Origin: Polaribacter tangerinus
GTDB lineage: Bacteria; Bacteroidota; Bacteroidia; Flavobacteriales; Flavobacteriaceae
Direction: 5' to 3'
Length of the DNA: 64,000 nt
Assembly: GCF_038024095.1 (NCBI RefSeq)
Contig: NZ_CP150668.1
Location: 372,001-436,000, forward strand
The translations under genes were made by a program, and so were the position numbers. The notes under the pieces were generated by a model. It was not told where the DNA came from. It saw nothing but the letters and a program-made list of their open reading frames with translations, and searched no databases. This document shows, piece after piece, positions 1-64,000 of this stretch. Every line of letters begins with the position of its first letter. The first letter of the stretch is position 1.

Positions 1-242
1 ACATCAAAAAGGTGCAACAAGAGATATTACAAAGTTACTCTAAAATGTTAAAACCAGGAGGAAAAATGGTGTATGCAACCTGTTCTATTCTACCATCCGA
101 AAATCAAAATCAAGTAAAAGAATTCTTAGCTTCTGAAGCAGGTAAAGATTTTACATTTATATCAGACAAAAAAGTTTTGGCGCATCAAAGCGGTTTTGAT
201 GGATTTTATATGGCACTCATAGAAAAAAATAACGCTTCATAA
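1..242 (+). CDS. 16S rRNA m5C methyltransferase (RsmB/NOP family), C-terminal fragment
   Basis: Only the last ~80 codons are in the window; the reading frame is open to the left edge. The segment KMLKPGGKMVYATCS followed by ILPSENQNQV is the conserved C-terminal motif of RsmB/RsmF-type SAM-dependent rRNA cytosine-5 methyltransferases (YxTCSxxxxEN). The SAM-binding core and catalytic cysteines lie upstream and are not visible. The protein should methylate a cytosine of rRNA in the cytoplasm; which one cannot be told from this fragment. The stop codon is one base before the ATG of the secreted nuclease gene, so the two are probably co-transcribed. Confidence 0.85.
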   Translation, partial: IKKVQQEILQSYSKMLKPGGKMVYATCSILPSENQNQVKEFLASEAGKDFTFISDKKVLAHQSGFDGFYMALIEKNNAS

Positions 243-243
243 A

Positions 244-2409
244 ATGAAAAAAATATTTCTTGCTATTTCAGCTATAACATCCTTTTGTAGTTTTTCTCAG
301 CATGAATCTTATTATAATAATGTAAACTTGCAACTTACTGGTTTAGCTTTAAAAAATGAGTTAGCTACAAAAATAACCAGTAGCCATAGTAATTTTTTAA
401 CTTACACACCAGATGTTTGGATTGCTTCAAAAGCTACAGATAAAAATCCGAATAATAATGCTGAAGTTATTCTAATTTACGGTTACGAAAACGGAACTGA
501 TTCCGATTTATCTAATGACAGAGAAAGAGGAATAAACAATAATGGCGGCGCAATATTTAATTGGAATCGAGAACACGTTTTTCCGAAATCTCTTGGAAAT
601 CCAAATCTTGGAAATGTAGGGCCAGGTGCAGATGCACATCACCTAAGACCCGCAGATGCCTCTAGAAATTCTCTGAGAAGTAATAGAAAATTTGGAAGAG
701 GAAGTGGAAATTCTGGCTTATCTACAATTGACTTTTACCCTGGTCTCGATGGTCCAAATACAGCTGCTTGGTATCCTGGAGACGAATGGAAAGGGGATGT
801 TGCAAGAATGATAATGTACATGTATTTACGCTATGGAAATGTTTGTTTACCTTCTAGTGTTGGCATTGGAGACAGTTCGAAAACTCCTGATGATATGATT
901 GATTTGTTCCTAAACTGGAATGTAGAAGACCCAGTTTCTGAATTCGAAAAAGCAAGAAATAATTATCATGAAAACACTAGTAATCCATCGGCTCAAGGTA
1001 ATAGAAATCCGTTTATAGACAATCCGTTTCTTGCTACATTAATATGGGGCGGCGATGGTGCAGAAGATACCTGGGGAATTTACACATCAAAAGACAATGA
1101 AGCTCCTACCACTCCTACAAACGTTACAGTAAATAATATCGATTTTAGTTCGTTCAATATTACTTGGTTGGCAGCCACAGATAATGTGGGTGTAACGGGA
1201 TATGATGTTTTTATAAACAATACGTTAGCCTTAAAAACTACTACAACATCTGCTACCATAAGCAATCTTTCTCCAGGTACCCAATATTCTGTACAAATAC
1301 TTGCAAAAGATTTAGTAAATAATAAGTCTCAAAAAAGTAGCCCTCTAATTACCCAAACACTAAAAGACACAGAAGCACCAACTAAACCAACAAATATAAT
1401 TATCAGAAATATTACAGATACTTCCTTCACTATTACTTGGCAAGCTTCTACAGACAATCATAAGGTAGATTCTTATAGTGTATATATAAATAATGTACTC
1501 TCTAGAAAAGTTACAAATACTAGCTATACTGTAACAAATTTGCAACCGAATACAAATTACAATTGTCAGATTTTAGCAACAGATATGTCTAATAATAATT
1601 CTGAACTATCCCAAACCATTACTACAAAAACAGTGGCTGGTACAAGCGGTGTTGCTACCTCTTTATTTATATCTGAATATGTAGAAGGCTCTGGTAACAA
1701 TAAAGCTATAGAAATCGTAAACCTAACGGGCAAAACAGTAAATCTAAATAGTTATAACTTAAGGCGAAACCCTGGTGGTGGAAATAGTTGGTCAGATGCT
1801 TTTTACCTAAATAGCGGGAACATAAAAAATATTTTACCAAATGATGTTTTTGTGGTTACGCATCCAAACGCAAGTGCCACAAAACTTGTAACTGAATCTG
1901 ACTTACAAACTAATGCCGCAGTAGATAATGGTGCGCCTTTGAGTTTTAATGGTGATGACCCTGTCGGACTTTTTAAAGGAAATAATTTAATTGATATTGT
2001 TGGAGAGTTTAATGCCAATAAAGGAGATTTTGCAAAAAATATTACTTTAAGAAGAAAAAGTAATATAACAGGTCCGACAACAAGTTTTAATTTAGAAAAT
2101 GATTGGGTAACATTTACTACCGACACCTATGATGGTATTGGAAATCATAACTTTTCGTTAAGCAATACTAACAATGAGCTTATAAATTTTAAATACTATC
2201 CAAACCCAGTTAAAGGAAACTTCTTACACATCGACACGAAAGAAACTCTAAATATTGAAATTTACTCTACTATTTACAAACTAGTAAAAAAAGAAACACT
2301 TGATAATAGTAGAAATAGAATCAATATAGAAAACTTATCACCAGGTATTTATCTCTTAAAAGCATTTTCTAATAGAAAACAAACTACAGTAAAGTTCATG
2401 AAACTTTAA
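244..2409 (+). CDS. secreted endonuclease I with FN3, lamin-tail and T9SS sorting domains
   Basis: 721 residues. An N-terminal signal peptide (about 1-18, ending near SFSQ) is followed by an endonuclease I domain (about 20-275). Its hallmarks are FNWNREHVFPKS and DAHHLRPADASRNS, which supply the His/Asn metal-binding catalytic residues of this nuclease family. Two fibronectin type III repeats follow (about 285-375 and 380-470), then a lamin-tail domain (LFISEYVEGSGNNKAIEI, about 478-610) and a C-terminal T9SS type A sorting domain (YYPNPVKGN... ending KFMKL). It should be exported through the Sec and T9SS routes and act outside the cell on DNA or RNA, for example for nutrient scavenging. It starts one base after the upstream stop and is followed by a terminator. 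Confidence 0.9.
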   Translation: MKKIFLAISAITSFCSFSQHESYYNNVNLQLTGLALKNELATKITSSHSNFLTYTPDVWIASKATDKNPNNNAEVILIYGYENGTDSDLSNDRERGINNNGGAIFNWNREHVFPKSLGNPNLGNVGPGADAHHLRPADASRNSLRSNRKFGRGSGNSGLSTIDFYPGLDGPNTAAWYPGDEWKGDVARMIMYMYLRYGNVCLPSSVGIGDSSKTPDDMIDLFLNWNVEDPVSEFEKARNNYHENTSNPSAQGNRNPFIDNPFLATLIWGGDGAEDTWGIYTSKDNEAPTTPTNVTVNNIDFSSFNITWLAATDNVGVTGYDVFINNTLALKTTTTSATISNLSPGTQYSVQILAKDLVNNKSQKSSPLITQTLKDTEAPTKPTNIIIRNITDTSFTITWQASTDNHKVDSYSVYINNVLSRKVTNTSYTVTNLQPNTNYNCQILATDMSNNNSELSQTITTKTVAGTSGVATSLFISEYVEGSGNNKAIEIVNLTGKTVNLNSYNLRRNPGGGNSWSDAFYLNSGNIKNILPNDVFVVTHPNASATKLVTESDLQTNAAVDNGAPLSFNGDDPVGLFKGNNLIDIVGEFNANKGDFAKNITLRRKSNITGPTTSFNLENDWVTFTTDTYDGIGNHNFSLSNTNNELINFKYYPNPVKGNFLHIDTKETLNIEIYSTIYKLVKKETLDNSRNRINIENLSPGIYLLKAFSNRKQTTVKFMKL

Positions 2410-2432
2410 TTAAACAATGTAAATTACACATT

Positions 2433-2465
2433 AAGAAGTGCCTATTAATTGACACTTCTTTTTTT
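2433..2465 (+). terminator. rho-independent terminator after the endonuclease gene
   Basis: AAGAAGTG (2433-2440) pairs perfectly with CACTTCTT (2453-2460) around a 12-base loop, followed by a T run. It lies 24 bases after the nuclease stop and separates it from purL. Confidence 0.75.
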
Positions 2466-2534
2466 GTTTAAAACCTAGTGAACAACTCAACAACATTAGA
2501 AAAAATAATTTATTATAATTAAGTTGAAAAAAAG

Positions 2535-2542
2535 TAAATTTG
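2535..2542 (+). promoter_or_regulatory. -7 box for purL
   Basis: TAAATTTG matches the Bacteroidota -7 consensus TAnnTTTG exactly and lies 31 bases before the purL ATG. No TTG is found at the right distance upstream, so the -33 element is weak or divergent. No PurR site or riboswitch is visible. Confidence 0.5.
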
Positions 2543-2573
2543 CATTTTTACAACAACACACAAACAAATTATA

Positions 2574-5500
2574 ATGATTCATTTCTTTGGCAATGTAAAC
2601 AATAAAGTATTTGCGGTTCAAACTTCAAAAACCATAAATGCTTCTAGTATTTCTAAATTATCTTGGCTATTTGGTGCACAACCAAAAATTGACACAACCA
2701 GCATAGATGGCTTTTTTGTAGGACCAAGAGCAGCTATGATTACTCCTTGGAGTACAAATGCCGTAGAAATTACCCAAAATATGGGGATTAAAGATATTAT
2801 AAGAATTGAAGAATTTGAGGCTGTATCAGAACACTTTACCGACTTCGACCCTATGATTTCAGAAAAATACAATGGTCTTCATCAAACGTCTTTTAAAATA
2901 AACACTACACCTGCAGCCATTATAGAAATTGAAGATATTGACGCATACAACCAAAAAGAAGGTCTTTCTCTTAGCGATGAAGAAGTTTTGTACCTAGAAA
3001 ATGTATCAAAAAAAATAGGAAGAAAACTTACTGATTCTGAAGTATTTGGTTTTAGTCAAGTAAATTCAGAACATTGTAGACATAAAATATTTAACGGTAC
3101 TTTTGTGATTGATGGAGAAGAACAACCAACTTCTTTATTTAAAATGATTAAAGAAACTGCTAAAGAAAACCCGAATAGCATAGTTTCTGCATACAAAGAC
3201 AACGTTGCGTTTATTAAAGGACCTAAAGTAACGCAATTTGCACCAAAATCTGCAGACAAACCAGATTTTTATGAAACAAAAGACTTTGAGTCTGTAATTT
3301 CTTTAAAAGCAGAAACACACAATTTTCCAACAACTGTTGAGCCTTTTAACGGAGCTGCTACGGGTTCTGGAGGCGAAATTAGAGATAGGCTTGCTGGCGG
3401 AAAAGGTTCTTTGCCATTAGCAGGTACAGCTGTATATATGACCTCTTATTCTCGTTTAGAAGAAAATAGATTTTGGGAACAAAAATTTAAAGAAAGAGAT
3501 TGGCTATATCAAACACCAATGGATATTTTGATAAAAGCTTCTAATGGTGCTTCTGATTTTGGTAACAAATTTGGGCAACCACTAATTGCTGGTTCTGTAT
3601 TAACTTTTGAACATGAAGAAAATGCTTCTTCTAGTATTGCAAAACCAAGAAAATTGGGCTTTGATAAAGTAATAATGCAAGCTGGTGGTATCGGGTACGG
3701 AAAAGCTTCACAAGCTTTAAAAGAAACTCCTAAAGAAGGTGATAAAATTGTAATTTTAGGTGGTGAAAATTATAAAATAGGGATGGGTGGTGCTGCAGTT
3801 TCTTCTGCAGATACTGGAGAATTTGAATCAGGTATAGAGTTAAATGCTGTGCAACGTTCTAATCCTGAAATGCAAAAGCGTGCAGCAAATGCTGTACGAG
3901 GAATGGTAGAAAGTGATGAAAACTTTATTGTTTCTATTCACGACCATGGTGCCGGAGGGCATTTAAATTGCTTGTCGGAATTAGTAGAAGATACTGGTGG
4001 TAATATAGATTTAGAAAAGCTACCTGTTGGAGATCCAACCCTTTCTGCTAAAGAAATTATTGGAAACGAGTCTCAAGAACGAATGGGACTTGTAATTGCA
4101 GAAAAACACTTAGAAACTTTAGAAAAAATTGCTGCTAGAGAAAGATCTCCCATGTATACCGTAGGTAATGTTACTGGAGACCACCGTTTTACCTTCGAAT
4201 CTAAAAAATCAGGAGAAAAGCCAATGGATTTGGCGTTAGAAGATATGTTTGGCTCATCTCCAAAAACAATTCTTAACGATAACAACATCAACAGAAATTA
4301 TAAAAACCCTCGTTATAAAACAAAAAACTTAGAGATATATCTAAAACAAGTTTTACAACTAGAAGCCGTTGCTTGTAAAGATTGGCTTACTAATAAAGTA
4401 GATAGATGTGTTGGCGGTAAAGTTGCCAAACAGCAATGTGTTGGTAGCTTACAAATTCCGCTAAACAATGTTGGCGTAATGGCATTAGATTATAATGGTA
4501 AAGAAGGAATTGCAACTGCTATTGGTCACGCTCCTATTGCAGGATTAATAGCATCTGAAGCTGGTAGTAGAAATTCAATAACAGAGGCGTTAACAAATAT
4601 TGTTTGGGCACCATTAAAAGAAAATTTAAAATCGGTTTCATTATCTGCAAATTGGATGTGGCCTTGTAAAAATGAAGGTGAAGATGCTCGTTTGTACAAA
4701 GCAGTAAAAGCTGTTTCAGAATTTTCTATAGCGTTAGGAATAAACGTTCCTACAGGAAAGGATTCTTTGTCTATGAAGCAAAAATATCCAGATGGAGAGG
4801 TGCTTTCTCCAGGAACTGTTATTATATCTGCCGCTGCAAACTGTAATGAAGTTTCCAAAGTAGTAGAACCAGTATTACAAGTAAATGGTGGAAATATTTA
4901 CTACATAAACATCTCTCAAGATGAATATAAATTAGGAGGTAGCTCATTTAACCAAACTCTAAATGCCGTTGGTAACGAAGCTCCAGATGTTACAAACCCA
5001 TTGTATGTAAAAAACACTTTTAATACCATACAAAAACTTATCAAAGCAGAAAAAATAAAAGCTGGTCATGATGTAGCTTCTGGTGGTTTAATTACCACTC
5101 TTTTAGAAATGTGCTTTGCAGAAATTAACTTAGGTGCCAATTTTGACCTATCAGCATTAAATGAAGAAGATAGCATAAAAGTTTTATTTTCTGAAAATGC
5201 AGGTATTGTTTTTCAAGCAGACGATTCGGTAGAGCAAGTTTTGGAAGAAGCAGGAATAGCCGCTTTTAAAATTGGTAATGCAAATAATAAGGGTGTTGTT
5301 ACAATTAAAAATAATGATGATACTTTTTCTTTTAATGTTGAAGAATTAAGAGACGTTTGGTACAAAACATCTTACCTATTAGACACTAAACAAACTGCAA
5401 ACGGCTTGGCTAAAACAAGATACGAAAACTACAAAAAACAACCTTTAAAGTATCGTTTTCCAGAACATTTTACTGGAAAATTACCTGTTATAGAAAGTAC

Positions 5501-6257
5501 AAATACTCGTCCGAAGGCTGCCATTTTAAGAGAAAAAGGTTCAAATTCTGAACGAGAAATGGCAAATGCTATGTATTTGGCAGGGTTTGATGTAAAAGAT
5601 GTACACATGACCGATTTAATTTCTGGTAGAGAAACTCTAGAAGATATTCAGTTTATTGGTGCTGTTGGAGGGTTTTCAAATTCTGATGTTTTAGGCTCTG
5701 CAAAAGGCTGGGCTGGTGCTTTCTTATATAATGAAAAAGCTAAAAAAGCGCTCACAAATTTCTTTAAAAGAGAAGACACTCTATCTGTAGGTATTTGTAA
5801 TGGTGCACAATTATGGATGGAATTAGAGCTTATAAATCCTGATCATAAAACACATGGTAAGTTAGTTCACAACGACTCCAAAAAGCACGAAAGCTCATTT
5901 ACCTCTGTTAAAATACAAGAAAATAATTCGGTAATGCTATCTAGTTTAGCTGGCTCGGAATTAGGTGTTTGGATTTCTCATGGTGAAGGAAAGTTTAATT
6001 TACCAGAGGCAGAAGAAAACTATCATATTGTTGCTAAATACGGTTATGAAGGATACCCAAATAATCCTAATGGATCTAGTTTTAACACTGCAATGATGTC
6101 TGACAAAACTGGTAGGCACCTCGTAACTATGCCACATATAGAGCGCTCTATTTTTCAATGGAATTGGGCTAACTACCCTGCCGGAAGAAAAGATGAAGTA
6201 TCGCCTTGGATAGAGGCATTTAGTAATGCTAAAAATTGGATTTTAAATAAAAAATAA
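2574..6257 (+). CDS. purL: phosphoribosylformylglycinamidine synthase (single-chain, large type)
   Basis: 1227 residues, the size of the fused PurL of proteobacteria and Bacteroidota, in which the synthetase and glutaminase are one chain. It makes FGAM from FGAR, glutamine and ATP in purine biosynthesis. Visible signatures are the N-terminal FGFSQVNSEHCRHK motif (about 160-173), the ATP/FGAR-binding AETHNFPTTVEPFNGAATGSGG region (given here as AETHNFPT and GAATGSGGEIRDR), and a C-terminal class I glutaminase domain with nucleophile Cys in GICNGAQ (about residue 1075) and the His-Glu pair in PHIERSIFQWNW (about 1187). It stands alone between a terminator and a regulator gene and has its own -7 box. 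Confidence 0.97.
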   Translation: MIHFFGNVNNKVFAVQTSKTINASSISKLSWLFGAQPKIDTTSIDGFFVGPRAAMITPWSTNAVEITQNMGIKDIIRIEEFEAVSEHFTDFDPMISEKYNGLHQTSFKINTTPAAIIEIEDIDAYNQKEGLSLSDEEVLYLENVSKKIGRKLTDSEVFGFSQVNSEHCRHKIFNGTFVIDGEEQPTSLFKMIKETAKENPNSIVSAYKDNVAFIKGPKVTQFAPKSADKPDFYETKDFESVISLKAETHNFPTTVEPFNGAATGSGGEIRDRLAGGKGSLPLAGTAVYMTSYSRLEENRFWEQKFKERDWLYQTPMDILIKASNGASDFGNKFGQPLIAGSVLTFEHEENASSSIAKPRKLGFDKVIMQAGGIGYGKASQALKETPKEGDKIVILGGENYKIGMGGAAVSSADTGEFESGIELNAVQRSNPEMQKRAANAVRGMVESDENFIVSIHDHGAGGHLNCLSELVEDTGGNIDLEKLPVGDPTLSAKEIIGNESQERMGLVIAEKHLETLEKIAARERSPMYTVGNVTGDHRFTFESKKSGEKPMDLALEDMFGSSPKTILNDNNINRNYKNPRYKTKNLEIYLKQVLQLEAVACKDWLTNKVDRCVGGKVAKQQCVGSLQIPLNNVGVMALDYNGKEGIATAIGHAPIAGLIASEAGSRNSITEALTNIVWAPLKENLKSVSLSANWMWPCKNEGEDARLYKAVKAVSEFSIALGINVPTGKDSLSMKQKYPDGEVLSPGTVIISAAANCNEVSKVVEPVLQVNGGNIYYINISQDEYKLGGSSFNQTLNAVGNEAPDVTNPLYVKNTFNTIQKLIKAEKIKAGHDVASGGLITTLLEMCFAEINLGANFDLSALNEEDSIKVLFSENAGIVFQADDSVEQVLEEAGIAAFKIGNANNKGVVTIKNNDDTFSFNVEELRDVWYKTSYLLDTKQTANGLAKTRYENYKKQPLKYRFPEHFTGKLPVIESTNTRPKAAILREKGSNSEREMANAMYLAGFDVKDVHMTDLISGRETLEDIQFIGAVGGFSNSDVLGSAKGWAGAFLYNEKAKKALTNFFKREDTLSVGICNGAQLWMELELINPDHKTHGKLVHNDSKKHESSFTSVKIQENNSVMLSSLAGSELGVWISHGEGKFNLPEAEENYHIVAKYGYEGYPNNPNGSSFNTAMMSDKTGRHLVTMPHIERSIFQWNWANYPAGRKDEVSPWIEAFSNAKNWILNKK

Positions 6258-6300
6258 ATACTTCCCTTTTTTTTCATAAATTGGAATTTTATTTTTTCTA

Positions 6301-7110
6301 ATGATAGATTTAAAATATTACAATACAGGATCAGCGGCTAATTTAGTCGAAGAATTTTATAGTGTTTCATACGCTAAAGAAATTGTACCCATAAAAACCG
6401 GAATTATTCCGATGGGTTTTTCTGGCTTGTCTTTTATATACTCAGATAATCAATATTCAATTCAACAAAAAAATAAACAAATTTTAAAAGGGTTAACTCT
6501 TACCGGACAATTTAACAAGTCTTACTTAATGTGTGTAGACACTGAAGGCTATACCTGCGGCATTAGTTTTAAACCTACAGCACTTTATAAAATAACTAAA
6601 CTAAACCTTTCTAAGTACAAGAATAAACATGTAGACTTTAGTAGCATAAATAGCAAACTATCTAAACAGTTTGAAGACATATTTTTGCGTTACAAATCAG
6701 ATCCTGTAAATCTTTTTAAACAAATAGAATTATTACTTAGCTCTATCTCCCTTTTTAAAACTAAAAGTACCATCATAATTGATAAAGTGATCCAAGAAAT
6801 TCATAAAAAAGAAGGATTACTATCTGTATTAGATATTTTAGAAAAAGTTCCTTTCGGACAAAAAACTTTGGAAACAAAGTTTAAAACTATGATAGGTTTA
6901 ACACCTGGAAAATATATAAAGTTGCAACGCTTTTTAAATTTGATGAGAAAATTTGAAAAAGAGCAAATAGATTTAAAGGACCTTATATATATGTATGATT
7001 ATTATGATGAATCACACTTTTCTAAAGACTTTAAACTTTTTACTGATAAAACTTTTAAAAAATATTTTAATGAAGAGTACTCTCTTATAAAAAAAGCATT
7101 GAAAAAATAA
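6301..7110 (+). CDS. AraC-family transcriptional regulator
   Basis: 269 residues. The C-terminal ~100 residues (about 165-265) form an AraC-type double helix-turn-helix: LSVLDILEKVPFGQKTLETK, then IGLTPGKYIKLQRFLNLM and the second helix region YYDESHFSKDFKLFTDKTF. The N-terminal half (about 1-150) resembles no ligand-binding domain I can name, but the layout (DUF6597-like N-terminal sensor followed by an AraC domain) is common in flavobacteria. The gene starts 43 bases after purL. The spacing leaves co-transcription or an independent weak promoter open. Its target is unknown; the acyl-CoA synthetase just downstream is the nearest candidate. Confidence 0.85.
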   Translation: MIDLKYYNTGSAANLVEEFYSVSYAKEIVPIKTGIIPMGFSGLSFIYSDNQYSIQQKNKQILKGLTLTGQFNKSYLMCVDTEGYTCGISFKPTALYKITKLNLSKYKNKHVDFSSINSKLSKQFEDIFLRYKSDPVNLFKQIELLLSSISLFKTKSTIIIDKVIQEIHKKEGLLSVLDILEKVPFGQKTLETKFKTMIGLTPGKYIKLQRFLNLMRKFEKEQIDLKDLIYMYDYYDESHFSKDFKLFTDKTFKKYFNEEYSLIKKALKK

Positions 7111-7217
7111 GGAACTCCGATAATTATAATTATAAAATTTTAAAATAATAATAGTAATCTGACATGTTTTTAGTTTAAATTAACAATTCATTAATTTTTT
7201 TGACATTATATTAGTGT

Positions 7218-7247
7218 TTGTGAAATAGTTGTAAAATGATTACTTTG
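7218..7247 (+). promoter_or_regulatory. promoter of the acyl-CoA synthetase gene
   Basis: TTG (7218-7220), a 19-base spacer and TTACTTTG (7240-7247) match the Bacteroidota promoter with one mismatch in the -7 box (TAnnTTTG). It lies 20 bases before the ATG at 7268. The 157-base gap after the AraC gene contains nothing else I recognise. Confidence 0.6.
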
Positions 7248-7267
7248 CAACTACAAATTTTTAAGAT

Positions 7268-9040
7268 ATGTCCATAGAAATAAAAAGATTATTTGACTTT
7301 CCCTATTACCAACTAGAAACCTACAATTTAGAAAAAGCATTTACCTCTAAATACAAAAATAGGTGGCAAAGCACTTCTACTAAAGAATACATAGAAAAGG
7401 CAAATAAAATATCTCGTGGTTTATTAAAACTTGGAGTTCAACCAAATGATAAAATAGCTATTATTTCATCTACCAATAGAACAGAATGGAATATTTGCGA
7501 CATTGGTGTATTGCAAACAGGTGCTCAAAACGTGCCTATCTATCCAACAATTTGTAAAGAAGATTATGAATATGTAATCAATCACTCAGAGGCTATTTAT
7601 TGTTTTGTTTCAGATCAGGAGGTGCTAGATAAAATCAATAAAATTAAAGGAAATACTAAAATAAAAGAAGTTTTTACTTTTGATGAAATAGCGGGAGAAA
7701 AATCGTGGGAGGAAATCTTAAAATTGGGCGAAGATACTTCTAATCAGCAAGAATTAGACGATAGAAAAAAAGCTGTTTTACCAGAAGATCTAGCAACCCT
7801 AATATATACTTCAGGCACAACTGGTAAACCCAAAGGCGTTATGCTTTCACATAAAAACATTGTAAGTAATGTTTTAGCCTCTAAAGAACGCGTACCACTA
7901 GAATATGGTAAAGACAAAGGTTTAAGTTTTTTACCTGTGTGTCATATCTTTGAAAGAATGATTTTATACCTCTATCAATACTGTGGCGTTTCAGTATATT
8001 TTGCAGAGTCACTAGAGAAACTTTCAGAAAATGCACAAGAAATTAAGCCGAATGTTATGACTGCAGTTCCGCGCCTATATGAAAAGATTTACGATAAAAT
8101 TATTTTAAAAGGTGAAACTTTATCTGGTATAAAAAAAGGATTATTCTTTTGGGCAGTTAATTTAGGTCTTCAATATAAGCCAGACGGAGAAAATGGTTGG
8201 CTTTATGAAAAAAAATTAGGTATAGCTAGAAAACTTATTTTTTCTAAATGGCAGGCAGCTCTTGGAGGCGAACTAAAACTGATGGTTTCGGGAAGTGCTG
8301 CTTTACAACCAAGACTAACAAAAGTTTTTACTGCTGCAGGAATGCCAATTATGGAAGGATATGGTTTAACAGAAACATCACCAGTAGTAACAGTAAACGA
8401 TCAAAGAAATAATGGTTTTAAAGTAGGTACTGTTGGTAAGGTTATTAAAGATGTAGAGGTAAAAATTGCCGAAAATGGAGAAATTCTTGTAAAAGGGCCA
8501 AATGTAATGATGGGCTATTACAAAGATTCAGAAAAAACAGCACAAGTTTTAAAAGATGGCTATTTCTACACCGGTGATAAAGGAGAAATTGACAATGATG
8601 GTTTTCTAAAAATAACAGGTAGAACAAAAGAAATGTTTAAGACCTCTGGAGGCAAATACGTGGTACCTCCATTATTGGAAGGAGACTTAAAACAATCTTT
8701 ATTCATAGAACAAGTTATGGTTGTTGGAGAAGGTGAAAAAATGCCAGCTGCAATAATTCAACCTAATTTCGATTTTATTAGGGATTGGATTGATAAAAAA
8801 GAGTTAAAAATAGGCAAATCAAATACTGAAATTGCAAATTCTGAGATAGTTAAAGACAGAATTCAAAAAGAAGTTACCAAATGCAATACTCATTTTGGTA
8901 AGTGGGAGCAAATAAAACGTTTTGAACTTACAGATGATGTTTGGTCTATAGACGGTGGACATTTAACACCTACTATGAAAATGAAAAGAGAAATTATTAA
9001 AGAAATTTATAAAGATCTTTACTCTAAAATTTATGAATAA
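7268..9040 (+). CDS. long-chain fatty acid--CoA ligase (AMP-forming)
   Basis: 590 residues. It activates fatty acids to acyl-CoA at the inner face of the membrane. The AMP-binding P-loop LIYTSGTTGKPKGVMLSHKN is at about 178-197. The adenylate motif MEGYGLTETSPVV and the hinge YFYTGDKGEIDNDGFLKITGR follow, with KTSGGKYVVPP near the C-terminal domain. Length and motifs fit the FadD15-like class of long-chain ligases common in Bacteroidota. It is a single-gene unit with its own promoter upstream and a bidirectional terminator shared with sucC downstream. Confidence 0.93.
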   Translation: MSIEIKRLFDFPYYQLETYNLEKAFTSKYKNRWQSTSTKEYIEKANKISRGLLKLGVQPNDKIAIISSTNRTEWNICDIGVLQTGAQNVPIYPTICKEDYEYVINHSEAIYCFVSDQEVLDKINKIKGNTKIKEVFTFDEIAGEKSWEEILKLGEDTSNQQELDDRKKAVLPEDLATLIYTSGTTGKPKGVMLSHKNIVSNVLASKERVPLEYGKDKGLSFLPVCHIFERMILYLYQYCGVSVYFAESLEKLSENAQEIKPNVMTAVPRLYEKIYDKIILKGETLSGIKKGLFFWAVNLGLQYKPDGENGWLYEKKLGIARKLIFSKWQAALGGELKLMVSGSAALQPRLTKVFTAAGMPIMEGYGLTETSPVVTVNDQRNNGFKVGTVGKVIKDVEVKIAENGEILVKGPNVMMGYYKDSEKTAQVLKDGYFYTGDKGEIDNDGFLKITGRTKEMFKTSGGKYVVPPLLEGDLKQSLFIEQVMVVGEGEKMPAAIIQPNFDFIRDWIDKKELKIGKSNTEIANSEIVKDRIQKEVTKCNTHFGKWEQIKRFELTDDVWSIDGGHLTPTMKMKREIIKEIYKDLYSKIYE

Positions 9041-9090
9041 TAACTGCTAATATTTTATAATTTGTAGTAAAAATTCACAATAATATCAAC

Positions 9091-9130
9091 AAAAAAAAAG
9101 CCTTGCACAGTTAGTGCAAGGCTTTTTATT
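9091..9130. terminator. bidirectional terminator between the acyl-CoA ligase and sucC
   Basis: GCCTTGCAC (9100-9108) and GTGCAAGGC (9114-9122) form a perfect 9-bp stem with loop AGTTA. An A run on the left and a T run on the right let it work for both converging genes. Confidence 0.9.
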
Positions 9131-9153
9131 ATATAAGTAAACTAAGTTTGTAA

Positions 9154-10353
9154 TTAAGATACTTGAAGTACTTCTTGTACTTTATCTGCAGCTTCCTGAA
9201 ATTCTGTTGCAGAAATTATTTTCATACCAGAATTATCTATTAACTCTTTGGCTTCTTTAGCATTTGTTCCTTGTAATCTACAAATAATAGGAACTGTAAT
9301 TTTATCACCCATATTCTTGTACGCATCTACTACTCCCTGCGCTACTCTATCGCAACGTACAATACCACCAAAAATATTTACTAAAATTGCTTTTACAGCT
9401 GGGTCTTTTAAAATAATTCCAAATGCTGTTTCAACTCTTGCAGCATCTGCCGTACCACCAACGTCTAAAAAGTTTGCAGGTTCACCACCAGATTCTTTAA
9501 TTAAATCCATAGTTCCCATGGCTAAACCAGCTCCATTTACCATACAACCAACATTACCATCTAAATCTACATAATTTAAACCTGCTGCTTTTGCTTCAAC
9601 TTCAATAGGATTTTCTTCTCGTAAATCTCTCATAGCAGCATAATCTTTATGTCTGTATAATGCATTTTCATCAAGAGACACCTTAGCATCTACTGCCATA
9701 ATTTTAGCATCTGAAGTTTTCAAAACTGGATTTATCTCAAACATTGCTGAATCTGACTTTATATAAGCAGTGTATAAAGCAGTAACAAACTTTGTCATTT
9801 CTTTAAAAGCCGTTCCCGATAATCCTAAATTAAAGGCTACTTTTCTTGCTTGAAAAGGCATAATTCCTAATAAAGGATCTATTTCTTCCGTAAAAATTAA
9901 ATGCGGAGTTTCTTCTGCAACAGTTTCTATATCCATACCGCCTTCTGTAGAATACATAATCATATTTTTACCAGTTGCTCTATTGAGCAAAACCGAAATA
10001 TAGTATTCATCTGGCTCTTCATCACCAGGATAATAAACATCTTCACAAATTAAAACCTGATTTACCAATTTACCTTCAGCAGATGTTTGTGGTGTAACCA
10101 ACATCATTCCTAAAATATCATTAGAAATAGTTTTTACTTCGTCTAAGTTTTTAGCAAGCTTTACACCTCCACCTTTTCCACGACCACCGGCATGCACCTG
10201 AGCTTTAACAACATACCAACCTGTACCGGTTTCTTCTGTTAATTTTTTTGCCGCAGTTACCGCTTCTTCGGGCGTACTTGCTACAATTCCTCTCTGAATT
10301 CTAACTCCAAAACTATTTAATATTTCTTTTCCTTGATATTCGTGTAAGTTCAT
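9154..10353 (-). CDS. sucC: succinyl-CoA ligase (ADP-forming), beta subunit
   Basis: From the ATG at 10353 the protein is 399 residues and begins MNLHEYQGKEIL, the conserved SucC start. The frame extends upstream to a GTG at 10377, but that GTG lies inside the -7 box, so 10353 is preferred. An ATP-grasp fold occupies about 1-230 (VVKAQVHAGGRGKGGGVKLA near 45-65). The C-terminal CoA-ligase domain contains FLDVGGTADAARVETAF and NIFGGIVRCDRVAQGVVDA. It catalyses the substrate-level phosphorylation step of the TCA cycle together with SucD, which is not in the window. Confidence 0.96.
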   Translation of the reverse strand: MNLHEYQGKEILNSFGVRIQRGIVASTPEEAVTAAKKLTEETGTGWYVVKAQVHAGGRGKGGGVKLAKNLDEVKTISNDILGMMLVTPQTSAEGKLVNQVLICEDVYYPGDEEPDEYYISVLLNRATGKNMIMYSTEGGMDIETVAEETPHLIFTEEIDPLLGIMPFQARKVAFNLGLSGTAFKEMTKFVTALYTAYIKSDSAMFEINPVLKTSDAKIMAVDAKVSLDENALYRHKDYAAMRDLREENPIEVEAKAAGLNYVDLDGNVGCMVNGAGLAMGTMDLIKESGGEPANFLDVGGTADAARVETAFGIILKDPAVKAILVNIFGGIVRCDRVAQGVVDAYKNMGDKITVPIICRLQGTNAKEAKELIDNSGMKIISATEFQEAADKVQEVLQVS

Positions 10354-10376
10354 TCTATAAATGTTTAAAACGTCCA

Positions 10377-10384
10377 CAAAAATA
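10377..10384 (-). promoter_or_regulatory. -7 box for sucC
   Basis: On the minus strand this reads TATTTTTG, a perfect TAnnTTTG. Its last base is the first base of the alternative GTG start, so transcription should begin just downstream and the ATG at 10353 is the first usable start. The rest of the divergent 10354-10656 gap is AT-rich; apart from a poor -7-like TATTTTCG near 10632 ahead of the ABC gene I see nothing in it. Confidence 0.55.
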
Positions 10385-10656
10385 CAAATTCAGTTGTTAA
10401 TATTATTATATTTTAAAGAAAAAAACCTATCAATTATAATTTTGTGTTAACCGACTACATATAATTAAAAATACACCTTCTTGTTTTGCGAATGAAAGTT
10501 GTAAACGTATTTCTAAAGTTTACACATAAACTTATTTGGTTTGTAAAATAAATACTTCAATAAAATCTTTAAAAAGCTAATAACTACAAGAAATGAAGTC
10601 GAATTTTAGATGCATTATGATTTCTTTTTTATATTTTCGTTACAAATTATGTATGA

Positions 10657-11340
10657 ATGATAACGTGTAAAAATATCCATAAAAAATATGGTGATATTGC
10701 TGTTTTAAAAGGTGTTGATTTACATATTGACAAAGGAGAAATTGTTGCCATTGTTGGTCCGTCTGGAGCAGGTAAAACAACACTGCTTCAAATATTAGGT
10801 ACGCTAGACAAACCCGATGAAACAGCAGATTTTTCAATTTTAATTAATAACAATTCTCTAAAAGAATTATCGAATAAAGAACTCTCTTTATTTAGAAATA
10901 CAGAAATTGGTTTTATTTTTCAGTTTCACCAACTTTTACCTGAGTTTACTGCTATAGAAAATGTTTGTATCCCAGCATTTATAGCTAAAAAAACAACTTC
11001 TGAAACAGAAAAAAAAGCCTTAGAAATTTTATCCTTTTTAGGCCTTTCGAGCAGAATACATCACAAACCCAACGAGCTTTCTGGTGGTGAGCAACAAAGA
11101 GTTGCCGTTGCAAGAGCTTTAATTAATAACCCTTCGGTAATTTTAGCAGACGAGCCCAGCGGAAATTTAGATAGTGAATCTGCAAAAAAATTACACGAAT
11201 TATTTTTTGACCTTCGCGATAAATTCGGACAAACATTTGTTTTGGTAACTCATAATGAAGAACTTGCAGAAATGGCAGACAGAAAACTAACCATGAAAGA
11301 CGGTAAAATTTTACAACCATCAAATACTTCAATCTCATAA
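10657..11340 (+). CDS. ABC transporter ATP-binding protein, LolD-like
   Basis: 227 residues. Walker [10 protein letters not shown] (about 35-43), Q-loop region [18 protein letters not shown], signature [15 protein letters not shown] and Walker [13 protein letters not shown] are all intact. The sequence belongs to the MacB/LolD/FtsE group of ATPases. The closest match in character is LolD, which powers extraction of outer-membrane lipoproteins from the inner membrane with LolC/E permeases. No permease is adjacent. The CPBP protease gene starts one base after the stop codon, so the two are translationally close. Confidence 0.88.
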
Positions 11341-11341
11341 G

Positions 11342-11887
11342 ATGAAAGAAACTTTTATTGAAATTATAAATTACATAAAAAAACCTACTAACGAAAAAGA
11401 TAGCAATACAAACTACAAATATCGAAGCAGAAAATTCTTTTTAATACTTTTAATATGCCTTATTACTAGCTTCGCATTATCTCCAATTTTTCTGGTTTTT
11501 GAATATTTTGAAATTGTAGATATGGAAAATCATAAGGTAGAAGAAATGCTTAAAAACATGTCTAACCTTCAAAATTTTATAGCAATATCTTTAATTGCAC
11601 CATTATTTGAAGAACTTCTTTTTAGAGCCCCAATTACTACTTTTAAAAAACCTTTATTTTTTAAAATAGCCTTTTATACATTCACTCTCCTTTTTGGATA
11701 TGTACATTTAACTAATTTCGACATTAACACCAACACACTACTATTCTCTTTCTTTCTAGTGCTTCCACAAATTATATTGGGTTTCTACCTAGGATATATT
11801 AGAGTTAAATTTGGGTTACTTTGGGCAATTCTATTACATAGTAGTTACAATAGTATTGTATTTATTCTAAGCTTATTAGAACCTTAA
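11342..11887 (+). CDS. CPBP-family intramembrane metalloprotease
   Basis: 181 residues with about five hydrophobic segments. The catalytic EExxxR motif is FEELLFRAP near residues 87-95. The later motifs are GYVHLTNF (metal-binding His) and LLHSSYNSI. This is the Rce1-like CPBP (Abi) family of glutamate intramembrane proteases. The substrate is unknown. It sits between the LolD-like ATPase (one-base gap) and the TIGR02757 gene (two-base gap), so all three form a tight operon. Confidence 0.85.
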   Translation: MKETFIEIINYIKKPTNEKDSNTNYKYRSRKFFLILLICLITSFALSPIFLVFEYFEIVDMENHKVEEMLKNMSNLQNFIAISLIAPLFEELLFRAPITTFKKPLFFKIAFYTFTLLFGYVHLTNFDINTNTLLFSFFLVLPQIILGFYLGYIRVKFGLLWAILLHSSYNSIVFILSLLEP

Positions 11888-11889
11888 AA

Positions 11890-12654
11890 ATGACAAAAGA
11901 AGCACTTCGAGACTTTTTAGATGAAAAAGTAGCACTTTATAATCACCCAAAGTTTATTGAATCTGACCCTATTCAAATTCCTCATTTATTCTCTAGAAAA
12001 GAAGATATTGAAATTGCCGGCTTTCTAATAGCAATCATTTCATGGGGAAATCGAAAAATGATTATTAAGAACGGCTATAAAATGATGGAGTTGCTAGACA
12101 ACTCGCCTTATGATTTTATTATAAACCATCAACAAAGTGATTTAAAACTCATAGACAGCTTTGTACATAGAACATTTAATGCAAGCGATTTTATACAATT
12201 TATACGTTCTCTAAAAAATATTTATAACTCTCATGGAGGCTTGGAAAATAGCTTATCAATTAAAAAAGGAGAAAAAACTTATGCGAAGAGTATTCATAAT
12301 TTTAAGAAATTGTTTTTTGAAATTGAACATCAAAATAGAACGCTTAAACACATTTCTGACCCTTTAAAAAATTCTGCTGCAAAAAGAATCAATATGTTTT
12401 TACGATGGATGGTAAGAAATGATAACAAAGGGGTAGATTTTGGAATTTGGAAATCTCATAATCCAGCTAACCTATCCTGCCCTTTAGATGTTCACTCTGG
12501 CAATGTAGCACGAAAATTAAAATTACTAACCAGGAAACAAAACGACTGGAAAGCTGTAACCGAGTTGGATACTAAATTACGAGAACTTTGCGCTTTAGAC
12601 CCTGTAAAATATGATTTTGCACTATTTGGACTCGGTGTTTTCGAAAAGTTTTAA
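11890..12654 (+). CDS. TIGR02757 (DUF2400) family protein
   Basis: 254 residues. The conserved C-terminal block DVHSGNVARKLKLLTRKQND, followed by WKAVTELDTKLRELCALDPVKYDFALFGLG, is diagnostic of this Bacteroidota-rich family. FLRWMVRND upstream is also typical. The fold is thought to resemble helix-hairpin-helix DNA glycosylases, but no function is established to my knowledge. It follows the CPBP protease by two bases. Confidence 0.85.
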   Translation: MTKEALRDFLDEKVALYNHPKFIESDPIQIPHLFSRKEDIEIAGFLIAIISWGNRKMIIKNGYKMMELLDNSPYDFIINHQQSDLKLIDSFVHRTFNASDFIQFIRSLKNIYNSHGGLENSLSIKKGEKTYAKSIHNFKKLFFEIEHQNRTLKHISDPLKNSAAKRINMFLRWMVRNDNKGVDFGIWKSHNPANLSCPLDVHSGNVARKLKLLTRKQNDWKAVTELDTKLRELCALDPVKYDFALFGLGVFEKF

Positions 12655-12722
12655 TTAATAATTAACAAGAATTTTTTTATCCTTTTATTTTGAATAAATT
12701 AGAGTTTTTAAATTCTATTATT

Positions 12723-14207
12723 ATGAAAAGGTTATCTATTATAATTGGGTGTATTTTAAGTTTAAATATTGTTGCACAAGATAACAGAATACCTATAGAC
12801 ACAACAATTGTTACCAACAATAGCGTTACCGTTAAAGGAGTAAAAGTTTCTTATTCTGCTACCACAGGAATGCAGCCTGTTTGGAACGAAAACGGTAAAG
12901 TAATTGCTTCTTTATACTACACCTACTACAAAAGAACTGATGTAAAAAATAGCGAACAAAGGCCGCTAATTTTATCTTTTAATGGTGGCCCTGGTTCTGC
13001 CTCTGTTTGGATGCATATTGCATACACTGGGCCACGAGTGCTTAAAATTGATGAAGAAGGTTTTCCTATTCAGCCTTATGGTGTAAAAGAAAACTCAAAT
13101 ACTATTTTAGATGTTGCTGATATTGTGTATATAAACCCAGTAAACACAGGTTACTCTAGACCCGTTTTAGAAAAAGGAGAAAAATTAGATAGGTCGTTAT
13201 TTTTTGGAATAAATGCAGATATCAAATACCTAGCCAGCTGGATAACAACTTTTATTTCTAGAAATAATAGATGGGAATCTCCAAAATACTTAATTGGAGA
13301 GAGTTATGGCGGCACCAGAGTTATGGGATTAGCTGCTGCTTTACAAAATAAAGAATGGATGTACTTAAATGGTGTTATTATGGTTTCACCTGCAGATTAT
13401 AAAGTTTTAAGAACAGAAAGCTCTGTAGATTATGCTATAAACCTACCTTACTTTACAGCCGCTGCTTGGTACCATAAAATGCTACCAGAAAACTTACAGT
13501 CTCAAGATTTGGAACAAATATTACCTATGGCAGAAAATTTTGCCATAAACACTTTATTACCAGCAATTGCAAAAGGTGGTTTTATAGAAAATTCCGAAAA
13601 AGAAAAAGTTGCTAATGAATTTTCTAAATTCTCTGGTTTAAGTAGTAAAGTGATACTGCAAAATAATTTAGAAGTTTCACCAAGTTTTTTTTGGAAAGAA
13701 TTGTTAAGAGACAAAAATGGAAAAACAATTGGTAGGTTAGACTCTAGATATCTTGGTATCGATAAAAGAGAAACCGGAAGTAGTACAGACTACAATTCTG
13801 AATTAACCTCGTGGCTTCACTCTTTTACTCCAGCTATTAACTATTACATTCGTGAAGAACTTAAATTTAAAACTGATGTTAAATACAATGTTTTTGGAAA
13901 TGTTTCTCCTTGGGACAACAGAAACAATAATGTTAGAGAAGAATTAAGACAAGCAATGGCACAAAACCCATTTTTAAAAGTACTTATACAGTCAGGTTAT
14001 TACGATGGTGCCACCACCTATTTTGGTGCAAAATATACCATGTGGAAAACAGATCCTAGTGGAAAATTAAAAGATAGATTCTTCTTTAAAGGATATAGAA
14101 GTGGCCACATGATGTATTTGAGAAATGACGATTTAAAAAAATCTAATGACGATTTAAGAACCTTTATTTCTAATAGTTTGTCGAATGGTAAGTCTGCAAA
14201 ATACTAA
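12723..14207 (+). CDS. S10-family serine carboxypeptidase-like exported protein
   Basis: 494 residues from the ATG at 12723. An upstream TTG in frame at 12690 would put 11 residues before the signal peptide MKRLSIIIGCILSLNIVAQ and is not used here. The S10 alpha/beta hydrolase landmarks are all present: FNGGPGSASVWMH (oxyanion hole), IGESYGGTRVMG (nucleophile Ser), YDGATTYFG (Asp region) and KGYRSGHMMYL (catalytic His). Expected role: extracytoplasmic C-terminal peptidase, probably periplasmic since no T9SS tail is present. The BatA-like gene starts 4 bases after its stop. Confidence 0.85.
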   Translation: MKRLSIIIGCILSLNIVAQDNRIPIDTTIVTNNSVTVKGVKVSYSATTGMQPVWNENGKVIASLYYTYYKRTDVKNSEQRPLILSFNGGPGSASVWMHIAYTGPRVLKIDEEGFPIQPYGVKENSNTILDVADIVYINPVNTGYSRPVLEKGEKLDRSLFFGINADIKYLASWITTFISRNNRWESPKYLIGESYGGTRVMGLAAALQNKEWMYLNGVIMVSPADYKVLRTESSVDYAINLPYFTAAAWYHKMLPENLQSQDLEQILPMAENFAINTLLPAIAKGGFIENSEKEKVANEFSKFSGLSSKVILQNNLEVSPSFFWKELLRDKNGKTIGRLDSRYLGIDKRETGSSTDYNSELTSWLHSFTPAINYYIREELKFKTDVKYNVFGNVSPWDNRNNNVREELRQAMAQNPFLKVLIQSGYYDGATTYFGAKYTMWKTDPSGKLKDRFFFKGYRSGHMMYLRNDDLKKSNDDLRTFISNSLSNGKSAKY

Positions 14208-14211
14208 ATAA

Positions 14212-16155
14212 ATGCATTTTAAAAACCCTGAAGTTTTATACTTTTTATTTCTATTAATTATACCTATTCTAATACACTTATTTCAATTACAGAAATATGC
14301 AAAAACCACATTTACTAATGTTGCTTTTCTAAAAAAACTGCAACAACAAAATCGTAAAAGTTCTCGCCTAAAAAAATGGCTAATTTTATGCACAAGATTA
14401 TTATTACTTTCAGCGATACTTTTTGCTTTTTCACAACCTTATTTTGGCAAAAAAAACACCCTAAATAAAAATCATACTTTTATCTATTTAGACAATTCTT
14501 TGAGTTTAGATACGAATGATGACAAAGGAAATCTGTTAAAAAAATCAATTGAAGAAATAATAGAAAATGCCTCAAAAAAAAATACATATACTTTTATTAC
14601 CAACAATTCATTTTCTAAAAAAATTGACTATAACGAACTAAAAAATGAACTACTTAAAATCAAAATTACTCCTCTTCAATTAAATATTAACAGTGTTTTA
14701 CTTTCAATTTTTCAAGAAAAAAAAACCAAAATAAAAACTTTAAATGATGTTGTATTAATATCTGACTTTCAGGGTAATTACAAAAATAAGTTTACAAATG
14801 TAAAAGACTATTTTTCTGTAGTAAAAAGAAAAAGCTCTTTAAATTACAACATTTCTATAGATACTGCTTACACTATTACAAAAAACCCCAACAATAAAAC
14901 CCTAATTGTTGCTATTAAAAACCAAGGCAATAAAACAGACAAAGTACCAATTGCATTATACAACAACTATGAACTGGTAAGTAAACAAACCTTTTCGATT
15001 GCAAAAGATGAAACTAAAAAAATTGAATTTAACATCTCTAACTTCACATCATTTTTAGGAACTGTAAAAATAACTTATAACGACATTTTTGAATTTGACA
15101 ACACGTACTATTTTGCAATTAATAAAAGCAAAAAAATACGAATTCTCTCTGTGGGAAATCCTCAAAAATTCATCTCAAAAATATTTAATGATGCTAAATT
15201 TTCACTTACCAACTCACCATTAAAAAACATCGATTATAATGGTATTTTAGAACATCAATTAATAGTGCTTAATAGCTTAGAAAAAATACCCACAATTTTT
15301 GCTGATAAAATTATAGATTTCACAAAAAAAGGAGGAACCCTACTAATTATTCCAGATGACAATATAGATATAGACTCCTATAATAATTTGTTTAAAAAAC
15401 TAAACGCTGGTAATTTAAAACCAAAAGTTAAAGACACACTTAAAGTTACAACAATCAATTTTAGCCATCCTTTGTTTAAAAATGTGTTTACAAAAACTAT
15501 AACAAATTTTCAATATCCAATGGTAGAGAGCTACTACCCTGTCATTAATAAAACATCCAGTAAAATTTTAACTTTAGAAAATGGCAAACCTTTTATAAGC
15601 CTACTTAACAAAAACATCTATTTTGTTAGTAGTTCCTTAAAAAAAGAGAACAGTAACTTTATAAATTCACCATTAATAGTACCTACTTTTTATAATATTG
15701 GTATTTCGAGTTTTAACAATAGTAAATTAGCTTATGTAATAGGAAAAAAGAATAAAATTGAAGTAAAAACGAAATTAAAAAAAGATGAAGTTCTTTCCTT
15801 AATCAACAATAAAAACAAAGCAATTATACCTCTACAACAATCCTATTATAATAAAGTAATCATATCTACAAGTGACGAAATTGTAGAAAACGGATTCCAA
15901 ACCATTGCCATCAAAGGAAAAAGTATAAAAAATATTGCTTTTAATAATCCAAAAGAAGAGAGCCTACTCAATTTCTTAGACCTTAAAGAGATTACAAAAA
16001 ACAACCAATACATACAATTACATAAAGACATCCCTTCTTTTTTTAACCAAGTAAAAAAAAATAACGAAGTTCAATGGCTATGGAAATGGTTTTTAATCAT
16101 AGCAATTGTATCTTTGCTGTTAGAAATTTTGATTTTAAAATTCTTTAAACCATGA
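14212..16155 (+). CDS. BatA-like N-terminal domain membrane protein
   Basis: 647 residues. The N-terminal ~80 residues carry the BatA/TIGR02226 double transmembrane signature (FKNPEVLYFLFLLIIPILIH, then a basic stretch KSSRLKKWLILCTRLLLLS). A large extracytoplasmic part with a von Willebrand-like fold follows, and there is a final membrane helix at about 618-642 (WLWKWFLIIAIVSLLLEILIL). The coding sequence is very A-rich with several A8-A9 runs. Function is unproven; Bat proteins are linked to aerotolerance in Bacteroides. It overlaps the next gene by four bases (ATGA), a sign of translational coupling. Confidence 0.8.
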   Translation: MHFKNPEVLYFLFLLIIPILIHLFQLQKYAKTTFTNVAFLKKLQQQNRKSSRLKKWLILCTRLLLLSAILFAFSQPYFGKKNTLNKNHTFIYLDNSLSLDTNDDKGNLLKKSIEEIIENASKKNTYTFITNNSFSKKIDYNELKNELLKIKITPLQLNINSVLLSIFQEKKTKIKTLNDVVLISDFQGNYKNKFTNVKDYFSVVKRKSSLNYNISIDTAYTITKNPNNKTLIVAIKNQGNKTDKVPIALYNNYELVSKQTFSIAKDETKKIEFNISNFTSFLGTVKITYNDIFEFDNTYYFAINKSKKIRILSVGNPQKFISKIFNDAKFSLTNSPLKNIDYNGILEHQLIVLNSLEKIPTIFADKIIDFTKKGGTLLIIPDDNIDIDSYNNLFKKLNAGNLKPKVKDTLKVTTINFSHPLFKNVFTKTITNFQYPMVESYYPVINKTSSKILTLENGKPFISLLNKNIYFVSSSLKKENSNFINSPLIVPTFYNIGISSFNNSKLAYVIGKKNKIEVKTKLKKDEVLSLINNKNKAIIPLQQSYYNKVIISTSDEIVENGFQTIAIKGKSIKNIAFNNPKEESLLNFLDLKEITKNNQYIQLHKDIPSFFNQVKKNNEVQWLWKWFLIIAIVSLLLEILILKFFKP

Positions 16156-17411
16156 GTACGCTTATAAAATCTGCAACAATCATAGATAGCGAAAGCAAGT
16201 TTCATCGTCAAAAAAAAGACCTTTTAATCGTAGACGGTTGTATTGCAAAAATTGATGATAATATTCCTGTCAAAAAAAAGTACACTGTTGTAAGCAGAGA
16301 AAACTTACATATTTCTTGTGGTTGGTTCGATACTAGCGTTTCTTTTGGAGAACCAGGTTTTGAAGAACGAGAAACAATAAAAAACGGACTAAAGGTAGCT
16401 GCAAAAAGTGGTTTTACCAGTGTTGCTGTAAATGCAAATACATATCCTGTAATTGACACTAAAAGTAGTGTAGAATTTCTAATTAATAGTGCTAAAAATG
16501 CAGCAACTAAGCTCTATCCTATTGGTGCATTAACTAAAAATAGAAGTAGTAACGAAATTGCCGAGCTTTACGATATGCAACAATCTGGCGCTATTTCTTT
16601 TTATGATTATAAGAAACCAGTTACCAACGACAATTTGATGAAAATTGCATTACAATATGCTCAAAACTTTAACGGACTTATCCAAAGTTTTCCAAAAAAT
16701 AATCAAATAGCTGGTGAAGGTATTGCGCATGAAGGAGAAAACAGTACTAGGTTAGGGTTAAAAGGAATACCTTCCCTTGCAGAAAACATTCAAATTTCTA
16801 GGGATTTATTTTTATTAGAATATACAGGTGGAAAACTTCACATACCTACAATTTCTACTGCCGAATCTGTGCAACTAATTAAAGAGGCAAAAAAGAAGGG
16901 ACTGCAAGTAACTTGTAGCGTTTCGGCTCATCACCTAACATTAACAGACAGCACTTTAGAAAATTTTAACAGCCTCTATAAAACCAACCCTCCTTTAAGA
17001 ACAAAAAATGACTGTAAAGCACTAATTAAAGGCGTTAAAAGCGGCGTGATAGACAACATTACTTCAGACCATAACCCAATAGATATAGAGCATAAAAAAA
17101 TGGAGTTTAGCCAAGCAAAAAACGGTACTATTGGCCTAGAAAGTTTATTTGGGAGCCTACTTACTGTTTTAGAATTAGAAGATTTTATTGCCACATTAAC
17201 CACAAAACCAAGGGCTATCTTTAATTTAGAAAAAACAGGAATTAGTGAAGGAAATACCGCAGATATTTCTTTATTCAACCCAACAAAAGAATACCTATTT
17301 ACAGAAAAAAATATTTTATCTACTTCTAAAAACAGCGCTTTTTTAAATAAAAAAATGAAGGGAATTGTGTACGGTATTTTCGCTAATAACCAATTAGTTT
17401 TAAATGATTAA
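16152..17411 (+). CDS. dihydroorotase homologue lacking the metal ligands
   Basis: 419 residues, homologous along its length to type I dihydroorotase (PyrC/TIGR00857): N-terminal beta domain, EPGFEE, AHHLTLTD, KTNPPLRTKNDC and NITSDHNP. However, the metal site is gone. The usual D-x-H-x-H reads D60-T-S-V-S (SFGEPG follows), the HAED histidine is replaced in LIQSFPKNNQ, and the His of the HvSta motif is Thr in LHIPTISTAES. It is therefore unlikely to hydrolyse dihydroorotate. By analogy with the inactive PyrC' of pseudomonads it might have a structural or regulatory role, for example with aspartate transcarbamoylase; that is inference. Its start overlaps the BatA-like stop by four bases. Confidence 0.85.
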   Translation: MSTLIKSATIIDSESKFHRQKKDLLIVDGCIAKIDDNIPVKKKYTVVSRENLHISCGWFDTSVSFGEPGFEERETIKNGLKVAAKSGFTSVAVNANTYPVIDTKSSVEFLINSAKNAATKLYPIGALTKNRSSNEIAELYDMQQSGAISFYDYKKPVTNDNLMKIALQYAQNFNGLIQSFPKNNQIAGEGIAHEGENSTRLGLKGIPSLAENIQISRDLFLLEYTGGKLHIPTISTAESVQLIKEAKKKGLQVTCSVSAHHLTLTDSTLENFNSLYKTNPPLRTKNDCKALIKGVKSGVIDNITSDHNPIDIEHKKMEFSQAKNGTIGLESLFGSLLTVLELEDFIATLTTKPRAIFNLEKTGISEGNTADISLFNPTKEYLFTEKNILSTSKNSAFLNKKMKGIVYGIFANNQLVLND

Positions 17412-17514
17412 AAAAAACGACACTTTTCTATTAATTAAAACTAAAAATTTCAATTCCAAAAAAACTTAAAACGAATTCATACGTTTCCTCTTTTAAATAA
17501 ATATTTATAAATAT

Positions 17515-18156
17515 ATGAGTAATTTACAGTACATTGTTAGGGCTCCAAAAAAGAATATCGAAAACCCTCCATTGCTTGTTTTACTTCATGGTTACGGAAG
17601 CAACAAAGAAGACTTATTTTCTTTTTCTGAAGAACTACTAGAAGAACTTTTAATAGTTAGTGCAGAAGCACCACTCTCTATGGGTTTTGGCGGATATGCA
17701 TGGTACTCAATTAATTTTGATGATATAAATGGTAAATTCTCTGACTTAAAAGAAGCAAAGCAATCAATCGATAAAATAGCCACTTTTATTGATGAAATAA
17801 AACAAAAATACAATACAAATTCAGAAAAGACGTTCCTGTTAGGATTTAGCCAAGGAGCCATCCTCAGCTACTCCTTAAGCTTTTTTTACCCAAACAAAGT
17901 ACAACATATAATCGCTCTAAGTGGTTATATAAATAAAGAGTTGTTGCCAGACAAAATTTCAGAAACTATCAAAACAACATATTACAGTTCGCACGGTATT
18001 GTAGACCAAGTTTTACCAATAGAATGGGCAAGAAACACAAAACCATTTTTAGATAAACAAGGACTTAAATGTAACTATTCTGAGTATAATGTCGGTCACG
18101 GTGTTGCGCCTCAAAACTTTTATAGTTTTAAAAAATGGATTGAAGAGCAATTATAA
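17515..18156 (+). CDS. alpha/beta hydrolase (phospholipase/carboxylesterase family)
   Basis: 213 residues, no signal peptide. The family motifs are LLVLLHGYGSNKEDLF (oxyanion loop), FLLGFSQGAILSYSL with nucleophile Ser in GFSQG (about residue 112), SHGIVDQVLPIEWA with the acid Asp, and NVGHGVAPQNF with the catalytic His. Length matches bacterial carboxylesterases of the acyl-protein-thioesterase-like family. Substrate unknown. It follows the dihydroorotase-like gene after about 100 AT-rich bases in which I see no clear promoter or terminator. Confidence 0.85.
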   Translation: MSNLQYIVRAPKKNIENPPLLVLLHGYGSNKEDLFSFSEELLEELLIVSAEAPLSMGFGGYAWYSINFDDINGKFSDLKEAKQSIDKIATFIDEIKQKYNTNSEKTFLLGFSQGAILSYSLSFFYPNKVQHIIALSGYINKELLPDKISETIKTTYYSSHGIVDQVLPIEWARNTKPFLDKQGLKCNYSEYNVGHGVAPQNFYSFKKWIEEQL

Positions 18157-18245
18157 AGCAACAATCTAAAAATAAATATATTTAAAAAGTTCTTTTAACT
18201 ATTAATAAAAAAAGGGATTAAAACTACCTTTACAAAAACACATCT

Positions 18246-19481
18246 ATGCAGTTTTCTGATTTTTCCTTAAATTCTACTATTTTAAAAGCAGTAAAAGAAC
18301 AACGCTTCCATACACCAACAGTGGTACAACATAAAGTAATTCCGCTTATACTAGAACAAAAAAATGTGGTTGTCTCTGCACAAACAGGAACAGGAAAAAC
18401 TGCCTCGTTTTCATTACCTATTATAGAGTTATTATCGAGAAAAGAAGTAGATGAATCAAACTCATCAAAAATTAAGTCGTTAATAATTACACCTACCAGA
18501 GAATTAGCGATACAAATTTTAGATACTTTTAAAAATTTTAGCAAGCATTGCAACATAAAAACTACTGCTATTTATGGAGGTGTATCTTTAAACCCGCAAA
18601 AAGAAATGCTTGCAAAAGGGGTTGATGTTTTAATCGCAACTCCTGGTCGATTAATTGATCTTCAAAAACAAGGACATGTAGATTTAGGTAACGTAGAAAT
18701 ATTTGTTTTAGATGAAGCAGATTTACTACTAGATATGGGGTTTATAGAAGATGTAAAAAAAATTGAAGCAACTTGTCCTAAAAATAAACAGACCTTACTT
18801 TTTTCTGCAACAATGCCAGATAAAATTGTAGACTTGGCAAAAAGAATTATCAGCAAACCAGTAATTGTAGAAATTAACCCCACCGAAACTACCTCAAAAA
18901 ACATTGGTCAGTTATTATATTATCTACCAAAAAAACATAAAACAGATTTATGCTTACACCTTCTTAGAAACACAATAAACGGAAAAATAATTATTTTTCG
19001 ACGCACAAAGTTCGGAGTAGACAAATTAGAAGAATCGCTAAGTAAAAATGGGTACAATGTAGCTAGCATTCATGGAGACAAAACTCAAGCTCTTAGAAAC
19101 CAAGCGATAGAAGACTTTAAAAGCAAAAAAGCATCCATTTTAATTGCTACAGATGTAGCATCAAGAGGTATTGATATTACCAATGTCGATGCTATTATTA
19201 ATTTTGATTTACCAAATGTTGCAGAAACCTATATTCATAGAATTGGGAGGACAGGTAGAGCTGGAAAATCGGGAATTGCATTCTCTTTTTGCTCACCAGA
19301 TGAAAATTCATACGTTAAATTAATAGAAGATCTTTTAGGAAGAACCATAAAAGTAATCTCTGATCATCCATACCCAATTTCGAAACCGAAACACAAAAAA
19401 AAGCAACCAAATACAGTAAGTAAAAATAAGAAAGGAAGAAAATCTGAGGCCTCAAAGAAAAGAAAAAAAAGATGGTATTAA
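18246..19481 (+). CDS. DEAD-box ATP-dependent RNA helicase (RhlE-like)
   Basis: 411 residues. All core motifs are intact: Q motif region TPTVVQHKVIP, motif I AQTGTGKTASF, Ia PTRELA, II VLDEADLLLDMGF, III SATMP, V DVASRGIDI and VI HRIGRTGRAGK. A short, strongly basic C-terminal tail (KPKHKKKQP... ending KKRKKRWY) should bind RNA. Probable role: ribosome assembly or RNA turnover, especially in the cold. It ends one base from the converging end of the histidine kinase gene, leaving no room for a terminator between them. Confidence 0.92.
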   Translation: MQFSDFSLNSTILKAVKEQRFHTPTVVQHKVIPLILEQKNVVVSAQTGTGKTASFSLPIIELLSRKEVDESNSSKIKSLIITPTRELAIQILDTFKNFSKHCNIKTTAIYGGVSLNPQKEMLAKGVDVLIATPGRLIDLQKQGHVDLGNVEIFVLDEADLLLDMGFIEDVKKIEATCPKNKQTLLFSATMPDKIVDLAKRIISKPVIVEINPTETTSKNIGQLLYYLPKKHKTDLCLHLLRNTINGKIIIFRRTKFGVDKLEESLSKNGYNVASIHGDKTQALRNQAIEDFKSKKASILIATDVASRGIDITNVDAIINFDLPNVAETYIHRIGRTGRAGKSGIAFSFCSPDENSYVKLIEDLLGRTIKVISDHPYPISKPKHKKKQPNTVSKNKKGRKSEASKKRKKRWY

Positions 19482-19482
19482 T

Positions 19483-21030
19483 TTATGAAAACGAATAGCA
19501 AGATCTCTTTATTTTCTCTAATAATGTAGCGGCATTATATGGTTTTCCTACAACTTCTGTAAAACCAACACTTAAATACCTCTCGACGTCTTCTTTAGAT
19601 GTATTGGCTGTTAGCGCTATTATAGGAATCTTTTTGTTTTTTTCTAAAAAATCACTTTTTAAACTAACCAACTCCTCACCTGTAATATTTGGCATATGAA
19701 TATCTAAAAGTAACACATCAAAAACTTCTTTTTGTAGACTATGCAACGCAGATAACCCATCTTTTACCTGAACAAAATCTACCTTTTCTTTCTTCAAAAT
19801 ATGTGCTACTATGGTCTGATTTAAAACATCATCATCGGCTACTAATACCCTTTTACCAGACAAGTTTTTGTTTGAAAAATTATTTTTTTCTATTAAATCA
19901 TGTTGAACTGCATTAGACTCGTTTACTTTTTTAAAGGGAATTTTAAACGTAAAAGTACTACCAACGTGAAGTTTACTTTTTACAGAAATACTACCTCCCA
20001 TTGCGCTTAATAGACGAGAAACTATAGAAAGACCTAAGCCTGCACCACCTAACACTCTATAATCACTACTATTATTTTGTTGATATTCTTCAAAAATTTT
20101 AGTTGCTTGCTCTTCGGTCATACCAGCGCCAGAATCTGTTACATCGAAAACAACTTGCACGCTTTTTGAGGTTTCTGATGCCACTGAAAGAGCAATAGAA
20201 ATACTTCCTTTAGTAGTAAACTTTAATGCGTTAGACAATAAGTTAGAAAAAATCTGATATAATCTTACATCATCACCTAAAACAGTAAAGGTATCTTTGG
20301 GTAAAACTGGTTTATGTAAAACTAAAGAAACTTCTTTGTTAGCATTCTGATAACGAAAATTTTCGATACTGTTTTGAGCAATTTCAATAAGATTAATTGG
20401 GGAGTTTACAAGCTCTAACCTTCCTGCCTCTATTCTAGATAAATCTAAAATATCATTTACAATCACTTTTAAATGCTCACCAGAAATAGAGAGCAAATTG
20501 GTGTATTCTGCAACTTTATCTGTAATTGCCTCTTCAGAAATCATTGCAGCATAGCCTAAAATAACGTTTAATGGATTTCTTATTTCATGACTCATCATGG
20601 CCAAAAATCTAGATTTATCTTCATTTGCTTTATCGGCAATTTCTCTAAGTCTTTTTAACTCTTTGTTTTTTTCTGTAATTGCTCTTTTTAAAAAAAAGAG
20701 ATCATTTCTCTGCTGGTTTAATTGAGAAATATGTTTATATGCAGTGGTTCTATCATGAATTAAAACAGTAACATCCGAATTACTTTTAAATAATTCTACA
20801 GAAACATTATACTCATTATTATTGTAAACAATAAGCATACCTTCTAACAAAATAGAAGTATTTAACTCCAAAGCTTCTAAAGTACCTTCTAAAAAGTCTG
20901 TAACTGAAAATATTGAGTTATTTGGCTTAAAAATGGACTTTAAAAAATTTCCTGCAGAAATCTCAATAATTAATCCATTAAAATTGGTGGTTAATTGTAT
21001 AAATGTATCTTGTATTTTTGCAGGTATCAA
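19483..21030 (-). CDS. hybrid sensor histidine kinase/response regulator
   Basis: 515 residues, no transmembrane segment, so cytoplasmic. An N-terminal PAS-like region (about 1-95) leads through a coiled coil (about 100-140) into HisKA with phospho-acceptor His148 (FLAMMSHEIRNPL). The HATPase domain has N-box SNLLSNALKFT and G-boxes VTDSGAGM and GGAGLGLSIV. A C-terminal receiver domain carries acidic pocket ADDD, phospho-acceptor Asp443 (LLLDIHMP) and Lys in VGKPYN. It is the last gene of a four-gene operon, six bases after the small GTPase gene, which suggests the kinase is controlled by, or reports to, the GTPase. No output domain is present, so a separate partner is expected. Confidence 0.93.
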   Translation of the reverse strand: MIPAKIQDTFIQLTTNFNGLIIEISAGNFLKSIFKPNNSIFSVTDFLEGTLEALELNTSILLEGMLIVYNNNEYNVSVELFKSNSDVTVLIHDRTTAYKHISQLNQQRNDLFFLKRAITEKNKELKRLREIADKANEDKSRFLAMMSHEIRNPLNVILGYAAMISEEAITDKVAEYTNLLSISGEHLKVIVNDILDLSRIEAGRLELVNSPINLIEIAQNSIENFRYQNANKEVSLVLHKPVLPKDTFTVLGDDVRLYQIFSNLLSNALKFTTKGSISIALSVASETSKSVQVVFDVTDSGAGMTEEQATKIFEEYQQNNSSDYRVLGGAGLGLSIVSRLLSAMGGSISVKSKLHVGSTFTFKIPFKKVNESNAVQHDLIEKNNFSNKNLSGKRVLVADDDVLNQTIVAHILKKEKVDFVQVKDGLSALHSLQKEVFDVLLLDIHMPNITGEELVSLKSDFLEKNKKIPIIALTANTSKEDVERYLSVGFTEVVGKPYNAATLLEKIKRSCYSFS

Positions 21031-21036
21031 TTGGTA

Positions 21037-21522
21037 TTATTTTAGGGCTTGGGAAACCAGTTTTATAAAAGCATCTTCTACATTTTCATCTTCTTTAGCA
21101 CTTGTTAATAAATCAATTTTTACAGAAACTAAATTTTGTAAATTTTCTATTTCCACAGAATTAAGTAGGTCTTTTTTATTTCCTACAACTGTTACTTCTG
21201 ATAAGCCAGAAAGTTCTTTAACAGTGTTTATATAAGCGGTAACATTCTCATAGGTTTCTTGCCTACTTGCATCAAAAACAAACATAGCGGCACTAGCTCC
21301 TAAAAAATAAGCTTTTGGCACTTTTTCGTTACCACTTGTTCCCGCAACATCCCAAATTAGTAATTTTATAGATTGATTCTTATAATTTACAATTTTAGAA
21401 CTAACGCGAACGCCTATAGTACTTATATAATCTTCTGAAAACTCATTTAACACAAACCTTCTTATAAGAGAAGTTTTTCCAACACCAAAATTACCAACCA
21501 ATAAAACTTTTTTTGCAAGCAT
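21037..21522 (-). CDS. Ras/Rab-like small GTPase
   Basis: 161 residues, the minimal Ras-superfamily G domain. All nucleotide-binding motifs are visible: G1 GNFGVGKTS (about 8-16), G2 Thr in DYISTIGV, G3 WDVAG, G4 GNKKD and G5 TSAKEDENVEDAF. The glutamine that usually follows the G3 glycine in Ras/Rab is absent (AGTSGNEK), so intrinsic hydrolysis may be low and a partner may be needed. No C-terminal Cys prenylation box. One base separates its start from the stop of the upstream partner gene, and six bases its stop from the kinase gene: a tight signalling operon. Confidence 0.92.
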   Translation of the reverse strand: MLAKKVLLVGNFGVGKTSLIRRFVLNEFSEDYISTIGVRVSSKIVNYKNQSIKLLIWDVAGTSGNEKVPKAYFLGASAAMFVFDASRQETYENVTAYINTVKELSGLSEVTVVGNKKDLLNSVEIENLQNLVSVKIDLLTSAKEDENVEDAFIKLVSQALK

Positions 21523-21523
21523 T

Positions 21524-22330
21524 TTAATCTATAAGGTGTTTCTGAATTAATTTACCTAATTTGTCTTCATCTGATAAAAAAGAACGGTCTCTCAAAATTA
21601 TTTCAGCTAAATCATTCACATTATCTGTCAACTCTTCTTTAAAATCGATATTGAGAACACCTGATGTTGCAATTGCTATATATATTGATTGGAAGTTTTT
21701 TATGGTTAATTGAAAACTATCAAACTTTATATCTTCTAAGTTTTGATTTTCTTTAGAAAAAGCATCTTCTGCAAAAGATTTAATAGCAGTTAGCATTCCA
21801 GAAATCATATCTTTATCTGCAACATTTCCTCTGGAGTAACTACCAGAAAGTAAACCAGAATTTTTTTCTATCACAAAAACCTCCTCTATTACAGGCTCAA
21901 AAACGTCTTGCAAAATAATTTCTGCGTCAGATTTTTCTCTTTTAAAATATCTCTTTATTATTTCTTGTAACGAAAACTTTTCTTTTACTGTAGCATTAAT
22001 TTTCTCTGTAAGTTTGGTTATTTCACTTACAATAGCTTTTTTAACCAACTTACCCATTATTGGATACAAGGCCTCTACAACTTCGTCTTTAGAGTCTCTA
22101 ATTTGAACTTTAATTGTTTGAGTAATAGTGTCTCCAAAATATTCTGGAAATTTATTACGAAGATCTTCTATTTTTTCATCTACTAGTGGTGAAACACTTT
22201 TGTGTAGTTGCTCTTTTTTGATAATTTCTTCGCTAAGAGCAGAAAATTTTTCTCTATCATCTTCTAATAAAAGTTCTCTGAGCAACTCAAAACGATTGTC
22301 TTTATTGTTATCTACAGTTTCCTTTCCCAT
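21524..22330 (-). CDS. conserved GTPase-operon protein with a roadblock-like C-terminal segment
   Basis: 268 residues, soluble, highly charged. The N-terminal ~110 residues are predicted helical/coiled coil (RFELLRELLLEDDREKFSAL, then DEKIEDLRNKFPEYFGD). The C-terminal half contains DKDMISGMLTAIKSFAEDAF followed by a beta-rich stretch (KFDSFQLTIKNFQSIYIAIATSG). From memory, the same segment precedes OmpA domains in some cyanobacterial and Bacteroidota proteins. It recalls roadblock/longin-type GTPase-partner folds in layout (helix, then paired strands), but that is inference. Its ATG follows the upstream gene's stop with no gap and its own stop is one base from the GTPase start, so a physical role with the GTPase is likely. 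Confidence 0.75.
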   Translation of the reverse strand: MGKETVDNNKDNRFELLRELLLEDDREKFSALSEEIIKKEQLHKSVSPLVDEKIEDLRNKFPEYFGDTITQTIKVQIRDSKDEVVEALYPIMGKLVKKAIVSEITKLTEKINATVKEKFSLQEIIKRYFKREKSDAEIILQDVFEPVIEEVFVIEKNSGLLSGSYSRGNVADKDMISGMLTAIKSFAEDAFSKENQNLEDIKFDSFQLTIKNFQSIYIAIATSGVLNIDFKEELTDNVNDLAEIILRDRSFLSDEDKLGKLIQKHLID

Positions 22331-22699
22331 TTATTCTTGCAGCATCAAAGCTATTTTCTCTAATGCTTTTCCTAGTTTTCTTCTGTCGGCTTTTTCATCA
22401 TCTAAATCTGCAAGTTTCTTATCTAACTCTTCATTTAGGTCTTGAAACTTATGATCCATTAAACTTTCTAAATCTGCAATTTTATGCTCGAGACTGCTTA
22501 CAGCTTCTGCTAAATTACTTTGTGTAGCTTGCTCTAACTTTTTAATTTTATCGTAAACATCTGCAAATTAAGAATCGTATTGCTGTATGTTTTCCCCGAA
22601 TATTAAGTCTCTAACTGCAGCAATTCTGCTATCTATTTGTTGGGGAGTTTCTGTAATTTTTTGAGCCTCTAAATTACTTTTGTCAATTGTTTTTTTCAT
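22331..22699 (-). pseudogene. coiled-coil protein gene interrupted by one in-frame stop (codon 44)
   Basis: Reading the minus strand from the ATG at 22699 gives one continuous frame of 123 codons ending in TAA at 22331-22333, immediately before the ATG of the next gene. The only interruption is TAA at 22568-22570 (codon 44), in the context NIQQYDS-stop-FADVYDKIKKLEQ. Both halves have the same helical, coiled-coil character (part 2: LEHKIADLESLMDHKFQDLN, then ELDKKLADLDDEKADRRKL). A single G-to-T change from GAA would explain the stop. No frameshift is needed. It may be a real nonsense mutation, a sequencing error or, less likely, a site of recoding. Sits first in the GTPase/kinase operon. Confidence 0.8.
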
Positions 22700-22742
22700 T
22701 GAAATTCTTTAATTGAGTTAACTAATTATTTAAATCATCAAA

Positions 22743-22750
22743 CAAATATA
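22743..22750 (-). promoter_or_regulatory. -7 box for the GTPase/histidine-kinase operon
   Basis: TATATTTG on the minus strand is a perfect TAnnTTTG and lies 43 bases before the ATG at 22699. The nearest upstream TTG is 29 bases away, too far for a standard -33, so the promoter may need an activator. Confidence 0.5.
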
Positions 22751-22771
22751 CATTAAAAATAAAATAAAAAT

Positions 22772-23554
22772 CTAGATTTCAATCTTTAAGCCGTCAAAAG
22801 CAAGGTAAACGTTTGCGGGAAGTTTCTTTTCTACCTCATCATGAAAACCTAATTTATGGCTAATGTGCGTAAAATATGTTCTTTTAGGTTGCACTCTATC
22901 AACCAAAGCTAAAGCTTCATCTAGGTTAAAATGTGTTGGATGCTCTTCTTGCCTAAGTGCATTTATAACCAACACCTCTAAATTGTAAAGTTGCTTTTCT
23001 GTTTCTAACGGAATTGTTTTTACATCTGTTAAATACGCAAAATTCTGAATTTTATACCCAAGTATTGGCAAATTACCATGTAAAACATGTAGAGGTGTAA
23101 CAGGCATATTATAAACTTCAAATGGAACCTCATTTACTATTTTTGGCAATACACTAGGAGCGCCAGGATATCTGTTCTCAACCGAAAAAATATATTCGAA
23201 ACGTTTTTCTAAACTTTGCAAAGTTCTTTTGTTTAAATAAATTGGCATGGCACCAATTTGATAACAATAGGGCCTTAAATCATCAATTCCTGCAGTATGA
23301 TCTGAGTGTTCATGCGTAAATAATACTGCCAAGATTTCTTGCACATTCTCTCGCAACATTTGCTGTCTAAAATCTGGCCCACAATCTATCACAATTGTTT
23401 TATCGTCCCAAGATATTAAAACTGAAGACCGTAAACGTTTGTCTTTACTGTTTTTAGACATACAAACCGGATGTTTACTGGCAATCATTGGTACTCCTTG
23501 AGAGGTACCCGTTCCTAAAAAAGTAACTGTTAATAGTTTTTTCTTTGAATTCAT
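22772..23554 (-). CDS. MBL-fold metallo-hydrolase (PhnP/lactamase_B_2 type)
   Basis: 260 residues. The metal-binding motif THEHSDHTAGID (HxHxDH) is intact, with the upstream Asp in VIDCGPDFRQQM and later ligands in PLHVLHG and the C-terminal FTHISHKLG. This is the group that includes PhnP-type cyclic phosphodiesterases, and the function is probably hydrolysis of a phosphodiester. No signal peptide. It is divergent from the 482-residue unknown at 23632. Confidence 0.85.
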   Translation of the reverse strand: MNSKKKLLTVTFLGTGTSQGVPMIASKHPVCMSKNSKDKRLRSSVLISWDDKTIVIDCGPDFRQQMLRENVQEILAVLFTHEHSDHTAGIDDLRPYCYQIGAMPIYLNKRTLQSLEKRFEYIFSVENRYPGAPSVLPKIVNEVPFEVYNMPVTPLHVLHGNLPILGYKIQNFAYLTDVKTIPLETEKQLYNLEVLVINALRQEEHPTHFNLDEALALVDRVQPKRTYFTHISHKLGFHDEVEKKLPANVYLAFDGLKIEI

Positions 23555-23576
23555 TTAAACAAAAATAAGATAAAAA

Positions 23577-23608
23577 TTGACTGATAGCACAGTAATTTAT
23601 TACATTTG
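23577..23608 (+). promoter_or_regulatory. promoter of the conserved unknown gene at 23632
   Basis: TTG (23577-23579), 21-base spacer, TACATTTG (23601-23608): full match to the Bacteroidota consensus. The -7 box is 23 bases before the ATG. Confidence 0.7.
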
Positions 23609-23631
23609 TTGTTAGATATAAAAATAGATTT

Positions 23632-25080
23632 ATGGCAATTTCTTTAAAAGGAGATCAAGAAATAAGTACAGTCCCTAGTACCAAAAGTAAAGCACTTAGA
23701 ATAAACTTAAATAAAGACATTTACGGAACTTTTGCAGAAATTGGCGCAGGCCAAGAAACTGCAAGAAACTTCTTTAGGTCTGGTGGAGCTTCAGGAACCA
23801 TTGCAAAGGCAATGAGTGCTTATGATAAAGATTTTTCTGATGCAATTTACGGTATTGAACAAGATAAACGTTATGTAACGCAACCAAGATTAAAAAAAAT
23901 GTTGCATCACGAAATCGATTTAATTGAAGATCGATTGAGTAGAGAAAAACACCCTGATAAACTATTTTTTAGTTATGCAAATACAGTAACAACCATAGAT
24001 TTTGCAAAAAAGTTTAAAGGTCATGGCTGGGTTGGTATTCGTTTTCAGTTAGATCCTCTAGAAGAATACAATGAAATAATACTGCATTTGCGTTTTAAAG
24101 AGACAGATGCTCGTTTACAACAGGAAACACTAGGTGTTTTGGGTGTTAACTTAATTTATGGTGCGTTTTACTTAAATGACAATCCGAAAGAATTGGTAAA
24201 ATCTTTTTATCACAATCTTAGCAACGACCAACTAGAAGTTGATATGATTAACTTTTCGGGACCACGCTTTATGTATGTAGACAACCGATTGATGAGTTTA
24301 CAATTGCTCAAAAACGGTATGACAAACGCTGTAATGTTTGGGCCAGATGGTAACAACTTATTGCCTGCTCAAGTGCTTTACAAGCAAAACATTTTAGCCT
24401 TAAGAGGTAGTTTTAGACCGGTAACCAAAGTAAATATGGATATGTACGAAAAGTCTAAAAAACTTTTCTTATCCGAAAACAAGGTAAAAGAAGAAAATAC
24501 ACAAGTTATTTTCGAAATTACACTTAGTAACCTTACTTCCGAAGGTAAAATTAATGAACGAGACTTCCTAGACAGAGCAGAACTCTTGTGCTCTTTAGGG
24601 CAAAATGTAATGATTACCAGCTTTCAACAATACTTTAAACTAGTAGAGTATTTTAGCGAATTCACTAAAGAAAGAATGGGCTTGGCAATGGGAGTTTACA
24701 ATCTTATTCAAATATTTGATGAGAAATATTATCGTAATTTAAGTGGTGGTATATTAGAGGCTTTTGGAAAACTATTTTACAGAGATTTAAAAGTGTATAT
24801 GTATCCTTATCACGACCAAGAGTCTGATGAATACATCAACAGTGAAAACCTAAAAGTTCACCCAAGAATGAAAGAATTATATAAATTCTTTAAAAATAAC
24901 GGGCGATTAGTAAATATTGAAGATTTTGATAAAGAAATAATGGACATTTTTTCTAGAACAGTATTAAAAATGATTGTTGCTGGAGAGAAAGGTTGGGAGG
25001 AAATGTTACCTGAAGGAATTGCAGAAACAATTAAACAAAAACGCCTTTTTGGATACTCTAGAGCTAGGTTAAAAAAATAA
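23632..25080 (+). CDS. conserved flavobacterial protein of unknown function (482 aa)
   Basis: Cytoplasmic by appearance: no signal peptide, no membrane helix. Recognisable stretches are FAEIGAGQETARNFFRSGGA near the N-terminus, FSYANTVTTIDFAKKFKGHG, and ALRGSFRPVTKVN. The GAGQE and RSGGASGT loops are glycine-rich but do not form a P-loop I can name. Close relatives are common in Bacteroidota and also occur elsewhere under misleading names (TonB-dependent receptor, nicotinate-nucleotide adenylyltransferase); neither name is supported by motifs here. A strong consensus promoter suggests it is well expressed as a single gene. I cannot assign a function. Confidence 0.8.
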   Translation: MAISLKGDQEISTVPSTKSKALRINLNKDIYGTFAEIGAGQETARNFFRSGGASGTIAKAMSAYDKDFSDAIYGIEQDKRYVTQPRLKKMLHHEIDLIEDRLSREKHPDKLFFSYANTVTTIDFAKKFKGHGWVGIRFQLDPLEEYNEIILHLRFKETDARLQQETLGVLGVNLIYGAFYLNDNPKELVKSFYHNLSNDQLEVDMINFSGPRFMYVDNRLMSLQLLKNGMTNAVMFGPDGNNLLPAQVLYKQNILALRGSFRPVTKVNMDMYEKSKKLFLSENKVKEENTQVIFEITLSNLTSEGKINERDFLDRAELLCSLGQNVMITSFQQYFKLVEYFSEFTKERMGLAMGVYNLIQIFDEKYYRNLSGGILEAFGKLFYRDLKVYMYPYHDQESDEYINSENLKVHPRMKELYKFFKNNGRLVNIEDFDKEIMDIFSRTVLKMIVAGEKGWEEMLPEGIAETIKQKRLFGYSRARLKK

Positions 25081-25135
25081 TTTAGCCGTATTAAACCTTT
25101 GTAAAAATATTTTGTCTTACTAAAAAAAGAAATTA

Positions 25136-25684
25136 TTGAAAGACGAAAATATTTTAGTAGCAGAACTAAAAAATGCAACTACCAAAGACAAGGCTTTTAG
25201 AGCTCTTTTGTCGCTTTACAAAAAGCGATTGTATTGGCATATTCGAAAAATTGTAATTTCTCATGACGATGCTGATGATGTTTTGCAAAACACCTTTATT
25301 AAAGTTTACAGAAATATTGATAAATTTAACCAAGAAAGTAAACTTTTTTCTTGGATGTACAGAATTGCTACAAATGAAGCAATCTCATTTATAAATAAAC
25401 GCGCCAAAAAAAATAATATTGAAGTTTCTGAAATTAAAAATCAATTGGTAAACTCGCTAGAAAGTGATATTTATTTTACCGGAGATGAAATTCAGCAAAT
25501 ACTACAAAAAGCAATTGCTACACTACCTCAAAAACAGCAGTTGGTATTTAATATGAAGTATTTTGATGAGTTAAAATACCAGGAAATTGCAGATATTTTA
25601 GAGACCTCTGTAGGAGCCCTAAAAGCCTCTTACTTTCATGCCGTTAAAAAAATAGAAACATATATAAAAAATAAAACTAATTAA
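25136..25684 (+). CDS. RNA polymerase ECF-type sigma factor
   Basis: 182 residues from a TTG start at 25136. No ATG lies between this and the conserved region 2, so the TTG is needed for a full-length protein. Region 2 reads DADDVLQNTFIKVYRNIDKF through WMYRIATNEAISF. Region 4 is ALPQKQQLVFNMKYFDELKYQEIADIL followed by GALKASYFHAVKKI (shown in two pieces). The next two genes encode a one-helix membrane protein and a small exported protein, the usual anti-sigma and sensor arrangement in flavobacteria. It should therefore respond to an envelope signal. Confidence 0.9.
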   Translation: MKDENILVAELKNATTKDKAFRALLSLYKKRLYWHIRKIVISHDDADDVLQNTFIKVYRNIDKFNQESKLFSWMYRIATNEAISFINKRAKKNNIEVSEIKNQLVNSLESDIYFTGDEIQQILQKAIATLPQKQQLVFNMKYFDELKYQEIADILETSVGALKASYFHAVKKIETYIKNKTN

Positions 25685-25717
25685 ACCTTTTGTTAAAAAT
25701 TAGGTCTAACTAATATA

Positions 25718-26263
25718 ATGAAACAGAATTCTAATAATATCGAAAACTTTCTGAACGCAGAAACTCCAAAAAAACCTGGATTTTCTTTGCCTGAAAACTA
25801 TTTTATAGAATTAGAAGAAGAAATTCTGTGCTCAATATCTGAAAACAAGCTTCCTAATAATAAAAGCTTTACAGTACCAAATAATTATTTTGACAACCTA
25901 GAAGATAGCTTGCTCAAAAAAATAAAGACTGCCAATACCAAACCAAAAGCAATTTTAATTAAAAAGAAAGTTTTAAAATTAATATCTTTCGGTGTTGCAG
26001 CTTCTTTTATGCTCTTTTTAAGTGTTGAGTACTTTTTAAAAACGAATACTAATCAACTAAATTTTGATTCGGTAAGTGAATTGGCTATTGAAAATTGGAT
26101 TGTAGATAATGTAACTGAATTGTCCGACGATGATTTTGCTAGCATTTTAGAAAATGAAATTTTAACAGTAAACGACTTTTCTTTTAACCAAATAAAAAAT
26201 GAGGCTATTGAAGACTATTTAATTCAGACCGAAAACACCTCTATACTAAACGAAAATGATTAA
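25718..26263 (+). CDS. putative anti-sigma factor, single-span membrane protein
   Basis: 181 residues. A cytoplasmic N-terminal region (1-85), one membrane helix at about 87-106 (LKLISFGVAASFMLFLSVEY) and an acidic periplasmic tail give the anti-sigma topology. The cytoplasmic part holds an internal repeat: FSLPENYFIELEEEIL (about 22-37) and FTVPNNYFDNLEDSLL (about 51-66). The two may be paired sigma-binding helices. No zinc-binding ZAS motif is present, so the assignment rests on topology and on position 33 bases after the sigma gene. It overlaps or abuts the following gene. Confidence 0.7.
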   Translation: MKQNSNNIENFLNAETPKKPGFSLPENYFIELEEEILCSISENKLPNNKSFTVPNNYFDNLEDSLLKKIKTANTKPKAILIKKKVLKLISFGVAASFMLFLSVEYFLKTNTNQLNFDSVSELAIENWIVDNVTELSDDDFASILENEILTVNDFSFNQIKNEAIEDYLIQTENTSILNEND

Positions 26264-26264
26264 C

Positions 26265-26717
26265 ATGAAAAAAAATATTTCAATTTTAATCTTACTATTG
26301 GCTTTTTTTCAAACAAATGCTCAACACAGTAAAGAAAGTAGAGATAAAATTAAAGCACTTAAAATAGCTTTCTTATCTCAAGAATTAAATCTGTCTTCTA
26401 CAGAGGCTCAAAAGTTTTGGCCTATTTATAACAAACATCAAGAAATAATAGATTCTCTAAGAAGCAAGGGTAGAATAGAGATGAAAAATAGAATGAAAGA
26501 AAAAAATGATTACAAGAATATCTCCGAAGATGATGCCAAACAGCAAATATTGTCTAAAATTGATTTAGAGCGAGAAATGACCTCTCAAAGAGAGATATTC
26601 ATAAAGGAATTGGCAACTTTTTTAAGCTATAAAAAAATTATGCATCTTTTTGTATCTGAACGAGAATTTGCCAGAAACTTAATGCGTAAGTATGGTAGAA
26701 GCAAAAAGGATAAATAA
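26265..26717 (+). CDS. small exported sensor protein of the ECF operon
   Basis: 150 residues from the ATG at 26265, two bases after the upstream stop. An in-frame ATG at 26256 overlaps the previous gene and would add MIN before the signal peptide, so 26265 is preferred. Signal peptide MKKNISILILLLAFFQTNAQ is followed by a helical, charged domain (LNLSSTEAQKFWPIYNKHQE) reminiscent of Spy/CpxP/heavy-metal-resistor helices. This is the protein type named sensor of ECF-type sigma factor in flavobacterial genomes. Expected in the periplasm, interacting with the anti-sigma protein. Confidence 0.75.
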   Translation: MKKNISILILLLAFFQTNAQHSKESRDKIKALKIAFLSQELNLSSTEAQKFWPIYNKHQEIIDSLRSKGRIEMKNRMKEKNDYKNISEDDAKQQILSKIDLEREMTSQREIFIKELATFLSYKKIMHLFVSEREFARNLMRKYGRSKKDK

Positions 26718-26743
26718 TTCCTACACGAAATTTTATATATCAT

Positions 26744-26777
26744 AAACCCTAAAAGTTAGTAACTTTTAGGGTTTTTT
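26744..26777. terminator. bidirectional terminator between the ECF operon and the lipoprotein gene
   Basis: AAACCCTAAAAGTT (26744-26757) pairs perfectly with AACTTTTAGGGTTT (26761-26774) around a three-base loop, followed by a T run on the plus strand. It lies between two converging genes; the minus-strand T run is shorter. Confidence 0.85.
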
Positions 26778-26797
26778 ACTAATTATAGTGTAACAAA

Positions 26798-27541
26798 TTA
26801 ATTATTGTTAAGTACAACTTGTATATTTTCTAAAACAATTTCAGATACTTTTGTTAATTCGTTATTTTCAAAAGAAGTATCTAAATTAATTAAAGCAGTG
26901 TTGCTATCTAAAGGTTTATAATTATGGTAATCGACAAAACGAACACCATTTCTTACACATTGTTCTTTTAAAACTCTAAAACGTTTTCCTCCTCCATTTG
27001 TATGAAATGAATATGCTAAATAATCTATTAAAAAATCTTGCTTACCTATCCAATAAATAAACACGTCTTCAAAATCTTCTCCACCGCCATTCTCTGTAAA
27101 AGTAATTTCTACTTTATAATATTCTTTTCCTTTTATTGTTGCCGAACCCAGCATTTTTTTTCGAACTGCAGCATCGTTTAAACCATAAGGTAACGCAGCA
27201 AAATAATGCACTGAGTTTAAAGCATTAGAAAATCGAGAAGCCTCTTTTTTAGAGACTACCACTTTCTTGTTATTAATAGTTCTTATAAAACCATCGTTCG
27301 AAAGTACGTCTTTTACAATGTTAGAATCTTTTTTAAAAATGCGAGAAAGTTTAAAAACTCCATAATTTCTATATGCTTTGTAGCTTTTTTCTCTAAAACG
27401 AAAACTTAATTTAGCATTGTTTAAACTACTAGCACCCGATGTAATAATTGTTTTATCTATTAGCTGTTGTGCTGTAAAACTTTGTTTAGATGGTTGGCAT
27501 GAAATAAAAAAAAGTAGAAAAAGTAAGAATATATAACGCAT
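26798..27541 (-). CDS. lipoprotein, DUF6503-like
   Basis: 247 residues. A lipoprotein signal peptide MRYIFLLFLLFFISC with the lipidated Cys at position 15 places it in the envelope. The body has a beta-rich pattern (LSFRFREKSYKAYRN, KEYYKVEITFTENGGGEDFE, VFIYWIGKQDFLIDY) that reads like a LolA/lipoprotein-type half-barrel. From memory, relatives are common in flavobacteria and are sometimes misnamed deoxyribose-phosphate aldolase. Function unknown. It is transcribed divergently from smpB. Confidence 0.75.
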   Translation of the reverse strand: MRYIFLLFLLFFISCQPSKQSFTAQQLIDKTIITSGASSLNNAKLSFRFREKSYKAYRNYGVFKLSRIFKKDSNIVKDVLSNDGFIRTINNKKVVVSKKEASRFSNALNSVHYFAALPYGLNDAAVRKKMLGSATIKGKEYYKVEITFTENGGGEDFEDVFIYWIGKQDFLIDYLAYSFHTNGGGKRFRVLKEQCVRNGVRFVDYHNYKPLDSNTALINLDTSFENNELTKVSEIVLENIQVVLNNN

Positions 27542-27572
27542 TTTATATTTTTATGTTCTTTATAAGAGATAC

Positions 27573-27580
27573 CAAAATTA
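27573..27580 (-). promoter_or_regulatory. -7 box for the DUF6503-like lipoprotein gene
   Basis: TAATTTTG on the minus strand, an exact TAnnTTTG, 32 bases before the ATG at 27541. The divergent smpB box lies only 26 bases away. Confidence 0.5.
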
Positions 27581-27605
27581 CATTTCTTTCTCGAATGTAA
27601 AAATG

Positions 27606-27613
27606 TATCTTTG
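27606..27613 (+). promoter_or_regulatory. -7 box for smpB
   Basis: TATCTTTG, an exact TAnnTTTG, 23 bases before the smpB ATG. No TTG at a standard distance. Confidence 0.5.
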
Positions 27614-27635
27614 TTAAAATTAAAAATGATTTTTA

Positions 27636-28094
27636 ATGGTTCAGAAAAAAATCAATATTCAAAATAAAAAAGCACGCTTCGAATTTGAAATTCTAGACAA
27701 ATATGTTGCAGGGATTCAGTTGACTGGCACAGAAATTAAATCGATTAGATTAAGCCAAGCAAGAATAACAGAAAGTTTTTGCGAGTTTAATGAACGTGGA
27801 GAATTGTTTATTGTTAACATGTACATTCAAGAATATATGTTTGGTCATCATTTTAACCACAAGCCAAAAAGTGAACGTAGACTATTGTTAAATAAAAGAG
27901 AACTAAGAAGTTTAAAAAAAGATGTAGAAGCAAAAGGAAACACTATAGTTCCTTTGAGGCTTTTTATAAATGATAATGGTTTTGCCAAACTAGAAATTGC
28001 GTTGGCTAAAGGAAAACAAAATCATGACAAAAGAGAAGTAATAAAAGATAGAGATAACAAAAGAGAATTGGCAAGAATAAAAAAGAACTTTTAA
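27636..28094 (+). CDS. smpB: SsrA-binding protein (trans-translation)
   Basis: 152 residues, normal length. The oligonucleotide-binding beta barrel motifs ARFEFEILDKYVAGIQLTGT and EIKSIRLSQARI are intact. YMFGHHFNHKPKSERRLLLN and the basic tail GKQNHDKREVIKDRD...RIKKNF are typical. SmpB binds tmRNA and delivers it to stalled ribosomes. The tmRNA gene ssrA is not in the window. Confidence 0.97.
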   Translation: MVQKKINIQNKKARFEFEILDKYVAGIQLTGTEIKSIRLSQARITESFCEFNERGELFIVNMYIQEYMFGHHFNHKPKSERRLLLNKRELRSLKKDVEAKGNTIVPLRLFINDNGFAKLEIALAKGKQNHDKREVIKDRDNKRELARIKKNF

Positions 28095-28139
28095 ATTTCT
28101 TTGTAATCCATAAAATCTAATTTAATTATTTTACCCCGA

Positions 28140-29051
28140 ATGGCTATATTAAAACTAATGCGTTACAAAAACCTTTTAATGGTTTTAATAACTATGGTTT
28201 TAACTAAATATGCTGTAGTAAATATAGATGCAAAAAACACCAACATAAATAATGTAGAGTTTATTCTTCTTTGCACTAGTGTTCTTTTTTTAACTGCCGG
28301 CGGATATATAATTAACGATATTTTTGACATAAAAACCGACGCTATAAACAAGCCTCACAAAATGTTTATTGAAACATTTATACCAATTAAAAAAGCTAAA
28401 ATATATTATTTTTTATGTACTTTAATAGGTTTTATTACGGGTACGTATATTTCTATACTTAAAAGCTCTTATGCTAATGGTTTTATTTTTTTTACCACTC
28501 CTATACTATTATATTTCTACTCTAAAAGTTTTAAAAAAAATACTCTTATTGGTAATCTAACTGTGGCTTTTCTTACTGCACTCCCCATTTATTTAGTGTA
28601 CAGTTTTTCTACAGATTATAATGAAGTTGTATCAACCAATAACTTTTTAATGATTTTCAAAATAGCAACGCCACAAATATTTTTATATTTATTTTTTGCA
28701 TTTACAACAACACTCATTCGAGAAATTATTAAAGATATTGAAGATGTTAATGGAGATTTAGCTATTAAAGCAAAAACTATTCCTATTGTAGTTGGCAGAA
28801 AACGAGCCGCAAATATTGCACTTTTTTGTAGCGGATTTTTAGTATTTATGTTAATGATAGTATTATTACGTGTTAGAAATCAACCATTTTTTTTATTATA
28901 CGGAATCGCTTTTATTTTAGCACCTTTATTATACTTTACTTACCATCTTTGGATTGCTACAAATAAGAGTGATTATTCTAGATTAAGTAAAATTTTAAAA
29001 ATAATAATGCTATTCGGCATTTTATCAATGCTTTTATTTCTAATCAAATAG
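28140..29051 (+). CDS. UbiA-family prenyltransferase (geranylgeranylglycerol-phosphate synthase-like)
   Basis: 303 residues, about nine hydrophobic helices. The two aspartate-rich prenyl-diphosphate sites are NDIFDIKTDAINKPHK (about 62-77) and IREIIKDIEDVNGDLAIKAK (about 193-212). UbiA relatives of this type in flavobacteria are annotated as geranylgeranylglycerol-phosphate geranylgeranyltransferase, but quinone synthesis is also possible. It sits between smpB (45 bases) and maf (25 bases), and no terminator intervenes. Confidence 0.85.
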   Translation: MAILKLMRYKNLLMVLITMVLTKYAVVNIDAKNTNINNVEFILLCTSVLFLTAGGYIINDIFDIKTDAINKPHKMFIETFIPIKKAKIYYFLCTLIGFITGTYISILKSSYANGFIFFTTPILLYFYSKSFKKNTLIGNLTVAFLTALPIYLVYSFSTDYNEVVSTNNFLMIFKIATPQIFLYLFFAFTTTLIREIIKDIEDVNGDLAIKAKTIPIVVGRKRAANIALFCSGFLVFMLMIVLLRVRNQPFFLLYGIAFILAPLLYFTYHLWIATNKSDYSRLSKILKIIMLFGILSMLLFLIK

Positions 29052-29076
29052 TGTATTCATCTTAATAGATTCATAA

Positions 29077-29655
29077 ATGTTAAAAGAACGACTTAAAAAT
29101 TATCAAATTATTTTAGCTTCAAAATCACCAAGAAGGCAACAGTTTTTTAAAGATTTAGATATCGACTTTGTCGTAAAGCTTCAAGAGGTTGAAGAAAATT
29201 ATCCGGATGAATTGAAAGGAAAAGAAATAACAGATTATTTAGCAGCTTTAAAAGCAACTGCCTTTAAAAATTTAAAAGAAAATGATATTCTAATTACATC
29301 CGACACAATCGTTTGGTTCGAAAATAAAGCGTTGGGCAAACCAAAAAATGCTTTAGAAGCTTTTACAATGTTAAAAAGTTTATCTGGTAAAACTCATGAA
29401 GTAATAACTTCTATTGCTATTAGCTCCTTAAATTCTACAAAAATAATAAATGATGTTACTACTGTAACTTTCAAAGAATTATTAGACGATGAAATACACT
29501 ACTACATAAATAATTACAAACCTTTTGATAAAGCCGGAGCATATGGTATACAAGAATGGATAGGCTTTATTGGAATAGAAAAAATAAAAGGTAGTTATTT
29601 TAATGTGGTAGGCTTACCTACTCACAAACTATATAAAGCTTTATTAAAGTTTTAA
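29077..29655 (+). CDS. maf: Maf-family nucleoside triphosphate pyrophosphatase
   Basis: 192 residues. The signature ILASKSPRRQQFF near the N-terminus (about 13-25), ITSDTIVWFENKALGKP and DKAGAYGIQEWIGFI are the conserved Maf blocks. It hydrolyses non-canonical nucleoside triphosphates such as dTTP/UTP analogues. Which subfamily (YhdE- or YceF-like) is unclear. Confidence 0.92.
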   Translation: MLKERLKNYQIILASKSPRRQQFFKDLDIDFVVKLQEVEENYPDELKGKEITDYLAALKATAFKNLKENDILITSDTIVWFENKALGKPKNALEAFTMLKSLSGKTHEVITSIAISSLNSTKIINDVTTVTFKELLDDEIHYYINNYKPFDKAGAYGIQEWIGFIGIEKIKGSYFNVVGLPTHKLYKALLKF

Positions 29656-29720
29656 TCATTTTTTTATTAAAACAATTTTTACCAATTTCATTTTTGTAGG
29701 CTAATTTCTATTATAAAGTT

Positions 29721-29802
29721 GCGTTAGGGATTGAAACGACATCCTTTTTGTTTTGTTGGCAAAAAGATATAGTGGAAAGCCCGACCTTTTTAGGGAACGC
29801 CC
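29721..29802. repeat. structured intergenic element, copy 1
   Basis: One of two copies of an unusual element (the other is at 42120-42252). It begins GCGTT (29721-29725) and ends AACGC (29796-29800). It contains the conserved blocks GGATTGAAACGACATCC and AAAAAGATATAGTGGAAAGCC. CTTTTTG (29744-29750) pairs with CAAAAAG (29760-29766). GGAT (29728-29731) can pair with ATCC (29741-29744), or GGG (29727-29729) with CCC (29780-29782), but not both. Coding strand is not known. It may be an Rfam Bacteroidota/flavobacterial RNA motif (Flavo-1 is a candidate, not checked). Confidence 0.7.
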
Positions 29803-29920
29803 AAAAAACTCAAAATTTAAATTTTTGAATTCAGCTTTTTAGATTTCTAAAATTATTTAAAAAATATTGCCTGTTATTTTGCTCGAAAGATACAAGCTTT
29901 TAAAAAAAAAGTGTGTTAAA

Positions 29921-29952
29921 AAAAAAGCCGATGCAAGTTGCATCGGCTTTTG
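29921..29952. terminator. terminator between maf and rpsA
   Basis: GCCGATGCA (29927-29935) pairs with TGCATCGGC (29939-29947), flanked by A and T runs on either side. It serves rpsA on the minus strand and may also stop read-through from maf. The remaining bases of this 335-base gap hold only the structured element. Confidence 0.9.
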
Positions 29953-29990
29953 TTAATAGATAAAAAATCTACTGGTATAAAAGAATAAAA

Positions 29991-31811
29991 TTATTTCTTC
30001 TTTTTATCTCCAGCTTCCATTTTTTCTTTAAGTGCTGCTAAACCACCTATGTCTCCAAGAGTTGTTTTTTCTGCATCTGCAGATTTTTTTGCAGCAGCCT
30101 TAATGTTTCTCTTTTCTTCTTCTCTAAAAATAGAAGTATGAGAAACTACTACTCTTCTGTATTCTTTAGAAAATTCCATCACTATAAAGTCGATGGTATC
30201 TCCTTTTTCTAACTTAGAACCGTCTTCTTTTTCTAAGAAACGAGTTGGTGCAAAACCTTCTACGCCATCTGCAAAAGTAACTACAGCTCCTTTATCATTT
30301 TTCTCTTTTACTGTTCCTTGGTGAGTAGAACCGATTGCATAAGTAGCTTCATGAGCATCCCAAGGGTTGTCTTGTGTTTGCTTATGACCTAGGTTTAACT
30401 TTCTGTTTTCTACATCTAATTCTAAAACTTGAACATCTAATTTATCGCCAACAGTTACAAAATCTGAAGGATGCTTAATTTTCTTAGTCCAAGATAAGTC
30501 AGAAATATATACCAAACCATCAATACCCTCTTCTAATTCTACAAAAACACCAAAGTTTGTGTAATTTCTTACGGTACCGGTGTGGGTAGAACCTACAGGA
30601 TATTTAGAAGTAATATCTGTCCAAGGATCTGGGTGTAATTGCTTAATACCAAGAGACATTTTACGGTCTTCTCTGTCTAAAGTTAATACCTGAGCTTCAA
30701 CTTTATCTCCAACTTTAACGAAATCTTGAGCTGAACGTAAGTGTGTAGACCAAGACATTTCTGAAACGTGAATTAATCCTTCTACTCCTTGCTCTACTTC
30801 TACAAATGCTCCATAATCTGCTAAAACAACAACTTCTCCTGTTACTTTATCACCTACTTTTAATTCTGCATCTAAAGCTTCCCAAGGGTGCGCAGATAAT
30901 TGTTTTAAACCTAATTGAATTCTAGACTTGTTATCATCAAAATCTAAAATTACAACGTTTAATTTTTGGTCTAACTCAACTACTTCATTTGGATGATTAA
31001 TTCTAGACCAAGATAAATCTGTAATATGAACTAATCCATCTACACCACCTAAATCTACAAATACACCGTAAGAAGTAATGTTTTTAACAATACCTTCTAA
31101 TACTTGACCTTTTTCTAATTGACCGATAATTTCTTTCTTTTGAATTTCAATATCAGCTTCAATTAATGCTTTGTGAGAAACTACAACGTTTTTAAATTCG
31201 TGATTTATCTTAACCACTTTAAACTCCATTGTTTTTTCTACATATTGATCGTAATCTCTAATTGGCTTTACATCAATTTGAGAACCTGGTAAAAATGCTT
31301 CGATACCGAAAACATCTACAATCATACCACCTCTTGTTCTACATTTAACAAAACCGTTCACTACTTCACCAGTTTCGTGAGCGTTGTTAACTCTTTCCCA
31401 AGCTTTAATTACTCTTGCTTTTTTGTGAGATAATACTAACTGACCAGAAGAATCTTCTCTTTTATCAACTAATACTTCTACAGTATCGCCTTCTTTTAAG
31501 CCTTGGTTGTAACGAAATTCATTTAATGAAATTACACCTTCAGACTTAGAATTAATATCTATAATTGCGTCTCTATCTGTAATTCTTATTACAGTTCCTT
31601 CAATAACATCACGTTCGTTTACAAAACCTACGGTTCCTTCTAACGCTTGCTCGAAGTTTTTTAATTTTTCTTCATCAACAGCTTCAATACCTTGTTCGTA
31701 TTTGTGCCAGTTAAAGTCAGCTAAAAATTGTTTTGGATCTACAGCAGGAGTTGCTGCTTGGTTTTCAGAAGCTTCAACTTGCGCTTCAGTGTTTTTTGAT
31801 TCTTCAGACAT
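29991..31811 (-). CDS. rpsA: 30S ribosomal protein S1
   Basis: 606 residues with six S1 (OB-fold) repeats. The repeats are visible as GTVIRITDRDAIIDINSKSE, GFVKCRTRGGMIVDVFGIEA, GIVKNITSYGVFVDLGGVDG, GEVVVLADYGAFVEVEQGVE, GTVRNYTNFGVFVELEEGID and GTVKEKNDKGAVVTFADGVE. A Lys/Ala-rich tail (AAAKKSADAEK...GDKKKK) follows, as in other Bacteroidota. S1 helps the 30S subunit bind mRNA, which matters in Bacteroidota because Shine-Dalgarno sequences are rarely used. Preceded by a ~120-base leader with an inverted repeat. Confidence 0.96.
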   Translation of the reverse strand: MSEESKNTEAQVEASENQAATPAVDPKQFLADFNWHKYEQGIEAVDEEKLKNFEQALEGTVGFVNERDVIEGTVIRITDRDAIIDINSKSEGVISLNEFRYNQGLKEGDTVEVLVDKREDSSGQLVLSHKKARVIKAWERVNNAHETGEVVNGFVKCRTRGGMIVDVFGIEAFLPGSQIDVKPIRDYDQYVEKTMEFKVVKINHEFKNVVVSHKALIEADIEIQKKEIIGQLEKGQVLEGIVKNITSYGVFVDLGGVDGLVHITDLSWSRINHPNEVVELDQKLNVVILDFDDNKSRIQLGLKQLSAHPWEALDAELKVGDKVTGEVVVLADYGAFVEVEQGVEGLIHVSEMSWSTHLRSAQDFVKVGDKVEAQVLTLDREDRKMSLGIKQLHPDPWTDITSKYPVGSTHTGTVRNYTNFGVFVELEEGIDGLVYISDLSWTKKIKHPSDFVTVGDKLDVQVLELDVENRKLNLGHKQTQDNPWDAHEATYAIGSTHQGTVKEKNDKGAVVTFADGVEGFAPTRFLEKEDGSKLEKGDTIDFIVMEFSKEYRRVVVSHTSIFREEEKRNIKAAAKKSADAEKTTLGDIGGLAALKEKMEAGDKKKK

Positions 31812-31842
31812 TTCTGAAAATAATTTTGTATCTTATTGTTTT

Positions 31843-31917
31843 ACAGATTCTTAACAATTAAAACAGTAAGAGAAGTTTTTAAATTTGTTTTGTATAAAAT
31901 TCCTTTTATGAATCTGT
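31843..31917 (-). promoter_or_regulatory. inverted repeat in the rpsA leader
   Basis: In the minus-strand 5' leader, ACAGATTC (31917-31910) is perfectly complementary to GAATCTGT (31850-31843), an 8-bp stem closing a 59-base loop that ends about 30 bases before the rpsA ATG. It could be a target for S1 autoregulation, as known for E. coli rpsA, but this is inference. Confidence 0.35.
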
Positions 31918-31934
31918 TCTCGTAAAAAGGAGTG

Positions 31935-31942
31935 CAAATTTA
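31935..31942 (-). promoter_or_regulatory. -7 box for rpsA
   Basis: TAAATTTG on the minus strand, exact TAnnTTTG, giving a leader of roughly 120 bases. No standard -33 TTG. Confidence 0.55.
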
Positions 31943-32100
31943 CAAAAAATACTTGATTTTTAATCATTTAGAGTAAAAATATTTTTAAGATGTTACAAAA
32001 CAGTATTTTTTATTTTTGAATATAAAGAACAAAAGTGCCTTATTTAAAAAAGTAAGTTCAATTATTGCTACTTTTTTAAGGATAATCTAATAGCAAGAAC

Positions 32101-32108
32101 TACATTTG
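32101..32108 (+). promoter_or_regulatory. -7 box for queE
   Basis: TACATTTG, exact TAnnTTTG, 40 bases upstream of the queE ATG. The nearest upstream TTG is 33 bases away. No preQ1 riboswitch-like pattern was evident in the short leader. Confidence 0.5.
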
Positions 32109-32148
32109 TACTCGATTTGATTAAAAGTAAATATTTCTTCTGATTAGC

Positions 32149-32778
32149 ATGGATACAAAAACACAAGAATTAGTAAATAAAGGAATAATGCTTCCCTTAA
32201 TGGAAGAGTTTTACACCATTCAGGGTGAAGGTTCTCATACCGGAACTGCCGCTTATTTTATTAGGGTTGGAGGTTGCGATGTTGGCTGCCATTGGTGTGA
32301 TGTTAAGGAAAGCTGGAATGCAGATTTACACCCACCAACGCTTGCTGATACAATTGTTGAAAATGTAAAAAAATATGCCAACACAGTAGTTATAACCGGT
32401 GGAGAGCCGTTAATGTGGTCGATGGATTATATTACAGAGCTGCTCCAAAAAAATGGTATTAAAACTCATATTGAAACTTCTGGCGCTTACGCTTTTTCGG
32501 GCACTTGGGATTGGTTTTGTCTTTCTCCAAAAAAAACGAAACTTCCATTAGAAGAAGTTTACCCAGAAGCAGACGAGTTAAAAATGATTATTCACAATAA
32601 ATCTGATTTTGACTTCGCAGAACAACAAGCAGCAAAAGTTTCTGAAAACTGCAAACTATATTTACAGCCCGAATGGAGTAAAAAAGAAAAAATGACTGCT
32701 GAAATTGTTGACTATGTAATGAAAAATCCGAAGTGGAAAATTTCTTTACAAACTCACAAATACCTTAACATTCCATAA
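32149..32778 (+). CDS. queE: 7-carboxy-7-deazaguanine synthase (radical SAM)
   Basis: 209 residues. The [4Fe-4S] motif is CxxxCxxC in GGCDVGCHWCDVKE (about 43-56), preceded by the family block FYTIQGEGSHTGTAAYFIR. VITGGEPLMW is the GGEP SAM-binding motif. The enzyme forms the deazapurine core for queuosine from CPH4. Other queuosine genes are not nearby. It is converging on cmk with a 55-base gap and no clear terminator. Confidence 0.94.
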   Translation: MDTKTQELVNKGIMLPLMEEFYTIQGEGSHTGTAAYFIRVGGCDVGCHWCDVKESWNADLHPPTLADTIVENVKKYANTVVITGGEPLMWSMDYITELLQKNGIKTHIETSGAYAFSGTWDWFCLSPKKTKLPLEEVYPEADELKMIIHNKSDFDFAEQQAAKVSENCKLYLQPEWSKKEKMTAEIVDYVMKNPKWKISLQTHKYLNIP

Positions 32779-32833
32779 TTTAACTGGTCTTTTTAGAGGT
32801 AAAAACTGTATTCTCTATAAGAATATCTAATTG

Positions 32834-33526
32834 TTAATTAGCAATTTTAGCTTCTACTAAAGTACAAATTCTATTAAATTGCTCTGTTATTCCCATATCT
32901 GAGTTATCAAATTCGATAGCATCATCTGCCTTTATCAACGGAGAATCTTTTCTGGTAGAGTCTATTCTATCTCTTTCTTGTACATTAAAAAGAATTTCAT
33001 CAAACTTTACTTCATCTCCCCTTTCTAATAATTCTTTGTAGCGCCTTGTAGCTCTTTTATTTGCAGAGGCAGTCATAAATAGTTTAAGTTCGGCATCCGG
33101 AAAAACAACAGTTCCAATATCTCTACCATCCATTACTACTCCGTTATTTTTTCTCATTTGTTGCTGTTCTTTCACCAACTTTTTACGTACTTCAGAAATT
33201 TCAGAAACCTTACTTACCAGCTTAGAAATTGCCAAAGTCCTAATTTCTTTTTCTACATTTTTTCCATTCAAATACATTTCAGCAAAACCAAGATTTTTAT
33301 TAAATTTAAAAGACAAAGAGATAGCATCTAACTTAGAAATTAAGGTTGTAGCATCTAAAAAATTGTCTGAAACTAAATTATTATTTTTTGCATATAAAGT
33401 TACAGCTCTGTACATAGCACCAGTGTCTACATAAATGTAATTGTACTTTTTAGCTAATAATTTTGCAATGGTACTTTTTCCTGTTGATGAAAAACCATCT
33501 ATTGCAATGGTAATATTTTTATTCAT
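32834..33526 (-). CDS. cmk: cytidylate kinase
   Basis: 230 residues. P-loop IAIDGFSSTGKSTIAKLLAK at the N-terminus, then YVDTGAMYRAVTLYA, VMDGRDIGTVVFPDAELKLF and RATRRYKELLERGDEV, all conserved in CMP kinase. It phosphorylates CMP and dCMP. It follows porQ by 13 bases on the same strand, so the two are likely co-transcribed, an arrangement I recall from other Bacteroidota. Confidence 0.95.
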   Translation of the reverse strand: MNKNITIAIDGFSSTGKSTIAKLLAKKYNYIYVDTGAMYRAVTLYAKNNNLVSDNFLDATTLISKLDAISLSFKFNKNLGFAEMYLNGKNVEKEIRTLAISKLVSKVSEISEVRKKLVKEQQQMRKNNGVVMDGRDIGTVVFPDAELKLFMTASANKRATRRYKELLERGDEVKFDEILFNVQERDRIDSTRKDSPLIKADDAIEFDNSDMGITEQFNRICTLVEAKIAN

Positions 33527-33539
33527 AAATTTATTTTTA

Positions 33540-34574
33540 CTATCTAAATCTCGTGCGTGTATCTAAATCTATCTCTAAACTAAAAGTACTCGCATTAGAA
33601 GCACTATGAAACTTAGAATATGCATAATTAAGTTTAAAACGGTTCATTTGAACACCAAAACCAAAAGAAATACCAGAAAATGTTCTAACATTCTGTAACT
33701 TTAATTCAGCTGCTCTTTTAAAATTATACCCCAATCTTACATTAATAAGACTTTCTGGAAACAATTCTGCTCCAACAATAAAATGTCTAAAAGTATTTGC
33801 CAAAAAACTAATTTTTTCTTGTGTTATATTTCCGTTTAAGTCGCTTGTTTGGTTAGATGGATTCGGTACCGAAAGATTCCACCTTTGTAAATTATCAATT
33901 GTTAAATACCACTTTAAGGGAACATATTGCAATTTGTAAGATGCACCAAAAGCTACTTTCAAAGGAATATCTTCTTCGCTTCCTGTAAAAGATTTTATTT
34001 GTGTTCCTAAATTTCTGGCTACCAAAGTAAAGGAAAAAGGTTGAAAAGGACTAAAATAAAGTATTGAAAAATCTGCCGCAACACCGAAAGAATTAAAATT
34101 ACTAATAGCCGCATTTATAAACTTAAAGTTCACTCCTGCATATATATTTGTTCTTGGAAAATTATATGAATATCCTAGAGTTATGGCCAAATCATTTGCC
34201 CCAAAATTACCTGTTTCTATACCTTGCTCATCGGCTCCTATAATAGTTCCATAATCTAAATACGTAATATTGGTATGCATCATTCCAAATCTTCTAGAAA
34301 TTTTTGTGGCGTATGATAGCGAACCCAAGTTGATACCCGCTAAATAATTGGTATAATTTACAGATAGTTTTCTATCTAAGTCGTCATTTAAAACTGCTGG
34401 ATTCCATAAAGGCTGGCTTACATCGTTCATAATATTTAAAACCTCACCACCTAAGGCAATTTGTCTGGCAGATGTAGACAGATTTAAAAATTGATATACT
34501 TGCTCACCGCCTACCTGAGATTTTACAGATTGACTAATTATCAGCATAAAAAAAAGAATAATTCTTAACCTCAT
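33540..34574 (-). CDS. porQ: type IX secretion system protein PorQ
   Basis: 344 residues from the ATG at 34574. An in-frame ATG at 34592 would add six residues in front of the signal peptide MRLRIILFFMLIISQSVKSQ. The rest is an outer-membrane beta-barrel-like sequence. Conserved features are QFLNLSTSARQIALGGEVLN, DVSQPLWNPAVLND, GSLSYATKISRRFG and SIGFGVQMNRFKLNYA-type C-terminal strands. PorQ is part of the T9SS attachment complex that anchors cargo at the cell surface, so it serves the T9SS-tagged proteins elsewhere in the window. Confidence 0.9.
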   Translation of the reverse strand: MRLRIILFFMLIISQSVKSQVGGEQVYQFLNLSTSARQIALGGEVLNIMNDVSQPLWNPAVLNDDLDRKLSVNYTNYLAGINLGSLSYATKISRRFGMMHTNITYLDYGTIIGADEQGIETGNFGANDLAITLGYSYNFPRTNIYAGVNFKFINAAISNFNSFGVAADFSILYFSPFQPFSFTLVARNLGTQIKSFTGSEEDIPLKVAFGASYKLQYVPLKWYLTIDNLQRWNLSVPNPSNQTSDLNGNITQEKISFLANTFRHFIVGAELFPESLINVRLGYNFKRAAELKLQNVRTFSGISFGFGVQMNRFKLNYAYSKFHSASNASTFSLEIDLDTRTRFR

Positions 34575-34636
34575 CTTACTACAATATAGCAACGTATAAT
34601 TAATAAACGAAAATAACGCTTAATATTTCACGGAAA

Positions 34637-34644
34637 CAAAAATA
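34637..34644 (-). promoter_or_regulatory. -7 box for porQ-cmk
   Basis: TATTTTTG on the minus strand, exact TAnnTTTG, about 62 bases before the porQ ATG at 34574. Confidence 0.4.
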
Positions 34645-34680
34645 ATAACTCAAAATAACTTCTAGAATAGTATTGTAATT

Positions 34681-35574
34681 TTATCTTCTTTTTCTTGAGG
34701 TGATAAAATAAACCCCAGTAAGTAATATTACAGAAGCAATCATAGATTGGTTACTAATATTTTCATCTAAGAAATACCATCCCATAAACAGTGCAATAAC
34801 AGGATTTACATATGCAGAAGTTGCCACTTTTTCTGTAGAAACAGTTTTTAATAAATAATTAAAAGCTGTAAAAGCGACAATACCGCCCAAAACTATTAAT
34901 AACAACATAGATATTTGAACGTTTGAACTCCATGTTGTTGGAAAACTCCAATTTTCTCTAAAAGTAGCACTAATAATAGCTAAAACAAATCCTGCAATTA
35001 CCATTTGAATACCGGTACTTACAAAAAAGTTTTTAGGTAAATTTGCTTTGGATACAAAAACACCACCATAACTCCAACCCAAAACACAACCCAACATTAC
35101 TATAATACCAATAATTGTATCTTTAGAAGTAACAAGTTCTTGTTGACTAATTAACAAATACATACCAAAAATACCCAAACAGACACCTATTATGGATTTT
35201 CTCTGCATTGGTTTTCTGTCTAAAAAGCGAAGAATTAGCAGTACAAATAATGGTTGGGTAGAAGCAATTAAAGCTGCAAAACCACTATCTACGAATTGCA
35301 AAGACCAAACAAAAACACTATTTCCTAAAATTAAAAAAAAGAAAGAGGCTATAGCTGTATTTTTTAACTGATTTTTAGTTATTTTAAAACTATAACCAAA
35401 AAGTTTTGCTATTGTTAGCATTAAAACACCGGCTGTAGAAAACCGAATAGAGGCTAGAAAAAAAGGAGGTAATTCTGTAACTGCTACTTTATTAAATAGA
35501 TAGGTAGAGCCCCAAATTACATAAATAGATATAAATGCAACTACAATTAATAGTTTTGTGGTGTCGAATTTCAT
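34681..35574 (-). CDS. EamA (DMT) family transporter
   Basis: 297 residues with ten hydrophobic helices in two EamA repeats. The family start is IYVIWGSTYLFNKVAVTELP, with the second repeat around GCVLGWSYGGVFVSKANLP and the final helices VNPVIALFMGWYFLDENIS. It exports small metabolites, type unknown. It lies downstream of hisIE but has its own consensus promoter, so it should not be counted as a his operon gene. Confidence 0.88.
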   Translation of the reverse strand: MKFDTTKLLIVVAFISIYVIWGSTYLFNKVAVTELPPFFLASIRFSTAGVLMLTIAKLFGYSFKITKNQLKNTAIASFFFLILGNSVFVWSLQFVDSGFAALIASTQPLFVLLILRFLDRKPMQRKSIIGVCLGIFGMYLLISQQELVTSKDTIIGIIVMLGCVLGWSYGGVFVSKANLPKNFFVSTGIQMVIAGFVLAIISATFRENWSFPTTWSSNVQISMLLLIVLGGIVAFTAFNYLLKTVSTEKVATSAYVNPVIALFMGWYFLDENISNQSMIASVILLTGVYFITSRKRR

Positions 35575-35596
35575 TCTTAAGTAGAATTTTAATTGG

Positions 35597-35629
35597 CAAA
35601 ACTACCACTAAAAATTAACTCGACATCAA
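35597..35629 (-). promoter_or_regulatory. promoter of the EamA transporter
   Basis: Minus strand: TTG (35629-35627), 22-base spacer, TAGTTTTG (35604-35597), an exact consensus match, 23 bases before the ATG at 35574. It separates the transporter from the his operon. Confidence 0.65.
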
Positions 35630-35659
35630 TACTTTTGTATTTAAATAAAATAACAAATT

Positions 35660-36259
35660 TTATTTCTTTCTTTTTAAAAGTTCTGCCTCAATATCTTTTA
35701 ATGTAAAACCCTTTGCTTGTAATAGTAAAAGGTAATGAAACAACAAGTCTGCAGCTTCATATAAAAATAATTCGTTGTTTGTATCTAATGCCTCTATAAC
35801 TGTTTCTACTGCTTCTTCTCCAACTTTTTGAGCAATTTTATTTATTCCTTTGTCAAATAAACTAGCAACATAAGATTTTTGTGTGTTTTTATTTTCTATT
35901 CTATCTGCAATGGTATTTTCTAGAGTTGATAAAAAACCAAAGTTACTATTATTGTTCTCATTCCAGCAAGTATCTGAGCCTTTATGACATGTAGGGCCTT
36001 TCGGGTTTACAAAAACCAACAATGTATCATTGTCGCAATCTAACTTTATATCTACTAATTGTAGTGTATTACCACTTTCTTCTCCTTTGGTCCATAATCT
36101 TTTTTTTGATCTACTATAAAAGGTAACCAAAGCTGTTTTTTTTGTTTTTAAAAAAGCCTCTTCATTCATGTACCCTAACATCAACACATTTTTTGTTTGT
36201 GCATCTTGTATTATTGCAGGTACTAAACCATCTAAATTTTTACTAAAATCTACGTTCAT
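35660..36259 (-). CDS. hisIE: phosphoribosyl-AMP cyclohydrolase / phosphoribosyl-ATP pyrophosphatase
   Basis: 199 residues, fused HisI-HisE. HisI (about 1-110) has VLMLGYMNEEAF, FYSRSKKRLWTKGEESGN and the zinc-binding DCDNDTLLV / GPTCHKGSDTCW motifs. HisE (about 112-199) shows a helical MazG-like pattern (KVGEEAVETVIEAL, LFLYEAADLLFHYLLLL). It carries out steps 2 and 3 of histidine synthesis. Last gene of the operon. Confidence 0.95.
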   Translation of the reverse strand: MNVDFSKNLDGLVPAIIQDAQTKNVLMLGYMNEEAFLKTKKTALVTFYSRSKKRLWTKGEESGNTLQLVDIKLDCDNDTLLVFVNPKGPTCHKGSDTCWNENNNSNFGFLSTLENTIADRIENKNTQKSYVASLFDKGINKIAQKVGEEAVETVIEALDTNNELFLYEAADLLFHYLLLLQAKGFTLKDIEAELLKRKK

Positions 36260-36328
36260 TATCGTTTATATTAAAACTTAACTTATATCAACATTTAAAT
36301 GTCATTTATTATAATGTACTATGTTATT

Positions 36329-37084
36329 CTAAATTCTTACTTGAATGTTATTTTTTTTTAGCTCCTTTTTTAACTCTAAAATCGGAATTTCATTAAAATG
36401 AAAAACACTTGCTGCTAAGGCTGCATCCGACTTTCCTAGGGTAAATGTATCTACAAAATGCGCCATGGTTCCTGCTCCACCAGAAGCTATAATTGGTATA
36501 TTTAATTCGGTAGACAACCTACGTAAAGCATCATTAGCGAAACCTGCTTTTGTTCCATCATTATTCATTGAGGTAAATAAAATTTCTCCAGCACCTCTTT
36601 TTTCAACTTCTTTTGCCCAATCAAACAAATTTAAATCGGTAGCTATCGTACCACCAGCTAAATGTACTTTCCAAACACCATTAACTTGCTTGGCGTCGAT
36701 AGCTACAACAATACACTGATTTCCGAATTTATCAGATAATTCATTAATTAACTCAGGTCTTTTTATAGCAGATGAATTTATAGATACTTTATCTGCACCA
36801 GATTTTAAAAGTAAGTCTACATCTGCAATTGATGATATACCGCCACCAACTGTAAAGGGAATATTTACCTGTTCGGCTACTTTTAAAACCATTTCCAACA
36901 TAGTTTTACGTCCCTCTAGAGTGGCAGATATGTCTAAAAATACCAATTCATCTGCACCTAATTCTGCATATTTTTTTGCTAAAACAACTGGGTTACCAGC
37001 GTCTATTAGGTTTACGAAATTGACTCCTTTTACGGTTCGCCCGTCTTTAATATCTAAACAAGGTATTATTCTTTTTGTCAGCAT
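36329..37084 (-). CDS. hisF: imidazole glycerol phosphate synthase, cyclase subunit
   Basis: 251 residues, TIM barrel. Starts [20 protein letters not shown] with the catalytic Asp in CLDIKDG and the second in [12 protein letters not shown]; phosphate loops are VGGGISS and ASGGAGT. With HisH it makes IGP and AICAR from PRFAR. Confidence 0.96.
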
Positions 37085-37095
37085 ACACTTAATTT

Positions 37096-37854
37096 TTAAC
37101 TATTCTTTAAAATGAATTGCTCTAGCTGTTTCAAAGAAATTTTTTCTTCATAAATAGCTTTTCCAATAATAACACCTTCGCAACCAATTTCTAATAATTT
37201 TGGGAGTTCATCAAAATTTGAAATACCACCAGAAGCAATTAATTTTAAAGATTTTTTTATGGCTGTTAATTTACAAGTACTTAAAATGCGCTTATAAACA
37301 TCAAAACTAGGTCCTTGCAACATGCCATCTTTAGAAATATCGGTACAAATTACATACTGAATGTCTTTTTCTTGATATTCTTTAATAAAAGGAATTAACT
37401 CTAAATCACTTTCTTCTTGCCAACCATTGGTAGCAATTTTGCCACCGTATTCATCAGGATAAAAGTCTGCTCCTAAAATAATTTTATCTGCACCAAATTT
37501 ATCAATCCAACTTTTAAAAAGTGTTTTATTTTTTACTGCTATACTTCCTCCTGTTACTTGATTTGCACCAGAATTGAAAGCAATTTCTATATCTTTATCA
37601 GTTTTTAAGCCTCCACCAAAATCTATTTTTAGATTTGTTTTACTGGCAATTTCCTCTAGAACTTTGTAGTTAATAATTTTACTTGCTTTTGCTCCGTCTA
37701 AATCTACAACATGTAAATACTCAATACCAGAAGCTTCAAACTCTTTTGCTACTTCTATGGGGTTTTCATTATAAACCTTCTTGGTAGCATAATCTCCTTT
37801 TGTTAAACGAACACATTTTGCGTCAATAATATCTATAGCTGGTATTATTCTCAT
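37096..37854 (-). CDS. hisA: ProFAR isomerase
   Basis: 252 residues, TIM barrel paralogue of HisF. Start [20 protein letters not shown] holds the catalytic Asp; the second is in [29 protein letters not shown] and IASGGISN are the phosphate-binding loops. It catalyses the ring-opening Amadori isomerisation of ProFAR. Confidence 0.96.
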
Positions 37855-37856
37855 TA

Positions 37857-38438
37857 TTATAAATTTAAAAAGTTTTGTAAAATTTTACTCCCTTCAATAC
37901 CACTCTTTTCTGGATGAAATTGTACACCATAAAAATTATTATGTTGCAATGCCGCTGAATATTCTAAACCATAGTTAGAAATAGCTATTGCTTGCTCATT
38001 TTTTGCTGCATAATAGCTATGTACCAAATACATAAACTCTTTTTCTTTAATCCCTTTAAATAAAGGCGATTTTAAATTGGAAATTACGTTCCACCCCATT
38101 TGTGGTACTTTTAAAGTATTCGGAAATTTTTTAACAGGTACATTAAATATTCCCAATCCTTTGGTATTTCCTTCCTCGGTATTACAACACATTAATTGCA
38201 TTCCTAAACAAATACCTAAAACAGGTTGCTTTAAGTTCGGAATTACCACATCTAAACCACTTTCTTTAAGCATTTTCATAGCAGATCCTGCTGCGCCTAC
38301 TCCCGGAAAAATAACCTTATCTGCAGTTTCTATCTCTGTTGTATTACTTGTTAAAATAGCATTTACCCCTAATCTTTTAAAAGCAAATTGAATACTTTTT
38401 ATGTTTCCAGCACCGTAATCTATAATTACTAATTTCAT
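37857..38438 (-). CDS. hisH: imidazole glycerol phosphate synthase, glutaminase subunit
   Basis: 193 residues. [19 protein letters not shown] start; nucleophile Cys in [12 protein letters not shown] (about residue 78); the His-Glu pair in [11 protein letters not shown]. Class I glutamine amidotransferase supplying ammonia to HisF. It ends two bases before hisA begins. Confidence 0.96.
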
Positions 38439-38491
38439 GCACTAATTAATTTATACTTGTTTTTTAAAGTATCTTTTTTGTACTATTTTTT

Positions 38492-39628
38492 TTATAATAA
38501 GCCTTTTGTAGATGGTAAAAACATTTTATTAGAGTCTCTTTTTACAGCCATTTTTAAAGCTTTTGCAAAAGCTTTAAAAATACCCTCTATTTTATGATGC
38601 TCGTTAACGCCTGTTGCTTTAATGTTTAAATTACATTTTGCACCATCTGAGAAAGATTTAAATAAATGAAAAAACATTTCTGTAGGCATATCACCAATTT
38701 TTTCTCTCTTAAATTCTGCCTCCCATTCTAACCAATTTCTACCACCAAAATCTACGGCTACTTGAGCCAAACAATCATCCATAGGCAAACAAAATCCATA
38801 GCGCTCAATTCCTAATTTATCTCCTAATGCTTTATGAAATAATTCACCAAGAGCAATCATTGTATCTTCAATAGTATGGTGTTCATCCACCTCTAAATCT
38901 CCAGATACTTTTATGGTCAAATCCATATTACCATGTCTTCCTATTTGATCTAACATATGATCAAAAAAAGATAGTCCTGTACTAATATCATTTTTACCAG
39001 AACCATCTAAATTCAATTTTATGTAAATATCTGTTTCATTGGTAACTCTAGTAATTTCTTCTACTCTATCCTCTAGCTTTAAAAACTCATATATAGCAAA
39101 CCAATCTGTTGTTTTTAAAGAAATTACATCTAATATTTCTTTTTTTGAACTCTCAATTTCGTCGGCACCTAAACTTATATCTTCAGATAAAAAGATTCCT
39201 TTGGCTCCTAAATTTTTTGCTAACTCCATGTCTGTAATCCTATCTCCTAACACGTAAGAATTTGCCAAATCATATTCTTCTGAAAAATATTTTGTAAGTA
39301 AACCTGTTCTTGGTTTTCTTGTTGGCGCATTTTGATAAGGAAAACTCTTGTCTATAAAAACCTCAGAAAAAATAACACCCTCTTTTGCAAAAGCATTGAT
39401 AATTTTATTTTGAGCTGGCCAAAAAGTCTCTTCAGGAAATGACTCTGTTCCCAATCCGTCTTGATTTGTAACCATTACCAACTCGTATGATAACTCGTTA
39501 GCAATTTTAGCCATATACTGAAAAACTTTTGGGTAAAACTCTAACTTTTCTAAACTATCTAATTGATAATCTACTGGCGGTTCTAATACCAATGTACCGT
39601 CTCTATCTATAAATAATACTTTTTTCAT
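38492..39628 (-). CDS. hisB: histidinol-phosphatase / imidazoleglycerol-phosphate dehydratase
   Basis: 378 residues, the fused form. HAD phosphatase part (about 1-165): [12 protein letters not shown] (DxDGT), [10 protein letters not shown] and [13 protein letters not shown]. Dehydratase part (about 190-378): [40 protein letters not shown] and [20 protein letters not shown], the His-rich manganese sites. It performs steps 6 and 8 of the pathway. Confidence 0.96.
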
Positions 39629-39691
39629 TTGTTATTTTTATCTTAAGCTTACTTTATTAAAAGAAGTTAAAAAGTAAATTTTAATACATGC

Positions 39692-40744
39692 TTATATTAT
39701 TTCTTTCAACGCTTGTAATAAAGCGCTATTTTCTTTTTCTGTACCAATAGTAAGTCTTAAACAATTATTACACAATGGTTGGTTAGTTCTGTTTCTAACT
39801 ACAAAACCTTTTTCTGTTAGTTGCTCATACCTTTTTACCGCATCGTCTACTTTTACGAGCACAAAATTACAGTCGGTATTATATATTTTTTCTACAAAGC
39901 TTACTTCTTCTAAAGAGCTCATCAACCACTTTCTTTGTAATTTAATTTTTTCAATTTCTTTTACAACATTGCCTGGTTCTAATAAGCGTTCAATAGCCTT
40001 TTTTTGAGTTAATTCATTAACATTATAAGGAGGTTTTATTCGATTTAATATTGCTATTATTTCTTCTGATGCATAACAAATTCCCAACCGAATACCCGCC
40101 AAGCCAAAAGCCTTTGACAAGGTTTGAGTAATTATCAAATTCGGAAAATCCTTTAGTCTTTCTAGCCAAGTTAGCTGCTCGGAAAAATCTATATATGCCT
40201 CATCAATAACTACTAAGCCATTAAATTTTGTGAGTAACTCTTCTACAACAGTTACCGAAAAAGTGTTTCCGGTTGGATTGTTGGGAGAACATAGAAATAA
40301 AATTTTTGTTTGTTCGGTCGTTTTTTCTAAAATCTGCGAAACTTTTGGTTGAAAACTATCTGATAATAGGACTTCTTTATTTTCTACATTATTAATATTT
40401 GCTAAAACACTATACATACCGTACGTGGGTGGTAAGGTAATAATATTGTCTTTAGAGGGTTCACAAAATGCTCTAAATATTAGGTCTAATACTTCATCGC
40501 TTCCGTTTCCTAAAAGAATATTTTGTTTCGGAACACTCTTTAATTCTGATAGTATTTCTTTAACTAAATTTTGTTGAGGATCGGGATACCTATTTACTCC
40601 GTTTTCATAGGGATTTTCATTGGCATCTAAGAAAACCATATTTTTAACAGCTACATCTTTGTATTCGTCTCTTGCAGAAGAATATGGCTTTAGAGTCTTA
40701 ATATTATCTCTAACTAAACTGTTTATATTAAACTTTACTTTCAT
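39692..40744 (-). CDS. hisC: histidinol-phosphate aminotransferase
   Basis: 350 residues, PLP fold type I. Conserved blocks: VFLDANENPYENGVNRYPDP, GNGSDEVLDLIFRAF, FLCSPNNPTGN, VVIDEAYIDF and the PLP Lys in TQTLSKAFGLAGIRLG. It makes histidinol phosphate from imidazole acetol phosphate and glutamate. Confidence 0.96.
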   Translation of the reverse strand: MKVKFNINSLVRDNIKTLKPYSSARDEYKDVAVKNMVFLDANENPYENGVNRYPDPQQNLVKEILSELKSVPKQNILLGNGSDEVLDLIFRAFCEPSKDNIITLPPTYGMYSVLANINNVENKEVLLSDSFQPKVSQILEKTTEQTKILFLCSPNNPTGNTFSVTVVEELLTKFNGLVVIDEAYIDFSEQLTWLERLKDFPNLIITQTLSKAFGLAGIRLGICYASEEIIAILNRIKPPYNVNELTQKKAIERLLEPGNVVKEIEKIKLQRKWLMSSLEEVSFVEKIYNTDCNFVLVKVDDAVKRYEQLTEKGFVVRNRTNQPLCNNCLRLTIGTEKENSALLQALKEII

Positions 40745-40788
40745 TTTTTTGCGCTGTAAATAGAGTTCATTCTAATTTTAAATAGCTA

Positions 40789-42072
40789 CTAATTTATATT
40801 ATTTAGTCTTAAGGTTACTGCATTTTTATGAGCAAACAAGCCTTCCTTTTCGGCCATAATCTCTATAGATGTACCTATATTTTTAATGCCTTGTTCAGAG
40901 ATTTCCTGAAAGGTAATACTCTTTGTAAAACTATCTAAATTTACACCAGAATATGCCTTTGTAAAACCGTTTGTTGGTAATGTATGGTTGGTGCCAGAAG
41001 CATAATCGCCAGCACTTTCTGGTGTATAGTTACCTATAAAAACAGAACCTGCATTTTGTATATTTTCTATGTAAAAAGAATTATTTTTTGTGCAAACTAT
41101 AAAATGCTCAGGTCCATATTCATTAATTAAATCTAATGCAATGGTATCATTTGCTACTAAGATTGATTTCGAATTTTCAATTGCTTTTTTTGCAATTTCT
41201 ACTCTCGGTAAGTCTAAAAGTTGTTTTTGCAAAGCGGCAGCAACTTCAAGTATTAGTTTTTTAGAGGTAGAGACCAAAATAACCTGACTGTCGATGCCAT
41301 GTTCTGCTTGACTTAATAAATCTGAAGCAACAAAACTAGGGTTTGCACTATCATCTGCAACCACTAAAAGTTCGCTCGGCCCAGCCGGCATATCTATGGC
41401 AACTCCATATTTTGTTGCTAGTTGTTTTGCAACTGTAACAAACTGATTTCCTGGTCCGAATATTTTGTATACTTTCGGAATGGTTGTTGTACCAAATGTT
41501 AAACCTGCAATAGCCTGAATACCTCCAACTTTTATAATTTGTGTGACTCCACAAAGGTGTGCAGCGTATAAAATAGCTGGATGAATTTCGCCTTCTTTGT
41601 TAGGTGGTGAACATAAAACTATTTCTTTACAACCTGCAATTTTAGCCGGAATTGCCAACATTAATACTGTAGAAAAAAGTGGGGCTGTTCCGCCAGGAAT
41701 ATATAAACCTACTTTTTGAATAGCTCTTTTTTCTTGCCAACACACAACACCTTCTGTGGTTTCTACTATTTGTTTAGTTGTTATTTGTGCGTTATGAAAC
41801 TTTGTAATATTGTCTTTGGCCAATTTTATAGCCTTTTTTAAATCACTTGAAATAGATTTTGTTGCCTTTAAAATCTCATCTGAATTTACTAAATGAGTAT
41901 TTAAAGTAACATTATCAAACTTTTGAGTATACTTAAAAATGGCAGCATCTCCTTTTGTTTGAACTTCCTTAAAAACCTCGTTAACTGTTGCCTCAATATC
42001 ATTGACAGTTTTTGTGGGTCTTTCTAAAATTTGTTTCCAACTTTCTTTACTTGGATTTTCTATACTTTTCAT
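40789..42072 (-). CDS. hisD: histidinol dehydrogenase
   Basis: 427 residues. Characteristic blocks: VGLYIPGGTAPLFSTVLMLA, KVYKIFGPGNQFVTVAKQLA, VAIDMPAGPSELLVVAD, LLSQAEHGIDSQVILVS (zinc ligands) and TPESAGDYASGTNHTLPTNG. Catalyses the two-step NAD-dependent oxidation of histidinol to histidine. Between it and hisG is a ~190-base gap holding the second structured element. Confidence 0.96.
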   Translation of the reverse strand: MKSIENPSKESWKQILERPTKTVNDIEATVNEVFKEVQTKGDAAIFKYTQKFDNVTLNTHLVNSDEILKATKSISSDLKKAIKLAKDNITKFHNAQITTKQIVETTEGVVCWQEKRAIQKVGLYIPGGTAPLFSTVLMLAIPAKIAGCKEIVLCSPPNKEGEIHPAILYAAHLCGVTQIIKVGGIQAIAGLTFGTTTIPKVYKIFGPGNQFVTVAKQLATKYGVAIDMPAGPSELLVVADDSANPSFVASDLLSQAEHGIDSQVILVSTSKKLILEVAAALQKQLLDLPRVEIAKKAIENSKSILVANDTIALDLINEYGPEHFIVCTKNNSFYIENIQNAGSVFIGNYTPESAGDYASGTNHTLPTNGFTKAYSGVNLDSFTKSITFQEISEQGIKNIGTSIEIMAEKEGLFAHKNAVTLRLNNIN

Positions 42073-42119
42073 ATTTATTTTACTGATGTAAATGAAATAA
42101 AATTTTAGTTTCTCTTTTT

Positions 42120-42252
42120 GCGTTCAGGATTGAAACGACATCCTTTTTATGTACTGTTTTTATTTAAACTAAGATTTTTGAATTACTTATTGATTAATTT
42201 TTTATATAAAACAACCATAAAAAGATATAGTGAAAAGCCTGTAAAAACGCCA
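42120..42252. repeat. structured intergenic element, copy 2 (inside the his operon)
   Basis: Same architecture as 29721-29802. GCGTT (42120-42124) and AACGC (42246-42250) close the element. Conserved blocks GGATTGAAACGACATCC and AAAAAGATATAGTGAAAAGCC are shared. The inner stem is longer and compensated: CTTTTTATG (42143-42151) with CATAAAAAG (42216-42224). CAGG (42125-42128) can pair with CCTG (42238-42241) as an alternative to GGAT/ATCC. The stem loop is expanded by AT-rich sequence. It fills the hisG-hisD gap and has the same plus-strand orientation as copy 1, opposite to his transcription if plus is the sense strand. Confidence 0.7.
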
Positions 42253-42263
42253 TAATTAAACAA

Positions 42264-43121
42264 TTAAAGCACCATTTTTTCTATTGGACAAACTAATATA
42301 CCTTCAGCACCATTGGCTTTTAAGCCATCTATAATTTCCCAAAATTGATTTTTTGAAACTACCGTATGCACAGAACTCCAACCCTTTTCTGCTAATGGTA
42401 AAACAGTGGGACTTCTCATACCTGGTAATAGTTCTAAAATAGCATCTAGCTTATTATTCGGTGCATTTAAAAGTACGTATTTAGATTCTTGTCCTTTTAA
42501 AACAGACTGCATTCTAAATTGTATTTTATCTAAAATAGCTTTCCTATCTGAAGATATTTTTGGCGAAACTGCTAAAACTGCTTCAGATTTTAAAAGTACT
42601 TCAACTTCTTTTAAACCATTTTTAAACAAAGTGCTTCCGCTTGAAACAATATCACAAATTCCGTCTGCCAAACCAATATTTGGTGCAATTTCTACCGAAC
42701 CGTTAATTTGGTGTAATTGTGCAGTAATATTTTGAGCTTTTAAAAATTTTTTAACTGTTTCTGGATACGATGTTGCAATTCTTTTTCCGTTTAAATCTTT
42801 GAGTGATGCTACATTAGATTCTTTTGGAACTGCAATAGATACTTTACATTTAGAAAAACCTAAACGTTCTATAAACTGAATATCTGTTCCTTTTTCTACT
42901 AAAATATTTTCTCCAATGATAGCTGCATCTACTACTCCATCTCTTAAATACTGTGGTATATCTCCATTTCTTAGGTAAAAAACTTCTACAGGAAAATTTC
43001 TAGCCGCTGCTTTTAATTGATCTTTTCCGTTATCTATTGAAATTCCAATATCTTTTAAGATTTTCATAGAGTCTTCATTTAGTCTTCCAGACTTCTGAAC
43101 AGCAATTCTTAAATTTTGCAT
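42264..43121 (-). CDS. hisG: ATP phosphoribosyltransferase (long form)
   Basis: 285 residues, the long HisG with a C-terminal ACT-like regulatory domain. Start MQNLRIAVQKSGRLNEDSM; catalytic/PRPP region GICDIVSSGSTLFKNGL; C-terminal block LLPGMRSPTVLPLAEKGW and SVHTVVSKNQFWE, which in this form binds histidine for feedback inhibition. First enzyme of the pathway, first gene after the attenuator. Confidence 0.96.
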   Translation of the reverse strand: MQNLRIAVQKSGRLNEDSMKILKDIGISIDNGKDQLKAAARNFPVEVFYLRNGDIPQYLRDGVVDAAIIGENILVEKGTDIQFIERLGFSKCKVSIAVPKESNVASLKDLNGKRIATSYPETVKKFLKAQNITAQLHQINGSVEIAPNIGLADGICDIVSSGSTLFKNGLKEVEVLLKSEAVLAVSPKISSDRKAILDKIQFRMQSVLKGQESKYVLLNAPNNKLDAILELLPGMRSPTVLPLAEKGWSSVHTVVSKNQFWEIIDGLKANGAEGILVCPIEKMVL

Positions 43122-43170
43122 ACCTTTTTAATTGGTTTTTATGAGCTTGAACAAATTGGGCTTAAACTAT

Positions 43171-43203
43171 AAAAACCCGTTTGATTTGCTCAAACGGGTT
43201 TTT
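43171..43203 (-). terminator. his operon attenuator terminator
   Basis: AAAAACCCGTTTGA (43171-43184) pairs perfectly (14 bp) with TCAAACGGGTTTTT (43190-43203) around TTTGC. On the minus strand the hairpin ends in a T run and lies between the leader peptide stop (43232) and hisG (43121). That is the position of an attenuator, not of an operon-end terminator. Confidence 0.9.
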
Positions 43204-43231
43204 AAATATCTTGAATTTACTCAATACATTT

Positions 43232-43288
43232 TTACATCGCTTGATGGCAATTATTAAAATGATGATGATGGTTTTGAGTAAATGTCAT
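43232..43288 (-). CDS. his operon leader peptide (18 aa, five His)
   Basis: On the minus strand ATG at 43288 opens MTFTQNHHHHFNNCHQAM and ends in TAA at 43234-43232. Four consecutive His codons plus a fifth four residues from the end are what a ribosome-mediated histidine attenuator needs: stalling at these codons when charged His-tRNA is scarce. The leader contains ACTCAA (codons 4-5), which can pair with TTGAGT just after the stop codon, and with the TTTGAG in the terminator arm; either could form a competing structure. Downstream are the terminator and hisG. It is too short for usual gene callers. Confidence 0.88.
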   Translation of the reverse strand: MTFTQNHHHHFNNCHQAM

Positions 43289-43307
43289 TTTCTTTTATTT
43301 TATGTTG

Positions 43308-43339
43308 CAAATATTCTAATTTTATTTTAATAAAAGCAA
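43308..43339 (-). promoter_or_regulatory. promoter of the his operon
   Basis: Minus strand: TTG (43339-43337), 21-base spacer, AATATTTG (43315-43308; one mismatch to TAnnTTTG). It predicts a start near 43302, 14 bases before the leader ATG. Confidence 0.6.
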
Positions 43340-43431
43340 ATAGATTTGTAAAAATTTATATAAAAATAAAAATTTATCAATTTCATAAAAATTGTTTAAT
43401 TTTAATTTAATCGATAAAAAGTTATTATTTG

Positions 43432-43809
43432 CTAGTCTTTTCTAGAAAATTCAGGCAATTTATTTTTAAAACTTGGTAAATTCTCTCTAAAAGAAACTGC
43501 TTTGTTTTTAGAAATCATTACAATTACATCTTTCTGTAAAGTAAATAGTGTTCCTGCTCTAAAGGTTGTCATTAATAGATGTTCTAATTCTTTAATAGCC
43601 TCATTTAAAGGTACATTTTTATATATTTCCTTGTCATTATAACGGTATTTAAATTCAAACAGTTCATTATCCTCTTGCAAAAAATTTCGCATGTAAACAT
43701 TTAGTAAACCTTCTTTTTTACGAAGTGGTTTGCTAACTGTAAATTTTACAAAATCTTTTGAGGCAATACAACTATGCAACTCTTTAAAAAGGGCATCTAA
43801 CGAATTCAT
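43432..43809 (-). CDS. conserved small protein of unknown function (125 aa)
   Basis: Soluble, no signal peptide. Pattern: KFTVSKPLRKKEGLLNVYMR, FEFKYRYNDKEIYKNVPLNE and FRAGTLFTLQKDVIVMISKN. From memory this resembles the N-terminal extension fused to a class I SAM methyltransferase in some Bacteroidota, but here no methyltransferase follows, so it would be a stand-alone domain. It ends about 90 bases before the his promoter. 57 bases separate its start from the decarboxylase stop. Confidence 0.6.
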   Translation of the reverse strand: MNSLDALFKELHSCIASKDFVKFTVSKPLRKKEGLLNVYMRNFLQEDNELFEFKYRYNDKEIYKNVPLNEAIKELEHLLMTTFRAGTLFTLQKDVIVMISKNKAVSFRENLPSFKNKLPEFSRKD

Positions 43810-43866
43810 TAAGCAATATTATAAGATTTCAAAAATAAACTAGCTTTTAATGTTTAAAATATTGGT

Positions 43867-45270
43867 TTATACGTTTATAGCAGTTTCTTTAAAGAGGTGT
43901 TCATTTTTAGAAACAAAATCTTCTAATACTTTAAAAAAGTTTAAAATATCTTGCTCCTCATTATTTGCATTAATGGTTACAAATCTAACAAATGTATCTT
44001 GTTTAAAAGAACCAAAACCTACTACGGTTTCTTGATGTTCATACAACGCCGTGCACAATAATTTCGGATCGATATTTTTGTAATTAAAACAAACAGAAAT
44101 GGCATCATTGAAACTATATAATGTGTAATCTGGATTGTTTTTAATATAATTAATGGCAATATTAGCTAGGTTAAATTGCTGATCTACAATTTTTTCCAAT
44201 CCTTTTGTTCCAACAGACTTCCAAAGAGTCCAAAATTTTAATGCATCGTTTCTTCGTCCACATTGAAAAGAAGTTTTTCCCAAATTAAAATCGTCTCCAT
44301 CTGTTTGATACAAATAATCGGCATCATTACTAAATGAATTATAGAGATGCTTTTTGTCATTTACCAAAATAATAGAGCAAGTAAGTGGTGTTCCTAACAT
44401 TTTATGTGCGTTGTAACTAAAAGAATTTGATTTTTCTACCCCTTTTAACAAATGTTTGTACTTTTCACTAAATATTACGCTGCCACAGTAAGCACCATCT
44501 ACATGTAACCAAATATTATACTTTTCTGTAATCGTTGCAATTTCATCTATTGGATCGAATGCTCCTAAAACTGTGGTTCCTGCAGTGGCATTTACATAAG
44601 TAGGAATACCACCATTATTTATATCTAATTTAATTTGATCTTCTAAAGCTTCTGGCAACATTCTTCCCTTAGCATCTGTTGGTATATAGCGTATATTATT
44701 TTTACCAATACCTGCAAAACTTGCATTCTTAGCGTTGGAATAATGACTTTCTTCTGAGGTATATATTATCAAAGGCTTTCTAACTCCTTGTAGCCTACTT
44801 TCTGGATCTTTTGCATCTCTCCCCATAACTAAAGCCATATAATTACTCATAGAACCACCCGTAGGAAAAGTACCATTACTTTGTGGTCCGTAACCTATAA
44901 GTTTGCAAGAATACTTTATAATTTCTTGCTCTATACCAACTTGCGGACCTGCAACTTTGTAGGTGTACATACTATTGTTTAACAATACTGCTAATAAATC
45001 TCCTAAAACAGCTTTGCTTTGTCTTCCTCCAAAAAGCTGATTAAAAAATAAATTTGTTGCTGTTTTTGGCGTAGCCTTTAAAACTTCTTTTAACAGCTCT
45101 TTAAAATTAGTATCTACCATGCCATTATCTGTTAAAGATAAATCTAAGGTGCTATATAATTCTGCGGCCTCAATTCTTTGTGCAACAGGGTTTTTACTCT
45201 CTTCTTCTAGCAAGGATTCTACCAAACTATTAAACAAATTTAAGTCACTTTTTATTTGAGAAATACTCAT
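43867..45270 (-). CDS. PLP-dependent decarboxylase, probable cysteine sulfinate decarboxylase
   Basis: 467 residues, group II amino-acid decarboxylase. Diagnostic stretches: ATAGTTVLGAFDPIDEIA, NIWLHVDGAYCGSVIF, the PLP Lys in FSYNAHKMLGTPLTC and SFQCGRRNDALKFWTLWKS. The QCGRRNDALKFW block and the spacing of the others closely follow animal CSAD/GAD rather than bacterial aspartate or diaminobutyrate decarboxylases. Together with the cysteine dioxygenase just upstream (17 bases) cysteine sulfinate is the most likely substrate, yielding hypotaurine. Glutamate or aspartate cannot be excluded by sequence alone. Confidence 0.8.
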   Translation of the reverse strand: MSISQIKSDLNLFNSLVESLLEEESKNPVAQRIEAAELYSTLDLSLTDNGMVDTNFKELLKEVLKATPKTATNLFFNQLFGGRQSKAVLGDLLAVLLNNSMYTYKVAGPQVGIEQEIIKYSCKLIGYGPQSNGTFPTGGSMSNYMALVMGRDAKDPESRLQGVRKPLIIYTSEESHYSNAKNASFAGIGKNNIRYIPTDAKGRMLPEALEDQIKLDINNGGIPTYVNATAGTTVLGAFDPIDEIATITEKYNIWLHVDGAYCGSVIFSEKYKHLLKGVEKSNSFSYNAHKMLGTPLTCSIILVNDKKHLYNSFSNDADYLYQTDGDDFNLGKTSFQCGRRNDALKFWTLWKSVGTKGLEKIVDQQFNLANIAINYIKNNPDYTLYSFNDAISVCFNYKNIDPKLLCTALYEHQETVVGFGSFKQDTFVRFVTINANNEEQDILNFFKVLEDFVSKNEHLFKETAINV

Positions 45271-45287
45271 CTATATATTTTTATTAG

Positions 45288-45872
45288 TTATGATACTGTA
45301 CAGTAAGACATTTCTTTTTCTACCAATTGATTAGAATCTTCATCTAACATTCTACAACTTCTAATTGGCTTTGCATACAAATGTAAAGATATACTGTTCG
45401 ATTTAGCAATATTCTCTAAACGATGAAACCCCATAAAATCTTTCATATAAGTAATTTCTCCTTTTTGAGACTTAGAGGTTTTTACCAAGCTTAGAAGTCC
45501 ATTATCATCCTCTTTGTAAATTGTTTCTTCAAAACAACCTTCAATTACTTTTACCCAACATTCTTCACCACCATGGTCATGAATTGGTGTTTTATGGCCT
45601 TCGCACCAACAAATTAAAATAAGTTCAAACTTTTCTGTATCTATAATACAGTTTCTTGTGTAACAATCTTCAGACCAAGAACAATAAGAATCAAAGGCAT
45701 TTTGAGAAAACTGTACAGAATGAAAAATACGATTGTATTTTTTTATATCACTCTCTGTAAGGGCGGTAATTAATTGTTCTAAAGATTGAAGTTTTTCAGG
45801 ACTGTGTTCGTTAGAATTCAAAATTATATATTGCTTTTTTGTAATTGATAAAAAGGGATTGCACTTTAGCAT
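45288..45872 (-). CDS. cysteine dioxygenase (animal-like)
   Basis: 194 residues, cupin. Iron ligands are His-x-His in TPIHDHGGEECWVKVIEG and His in FMGFHRLENI. The cofactor residues of animal CDO are present: Cys at the Cys93 position (HDHGGEEC has the same spacing as rat HDHTDSHC) and Tyr in SISLHLYAKP (Tyr157 region). YTRN with the substrate-binding Arg is also kept. Most bacterial enzymes I know have Gly at the Cys position. It oxidises cysteine to cysteine sulfinate. It is the first gene of the cassette, with its own promoter. Confidence 0.88.
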   Translation of the reverse strand: MLKCNPFLSITKKQYIILNSNEHSPEKLQSLEQLITALTESDIKKYNRIFHSVQFSQNAFDSYCSWSEDCYTRNCIIDTEKFELILICWCEGHKTPIHDHGGEECWVKVIEGCFEETIYKEDDNGLLSLVKTSKSQKGEITYMKDFMGFHRLENIAKSNSISLHLYAKPIRSCRMLDEDSNQLVEKEMSYCTVS

Positions 45873-45909
45873 TATTTTTAATAACTAATAATAGTTAACA
45901 ATTATTTTG

Positions 45910-45938
45910 CAAAAGAACCATTATTGCTAATATAACAA
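45910..45938 (-). promoter_or_regulatory. promoter of the cysteine dioxygenase cassette
   Basis: Minus strand: TTG (45938-45936), 18-base spacer, TTCTTTTG (45917-45910; one mismatch to TAnnTTTG). The 372-base divergent gap also holds the plus-strand promoter at 46142; nothing else is evident. Confidence 0.55.
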
Positions 45939-46139
45939 TTTTAATCGTTTTTAGGGTGAAATCAAGATATTTTTACCGTTTTTTATGCAATTTTTATTAG
46001 AATTTGTTAAATTTTAGTGATTTTTAAAAAATCTGAAAAAAAATTATAGTTGATTTTATCTTTATAAAAAAAAATAATTGAAAATGTCTTTTCTAAAAAT
46101 GTAACTAGCTAATGAAATTAAAAATGGGGGTTTTACCTC

Positions 46140-46155
46140 TTTTGAAATTTCAAAA
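46140..46155. promoter_or_regulatory. perfect 16-bp palindrome overlapping a -33 element
   Basis: TTTTGAAATTTCAAAA is an exact palindrome covering the TTG of the promoter at 46142-46170. Position and symmetry suit a dimeric repressor operator. AT-rich sequence makes chance palindromes more likely, so support is modest. Confidence 0.4.
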
Positions 46156-46170
46156 TAAAAGATAGTTTTG
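46142..46170 (+). promoter_or_regulatory. promoter of the secreted unknown gene at 46245
   Basis: TTG (46142-46144), 18-base spacer, TAGTTTTG (46163-46170): full consensus. Predicts a leader of about 70 bases. Confidence 0.65.
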
Positions 46171-46244
46171 TAGAGCGTAAAATTCTAATATTATTTTAAA
46201 AATTAAATATAATTAGTTAAATTACAAGCTCATCCCTAATTATT

Positions 46245-46766
46245 ATGAAAAAAAGTGTTACTCTTTTAGCTTTTTTTATGTTTTTGTTATCGAACTCAAA
46301 TGTAAATGCTCAACAAAAAGCTATTGACCAAACTATTCGTACTATAAAAAACGTTTTTAAAGAGTATGGTGTTAAGGTAATTGGTGAGCAAAAATGTGCT
46401 ACATGTCTGCCTTCTTTTACCACCGAAAGTGGTAATATTAAAGTAACTTACAATTCTGAAAAAAAACTATTAATAATAAGTGGTTTAGAGTATACTAAAA
46501 TTGCCAAAGAAAATTATAGAAATTGGACTATTTGTAACGACTCTAACATTACGTTTACTTATCATTTATCAGAATTAAACCCAAAATGGATGTATAGTTT
46601 TGCATACATACATGTTCCTAAAGGAAGTACAAAAGTTCCGTTAAAAATTTCGAACAATTCTTGTACTTCGCTAAAAATTACCGATTTTATAAAAGACAAA
46701 CATAAAGCAAAAGTAACGTTTAGCAATGCTCTAAAGAAACTGAGTTTGTTGGTATTTTCTGAGTAA
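46245..46766 (+). CDS. secreted protein of unknown function (173 aa)
   Basis: Signal peptide MKKSVTLLAFFMFLLSNSNVNAQ (about 1-23; last part shown shortened here as NVNAQ). The mature part has four Cys (EQKCATCLPSF, WTICNDS, NNSCTS) that may form disulfides. KITDFIKDKHKAKVTF near the end. No T9SS tail, so likely periplasmic or secreted otherwise. I do not recognise the family. Flanked by a strong promoter and a strong terminator, it is a single-gene unit. Confidence 0.75.
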   Translation: MKKSVTLLAFFMFLLSNSNVNAQQKAIDQTIRTIKNVFKEYGVKVIGEQKCATCLPSFTTESGNIKVTYNSEKKLLIISGLEYTKIAKENYRNWTICNDSNITFTYHLSELNPKWMYSFAYIHVPKGSTKVPLKISNNSCTSLKITDFIKDKHKAKVTFSNALKKLSLLVFSE

Positions 46767-46817
46767 TAAGTTCAAAAAAAAAATAAATATCCCCACAACC
46801 AAAGTTGTTGCATCAAC

Positions 46818-46849
46818 AAAAAAGCTCAAGTTTTACAACTTGAGCTTTT
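46818..46849. terminator. bidirectional terminator between 46245 gene and typA
   Basis: AAAGCTCAAGTT (from 46821) pairs with AACTTGAGCTTT (46837-46848) around TTAC, with A and T runs. It serves the two converging genes. Confidence 0.9.
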
Positions 46850-46876
46850 ACATATTAAGTAAATTAAATACTATTA

Positions 46877-48649
46877 TTATCCTTTAAAGTTTATTTTACG
46901 CATACGTAAACTTAAAGGAGTTACCTCTAAATATTCGTCTGCTTTTATATACTCCATATTTTCTTCCAAAGAAAAATCTACTTTAGGTGCAATTTTCATT
47001 GCATCATCTGTACCAGATTTACGCATGTTGGTTAATTGTTTACCTTTAATTAGATTCACAGCCATATCTTCAGACTTTGAATTTTCTCCAATTACCTGAC
47101 CAACATATATTTCTTGATTTATATCGATAAAGAAACGACCTCTATCTTGCAAACGGTCTAAAGCATACGCAGTAGCTTTACCTGCTGCAGAAGAAACTAT
47201 AGCTCCTTTAATATCTTCTGAAAAATCTCCTTTGTAAGGACCGTATTCCGAAAAACGGTGATTTATAATTGCTTGTCCAGAAGTAGCTGTTAAAATTTTG
47301 TTTCTTAAACCAATCAATCCTCGAGAAGGAATTGTAAACTCTAGGTGTTGTAAATCTCCTTTTGGCTCCATTACTAATAAATCTCCTTTTCTTAGTGATA
47401 CAAGGTTTACAGCTTTCGAGGCAACATCTTCAGGCACATCTATAGATAATGTTTCATATGGTTCACATTTTACACCATCTATTTCCTTTAAAATTACTTG
47501 TGGTCTACCTACTTGTAATTCGTATCCTTCTCTACGCATTGTTTCTATAAGAACAGATAAGTGTAATACTCCTCTACCAAAAACATTAAATTTGTCTTCG
47601 CTGTCTGTAGTTTCTACTTTTAAAGCAAGATTTTTTTCTAACTCTTTAAATAATCTATCTCTTAAATGTCTTGAAGTTACATATTTTCCTTCCTTACCAA
47701 AAAATGGAGAATTGTTTATAGTAAACAACATACTCATTGTTGGCTGATCTATTTCTGTTCTTGGCAGCGCTTCTGGGTTTTCTAAATCGGCTATAGTATC
47801 TCCAATTTCAAAACCTTCTATACCAGTAATTGCACAAATATCTCCACAAGGAACTTTATCTACCTGTACTTTACCCATTCCTTCAAAAACATGCAACTCT
47901 TTAATACGTACTTTTTTTGTGCTTCCATCCGATTTACACAACATGTAATCTTTTCCTACTTCTAAATCTCCTCTAAAAACACGTCCTATAGCAATTCTAC
48001 CAGTAAATGCAGAAAAATCTAAAGATGTAATTTGCATTTGAGGGGTACCTTCATTGTATTTAGTTTCTGGAATAGAATCTAATACAGCATCTAATAATGG
48101 GACAATATTATCTGTTTGTTTCTTCCAATCGGTAGACATCCAGTTATTTTTGGCAGAACCATAAATGGTTGTAAAATCTAATTGCTCTTCTGATGCTTCT
48201 AAAGCAAACATTAAATCGAAAACTTTTTCATGAACTAAATCTGGTGTACAATTTTCTTTATCTACTTTATTAACAACAACAATAGGTGTTAAACCAAGTT
48301 CTAGTGCTTTACCTAATACAAAACGTGTTTGTGGCATTGGTCCTTCAAAAGCATCAACTAACAATAAAACTCCATCTGCCATTTTTAAAACACGCTCTAC
48401 CTCTCCACCAAAATCGGCGTGACCCGGTGTATCAATTACATTAATTTTGGTGTTTTTATAGTTTACAGAAACGTTTTTAGAAAGAATTGTAATTCCCCTT
48501 TCACGTTCTAAATCGTTATTATCTAACAATAAATCTGTACGTTCTTTACGATCGTCTAAAATTTTAGCCTGATCAATAATTTTATCTACTAATGTCGTTT
48601 TTCCGTGATCGACATGGGCAATAATTGCGATGTTTCTAATTGGTTGCAT
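46877..48649 (-). CDS. typA: translational GTPase TypA/BipA
   Basis: 590 residues. G domain motifs: [35 protein letters not shown] and NKVDK. Downstream EF-G-like domains with [16 protein letters not shown] and the C-terminal [13 protein letters not shown] and [14 protein letters not shown] blocks are typical of TypA. It binds the 70S ribosome and helps assembly and growth in the cold or under stress, fitting the nearby cold-shock gene. Confidence 0.97.
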
Positions 48650-48671
48650 TTGTGCTTTCTTAAATTTCGTG

Positions 48672-48679
48672 CAAAAGTA
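48672..48679 (-). promoter_or_regulatory. -7 box for typA
   Basis: TACTTTTG on the minus strand, exact TAnnTTTG, 22 bases before the ATG. Confidence 0.5.
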
Positions 48680-48840
48680 GTTGTTTCTATGTAAATTATA
48701 CGTTTTCTGTTTGCTTTTTTTTCAAAAAACAGTTATTAATATTTGTTTTACAATACATTAGAAACGGGTATTAAGAATGGCACTATTGTATTTTATTAAC
48801 TAAAATAGATTTATAAAACTTATTTTTTTTAATAAAGAGC

Positions 48841-48869
48841 AAAAAAAATCCGTCTTAAGACGGATTTTT
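48841..48869. terminator. terminator after the cold-shock gene
   Basis: AAAATCCGTC and GACGGATTTT form a 10-bp stem around TTAA; on the minus strand it ends in a T run, 20 bases after the cold-shock stop. Confidence 0.9.
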
Positions 48870-48889
48870 AGAAAATGTATGAATTTATA

Positions 48890-49081
48890 TTAGATAACTT
48901 TTACGTTAACTGCGTTTAATCCTTTGTTTCCTTCTTGTAAGTCAAATTCAACTTCGTCTCCTTCTCTAATTTCATCAACTAAACCAGAAACGTGTACAAA
49001 ATGATCTTTATCTACTCCTTCTTCAGTTATAAATCCAAAACCTTTTGTTTCGTTGAAAAACTTTACTGTACCTTTACTCAT
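48890..49081 (-). CDS. cold-shock domain protein
   Basis: 63 residues, the single-domain CspA type. RNP1 is in KGFGFITEEG and RNP2 in DHFVHVSGL; GTVKFFNETKG is the usual start. RNA/DNA-binding chaperone of the cytoplasm. It lies between typA and a DEAD-box helicase, both also linked to cold growth. Confidence 0.96.
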   Translation of the reverse strand: MSKGTVKFFNETKGFGFITEEGVDKDHFVHVSGLVDEIREGDEVEFDLQEGNKGLNAVNVKVI

Positions 49082-49116
49082 AATACTTTATTTAATTTTT
49101 ATCAATATTGATGTTG

Positions 49117-49145
49117 CAAAGATGGTGCAATAAAACTCATAACAA
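49117..49145 (-). promoter_or_regulatory. promoter of the cold-shock gene
   Basis: Minus strand: TTG (49145-49143), 18-base spacer, CATCTTTG (49124-49117; one mismatch). About 36 bases before the ATG. Confidence 0.6.
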
Positions 49146-49219
49146 CTATATTTTTAGATAAAGTTTTAAAATTATTATTCAGGGCACTTTCAAACCAATT
49201 TTATTTAAAAAAATCTATT

Positions 49220-50530
49220 TTATATCTTGTAAATTCTTACTTTTTTCTTTTTCAGTCTTAAATTATTTAATTTTTCTACCAATGTATCCGATAAAGTTGC
49301 TGGCACAGCAACAAAAGCACAGTCTTGCTTTAACTCTATAACTCCTAACTCTTCTTTTTGTAATTTACCTTGTTTTATAAAAAGTCCTGCAATATCTCCT
49401 TTAGAAATTTTATCTTTTCTTCCTCCAGAAATAAAGAGCGTTTCCCAATAAACAGCCTCTCTAACTGCTTGCTTACTTATGTTTTCTGAATCTTTCACAT
49501 TAATAAAACTTGGTAATTGTTCATCTTTCCATCGTAAAACATAAGCAGTACCTGTATTTGAAACTCTAGCTGTTCTACCATTTCTATGAGTAAATTCTTC
49601 TATTTCTCTTGGTAATTCATAATGAATAATGTACTTTAATTCGGGTACATCTATACCACGAGCAGCCAAATCTGTAGCTACTAAAAGCTGATTAGTACCA
49701 TTTCTGAATTTTATTAATGAACGCTCTCTGTCTTTTTGCTCCATTCCACCACTAAAACACTCATGTTTTATATTTTTAGTTTCTAAGAATGCACTCACAT
49801 TATTTATTGTATCCTTAAGATTACAAAAAATAATACCTTGCTGATTTCCTAAGTGATTTAATAAATGTAATAAAGTATTCAGTTTATTTTTTGCTGGAGA
49901 AACTACTGTTTTTACTTGTAATTTAGATGATATTGCCTTTAAATAATTAACGATATTTGGTGAGTCTAAATTTACAAAATCGGGTATTTCTACACCTTGG
50001 GTAGCCGATGTTAGTATTCGCTTGTTAACAGCCGGAAGTTCGTTTATAATTCCTCTCATTTCGTACTCAAAACCAACTTCTAAAGACTTATCAAACTCAT
50101 CTAAAATCAGTGTTTTTATATACTTTTTAGAAAAACGTTCATTTGCAAAATGATCTGAAATTCTACCTGGTGTACCAATTAAAATTGCAGGTAAATGCTT
50201 CAATTCAATTTTATCTTTAGACATTGGTCTACCTCCATAAACGGCATTTACTTTAAAACCAGCCCCCATAGATCTTATTACCTGTTCTATTTGAATTGCT
50301 AATTCTCTAGAAGGCACTAAAATTAAAGCCTGTATTTCCTCTAAATCAGCTTGTAAAGTAGCTAATAAAGGAAGCGAAAAAGCGAGTGTTTTACCAGTTC
50401 CTGTAGGAGATAATAAAACGGTATTTGTGTTCTTTTTAATAGTTGCAATGGCCTCTAATTGCATAGGATTTAACTGATTTATACTCAGTTTTTGTAAAAT
50501 TTCTTCTTGATCTTTTATCGTATTTGCCAT
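49220..50530 (-). CDS. DEAD-box RNA helicase with a DbpA-like C-terminal domain
   Basis: 436 residues. Motifs: Q motif LNPMQLEAI, motif I LSPTGTGKTLAFS, Ia VPSRELAIQ, II LILDEFDKSLEVGF (DEFD rather than DEAD), III TSATQG, V DLAARGIDV and VI HRNGRTARV. The last ~70 residues (GDIAGLFIKQGKLQKEELGV, then FVAVPATLSDTLVEKLNNLR) match the DbpA RNA-recognition fold that targets 23S rRNA. Likely large-subunit assembly factor. The DEFD variant and HRNGRTAR are seen in Bacteroidota relatives. Confidence 0.9.
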   Translation of the reverse strand: MANTIKDQEEILQKLSINQLNPMQLEAIATIKKNTNTVLLSPTGTGKTLAFSLPLLATLQADLEEIQALILVPSRELAIQIEQVIRSMGAGFKVNAVYGGRPMSKDKIELKHLPAILIGTPGRISDHFANERFSKKYIKTLILDEFDKSLEVGFEYEMRGIINELPAVNKRILTSATQGVEIPDFVNLDSPNIVNYLKAISSKLQVKTVVSPAKNKLNTLLHLLNHLGNQQGIIFCNLKDTINNVSAFLETKNIKHECFSGGMEQKDRERSLIKFRNGTNQLLVATDLAARGIDVPELKYIIHYELPREIEEFTHRNGRTARVSNTGTAYVLRWKDEQLPSFINVKDSENISKQAVREAVYWETLFISGGRKDKISKGDIAGLFIKQGKLQKEELGVIELKQDCAFVAVPATLSDTLVEKLNNLRLKKKKVRIYKI

Positions 50531-50554
50531 ATTACTACTAATTTAATAAGGCTG

Positions 50555-50562
50555 CAAAGATA
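50555..50562 (-). promoter_or_regulatory. -7 box for the DbpA-like helicase
   Basis: TATCTTTG on the minus strand, exact TAnnTTTG, 24 bases before the ATG. Confidence 0.5.
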
Positions 50563-50669
50563 GTTAGACTTATGCCCTACATATAATTATAACATTCTTT
50601 TTTTATTTTGATAAAAAAAGTCCCATTATTTTTAGAAAACTGGAGCCTTAAAAAAAAGAAAATATCCTT

Positions 50670-53600
50670 TTATTTTTTAAATAACTTTTTTGTTATGATT
50701 TTATGGTTACTATGAATTTTGACAATATAAATTCCGGAATTCAAATTATTTAAGTTGATTTTCGAATAGCCTTGTTGAACTTCTAATACTTTTTTCCCTG
50801 ATACAGAGTAAAAGGAAACTTTTTGAATGATATTATTTCTGTCATAAATAGAAATTTGATTATTAGAAGGATTTGGATACATTAAAATTGAGTCTTCTAA
50901 CTTTTCTTCTGCAACATTTAACGAACAAGAATTTCCTACTGTATATGAAAAATATTTGCTTACTGCCAAACCTCCTGCAAAAGCAAACTTACAACCATAA
51001 TTAATTGTTTCCCCTACAGTTAACCCAGTAATAGTTGCTCTAAATTTATTTCCTGATTCACTGTTCATAGCGGTTTCTGCAAAAGGAGATTCTTTCCATA
51101 AATAAGCCACCAAGCCTGTTTTATCGGTATCTAAAAGTTCAAAAGTAATAACAACATCACTTCCAATGGTTTCAAAACTATAATTATATCCTAAACTAAA
51201 GCTACCTTGTTGTGCATCTGCACTACTTCCTGCGCACTCTGTACTTAGATCTTTTGCAGTAGTTGTTGAAATTTCTATCGAATTGTTTGTAGCTTCATTT
51301 CCCGTTAAATCGGAGGCATTTACAGAAAATACATAATTAGTTTCTGGGCTTAAACCTGCTATTACTAGAGATTTCTGTACACCAGAATCTGCAGTTATCG
51401 TTTCTGTAATACTGTTGTATGATGCACTATATAAAACAGTCCCAGAATTGTCATTTCCCTGAACTAAAATTTCTACAGAACTTGCGGTAACATTACCGAT
51501 AGTAGCTGTAAAATTGGTAGGTACTTCATTATCTCCACTATTAGTGCCACAATTAGTACCTACTTTATAGTCTATATATTTGGTAACTGATAGACCACCA
51601 GCAAAAGCAAATTTACATGCATAACTTATGGTTTCTCCAACCGTAAGACCTGTAATTTTTTTTGAAAAAACACGCTCAGAAGTGCTCTCCATTTGAGTCT
51701 CACCAAAAGGCGTTTTTTGCCACAAGTAAGCAACAACACCCAACTTGTCGGTATCTAAAAGTTCAAAAGAAATAGTTACCTCATTTCCGACAGTCTTAAA
51801 AGTTGCTTTGTATCCTGTTGAAAAAGAACCTTGCTGAGCAATATTAGTAGACTCTGAACACGAAAGTACTGCAGCTACCGAAATATTTACAGCCGCCGAT
51901 GTAGTCGTTTCGTTTAAATTATCTTTTGCAACAGCTGTTATTAATTGATTTCCTACTGGTGCGTTTTCCCACTCAAAAGTATATGGAGCCGTAAAATCTT
52001 CCCCAATTTTTGTGGTTCCCTTATAAAAAGCAACACTTGCTATTGTTCCATCTAAATCACTTGCAGAAGCGGTTATACTTATTTTTTCATTTTCTTGAAA
52101 AACGCTATTATTATTGGGAGAAGTAATTGCCACAGTTGGTTTTGTATTTCCAGTGTCAGATACAATAACTAATACTTCATCAAAAGCACTATAAGTTCCA
52201 TCGGTTACCGTTAGCCTTACTTTGTAAATTCCATCTTCTAAATTTGAAATATTAGGAGAAACACTTGTTACGTCATCAAAAGTTATGGTTGTTGGCCCAT
52301 ATACTTGATTCCAAACATACGTTAGAGATTCTCCTTCGTCATCTTTACTTAAAGAACCGTCTAGCACCGCGGTGTTATTAGGTAATATTACCACAACATT
52401 ATCTCCTGCATTAGCAACTGGTGGCACAAATGGTAAAGGATTACTATATATAAAAGTTATTTTACCAATATTAAATTCTCCATTAGCTACTTTTAATCTT
52501 AAAACATGTTTTCCTGCTGTTAATTCTATATTTGAAACAGTCTTTGTACTCCACGAACTCCAATCATTTGTTGAACTTAACATGACATCTGGACTTATTT
52601 TTTTGCCCTCTATTTCGAAGTGAAAAGGACCACCTCCACTGGTATTTCCTGATGCATATCTAATATCTACATCATAAATTCCAGCTGTTTGAACATCAAC
52701 AGTATATTCCAACCATTCACCTGCAACAATCCATCCAACAATTTTTCCTTCTTGTGTATTTGTTACTGCATCTACAGATTCGTTGGTTCTGTAATCTCCT
52801 TCGTTAAAAGAAGAAGTGTCTACGTAACTAATATTTTGACCTCTTCCACCCTCAAAAACATCATAATTACCCGCTTCTATAACTCCAGGTATTTGGTTTA
52901 AATTCCCATTAAATGGGAGTTGCTCGCCCACTTGAACCGTTACTATATTAGTAACATTAAAAAGATTACCTACATATACTTTTGCATAAAAACCATGCAT
53001 ACCTAGCTGTAGATTGTCTGCTTTTATAGAATATGGTGCTGTTGTAGATTCTCCTATAAAAGTATCTCCATCATAAAAAGCAACCTTTGTAATTCCTGCG
53101 CCTAAAGTTTGAACTGATAAATTTACACTTCCGTTCGGAAAAGCTTGTTTAAAATTTGACGATAACACCCCATTTACAGCAACATCTCTACTTGTTGCCA
53201 TTGTATTTGGAGGCACTATTAGACTGAATCCGTCTGAAAAAGTTACTGTAATTTGAGAATTTGAATAATTATGAGCAACATATGTTTTCTCTCCTGATTT
53301 TTCAAAAACTGAAGCAATCGGATAATTTGCAGTAATATCTGTATTTACTATTCCAAGAGCATTTATGGCATGTAACCAATGGTAGGTTTGCGCATCTGAA
53401 ATACCAAATTTTAAATTTCTATCTGGGTTAGAGTCATATAAATCTATAGCAGCCTCTGGGTTTGTTAAAGACAAAAATTTCCAATAAGTATCGTGCCATA
53501 AATTCGGATTTACTTCATTACTTAATATCCCTGTATTATTTGAAATTTCTGTCCATAAAGACTTTGCATATGTTTGCTGATGTCCTAAATATAGAGAACC

Positions 53601-55424
53601 TCCATGAATAGGATACATTTCTATACCATATGAAGCGGCAATGTCTGAGGTCCAGAAAGTACCGTTATCATATGAATTTCCCCAAACTCTAGAAACAAGG
53701 CTATATTGTTGTGATGGCGCAAAGTTTCTATTGTAAATATCAAACCAATATTCTTCTACTGCTGTTTGCTCTGTTGTATAAATGTAAATACCTAAATCTC
53801 TAATTGAGTTATTATTAGTGATAGTTCCCCAATGGATTAACGAAGATGCAAATTGCATACTTTCTGAAGTTGATTCTTGATCGTTTCCTTGAGGGAATGA
53901 AGCAAAACCGTTTGCCCAACTATGTCCGGCATAAGGACTGAAATTTCTTAAAAAAGGAAACTTTGTATCGCTCCTATCTGAGGTTGCTGCATCTCTTACC
54001 AAAATATTAATCATTCCAGCCCAGTTATTTGTCCAACCTGGCTCGAACTGCTCCATAAAAGAAGCCGCATGAATAAAATAACCCCAATGAAAATGATGGT
54101 CATTAATATTTGTATCTTGACCGTGCCCCGCAGGATACCCAAGCATTGCAGACCAAGTATTATTGTAATAAAATAAAAATGCTTTTTCTCCTGATTGGTA
54201 GGTTAGCCAGTTTTCCAAGCGTTCTTTAATGGTAGCTATTATTTTATCTCTCGCGGTTCTATTACCCGTTTGATCTGCAATTCTAGCTGTTTGAATTAAT
54301 CGATTCATTACCTGACCCTCATTGTATGAATCTGTCCAAGTTGACAAACCATCATTTTCAATTTGCGCAATTTTTTGCTGCAGCTCCGATGGACTAAAAC
54401 CTTCACTATAATTAGCTAAGTAGGGTAAGGTTGGTAAAATACCTTTAAATTTATTTTCTACTACAAAACTGTTACCCGCCAACATTTTTAAAACACCTCT
54501 TACAGATTGATAATTGTCTCCTTGAGGTGTTGGAGAAGAAGTTGCCAAATTACTCCACTGATGAGGCAATAAACCCAATAAAACGTTAGTTTCTACCCCT
54601 TCTTTTACTTCAGTATCTACAATAAATGTAGTTGTAACAATGGCACTATTTTGGTTGTAAATCCAACTTGTTCTTGTTTCTTTTGGAAACACATAAGCGT
54701 ATTTTTTATAGGCTTGAGCTAATGAACTAATATTGATGTTATTTTCTGGCAACATAGCCATAGACCAATAATTTTTATTCGCTAAACTAGAGGTAAATAA
54801 TGTTCCGTTTTGAGTCCATGTACTTCCCGATGGTGCATATAAAACAAAATCTGCATCATAAGAGGCATTTTCTATTATTAACATTTCATTGTTAATTGTA
54901 GTGGTTCCTGAGTTTACCTTTATCGCTACAACATCGCTTGGCTTTTTGTCGAAATACAAAAAAGGCATTCCAATTCCAGCAGTGACTTTTAGGTTATTAT
55001 CAGCATCATTCCAATTCATTGTAACAGTCCAATCCGAATAATCATCTACCGTTGTTTTGGTGGTATTTAATCCTAATAAGCTTACTTCTATTGGGGCAGA
55101 ATCTCCAATTACACCCCACGGAATATAACTTACAATCAAACCTTTATTGGTGGTTTTTAATGTCATGGGATAATTAAATAAATTGTCGGCATGGTTTTCT
55201 TTTACCAATTTAGACCACCAATCGTTTGTTGGAACCGGTTTACCAATAGCATTTCCACTTAATTGCGGGCTACCACTTGGAAAACCATTTCTACCCGCTG
55301 CATCTGTACCAGGAAAATTAGTTGTATAACTACCACTACCTACAATAGTTTGCCCCAAAAATGTTGCTACCGTAAATAAAAGAATGAAAATAGAGGTAAT
55401 ATGCTTTTTTGTCTGATTTTCCAT
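50670..55424 (-). CDS. GH81 endo-1,3-beta-glucanase, multidomain, T9SS-secreted
   Basis: About 1584 residues from ATG 55424; an upstream ATG at 55448 in frame is possible but would precede the signal peptide MENQTKKHITSIFILLF. Residue numbers below count from 55448. GH81 catalytic region about 40-750, with TNDWWSKLVKENHADNLFN, GHGQDTNINDHHFHWGYF and the catalytic-Glu motif QGNDQESTSESMQFA. Then an Ig-like domain (755-855), CBM6 (855-1003), PKD-like (1010-1105), Ig-like (1110-1195), a ~105-residue module (1197-1300), FN3 (1305-1395), a second copy of that module (1404-1510), and a T9SS tail (YPNPSNNQISIYD...). Expected to cut laminarin-type beta-1,3-glucan at the cell surface. Confidence 0.9.
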   Translation of the reverse strand: MENQTKKHITSIFILLFTVATFLGQTIVGSGSYTTNFPGTDAAGRNGFPSGSPQLSGNAIGKPVPTNDWWSKLVKENHADNLFNYPMTLKTTNKGLIVSYIPWGVIGDSAPIEVSLLGLNTTKTTVDDYSDWTVTMNWNDADNNLKVTAGIGMPFLYFDKKPSDVVAIKVNSGTTTINNEMLIIENASYDADFVLYAPSGSTWTQNGTLFTSSLANKNYWSMAMLPENNINISSLAQAYKKYAYVFPKETRTSWIYNQNSAIVTTTFIVDTEVKEGVETNVLLGLLPHQWSNLATSSPTPQGDNYQSVRGVLKMLAGNSFVVENKFKGILPTLPYLANYSEGFSPSELQQKIAQIENDGLSTWTDSYNEGQVMNRLIQTARIADQTGNRTARDKIIATIKERLENWLTYQSGEKAFLFYYNNTWSAMLGYPAGHGQDTNINDHHFHWGYFIHAASFMEQFEPGWTNNWAGMINILVRDAATSDRSDTKFPFLRNFSPYAGHSWANGFASFPQGNDQESTSESMQFASSLIHWGTITNNNSIRDLGIYIYTTEQTAVEEYWFDIYNRNFAPSQQYSLVSRVWGNSYDNGTFWTSDIAASYGIEMYPIHGGSLYLGHQQTYAKSLWTEISNNTGILSNEVNPNLWHDTYWKFLSLTNPEAAIDLYDSNPDRNLKFGISDAQTYHWLHAINALGIVNTDITANYPIASVFEKSGEKTYVAHNYSNSQITVTFSDGFSLIVPPNTMATSRDVAVNGVLSSNFKQAFPNGSVNLSVQTLGAGITKVAFYDGDTFIGESTTAPYSIKADNLQLGMHGFYAKVYVGNLFNVTNIVTVQVGEQLPFNGNLNQIPGVIEAGNYDVFEGGRGQNISYVDTSSFNEGDYRTNESVDAVTNTQEGKIVGWIVAGEWLEYTVDVQTAGIYDVDIRYASGNTSGGGPFHFEIEGKKISPDVMLSSTNDWSSWSTKTVSNIELTAGKHVLRLKVANGEFNIGKITFIYSNPLPFVPPVANAGDNVVVILPNNTAVLDGSLSKDDEGESLTYVWNQVYGPTTITFDDVTSVSPNISNLEDGIYKVRLTVTDGTYSAFDEVLVIVSDTGNTKPTVAITSPNNNSVFQENEKISITASASDLDGTIASVAFYKGTTKIGEDFTAPYTFEWENAPVGNQLITAVAKDNLNETTTSAAVNISVAAVLSCSESTNIAQQGSFSTGYKATFKTVGNEVTISFELLDTDKLGVVAYLWQKTPFGETQMESTSERVFSKKITGLTVGETISYACKFAFAGGLSVTKYIDYKVGTNCGTNSGDNEVPTNFTATIGNVTASSVEILVQGNDNSGTVLYSASYNSITETITADSGVQKSLVIAGLSPETNYVFSVNASDLTGNEATNNSIEISTTTAKDLSTECAGSSADAQQGSFSLGYNYSFETIGSDVVITFELLDTDKTGLVAYLWKESPFAETAMNSESGNKFRATITGLTVGETINYGCKFAFAGGLAVSKYFSYTVGNSCSLNVAEEKLEDSILMYPNPSNNQISIYDRNNIIQKVSFYSVSGKKVLEVQQGYSKINLNNLNSGIYIVKIHSNHKIITKKLFKK

Positions 55425-55452
55425 AAAAGGTTTTTTGATTATTATCATGTAT

Positions 55453-55489
55453 TTAAAAAAATAGAGCGATATGTTATATACCGCCCTAT
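55453..55489 (-). terminator. terminator-like hairpin between the surface protein and GH81 genes
   Basis: On the minus strand ATAGGGCGGTA and TATCGCTCTAT form an 11-bp stem (two GU pairs) around seven bases, followed by a run of T. It ends about five bases before the first ATG of the GH81 frame. No promoter consensus is seen between the two genes, so GH81 expression may depend on read-through. Confidence 0.65.
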
Positions 55490-55518
55490 TAACTTTGTTG
55501 GGAATTTAAGTAATTAAA

Positions 55519-57405
55519 TTACTCTTTTATTAGTTTTAAACTAGTAGTTCCTTTATCACTTTTAAGAACTGCTAAATAAACACCTTTGCTAAAACTTGTC
55601 GCATCAATTTTAATGTTGTCTTTACTTTTTGACGAGGTATATACTTTTTTACCTAAAACATTATAAATTGAAATAGTATGAATTTGACTCTCATGAGCCG
55701 CAATATTCCAATAGTCTGTTGTAGGATTAGGGTAAGTTGTAACAGATAATTTCGATACATTTTTAGTACTTAATGTATTCGATTCAATAATTATGCTCCC
55801 TAGAGCTGATTCATCTGCAGGATTTGCATTTACACCTGCAATTGTAAATCCGTACTGAATGATTAACCCTGCTGGTAAATCTGCAGCATCTACAGATACT
55901 GAAAACTCTCCAGAGGCAGGAATATCGATAACTTTAGATGCATTTAATGCATCTGCAAAATTATTATTAGGATCTAAAGCTTTAATAAAATATTTAGCTG
56001 TGTAATTGGCATCTAATGTATTGGATACAACTTTACCTGTAAAAGTTAAATCTTTGCCAGTAAAAGTAGCTCCTGGCTCGATAAAAGTAGAAGCTTCTAC
56101 ATTTTTATTTCCTTTGGGCCCTGGTGTTACTCCACCATCAGAAGAATTTGTCCAGAAAGCTTTGTCTCCATCTCCACCGCTTAAAGAGTTTTGATATCCA
56201 TTAAAGTTTGGCTGTAAAGTAATTGTATTTGAACTAACGGTGGTTTTTAAATCAGCCACCCCCCAAGATTGACCAAATACATACGTACCATTAGTCTCAA
56301 ATACATTCATAAAACCTTTCCAGTTATTGTCTGAATTGATGGTAACAGTATTTGTTGTACCATTTTGACTCCCATTATCCATTGCATTAAATGAAATATT
56401 ATCTAGGTAAATAATATTGTCTTGACTTCTTGCTGCAAAATCTGGAATAATAACTATTCGATTGTATGTTTTTGAAATTTCTGAACTAAAATCAAAACTT
56501 AATTCTTCCCAATCTCCATTAACAATAGTATTGATTACTTTAAGTTCTGGAGAAACCGAATTATTTGGCCCTTCAAATTTTACACCTACATCTGAAGCCA
56601 CCGTTTTTAAAATTGATATTTTTACAATACTATTCGTAGCATCAAAAGTAATAGAACCAATATCATCTGTATAGGTTAAAGCCCAATCGTTACCTGCGTC
56701 TAATGCAGTAAATTTTGCCACTTTATCTGAGTTATTCTCCGACGTTTTATTAGGATTATTTACTATTTCTAGCGGTGGGTTTGCACCATTTTGATCTACC
56801 GTCCATGAGAAATCTGCCCCGAAACCATTTGCTTCAAAATCTATATTCTCTTGATTATAAACTACAGTTCCTGCAGGCTGAGCATTAAAAGTTAAATTAT
56901 CAAAATAAATGATATTATCTTGGTCTCTAGCTGCAAAATCTGGAATGATAACTAATTTATTAAAAGTGGTTCCAATGGCACTTTTAAAATCGAACGTTAG
57001 CTCTTCCCAATCGCCATTAATTACAGAAGATGCTGCTTTTACTTCTTTGGCAGCTCCTGCTGGCCCCTCAAACTTTACTCCAACATCTGACGCAACATCT
57101 TTTCTTACCATTAACTTTACCAAACTATTGGAAGCATCAAAAGTAAAAGAACCTATATCGTCACTTATTACCAACGCCCAATCGTTACCTGCATCTAAGG
57201 CCGTAAATTTGGCTACTCTTGCAGAGGTATTGATACCAGTTGTGGCAGGGTTTGCTACAATTTCTAATGCCGGGTTTGATGCATTATCATTTACTACCCA
57301 AGTCCAGTTAGCTCCTTTACCAGAATCTTCAAAATCTATTGGAACGTTCTGGGCTTGAAAAATATAAGTGCTTAGTAATAAAATAAGGAAAGTAATTTTT
57401 TTCAT
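55519..57405 (-). CDS. T9SS surface protein with two tandem carbohydrate-binding-like modules
   Basis: 628 residues from ATG 57405, where the signal peptide MKKITFLILLLSTYIFQAQ begins; the frame extends to an ATG at 57438. Two ~165-residue repeats (about 20-180 and 190-355) share long identical runs such as KFTALDAGNDWAL, ASDVGVKFEGP, NGDWEELTFDF/SFDF and VIIPDFAAR. A beta-rich module (360-545, with FETNGTYVFGQSWGVADLKT and an alternating pattern) and a T9SS tail (YPNPTTDYWNI...) follow. Next to GH81 it is probably a glucan-binding partner; no catalytic residues are evident. Confidence 0.8.
   Translation of the reverse strand: MKKITFLILLLSTYIFQAQNVPIDFEDSGKGANWTWVVNDNASNPALEIVANPATTGINTSARVAKFTALDAGNDWALVISDDIGSFTFDASNSLVKLMVRKDVASDVGVKFEGPAGAAKEVKAASSVINGDWEELTFDFKSAIGTTFNKLVIIPDFAARDQDNIIYFDNLTFNAQPAGTVVYNQENIDFEANGFGADFSWTVDQNGANPPLEIVNNPNKTSENNSDKVAKFTALDAGNDWALTYTDDIGSITFDATNSIVKISILKTVASDVGVKFEGPNNSVSPELKVINTIVNGDWEELSFDFSSEISKTYNRIVIIPDFAARSQDNIIYLDNISFNAMDNGSQNGTTNTVTINSDNNWKGFMNVFETNGTYVFGQSWGVADLKTTVSSNTITLQPNFNGYQNSLSGGDGDKAFWTNSSDGGVTPGPKGNKNVEASTFIEPGATFTGKDLTFTGKVVSNTLDANYTAKYFIKALDPNNNFADALNASKVIDIPASGEFSVSVDAADLPAGLIIQYGFTIAGVNANPADESALGSIIIESNTLSTKNVSKLSVTTYPNPTTDYWNIAAHESQIHTISIYNVLGKKVYTSSKSKDNIKIDATSFSKGVYLAVLKSDKGTTSLKLIKE
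56385..57345 (-). repeat. tandem duplicated module in the surface protein
   Basis: Two adjacent in-frame copies (about 56880-57345 and 56385-56860) encode domains that are well over half identical, indicating a fairly recent internal duplication. Confidence 0.8.
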
Positions 57406-57517
57406 AATGATTGCTTTTAAGTTAATGAATTTCTTCATTTGTAAAGTTATCTATGAAAAAATGTTAAATCATCATTTTTAACCACTATATAAAACATACA
57501 TCACAAAATAAAGTATG

Positions 57518-57525
57518 CAAAACTA
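57518..57525 (-). promoter_or_regulatory. -7 box upstream of the surface protein/GH81 unit
   Basis: TAGTTTTG on the minus strand, exact TAnnTTTG, giving a ~105-base leader. The 57406-57755 gap holds no other feature I can support. Confidence 0.45.
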
Positions 57526-57755
57526 CGAAAACACTAAACATAGCTTAACTTTTGAATGTTTATTAATATTTCTATTTTGTTAAATAAGGATGAAAAAACT
57601 AATAATGTGCAGTTAATGTTGTGGTAATTTTTGATGAGTTTAAGAAGTGTATTTACAAAAATGGAAAAACAACTCTTTAACAAACAGCAATTTAACATTA
57701 ACTAAATAAGTCTGCAATTAAAATAATATCCTTAAAAAGGTGAAAGGTTATTCAT

Positions 57756-57783
57756 CAAAAAAGAGGCTCAAGGCCTCTTTTTA
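57756..57783. terminator. terminator after the 64-aa unknown gene
   Basis: AAAAAGAGGC (58-67 of this block, 57758-57767) pairs with GCCTCTTTTT (57773-57782) around TCAAG. Confidence 0.85.
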
Positions 57784-57792
57784 TTTAAATTA

Positions 57793-57987
57793 TTATTTAA
57801 TTGTGGATAAACATCCAATGAGTTCTGGCTTATTTTCTGTATAATTTTCGAGCCAAATTAACAACTCATCTACCTCATAAGGTAATAACATTTTTAATGC
57901 TTTGTTTAATTCTTTACAGAACAAATCTGAGTTGAAACTCACTTTTTTTAATACCGTTTTGGTATATTCAAACATTGCTCTAGCCAT
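57793..57987 (-). CDS. conserved small protein of unknown function (64 aa)
   Basis: Begins MARAMFEYTKTVLKKVSFNS, followed by helical LFCKELNKALKMLLPYEVDE and LLIWLENYTENKP. The same short protein is common in flavobacterial genomes in my recollection, but I know of no function. Codon use and the flanking promoter and terminator support a real gene. Confidence 0.7.
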   Translation of the reverse strand: MARAMFEYTKTVLKKVSFNSDLFCKELNKALKMLLPYEVDELLIWLENYTENKPELIGCLSTIK

Positions 57988-58041
57988 TTTTAATGTGTAT
58001 TTAATAGATAACGTTATTAAAAATTATTTATTATATGTTTC

Positions 58042-58049
58042 CAAAAATA
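58042..58049 (-). promoter_or_regulatory. -7 box for the 64-aa gene
   Basis: TATTTTTG on the minus strand, exact TAnnTTTG, about 55 bases before the ATG, immediately after the terminator at 58052-58080. Confidence 0.4.
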
Positions 58050-58051
58050 AC

Positions 58052-58080
58052 AAAAAAACCATCAATATTATATTGATGGT
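58052..58080 (-). terminator. terminator after the 86-aa unknown gene
   Basis: ACCATCAATA (58058-58067) pairs perfectly with TATTGATGGT (58071-58080) around a three-base loop; on the minus strand a seven-T run follows. Confidence 0.85.
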
Positions 58081-58109
58081 CGTTAAAAAAATGTTTAAAA
58101 GTGTTAAGA

Positions 58110-58370
58110 TTATAGCTTATTAATTTTAGCCACTAAATCTGTTGCTTTTTCTTCTAACTCTGCACTTATTGCATTGAAATGAGCTTTTTTATTCTCTACA
58201 CCTTTTGTATTTATCTTTGCAATTAAGACATCGAAAGTATTGATTGTTTCGTCTATAATTGCCTCTACTTTAGAGTTATCTCCTTTTACATCAACTTTTT
58301 CAGATACAAAACCTATAATATCCCCTAATGTGTAGTTGATGTCTTTTTTTAAATTTTTTATGCTAGCCAT
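58110..58370 (-). CDS. conserved small helical protein of unknown function (86 aa)
   Basis: Begins MASIKNLKKDINYTLGDIIG; all-helical and charged (HFNAISAELEEKATDLVAKI). No signal peptide or membrane helix. Seen next to kdsB/HAD genes in flavobacteria in my recollection. Function unknown. Confidence 0.75.
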   Translation of the reverse strand: MASIKNLKKDINYTLGDIIGFVSEKVDVKGDNSKVEAIIDETINTFDVLIAKINTKGVENKKAHFNAISAELEEKATDLVAKINKL

Positions 58371-58394
58371 AATTTATTTTATTTTTAGAAGTTG

Positions 58395-58402
58395 CAAAGT
58401 TA
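58395..58402 (-). promoter_or_regulatory. -7 box for the 86-aa gene
   Basis: TAACTTTG on the minus strand, exact TAnnTTTG, 24 bases before the ATG at 58370. Confidence 0.5.
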
Positions 58403-58412
58403 GTTTAATTAT

Positions 58413-59105
58413 TTAAAAGAGCGTTAAAACTTCTTTGATATTTGCTAAAGTAATCACTTCTGTTTGTCTCTTATTATCTAAAAAAACTTCTTCATGAACC
58501 CATGTTGTATGAAAAGGGATGTGAATTGCATGGGATTTTATACCTAATACTGGTAAAATATCCGATTTTAGTGAATTCCCAATCATCAAAAACTCGCTAG
58601 GTAAAACATCTAAATGCTCCAATAACTTTTTATAGTCCTTTTCATTTTTTTCACTCATAACCTCTACATGATGAAAATACTTTAACAAATTAGATTTTTC
58701 TAATTTTCGTTCTTGGTCTAATAAATCTCCTTTAGTAGCCACAATGAGTGTATATTTATTACTTAAAAAATCTAAAACTTGGGTAACATTTTCTAAAAGT
58801 TCCACCGGCTTCTCAATCATTTCTTTACCAATGTTAATTATTTTCGAAATAGTAGGTTGTGGTAAAGTATTATTAGATAAAAGCATTGCACACTCAATCA
58901 TTGAGAGTACAAAACCTTTTATACCGTATCCATATATTGGTAAATTTTTGATGGTAATTTTAAAAAGCTCTTGATCAATTTTATTTTTTGTCTCGTATCT
59001 AGATAAAAGTTCTGCAAATTTCTCTTCAGCCTCTCTAAAATAGGTTTCATTTACCCATAAAGTATCATCGGCATCAAAAGCAACTACTTTAATATTGTTA
59101 AACAT
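58413..59105 (-). CDS. HAD-superfamily hydrolase
   Basis: 230 residues. Motif I VVAFDADDTLWVNE (DxDxT), motif II Thr in LIVATKGD, motif III Lys region and motif IV LMIGNSLKSDILPVLG. The cap is the helical C1 type. It follows kdsB by two bases. A 3-deoxy-octulosonate-related phosphatase role is possible from context only; KdsC-type enzymes are shorter and lack this cap, so a general sugar or nucleotide phosphatase is as likely. Confidence 0.88.
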   Translation of the reverse strand: MFNNIKVVAFDADDTLWVNETYFREAEEKFAELLSRYETKNKIDQELFKITIKNLPIYGYGIKGFVLSMIECAMLLSNNTLPQPTISKIINIGKEMIEKPVELLENVTQVLDFLSNKYTLIVATKGDLLDQERKLEKSNLLKYFHHVEVMSEKNEKDYKKLLEHLDVLPSEFLMIGNSLKSDILPVLGIKSHAIHIPFHTTWVHEEVFLDNKRQTEVITLANIKEVLTLF

Positions 59106-59107
59106 TC

Positions 59108-59839
59108 TTATAATTTTAACTGCTTTTTTGCTTTTTCTAAATCTTCTGGAGTATCTATTCCAATAGATTCTACGGTTGTTTCTACCATTTTTATTTTTTT
59201 ACCAATTTCTTGGTACCTAATTGCTTCGATTTTTTCTGAGGCCTCTAAAGGTGTCATTGGAGTGTTGTAAAAATCTATTAAGGCCTGTTTTCGAAAAGCA
59301 TACACCCCTTTATGTTTGAAGTATGTTACCGAAACATTAGTATCTCTATGATACGGAATTACACTTCTAGAAAAATAAATGGCCATATTATTTACATCTG
59401 TAATCACTTTTACATGATTCGGATTTTCAATATCTTCTTTTGTTTTTAAAGCTACTTTTAGAGAAGCTAAATCAACTTCTTTTTTGTTATCTTTTTTAAA
59501 AACATCAATTAATTTAGCTAATGAAACTTTATCAATAAAAGGTTCATCTCCCTGAACATTTACCACAATATCGGTTTCTAAGTTTGTAACTGCCTCTGCA
59601 ATTCTATCCGAACCACATTCATGTTCTTTTTCACTTATTATTACTTTACCACCGGCTTGCCTAATTACGCTAGCTATTATCTCTGAGTCTGAAACTACAT
59701 AAACTTCAGAAAATAGTTGAGTATTTATAGCAGCTTCGTAAGTCCTTAAAATTACAGGCTTGCCGCCCAAATCTTGCATTAACTTACCCGGAAATCGAGA
59801 CGCGCTATAACGCGCAGGAATCATTGCAATAATTTTCAT
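59108..59839 (-). CDS. kdsB: 3-deoxy-manno-octulosonate cytidylyltransferase
   Basis: 243 residues. [20 protein letters not shown] is the CTP-binding signature; [22 protein letters not shown] and [13 protein letters not shown] are conserved Kdo-binding blocks. It activates Kdo as CMP-Kdo for LPS core synthesis. Confidence 0.95.
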
Positions 59840-59858
59840 ACATCTTTAATTTATAATT

Positions 59859-59866
59859 CAAAGATA
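59859..59866 (-). promoter_or_regulatory. -7 box for kdsB
   Basis: TATCTTTG on the minus strand, exact TAnnTTTG, 20 bases before the kdsB ATG. Confidence 0.5.
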
Positions 59867-59901
59867 GTATTTTATGATACAAAAGCTATTTGTATAAAAA
59901 A

Positions 59902-60555
59902 CTAATGCTTTTCCTGCTTTAAAAGAGTTGGAAACTTCTTTTTAAATTTATTTAATCTTGGTATAGAAACTGCTTTTACGTAGCTTTGATTTGGATTTCT
60001 TTTTTCAAAATCTTGATGATACTCCTCTGCTTTATAGAATTTTTCTAACTCTAAAACTTCTGTTGCAATTTTCCCATCATAAATTGTTGAATTTAGCATG
60101 GAAATCGTTTTTTCTATAACTGCTTTTTCTTCTGTAGTCTTAAAAAAAGCGATGGAGCGATATTGAGAGCCATAATCTGGATGCTGACCATTGACAGTAG
60201 TTGGATTATGAGAACCAAAAAAAACATCTACTAAAGTATTAAAAGATACTATTTTAGGATTATAATATACTGCAACTGTCTCTGCATGACCAGTTTTTCC
60301 GGTGCCTATTTTCTCGTAAGTTGGGTTTAATGTAAATCCACCAGCATAACCAGAAACAGCCTCCTCTACTCCTTTAACACTCTCGAAAATTGCTTCTACA
60401 CACCAAAAACAACCACTTGCAAAATAGGCAACTTTTGTTGTTTCTTGAGGGAGATAATTTTTAACTTTAATAGTATTGTCGTTTTTTTCAAACCCGAAAA
60501 GAGCAATCAATAATGAAAGGCAAGTTAAAAGTAATACTGGTTTTAAAAATTTCAT
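59902..60555 (-). CDS. msrA: peptide-methionine (S)-S-oxide reductase, exported
   Basis: 217 residues from ATG 60555. The open frame runs up to 60642, but the promoter lies inside that extension, so 60555 is the likely start; it opens a signal peptide MKFLKPVLLLTCLSLLIALF. Catalytic Cys in ASGCFWCVEAIF, with GYAGGFTLNPTYEKIGTGKT and TVNGQHPDYGSQYRSIAF downstream. It repairs oxidised methionine, here outside the cytoplasm. Confidence 0.93.
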   Translation of the reverse strand: MKFLKPVLLLTCLSLLIALFGFEKNDNTIKVKNYLPQETTKVAYFASGCFWCVEAIFESVKGVEEAVSGYAGGFTLNPTYEKIGTGKTGHAETVAVYYNPKIVSFNTLVDVFFGSHNPTTVNGQHPDYGSQYRSIAFFKTTEEKAVIEKTISMLNSTIYDGKIATEVLELEKFYKAEEYHQDFEKRNPNQSYVKAVSIPRLNKFKKKFPTLLKQEKH

Positions 60556-60611
60556 TTGATATATTAATTTAAGGAGTAAAATATCTACTAATAGTCGTTT
60601 GTAATGAGTTG

Positions 60612-60644
60612 CAAAATTACTGAACTTTTTACAGTTGTTCACAA
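60612..60644 (-). promoter_or_regulatory. promoter of msrA
   Basis: Minus strand: TTG (60644-60642), 22-base spacer, TAATTTTG (60619-60612): full consensus. Divergent from the dnaX promoter at 60671. Confidence 0.65.
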
Positions 60645-60670
60645 CTTTAGCATTTTGTTAAGAAACCTAT

Positions 60671-60701
60671 TTGTAGGAAAGCTTGTAGATGGTTATTTTT
60701 G
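60671..60701 (+). promoter_or_regulatory. promoter of dnaX
   Basis: TTG (60671-60673), 20-base spacer, TATTTTTG (60694-60701): full consensus, 84 bases before the dnaX ATG. Confidence 0.6.
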
Positions 60702-60785
60702 TTGAAAATTATAGATTATTTGTATTCACTATTTTAAAAATAAAGAAGCAAAACAATCATTATTTTATTCAATTATTTAAACTAA

Positions 60786-62504
60786 ATGGAACATTTTATA
60801 GTATCAGCACGTAAATACAGACCTCAAAACTTTGAGGATGTTGTAGGCCAACAAGCCATAACAAATACGTTAGACAATGCTATAAAAAATAATCATTTAG
60901 CACAAGCATTACTTTTTACAGGTCCAAGAGGTGTTGGTAAAACTTCTTGTGCTAGAATTTTGGCTAAAAAAATTAATCAGCAAGAGGCTAACTTTTCTAC
61001 TGATGAAGATTTTGCCTTTAATATTTTCGAGTTAGATGCTGCTTCTAATAATTCAGTTGATGATATTAGAAGTTTAACAGACCAAGTACGTATACCACCA
61101 CAAACTGGTAAATACAAAGTATATATTATAGATGAGGTACACATGCTATCTCAGGCGGCTTTTAATGCTTTTTTAAAGACTTTAGAAGAACCTCCAGCTC
61201 ATGCTATTTTTATTTTAGCAACTACCGAAAAGCACAAAATAATACCTACAATATTATCTCGTTGTCAAATTTTCGATTTTAAGAGAATTGGTGTTTTAGA
61301 TGCCAAAAACTACTTAAAAACTATTTGTGAAAAAGAGGCAATTTCTGCAGATGATGATGCGTTACATATTATTGCTCAAAAAGCAGATGGTGCTATGAGA
61401 GATGCATTGTCTATTTTTGATAGAGTTGTTAGTTTTTCTGGAAAAAACTTAACTAGAGAGGCGGTTACAGAAAATTTAAATGTACTAGACTATGACACCT
61501 ATTTTACAATAACCGATCTTCTTCTAGAAAATAATATACCGGAAGTTTTAAACGCTTTTAACACTGTTTTAAGCAAAGGATTTGAAGGACATCACTTTAT
61601 AAATGGCTTAGCAAGTCATTTTAGAGATTTGTTGGTAGCAAAAGATAAAGCAACCATCTCTTTACTTGAAGTTGGCGATAATGCCAAAAAGAAATACTTA
61701 ACACAAGCTACCAAAGCTAGCATTCCTTTTCTAATGCAGTCTATTGATAAAGCTAATCAATGTGATTTAAATTATAGAGCTAGTAAAAACCAACGGCTAC
61801 TCGTAGAATTAACGTTAATGCAAATTGCCTCTATCACTTTTGATGGAGAAAAAAAAAAGCCAGCTAATTTCATAATTCCGGCTAAGTTTTTTCAAGCATT
61901 ATCGCCCGTAAAAAAAACAGCACCTCTAATAAAAGAACCTACAAAGCAAGATTTTAAAGAGGAAGTTACATCGGCTACGACGGCCAAAAAAATAGTTGAT
62001 GATAAAAAGGAAGCTTCACCAATTTTAAAAAATATTGGTCGTTTAAATAAACAACCTAGCAAATATTCTTTAAAAGGAATTCATCAAAAAAAGGAAACAA
62101 AAAAAACAGTAGAAGAAGAAAACTTCGACAATCATCCTAAAACTCCTTTTACCAACAACGATTTACAAAACTACTGGAAAGAATATGTTACTGTATTAAA
62201 CAAAAAAGGGGAAAGAAGTATGGCTTCTATAGTTGCTACAGATACTCCTGTGCTTAAAGAAAATTTTGAAATATCTTTTACTGTTCCTAATAAATTGATG
62301 CAAGATCAGTTCTTAAAGGGAAGACCCAAATTACTAAATTTCTTAAGAGAAAAACTAAACAATTATGGTATTGATATTTTGGTAGCTCTTAATGAAACTA
62401 TTGAAAAAAAGTTTGCGTATACACCTCAAGAAAAATACAATAAACTTAAAGAGAAAAATCCGCTTTTAGAAAAATTGCGTCAAACATTTGAGTTAGACTT
62501 GTAA
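60786..62504 (+). CDS. dnaX: DNA polymerase III subunit gamma/tau
   Basis: 572 residues. Clamp-loader AAA+ domain with Walker A FTGPRGVGKTSCARIL (about 44-59), Walker B VYIIDEVHML, sensor 1 FILATTEKHKI and SRC motif LSRCQIFDF. The four-Cys zinc module normally found between Walker A and ELDAASNN is absent; only one Cys remains. Domain III ends around residue 350, and a charged tau-specific region follows (about 360-460), then a C-terminal helical part. Codons 355-358 are GAA AAA AAA AAG, an A10 run with a phased slippery heptamer. The last 25 bases overlap the converging antiporter gene. Confidence 0.95.
   Translation: MEHFIVSARKYRPQNFEDVVGQQAITNTLDNAIKNNHLAQALLFTGPRGVGKTSCARILAKKINQQEANFSTDEDFAFNIFELDAASNNSVDDIRSLTDQVRIPPQTGKYKVYIIDEVHMLSQAAFNAFLKTLEEPPAHAIFILATTEKHKIIPTILSRCQIFDFKRIGVLDAKNYLKTICEKEAISADDDALHIIAQKADGAMRDALSIFDRVVSFSGKNLTREAVTENLNVLDYDTYFTITDLLLENNIPEVLNAFNTVLSKGFEGHHFINGLASHFRDLLVAKDKATISLLEVGDNAKKKYLTQATKASIPFLMQSIDKANQCDLNYRASKNQRLLVELTLMQIASITFDGEKKKPANFIIPAKFFQALSPVKKTAPLIKEPTKQDFKEEVTSATTAKKIVDDKKEASPILKNIGRLNKQPSKYSLKGIHQKKETKKTVEEENFDNHPKTPFTNNDLQNYWKEYVTVLNKKGERSMASIVATDTPVLKENFEISFTVPNKLMQDQFLKGRPKLLNFLREKLNNYGIDILVALNETIEKKFAYTPQEKYNKLKEKNPLLEKLRQTFELDL
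61849..61867 (+). other. candidate programmed-frameshift site in dnaX
   Basis: Ten A then G (61849-61859) contain A AAA AAG in the reading phase used by E. coli dnaX. A -1 shift gives ...K-A-S then TAA at 61865-61867, a 360-residue product. One extra A by transcript slippage gives the same end. No strong downstream hairpin is visible. Confidence 0.45.
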
Positions 62505-64000
62505 GAATCTCCAATGCTTTTGCCTAAATAAGAAAAAGTAAGCTCTTTTTTATCAACGCCTAATTTTTCGAACTCAGAAATTAAATAAATGCCTTTATCT
62601 TTTTGCACAAATAAGGGTATTGATTTTTCTTCTGTGGATAAAAGCGTTAAAATATTATAGTATTCTTGAGGCGAAGAAATAGTTACTTCATGAATTTTCG
62701 GGTCTTCTCTGTACGCTTCACTTAAATTTATATAATCGTCATTTGGTGTAAAAAAACTTGCTCTCGCATCTTTCGGCGCGTTTATAATTTCTGTTGAAGA
62801 AGCCAGCTTATAACTTCCATGCTCTCCGAAATCTTTTGTAAAGCTTGTAATAGCATGGTTATTTACAGCATCGCTACCTGTTAAAGCTATTAAATAACCT
62901 ACATCATTAAGCTCTATATTGTTTGCTAATTCATCATCATAAACATCAACTTCAAAAGCATCTAAATCGTTATCTAAGGCTTGTTGAATAAATATTTTAT
63001 TGGAATCAATTAATATAACTCTTTTTCCTTTTTGCTTAAGATAAGAGGCAATTAAACGAACCGGATTGGAGGCACCAACAAACAAAATAGCGTCTGACTT
63101 ACTTAAAAATACTCCTACAAGCTTTGCAAAAAATCTAGCGGTAGTTGCATTTAAAAGTACTGTACCCAACACTATCATGAAAACTAATGGAGTTATGTAC
63201 TCTGCACCAGCAACGCCCTGTTTTAGTAATTTACTACCAAATAAAGAAGCAATACCCGCAGCTACAATACCACGTGGTCCTACCCAACTTATAAATAGTT
63301 TTTCTTTAAATTTTAATTTCGATTTAAAAGTACTAGAAAAAACTGCTAGTGGCCTTATAATAAATACAACACTTGCAAAAAGTGCCGCTGTTTTCCAGTT
63401 ATAAAGCAACATTAAATCTTCAATATTTATGTTTGCTGCAAGCAAAATAAATAAGATAGAAATTAATAAAACACTTAAAGATTCTTTAAAATACAATAGT
63501 TCTTTAATATTGTTTAACTTTCCGTTTCCAAGAACCATTCCCATTACTACCACTGCCAACAAGCCAGACTCATGGGCAAATAATTCTGATTCTACAAAAA
63601 CTAACAAAACGGTAGATAATGAAACTACGTTTAATAAGTAATGCGGAATTAACTTTTTATTTATTGCATACGCCAATGCATGGGCAAAAGTGAAACCGAA
63701 AGTAGTACCAAATAGTAAAATTTTACCAAATTCTATTAAAGCTGTTTTGGTAAAACCACCACCACCGCCAACACTTATAAATTCAAATACCAAAACGGCT
63801 ACTAATGCACCTATTGGATCAATTAAAATACCTTCCCATTTTAACACTGTCGAAATGTCTTTTTTAAGAGGAATGTTTCTAAGAATGGGGGTAATTACCG
63901 TAGGACCTGTAACAATTATTAAGCCAGAAAAAAGAAACGACAAATCCCAACCTAAATTAAAAGTATAGTGCGCCGCTATGGCTGCGCCAAAAAAAGTAAT
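62480..64000 (-). CDS. cation/proton antiporter (CPA1/NhaP-like) with TrkA-N domain, 5'-truncated
   Basis: The frame is open to the right edge, so the N-terminus is missing; 500+ residues are visible. Membrane part: FSGLIIVTGPTVITPILRNI and several further helices, with FISWVGPRGIVAAGIASLFG as the conserved GPRG block. The C-terminal cytoplasmic part starts with a Rossmann TrkA-N fold (DAILFVGASNPVRLIASYL), which binds nucleotides and may gate transport. The gene converges on dnaX and overlaps it by 25 bases. Confidence 0.9.
   Translation of the reverse strand: MTFFGAAIAAHYTFNLGWDLSFLFSGLIIVTGPTVITPILRNIPLKKDISTVLKWEGILIDPIGALVAVLVFEFISVGGGGGFTKTALIEFGKILLFGTTFGFTFAHALAYAINKKLIPHYLLNVVSLSTVLLVFVESELFAHESGLLAVVVMGMVLGNGKLNNIKELLYFKESLSVLLISILFILLAANINIEDLMLLYNWKTAALFASVVFIIRPLAVFSSTFKSKLKFKEKLFISWVGPRGIVAAGIASLFGSKLLKQGVAGAEYITPLVFMIVLGTVLLNATTARFFAKLVGVFLSKSDAILFVGASNPVRLIASYLKQKGKRVILIDSNKIFIQQALDNDLDAFEVDVYDDELANNIELNDVGYLIALTGSDAVNNHAITSFTKDFGEHGSYKLASSTEIINAPKDARASFFTPNDDYINLSEAYREDPKIHEVTISSPQEYYNILTLLSTEEKSIPLFVQKDKGIYLISEFEKLGVDKKELTFSYLGKSIGDSYKSNSNV

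Follow-up and report, generated by a model that had tools for sequence, protein, structure and literature searches.

What does a Ras-like GTPase that lacks the catalytic glutamine work with, and what might take the place of that residue? The question is raised by a group of four minus-strand genes in the 64,000-nucleotide stretch of Polaribacter tangerinus DNA analysed here (contig NZ_CP150668.1, positions 372,001 to 436,000; hereafter the window), which belongs to a closed genome of 2.69 Mb (G000). From first to last, these are an interrupted gene for a coiled-coil protein (22331 to 22699), recognized by open reading frame analysis and from the loci of relatives; a gene for a 268-amino-acid protein (21524 to 22330); one for a 161-amino-acid small GTPase (21037 to 21522); and one for a soluble hybrid histidine kinase of 515 amino acids that begins with TTG (19483 to 21030).

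A first-pass annotation of the window had read these genes as a tight operon of four behind one -7 box. The spacing (0, 1, and 6 bases between successive genes), the order, and the intact minus-strand reading frames of the 268-amino-acid protein, the GTPase, and the kinase bear this out, except that the reading frame of the first gene is broken. Promoters of the Bacteroidota follow the -7 pattern TAnnTTTG, and the candidate box that had been pointed to, TATATTTG, is indeed present upstream, with 43 bases between it and the first gene (22743 to 22750, read on the minus strand from 22750 to 22743). Of 26 named relatives, 23 have the same string in the 110 bases that precede the coiled-coil gene (a raw count); no TTG occurs 17 to 21 bases upstream of it at the window locus. 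The TTG start of the kinase is retained in eight of nine relatives from the same genus and is ATG in the ninth. No membrane helix was found in any of the four proteins (highest 19-residue mean hydropathy, 1.52), in agreement with the earlier description of the kinase as soluble.

The association of these genes extends well beyond the window. Among 39 related genomes, the 268-amino-acid protein (E ≤ 1e-3) and the GTPase (E ≤ 1e-15) occur in the same 11, and neither occurs alone. The order coiled-coil protein, 268-amino-acid protein, GTPase, kinase is common to all 26 named loci (nearly all from Polaribacter, the source of the closest named matches to the 268-amino-acid protein; the record of one of them, L020, ends within the kinase gene), and it recurs at the more distant L039, L040, and L053. 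Co-occurrence and gene order together rule out chance linkage of the GTPase and the 268-amino-acid protein, as the first-pass annotation had anticipated. The 12 most distant loci fetched (L041 to L052, from 11 genomes) keep the coiled-coil gene adjacent to the homolog of the 268-amino-acid protein gene in 11 cases and the GTPase gene within the same stretch in nine, in four of which (L043, L047, L048, and L049) it lies on the opposite strand from that homolog. At L044, L045, and L052, all from one genus, the GTPase is in each case encoded elsewhere in the genome, apart from the coiled-coil gene and the homolog, which carries an OmpA domain. On sequence grounds, the GTPase, the 268-amino-acid protein, the coiled-coil protein, and the kinase are functionally linked.

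In a sample of the phylum, the 268-amino-acid protein was found in 15 of 395 genomes, the window's own included; one match in this sample is weak (G332; E = 4e-4, with one stop). The protein has no match in the phage collection searched, and a phage origin of the operon is without support.

The GTPase was assigned to the Ras/Rab family by a family scan and by matches to PDB sequences, the 60 listed of 382 being Rab-type proteins. Its motifs G1 to G5 are intact and, as had been remarked earlier, the residue that follows DxxG in G3 (WDVAGT, residues 57 to 62) is T and not Q. None of 39 GTPases has Gln at this position, which is occupied by T in 28, E in seven, S in two, D in one, and G in one.

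GTPases of this description have been reported. Wuichet and Søgaard-Andersen (2014; PMC4316618) define, in taxa that include the Bacteroidetes, Group 1 Rup GTPases without a glutamine in G3. The genes for these GTPases have three kinds of neighbour: one encodes a coiled-coil protein, another a protein whose conserved domain is unknown and often leads into a transmembrane (TM) helix and an OmpA domain, and the third an output module, typically a histidine kinase or a diguanylate cyclase/phosphodiesterase. The authors note that the output's N-terminal region has an invariant glutamine, which might replace the missing one; their survey leaves the Rup family without an MglB-type partner, and one conserved component has no known domain. 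As far as sequence can tell, the present operon is by gene set and motifs a Group 1 Rup system in a soluble, flavobacterial form. Its GTPase has Ras-like G1 to G5 motifs without Gln after DxxG; a cytoplasmic coiled-coil protein is encoded at all 26 named loci and at 11 of the 12 distant ones, interrupted in the window; the lack of both TM helix and OmpA in the window's conserved-domain protein is compatible with "often"; and its output has an invariant Gln, equated with that of PMC4316618 from the text of that article alone. The first-pass view of the system as undescribed therefore falls, the four genes, the missing glutamine, the OmpA-linked partner, and the kinase output having all appeared in 2014. 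No experimental study of a Group 1 Rup system was found in the open-access literature searched.

The glutamine in question is Gln106 of the kinase (codon at 20713 to 20715), identified from alignments. The kinase comprises a PAS-like N-terminus, HisKA (His148), HATPase_c, and a receiver (Asp443), with the phosphorylation sites assigned by motif. Structure prediction (pLDDT 90.9) gives a PAS-like domain at residues 8 to 94 (20749 to 21009) and then a long helix (residues 95 to 143), with Gln106 in this helix as it leaves the domain. Among 39 output modules, no other position of the N-terminal region is invariant (Gln106 is kept in 39 of 39, and in 29 of 29 rows of a smaller alignment of these). 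The modules are not independent because 27 of them, from the 26 named loci and the window, are close Flavobacteriia relatives, and the role of Gln106 could be structural. Ten of the 39 modules were scanned for output domains. Hybrid kinases were found at L039, L053, and L040 (the last with an Hpt domain), plain kinases at L043, L047, L049, and L050, and PAS plus sigma-54 activators with a Fis-type HTH, bearing the same invariant Gln, at L041, L042, and L046. Because the same PAS-helix-Gln unit precedes both kinase and sigma-54 outputs, it looks like a common input to which exchangeable outputs are joined; the term sigma-54 does not occur in the text of PMC4316618. At L043, L049, L050, and L051, an extra gene with a receiver-like N-terminus (judged by eye) lies near the genes for the GTPase and a short kinase.

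The remaining component, the 268-amino-acid protein, consists of long helices (about residues 10 to 119) followed by a domain at residues 145 to 268 (21527 to 21898) with the predicted order b-b-a-b-b-b-a-a, which matches solved members of the longin/roadblock superfamily. The model is moderately confident (mean pLDDT 68, five models ranging from 68 to 53, pTM 0.42) and is weakest at residues 171 to 210, the first helix and third strand, which average 44 to 60. Profile comparison with a roadblock alignment (29 of the 34 loci L055 to L088, less L069, L071, L072, L073, and L084; L058 falls below the family cut-off) likewise supports the superfamily, so that two approaches agree on the roadblock/longin-type domain that the first-pass annotation had supposed. 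A larger domain alignment, made of rows longer than 100 residues, also gives profile support. Within the superfamily, the predicted structure has two helices after the last strand (228 to 247 and 255 to 267), and in structural alignments the longin rows end at residues 265 to 268 and the roadblock rows at 249 to 253, a distinction that carries no profile confirmation from true longins.

Family searches gave less. A Pfam and NCBIfam scan of the 268-amino-acid protein returned sub-threshold matches only; PF03259 (Roadblock/LC7) has no match in it and does not appear in the family tables of its relatives (the first 25 of 79 families in one, all 13 in a second), and the Pfam longin families have no match in the window's own domain and none above cut-off in relatives. 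In one relative, the unrelated Staphylokinase family (E = 0.00085) outscores every longin match. Against PDB sequences, the full-length profile matched through the OmpA tail among the best 60 of 79, and the domain profile placed TRAPP Bet5 fourth of six weak matches (E = 1.2). With moderate confidence, then, the partner domain of the Group 1 Rup system belongs to the longin/roadblock superfamily. This assignment appears to be new: it was not found in the open-access literature searched and may be in print elsewhere. Longin/roadblock domains in bacteria are not new as such, since a table in PMC4917890 lists "Longin/Roadblock" as present in Bacteria.

Homologs of the 268-amino-acid protein (the longin protein) are named "cell envelope biogenesis protein OmpA." At the 12 distant loci they are 589 to 636 amino acids long with a hydrophobic segment near residue 300 to 360, and OmpA (PF00691) is annotated in most of the homologs matched in a sequence search, one of which shares 99% identity with the L050 protein; in an alignment whose locus rows stop short of the tail, OmpA appears in 29 of 85 rows. 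The window's protein has neither the hydrophobic segment nor the OmpA tail.

These features can be joined in a mechanism that we hold to be, on balance, the probable one: the longin protein regulates the GTPase, the GTP-bound GTPase docks on the kinase, and Gln106, acting in trans, couples hydrolysis to the phosphorelay. The longin protein and a coiled-coil scaffold would form a platform for the GTPase, binding it in the manner of roadblock/longin domains, and the longin protein would control the nucleotide state of the GTPase. The GTP-bound form would dock on the kinase at its PAS domain and signalling helix; there Gln106 would complete the GTPase active site in trans, as the authors of PMC4316618 proposed, and the effector would for that reason also be the GAP. 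Docking or hydrolysis would shift the helix and switch both the autophosphorylation of the kinase and phosphotransfer to its receiver; from there the phosphate would pass to an Hpt protein or a regulator. Elsewhere, the TM-OmpA tail of the longin protein probably tethers it to the inner membrane and the cell wall, and a platform tied to the wall in this way suggests a role in sensing the envelope or in positioning. Control of the soluble Polaribacter form would have to come from something other than a wall tether.

The longin domain might instead be the GAP itself, like MglB for MglA, with Gln106 merely keeping the helix in register. We judge this unlikely: MglB positions MglA's own Gln and Arg (PMC4316618), and the GTPase here has no such Gln; no Arg, Lys, Gln, or Asn within the longin domain is at least 80% conserved across 85 rows (Arg127, kept in 80 of the 85, lies just N-terminal of it); and Gln106 persists whether the output is a kinase or a sigma-54 activator.

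Comparison of folds raises another alternative, that the longin protein is a GEF that loads the GTPase according to the state of the envelope, the kinase being only an effector. Longin subunits of Rab GEFs (TRAPP, Mon1-Ccz1, and Fuzzy-Inturned type) are among the best matches to the domain, and of 21 members, three weakly match the Pfam family for the first longin of FUZ/MON1/HPS1 (best E = 0.011) and one that of INTU/CCZ1/HPS4; the Rab-type matches listed for the GTPase fit as well. Longins of other function (AP sigma, VAMP7, and Sec22b) match about equally well, however, and the Pfam matches are below cut-off. The VIA lists are no proof that other folds are absent. A GEF role seems to us rather doubtful on this evidence, and it is compatible with the mechanism that we prefer, in which the direction of control is not fixed.

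Whether the system is complete in this genome depends on the first gene, in which the first-pass annotation overlooked an in-frame TAA at codon 44 (22570 to 22568). The frame is open on either side of the stop, and the gene is uninterrupted in 10 relatives and at 26 named loci (overlapping sets), the stop being found in this genome only. An interrupted gene beside three intact ones suggests a recent loss or a sequencing error; with the coiled-coil gene broken, the Rup system here may be incomplete. One could go further and see the operon as decaying in this lineage, the coiled-coil gene lost and the rest to follow, a reading that we entertain only tentatively. The stop itself speaks for decay, as does the distribution within the genus, where, of the 11 genomes no larger than 2.9 Mb, one (the window's own) has the system, against nine of the 13 larger ones (one of the larger genomes is 67% complete, and two of the small ones 71% and 84%). 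Yet the remaining genes of the operon are all intact and retain their motifs, the coiled-coil frame shows no further damage beyond the stop, its identity to same-genus relatives (67% to 81%) indicates divergence no greater than that of the 268-amino-acid protein (66% to 77%), and the stop could be a sequencing error. No conspecific copy was found for comparison: of 197 matches, the 120 listed are at most 84% identical.

The coiled-coil and longin proteins have in common a loose N-terminal pattern, [LIVM][RK]x[LI][LI][FLMT][GLTA], chosen post hoc and found in 40 of 40 coiled-coil and 29 of 42 longin proteins (L012 to L053). In the window, the regions concerned are 22699 to 22600 and 22330 to 22240, respectively. 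The pattern is perhaps a common docking site.

The gene set is ordinary, being of the already described Group 1 Rup kind; the inferred longin/roadblock assignment is general and appears to be the new part. If it is true, Rup gains the partner it was thought to lack and joins the other small GTPases paired with longin/roadblock proteins. The operon would give experimenters a bacterial model in which to test how a Rab-like GTPase works with a longin partner, and the glutamine-in-trans idea is reducible to a simple mutational test at Gln106. More speculatively, and against the odds as we see them, this may be an ancient, co-encoded bacterial pair of Rab-like GTPase and longin regulator for which the output enzyme supplies the catalytic glutamine, each effector being its own GAP, a counterpart and perhaps a forerunner of the eukaryotic Rab/longin-GEF modules.

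Among known systems, the closest is the Group 1 Rup system itself, with which the operon has in common the four components, the GTPase without a G3 Gln, the invariant output Gln, and the histidine-kinase output. It differs in that the window's partner has no TM helix or OmpA tail, its coiled-coil gene is interrupted, and the partner's domain can be placed in the longin/roadblock superfamily; the word longin occurs zero times in the text of PMC4316618. MglA/MglB, with which the first-pass annotation had drawn a comparison, likewise pairs a small GTPase with an adjoining roadblock-superfamily partner and is linked to phosphotransfer signalling. The GTPase here, however, is Rup (Rab-like) and not MglA, which has the catalytic Gln (PMC4316618), and the modelled partner has a longin-type order with two C-terminal helices and a long helical N-terminus; with no Robl_LC7 match and no Gln in G3, membership was not adopted. 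The role in gliding or polarity control that the first-pass annotation had offered as a possibility is conjectural, and nothing in the present results hints at it. The actinobacterial conservon (CvnA-D), an analogy already drawn by the authors of PMC4316618, also has a histidine kinase, a roadblock protein, and a GTPase together with one further protein in a single operon, but its GTPase is of the MglA family, its kinase is in the membrane, and its roadblock protein is an MglB homolog, subfamilies unlike those found here. The longin-based Rab GEFs (TRAPP, Mon1-Ccz1, and Fuzzy-Inturned) join a longin domain to a Rab-type GTPase, as this operon appears to do; they are eukaryotic and heteromeric, and the likeness lies at the level of the fold, together with weak sequence hints.
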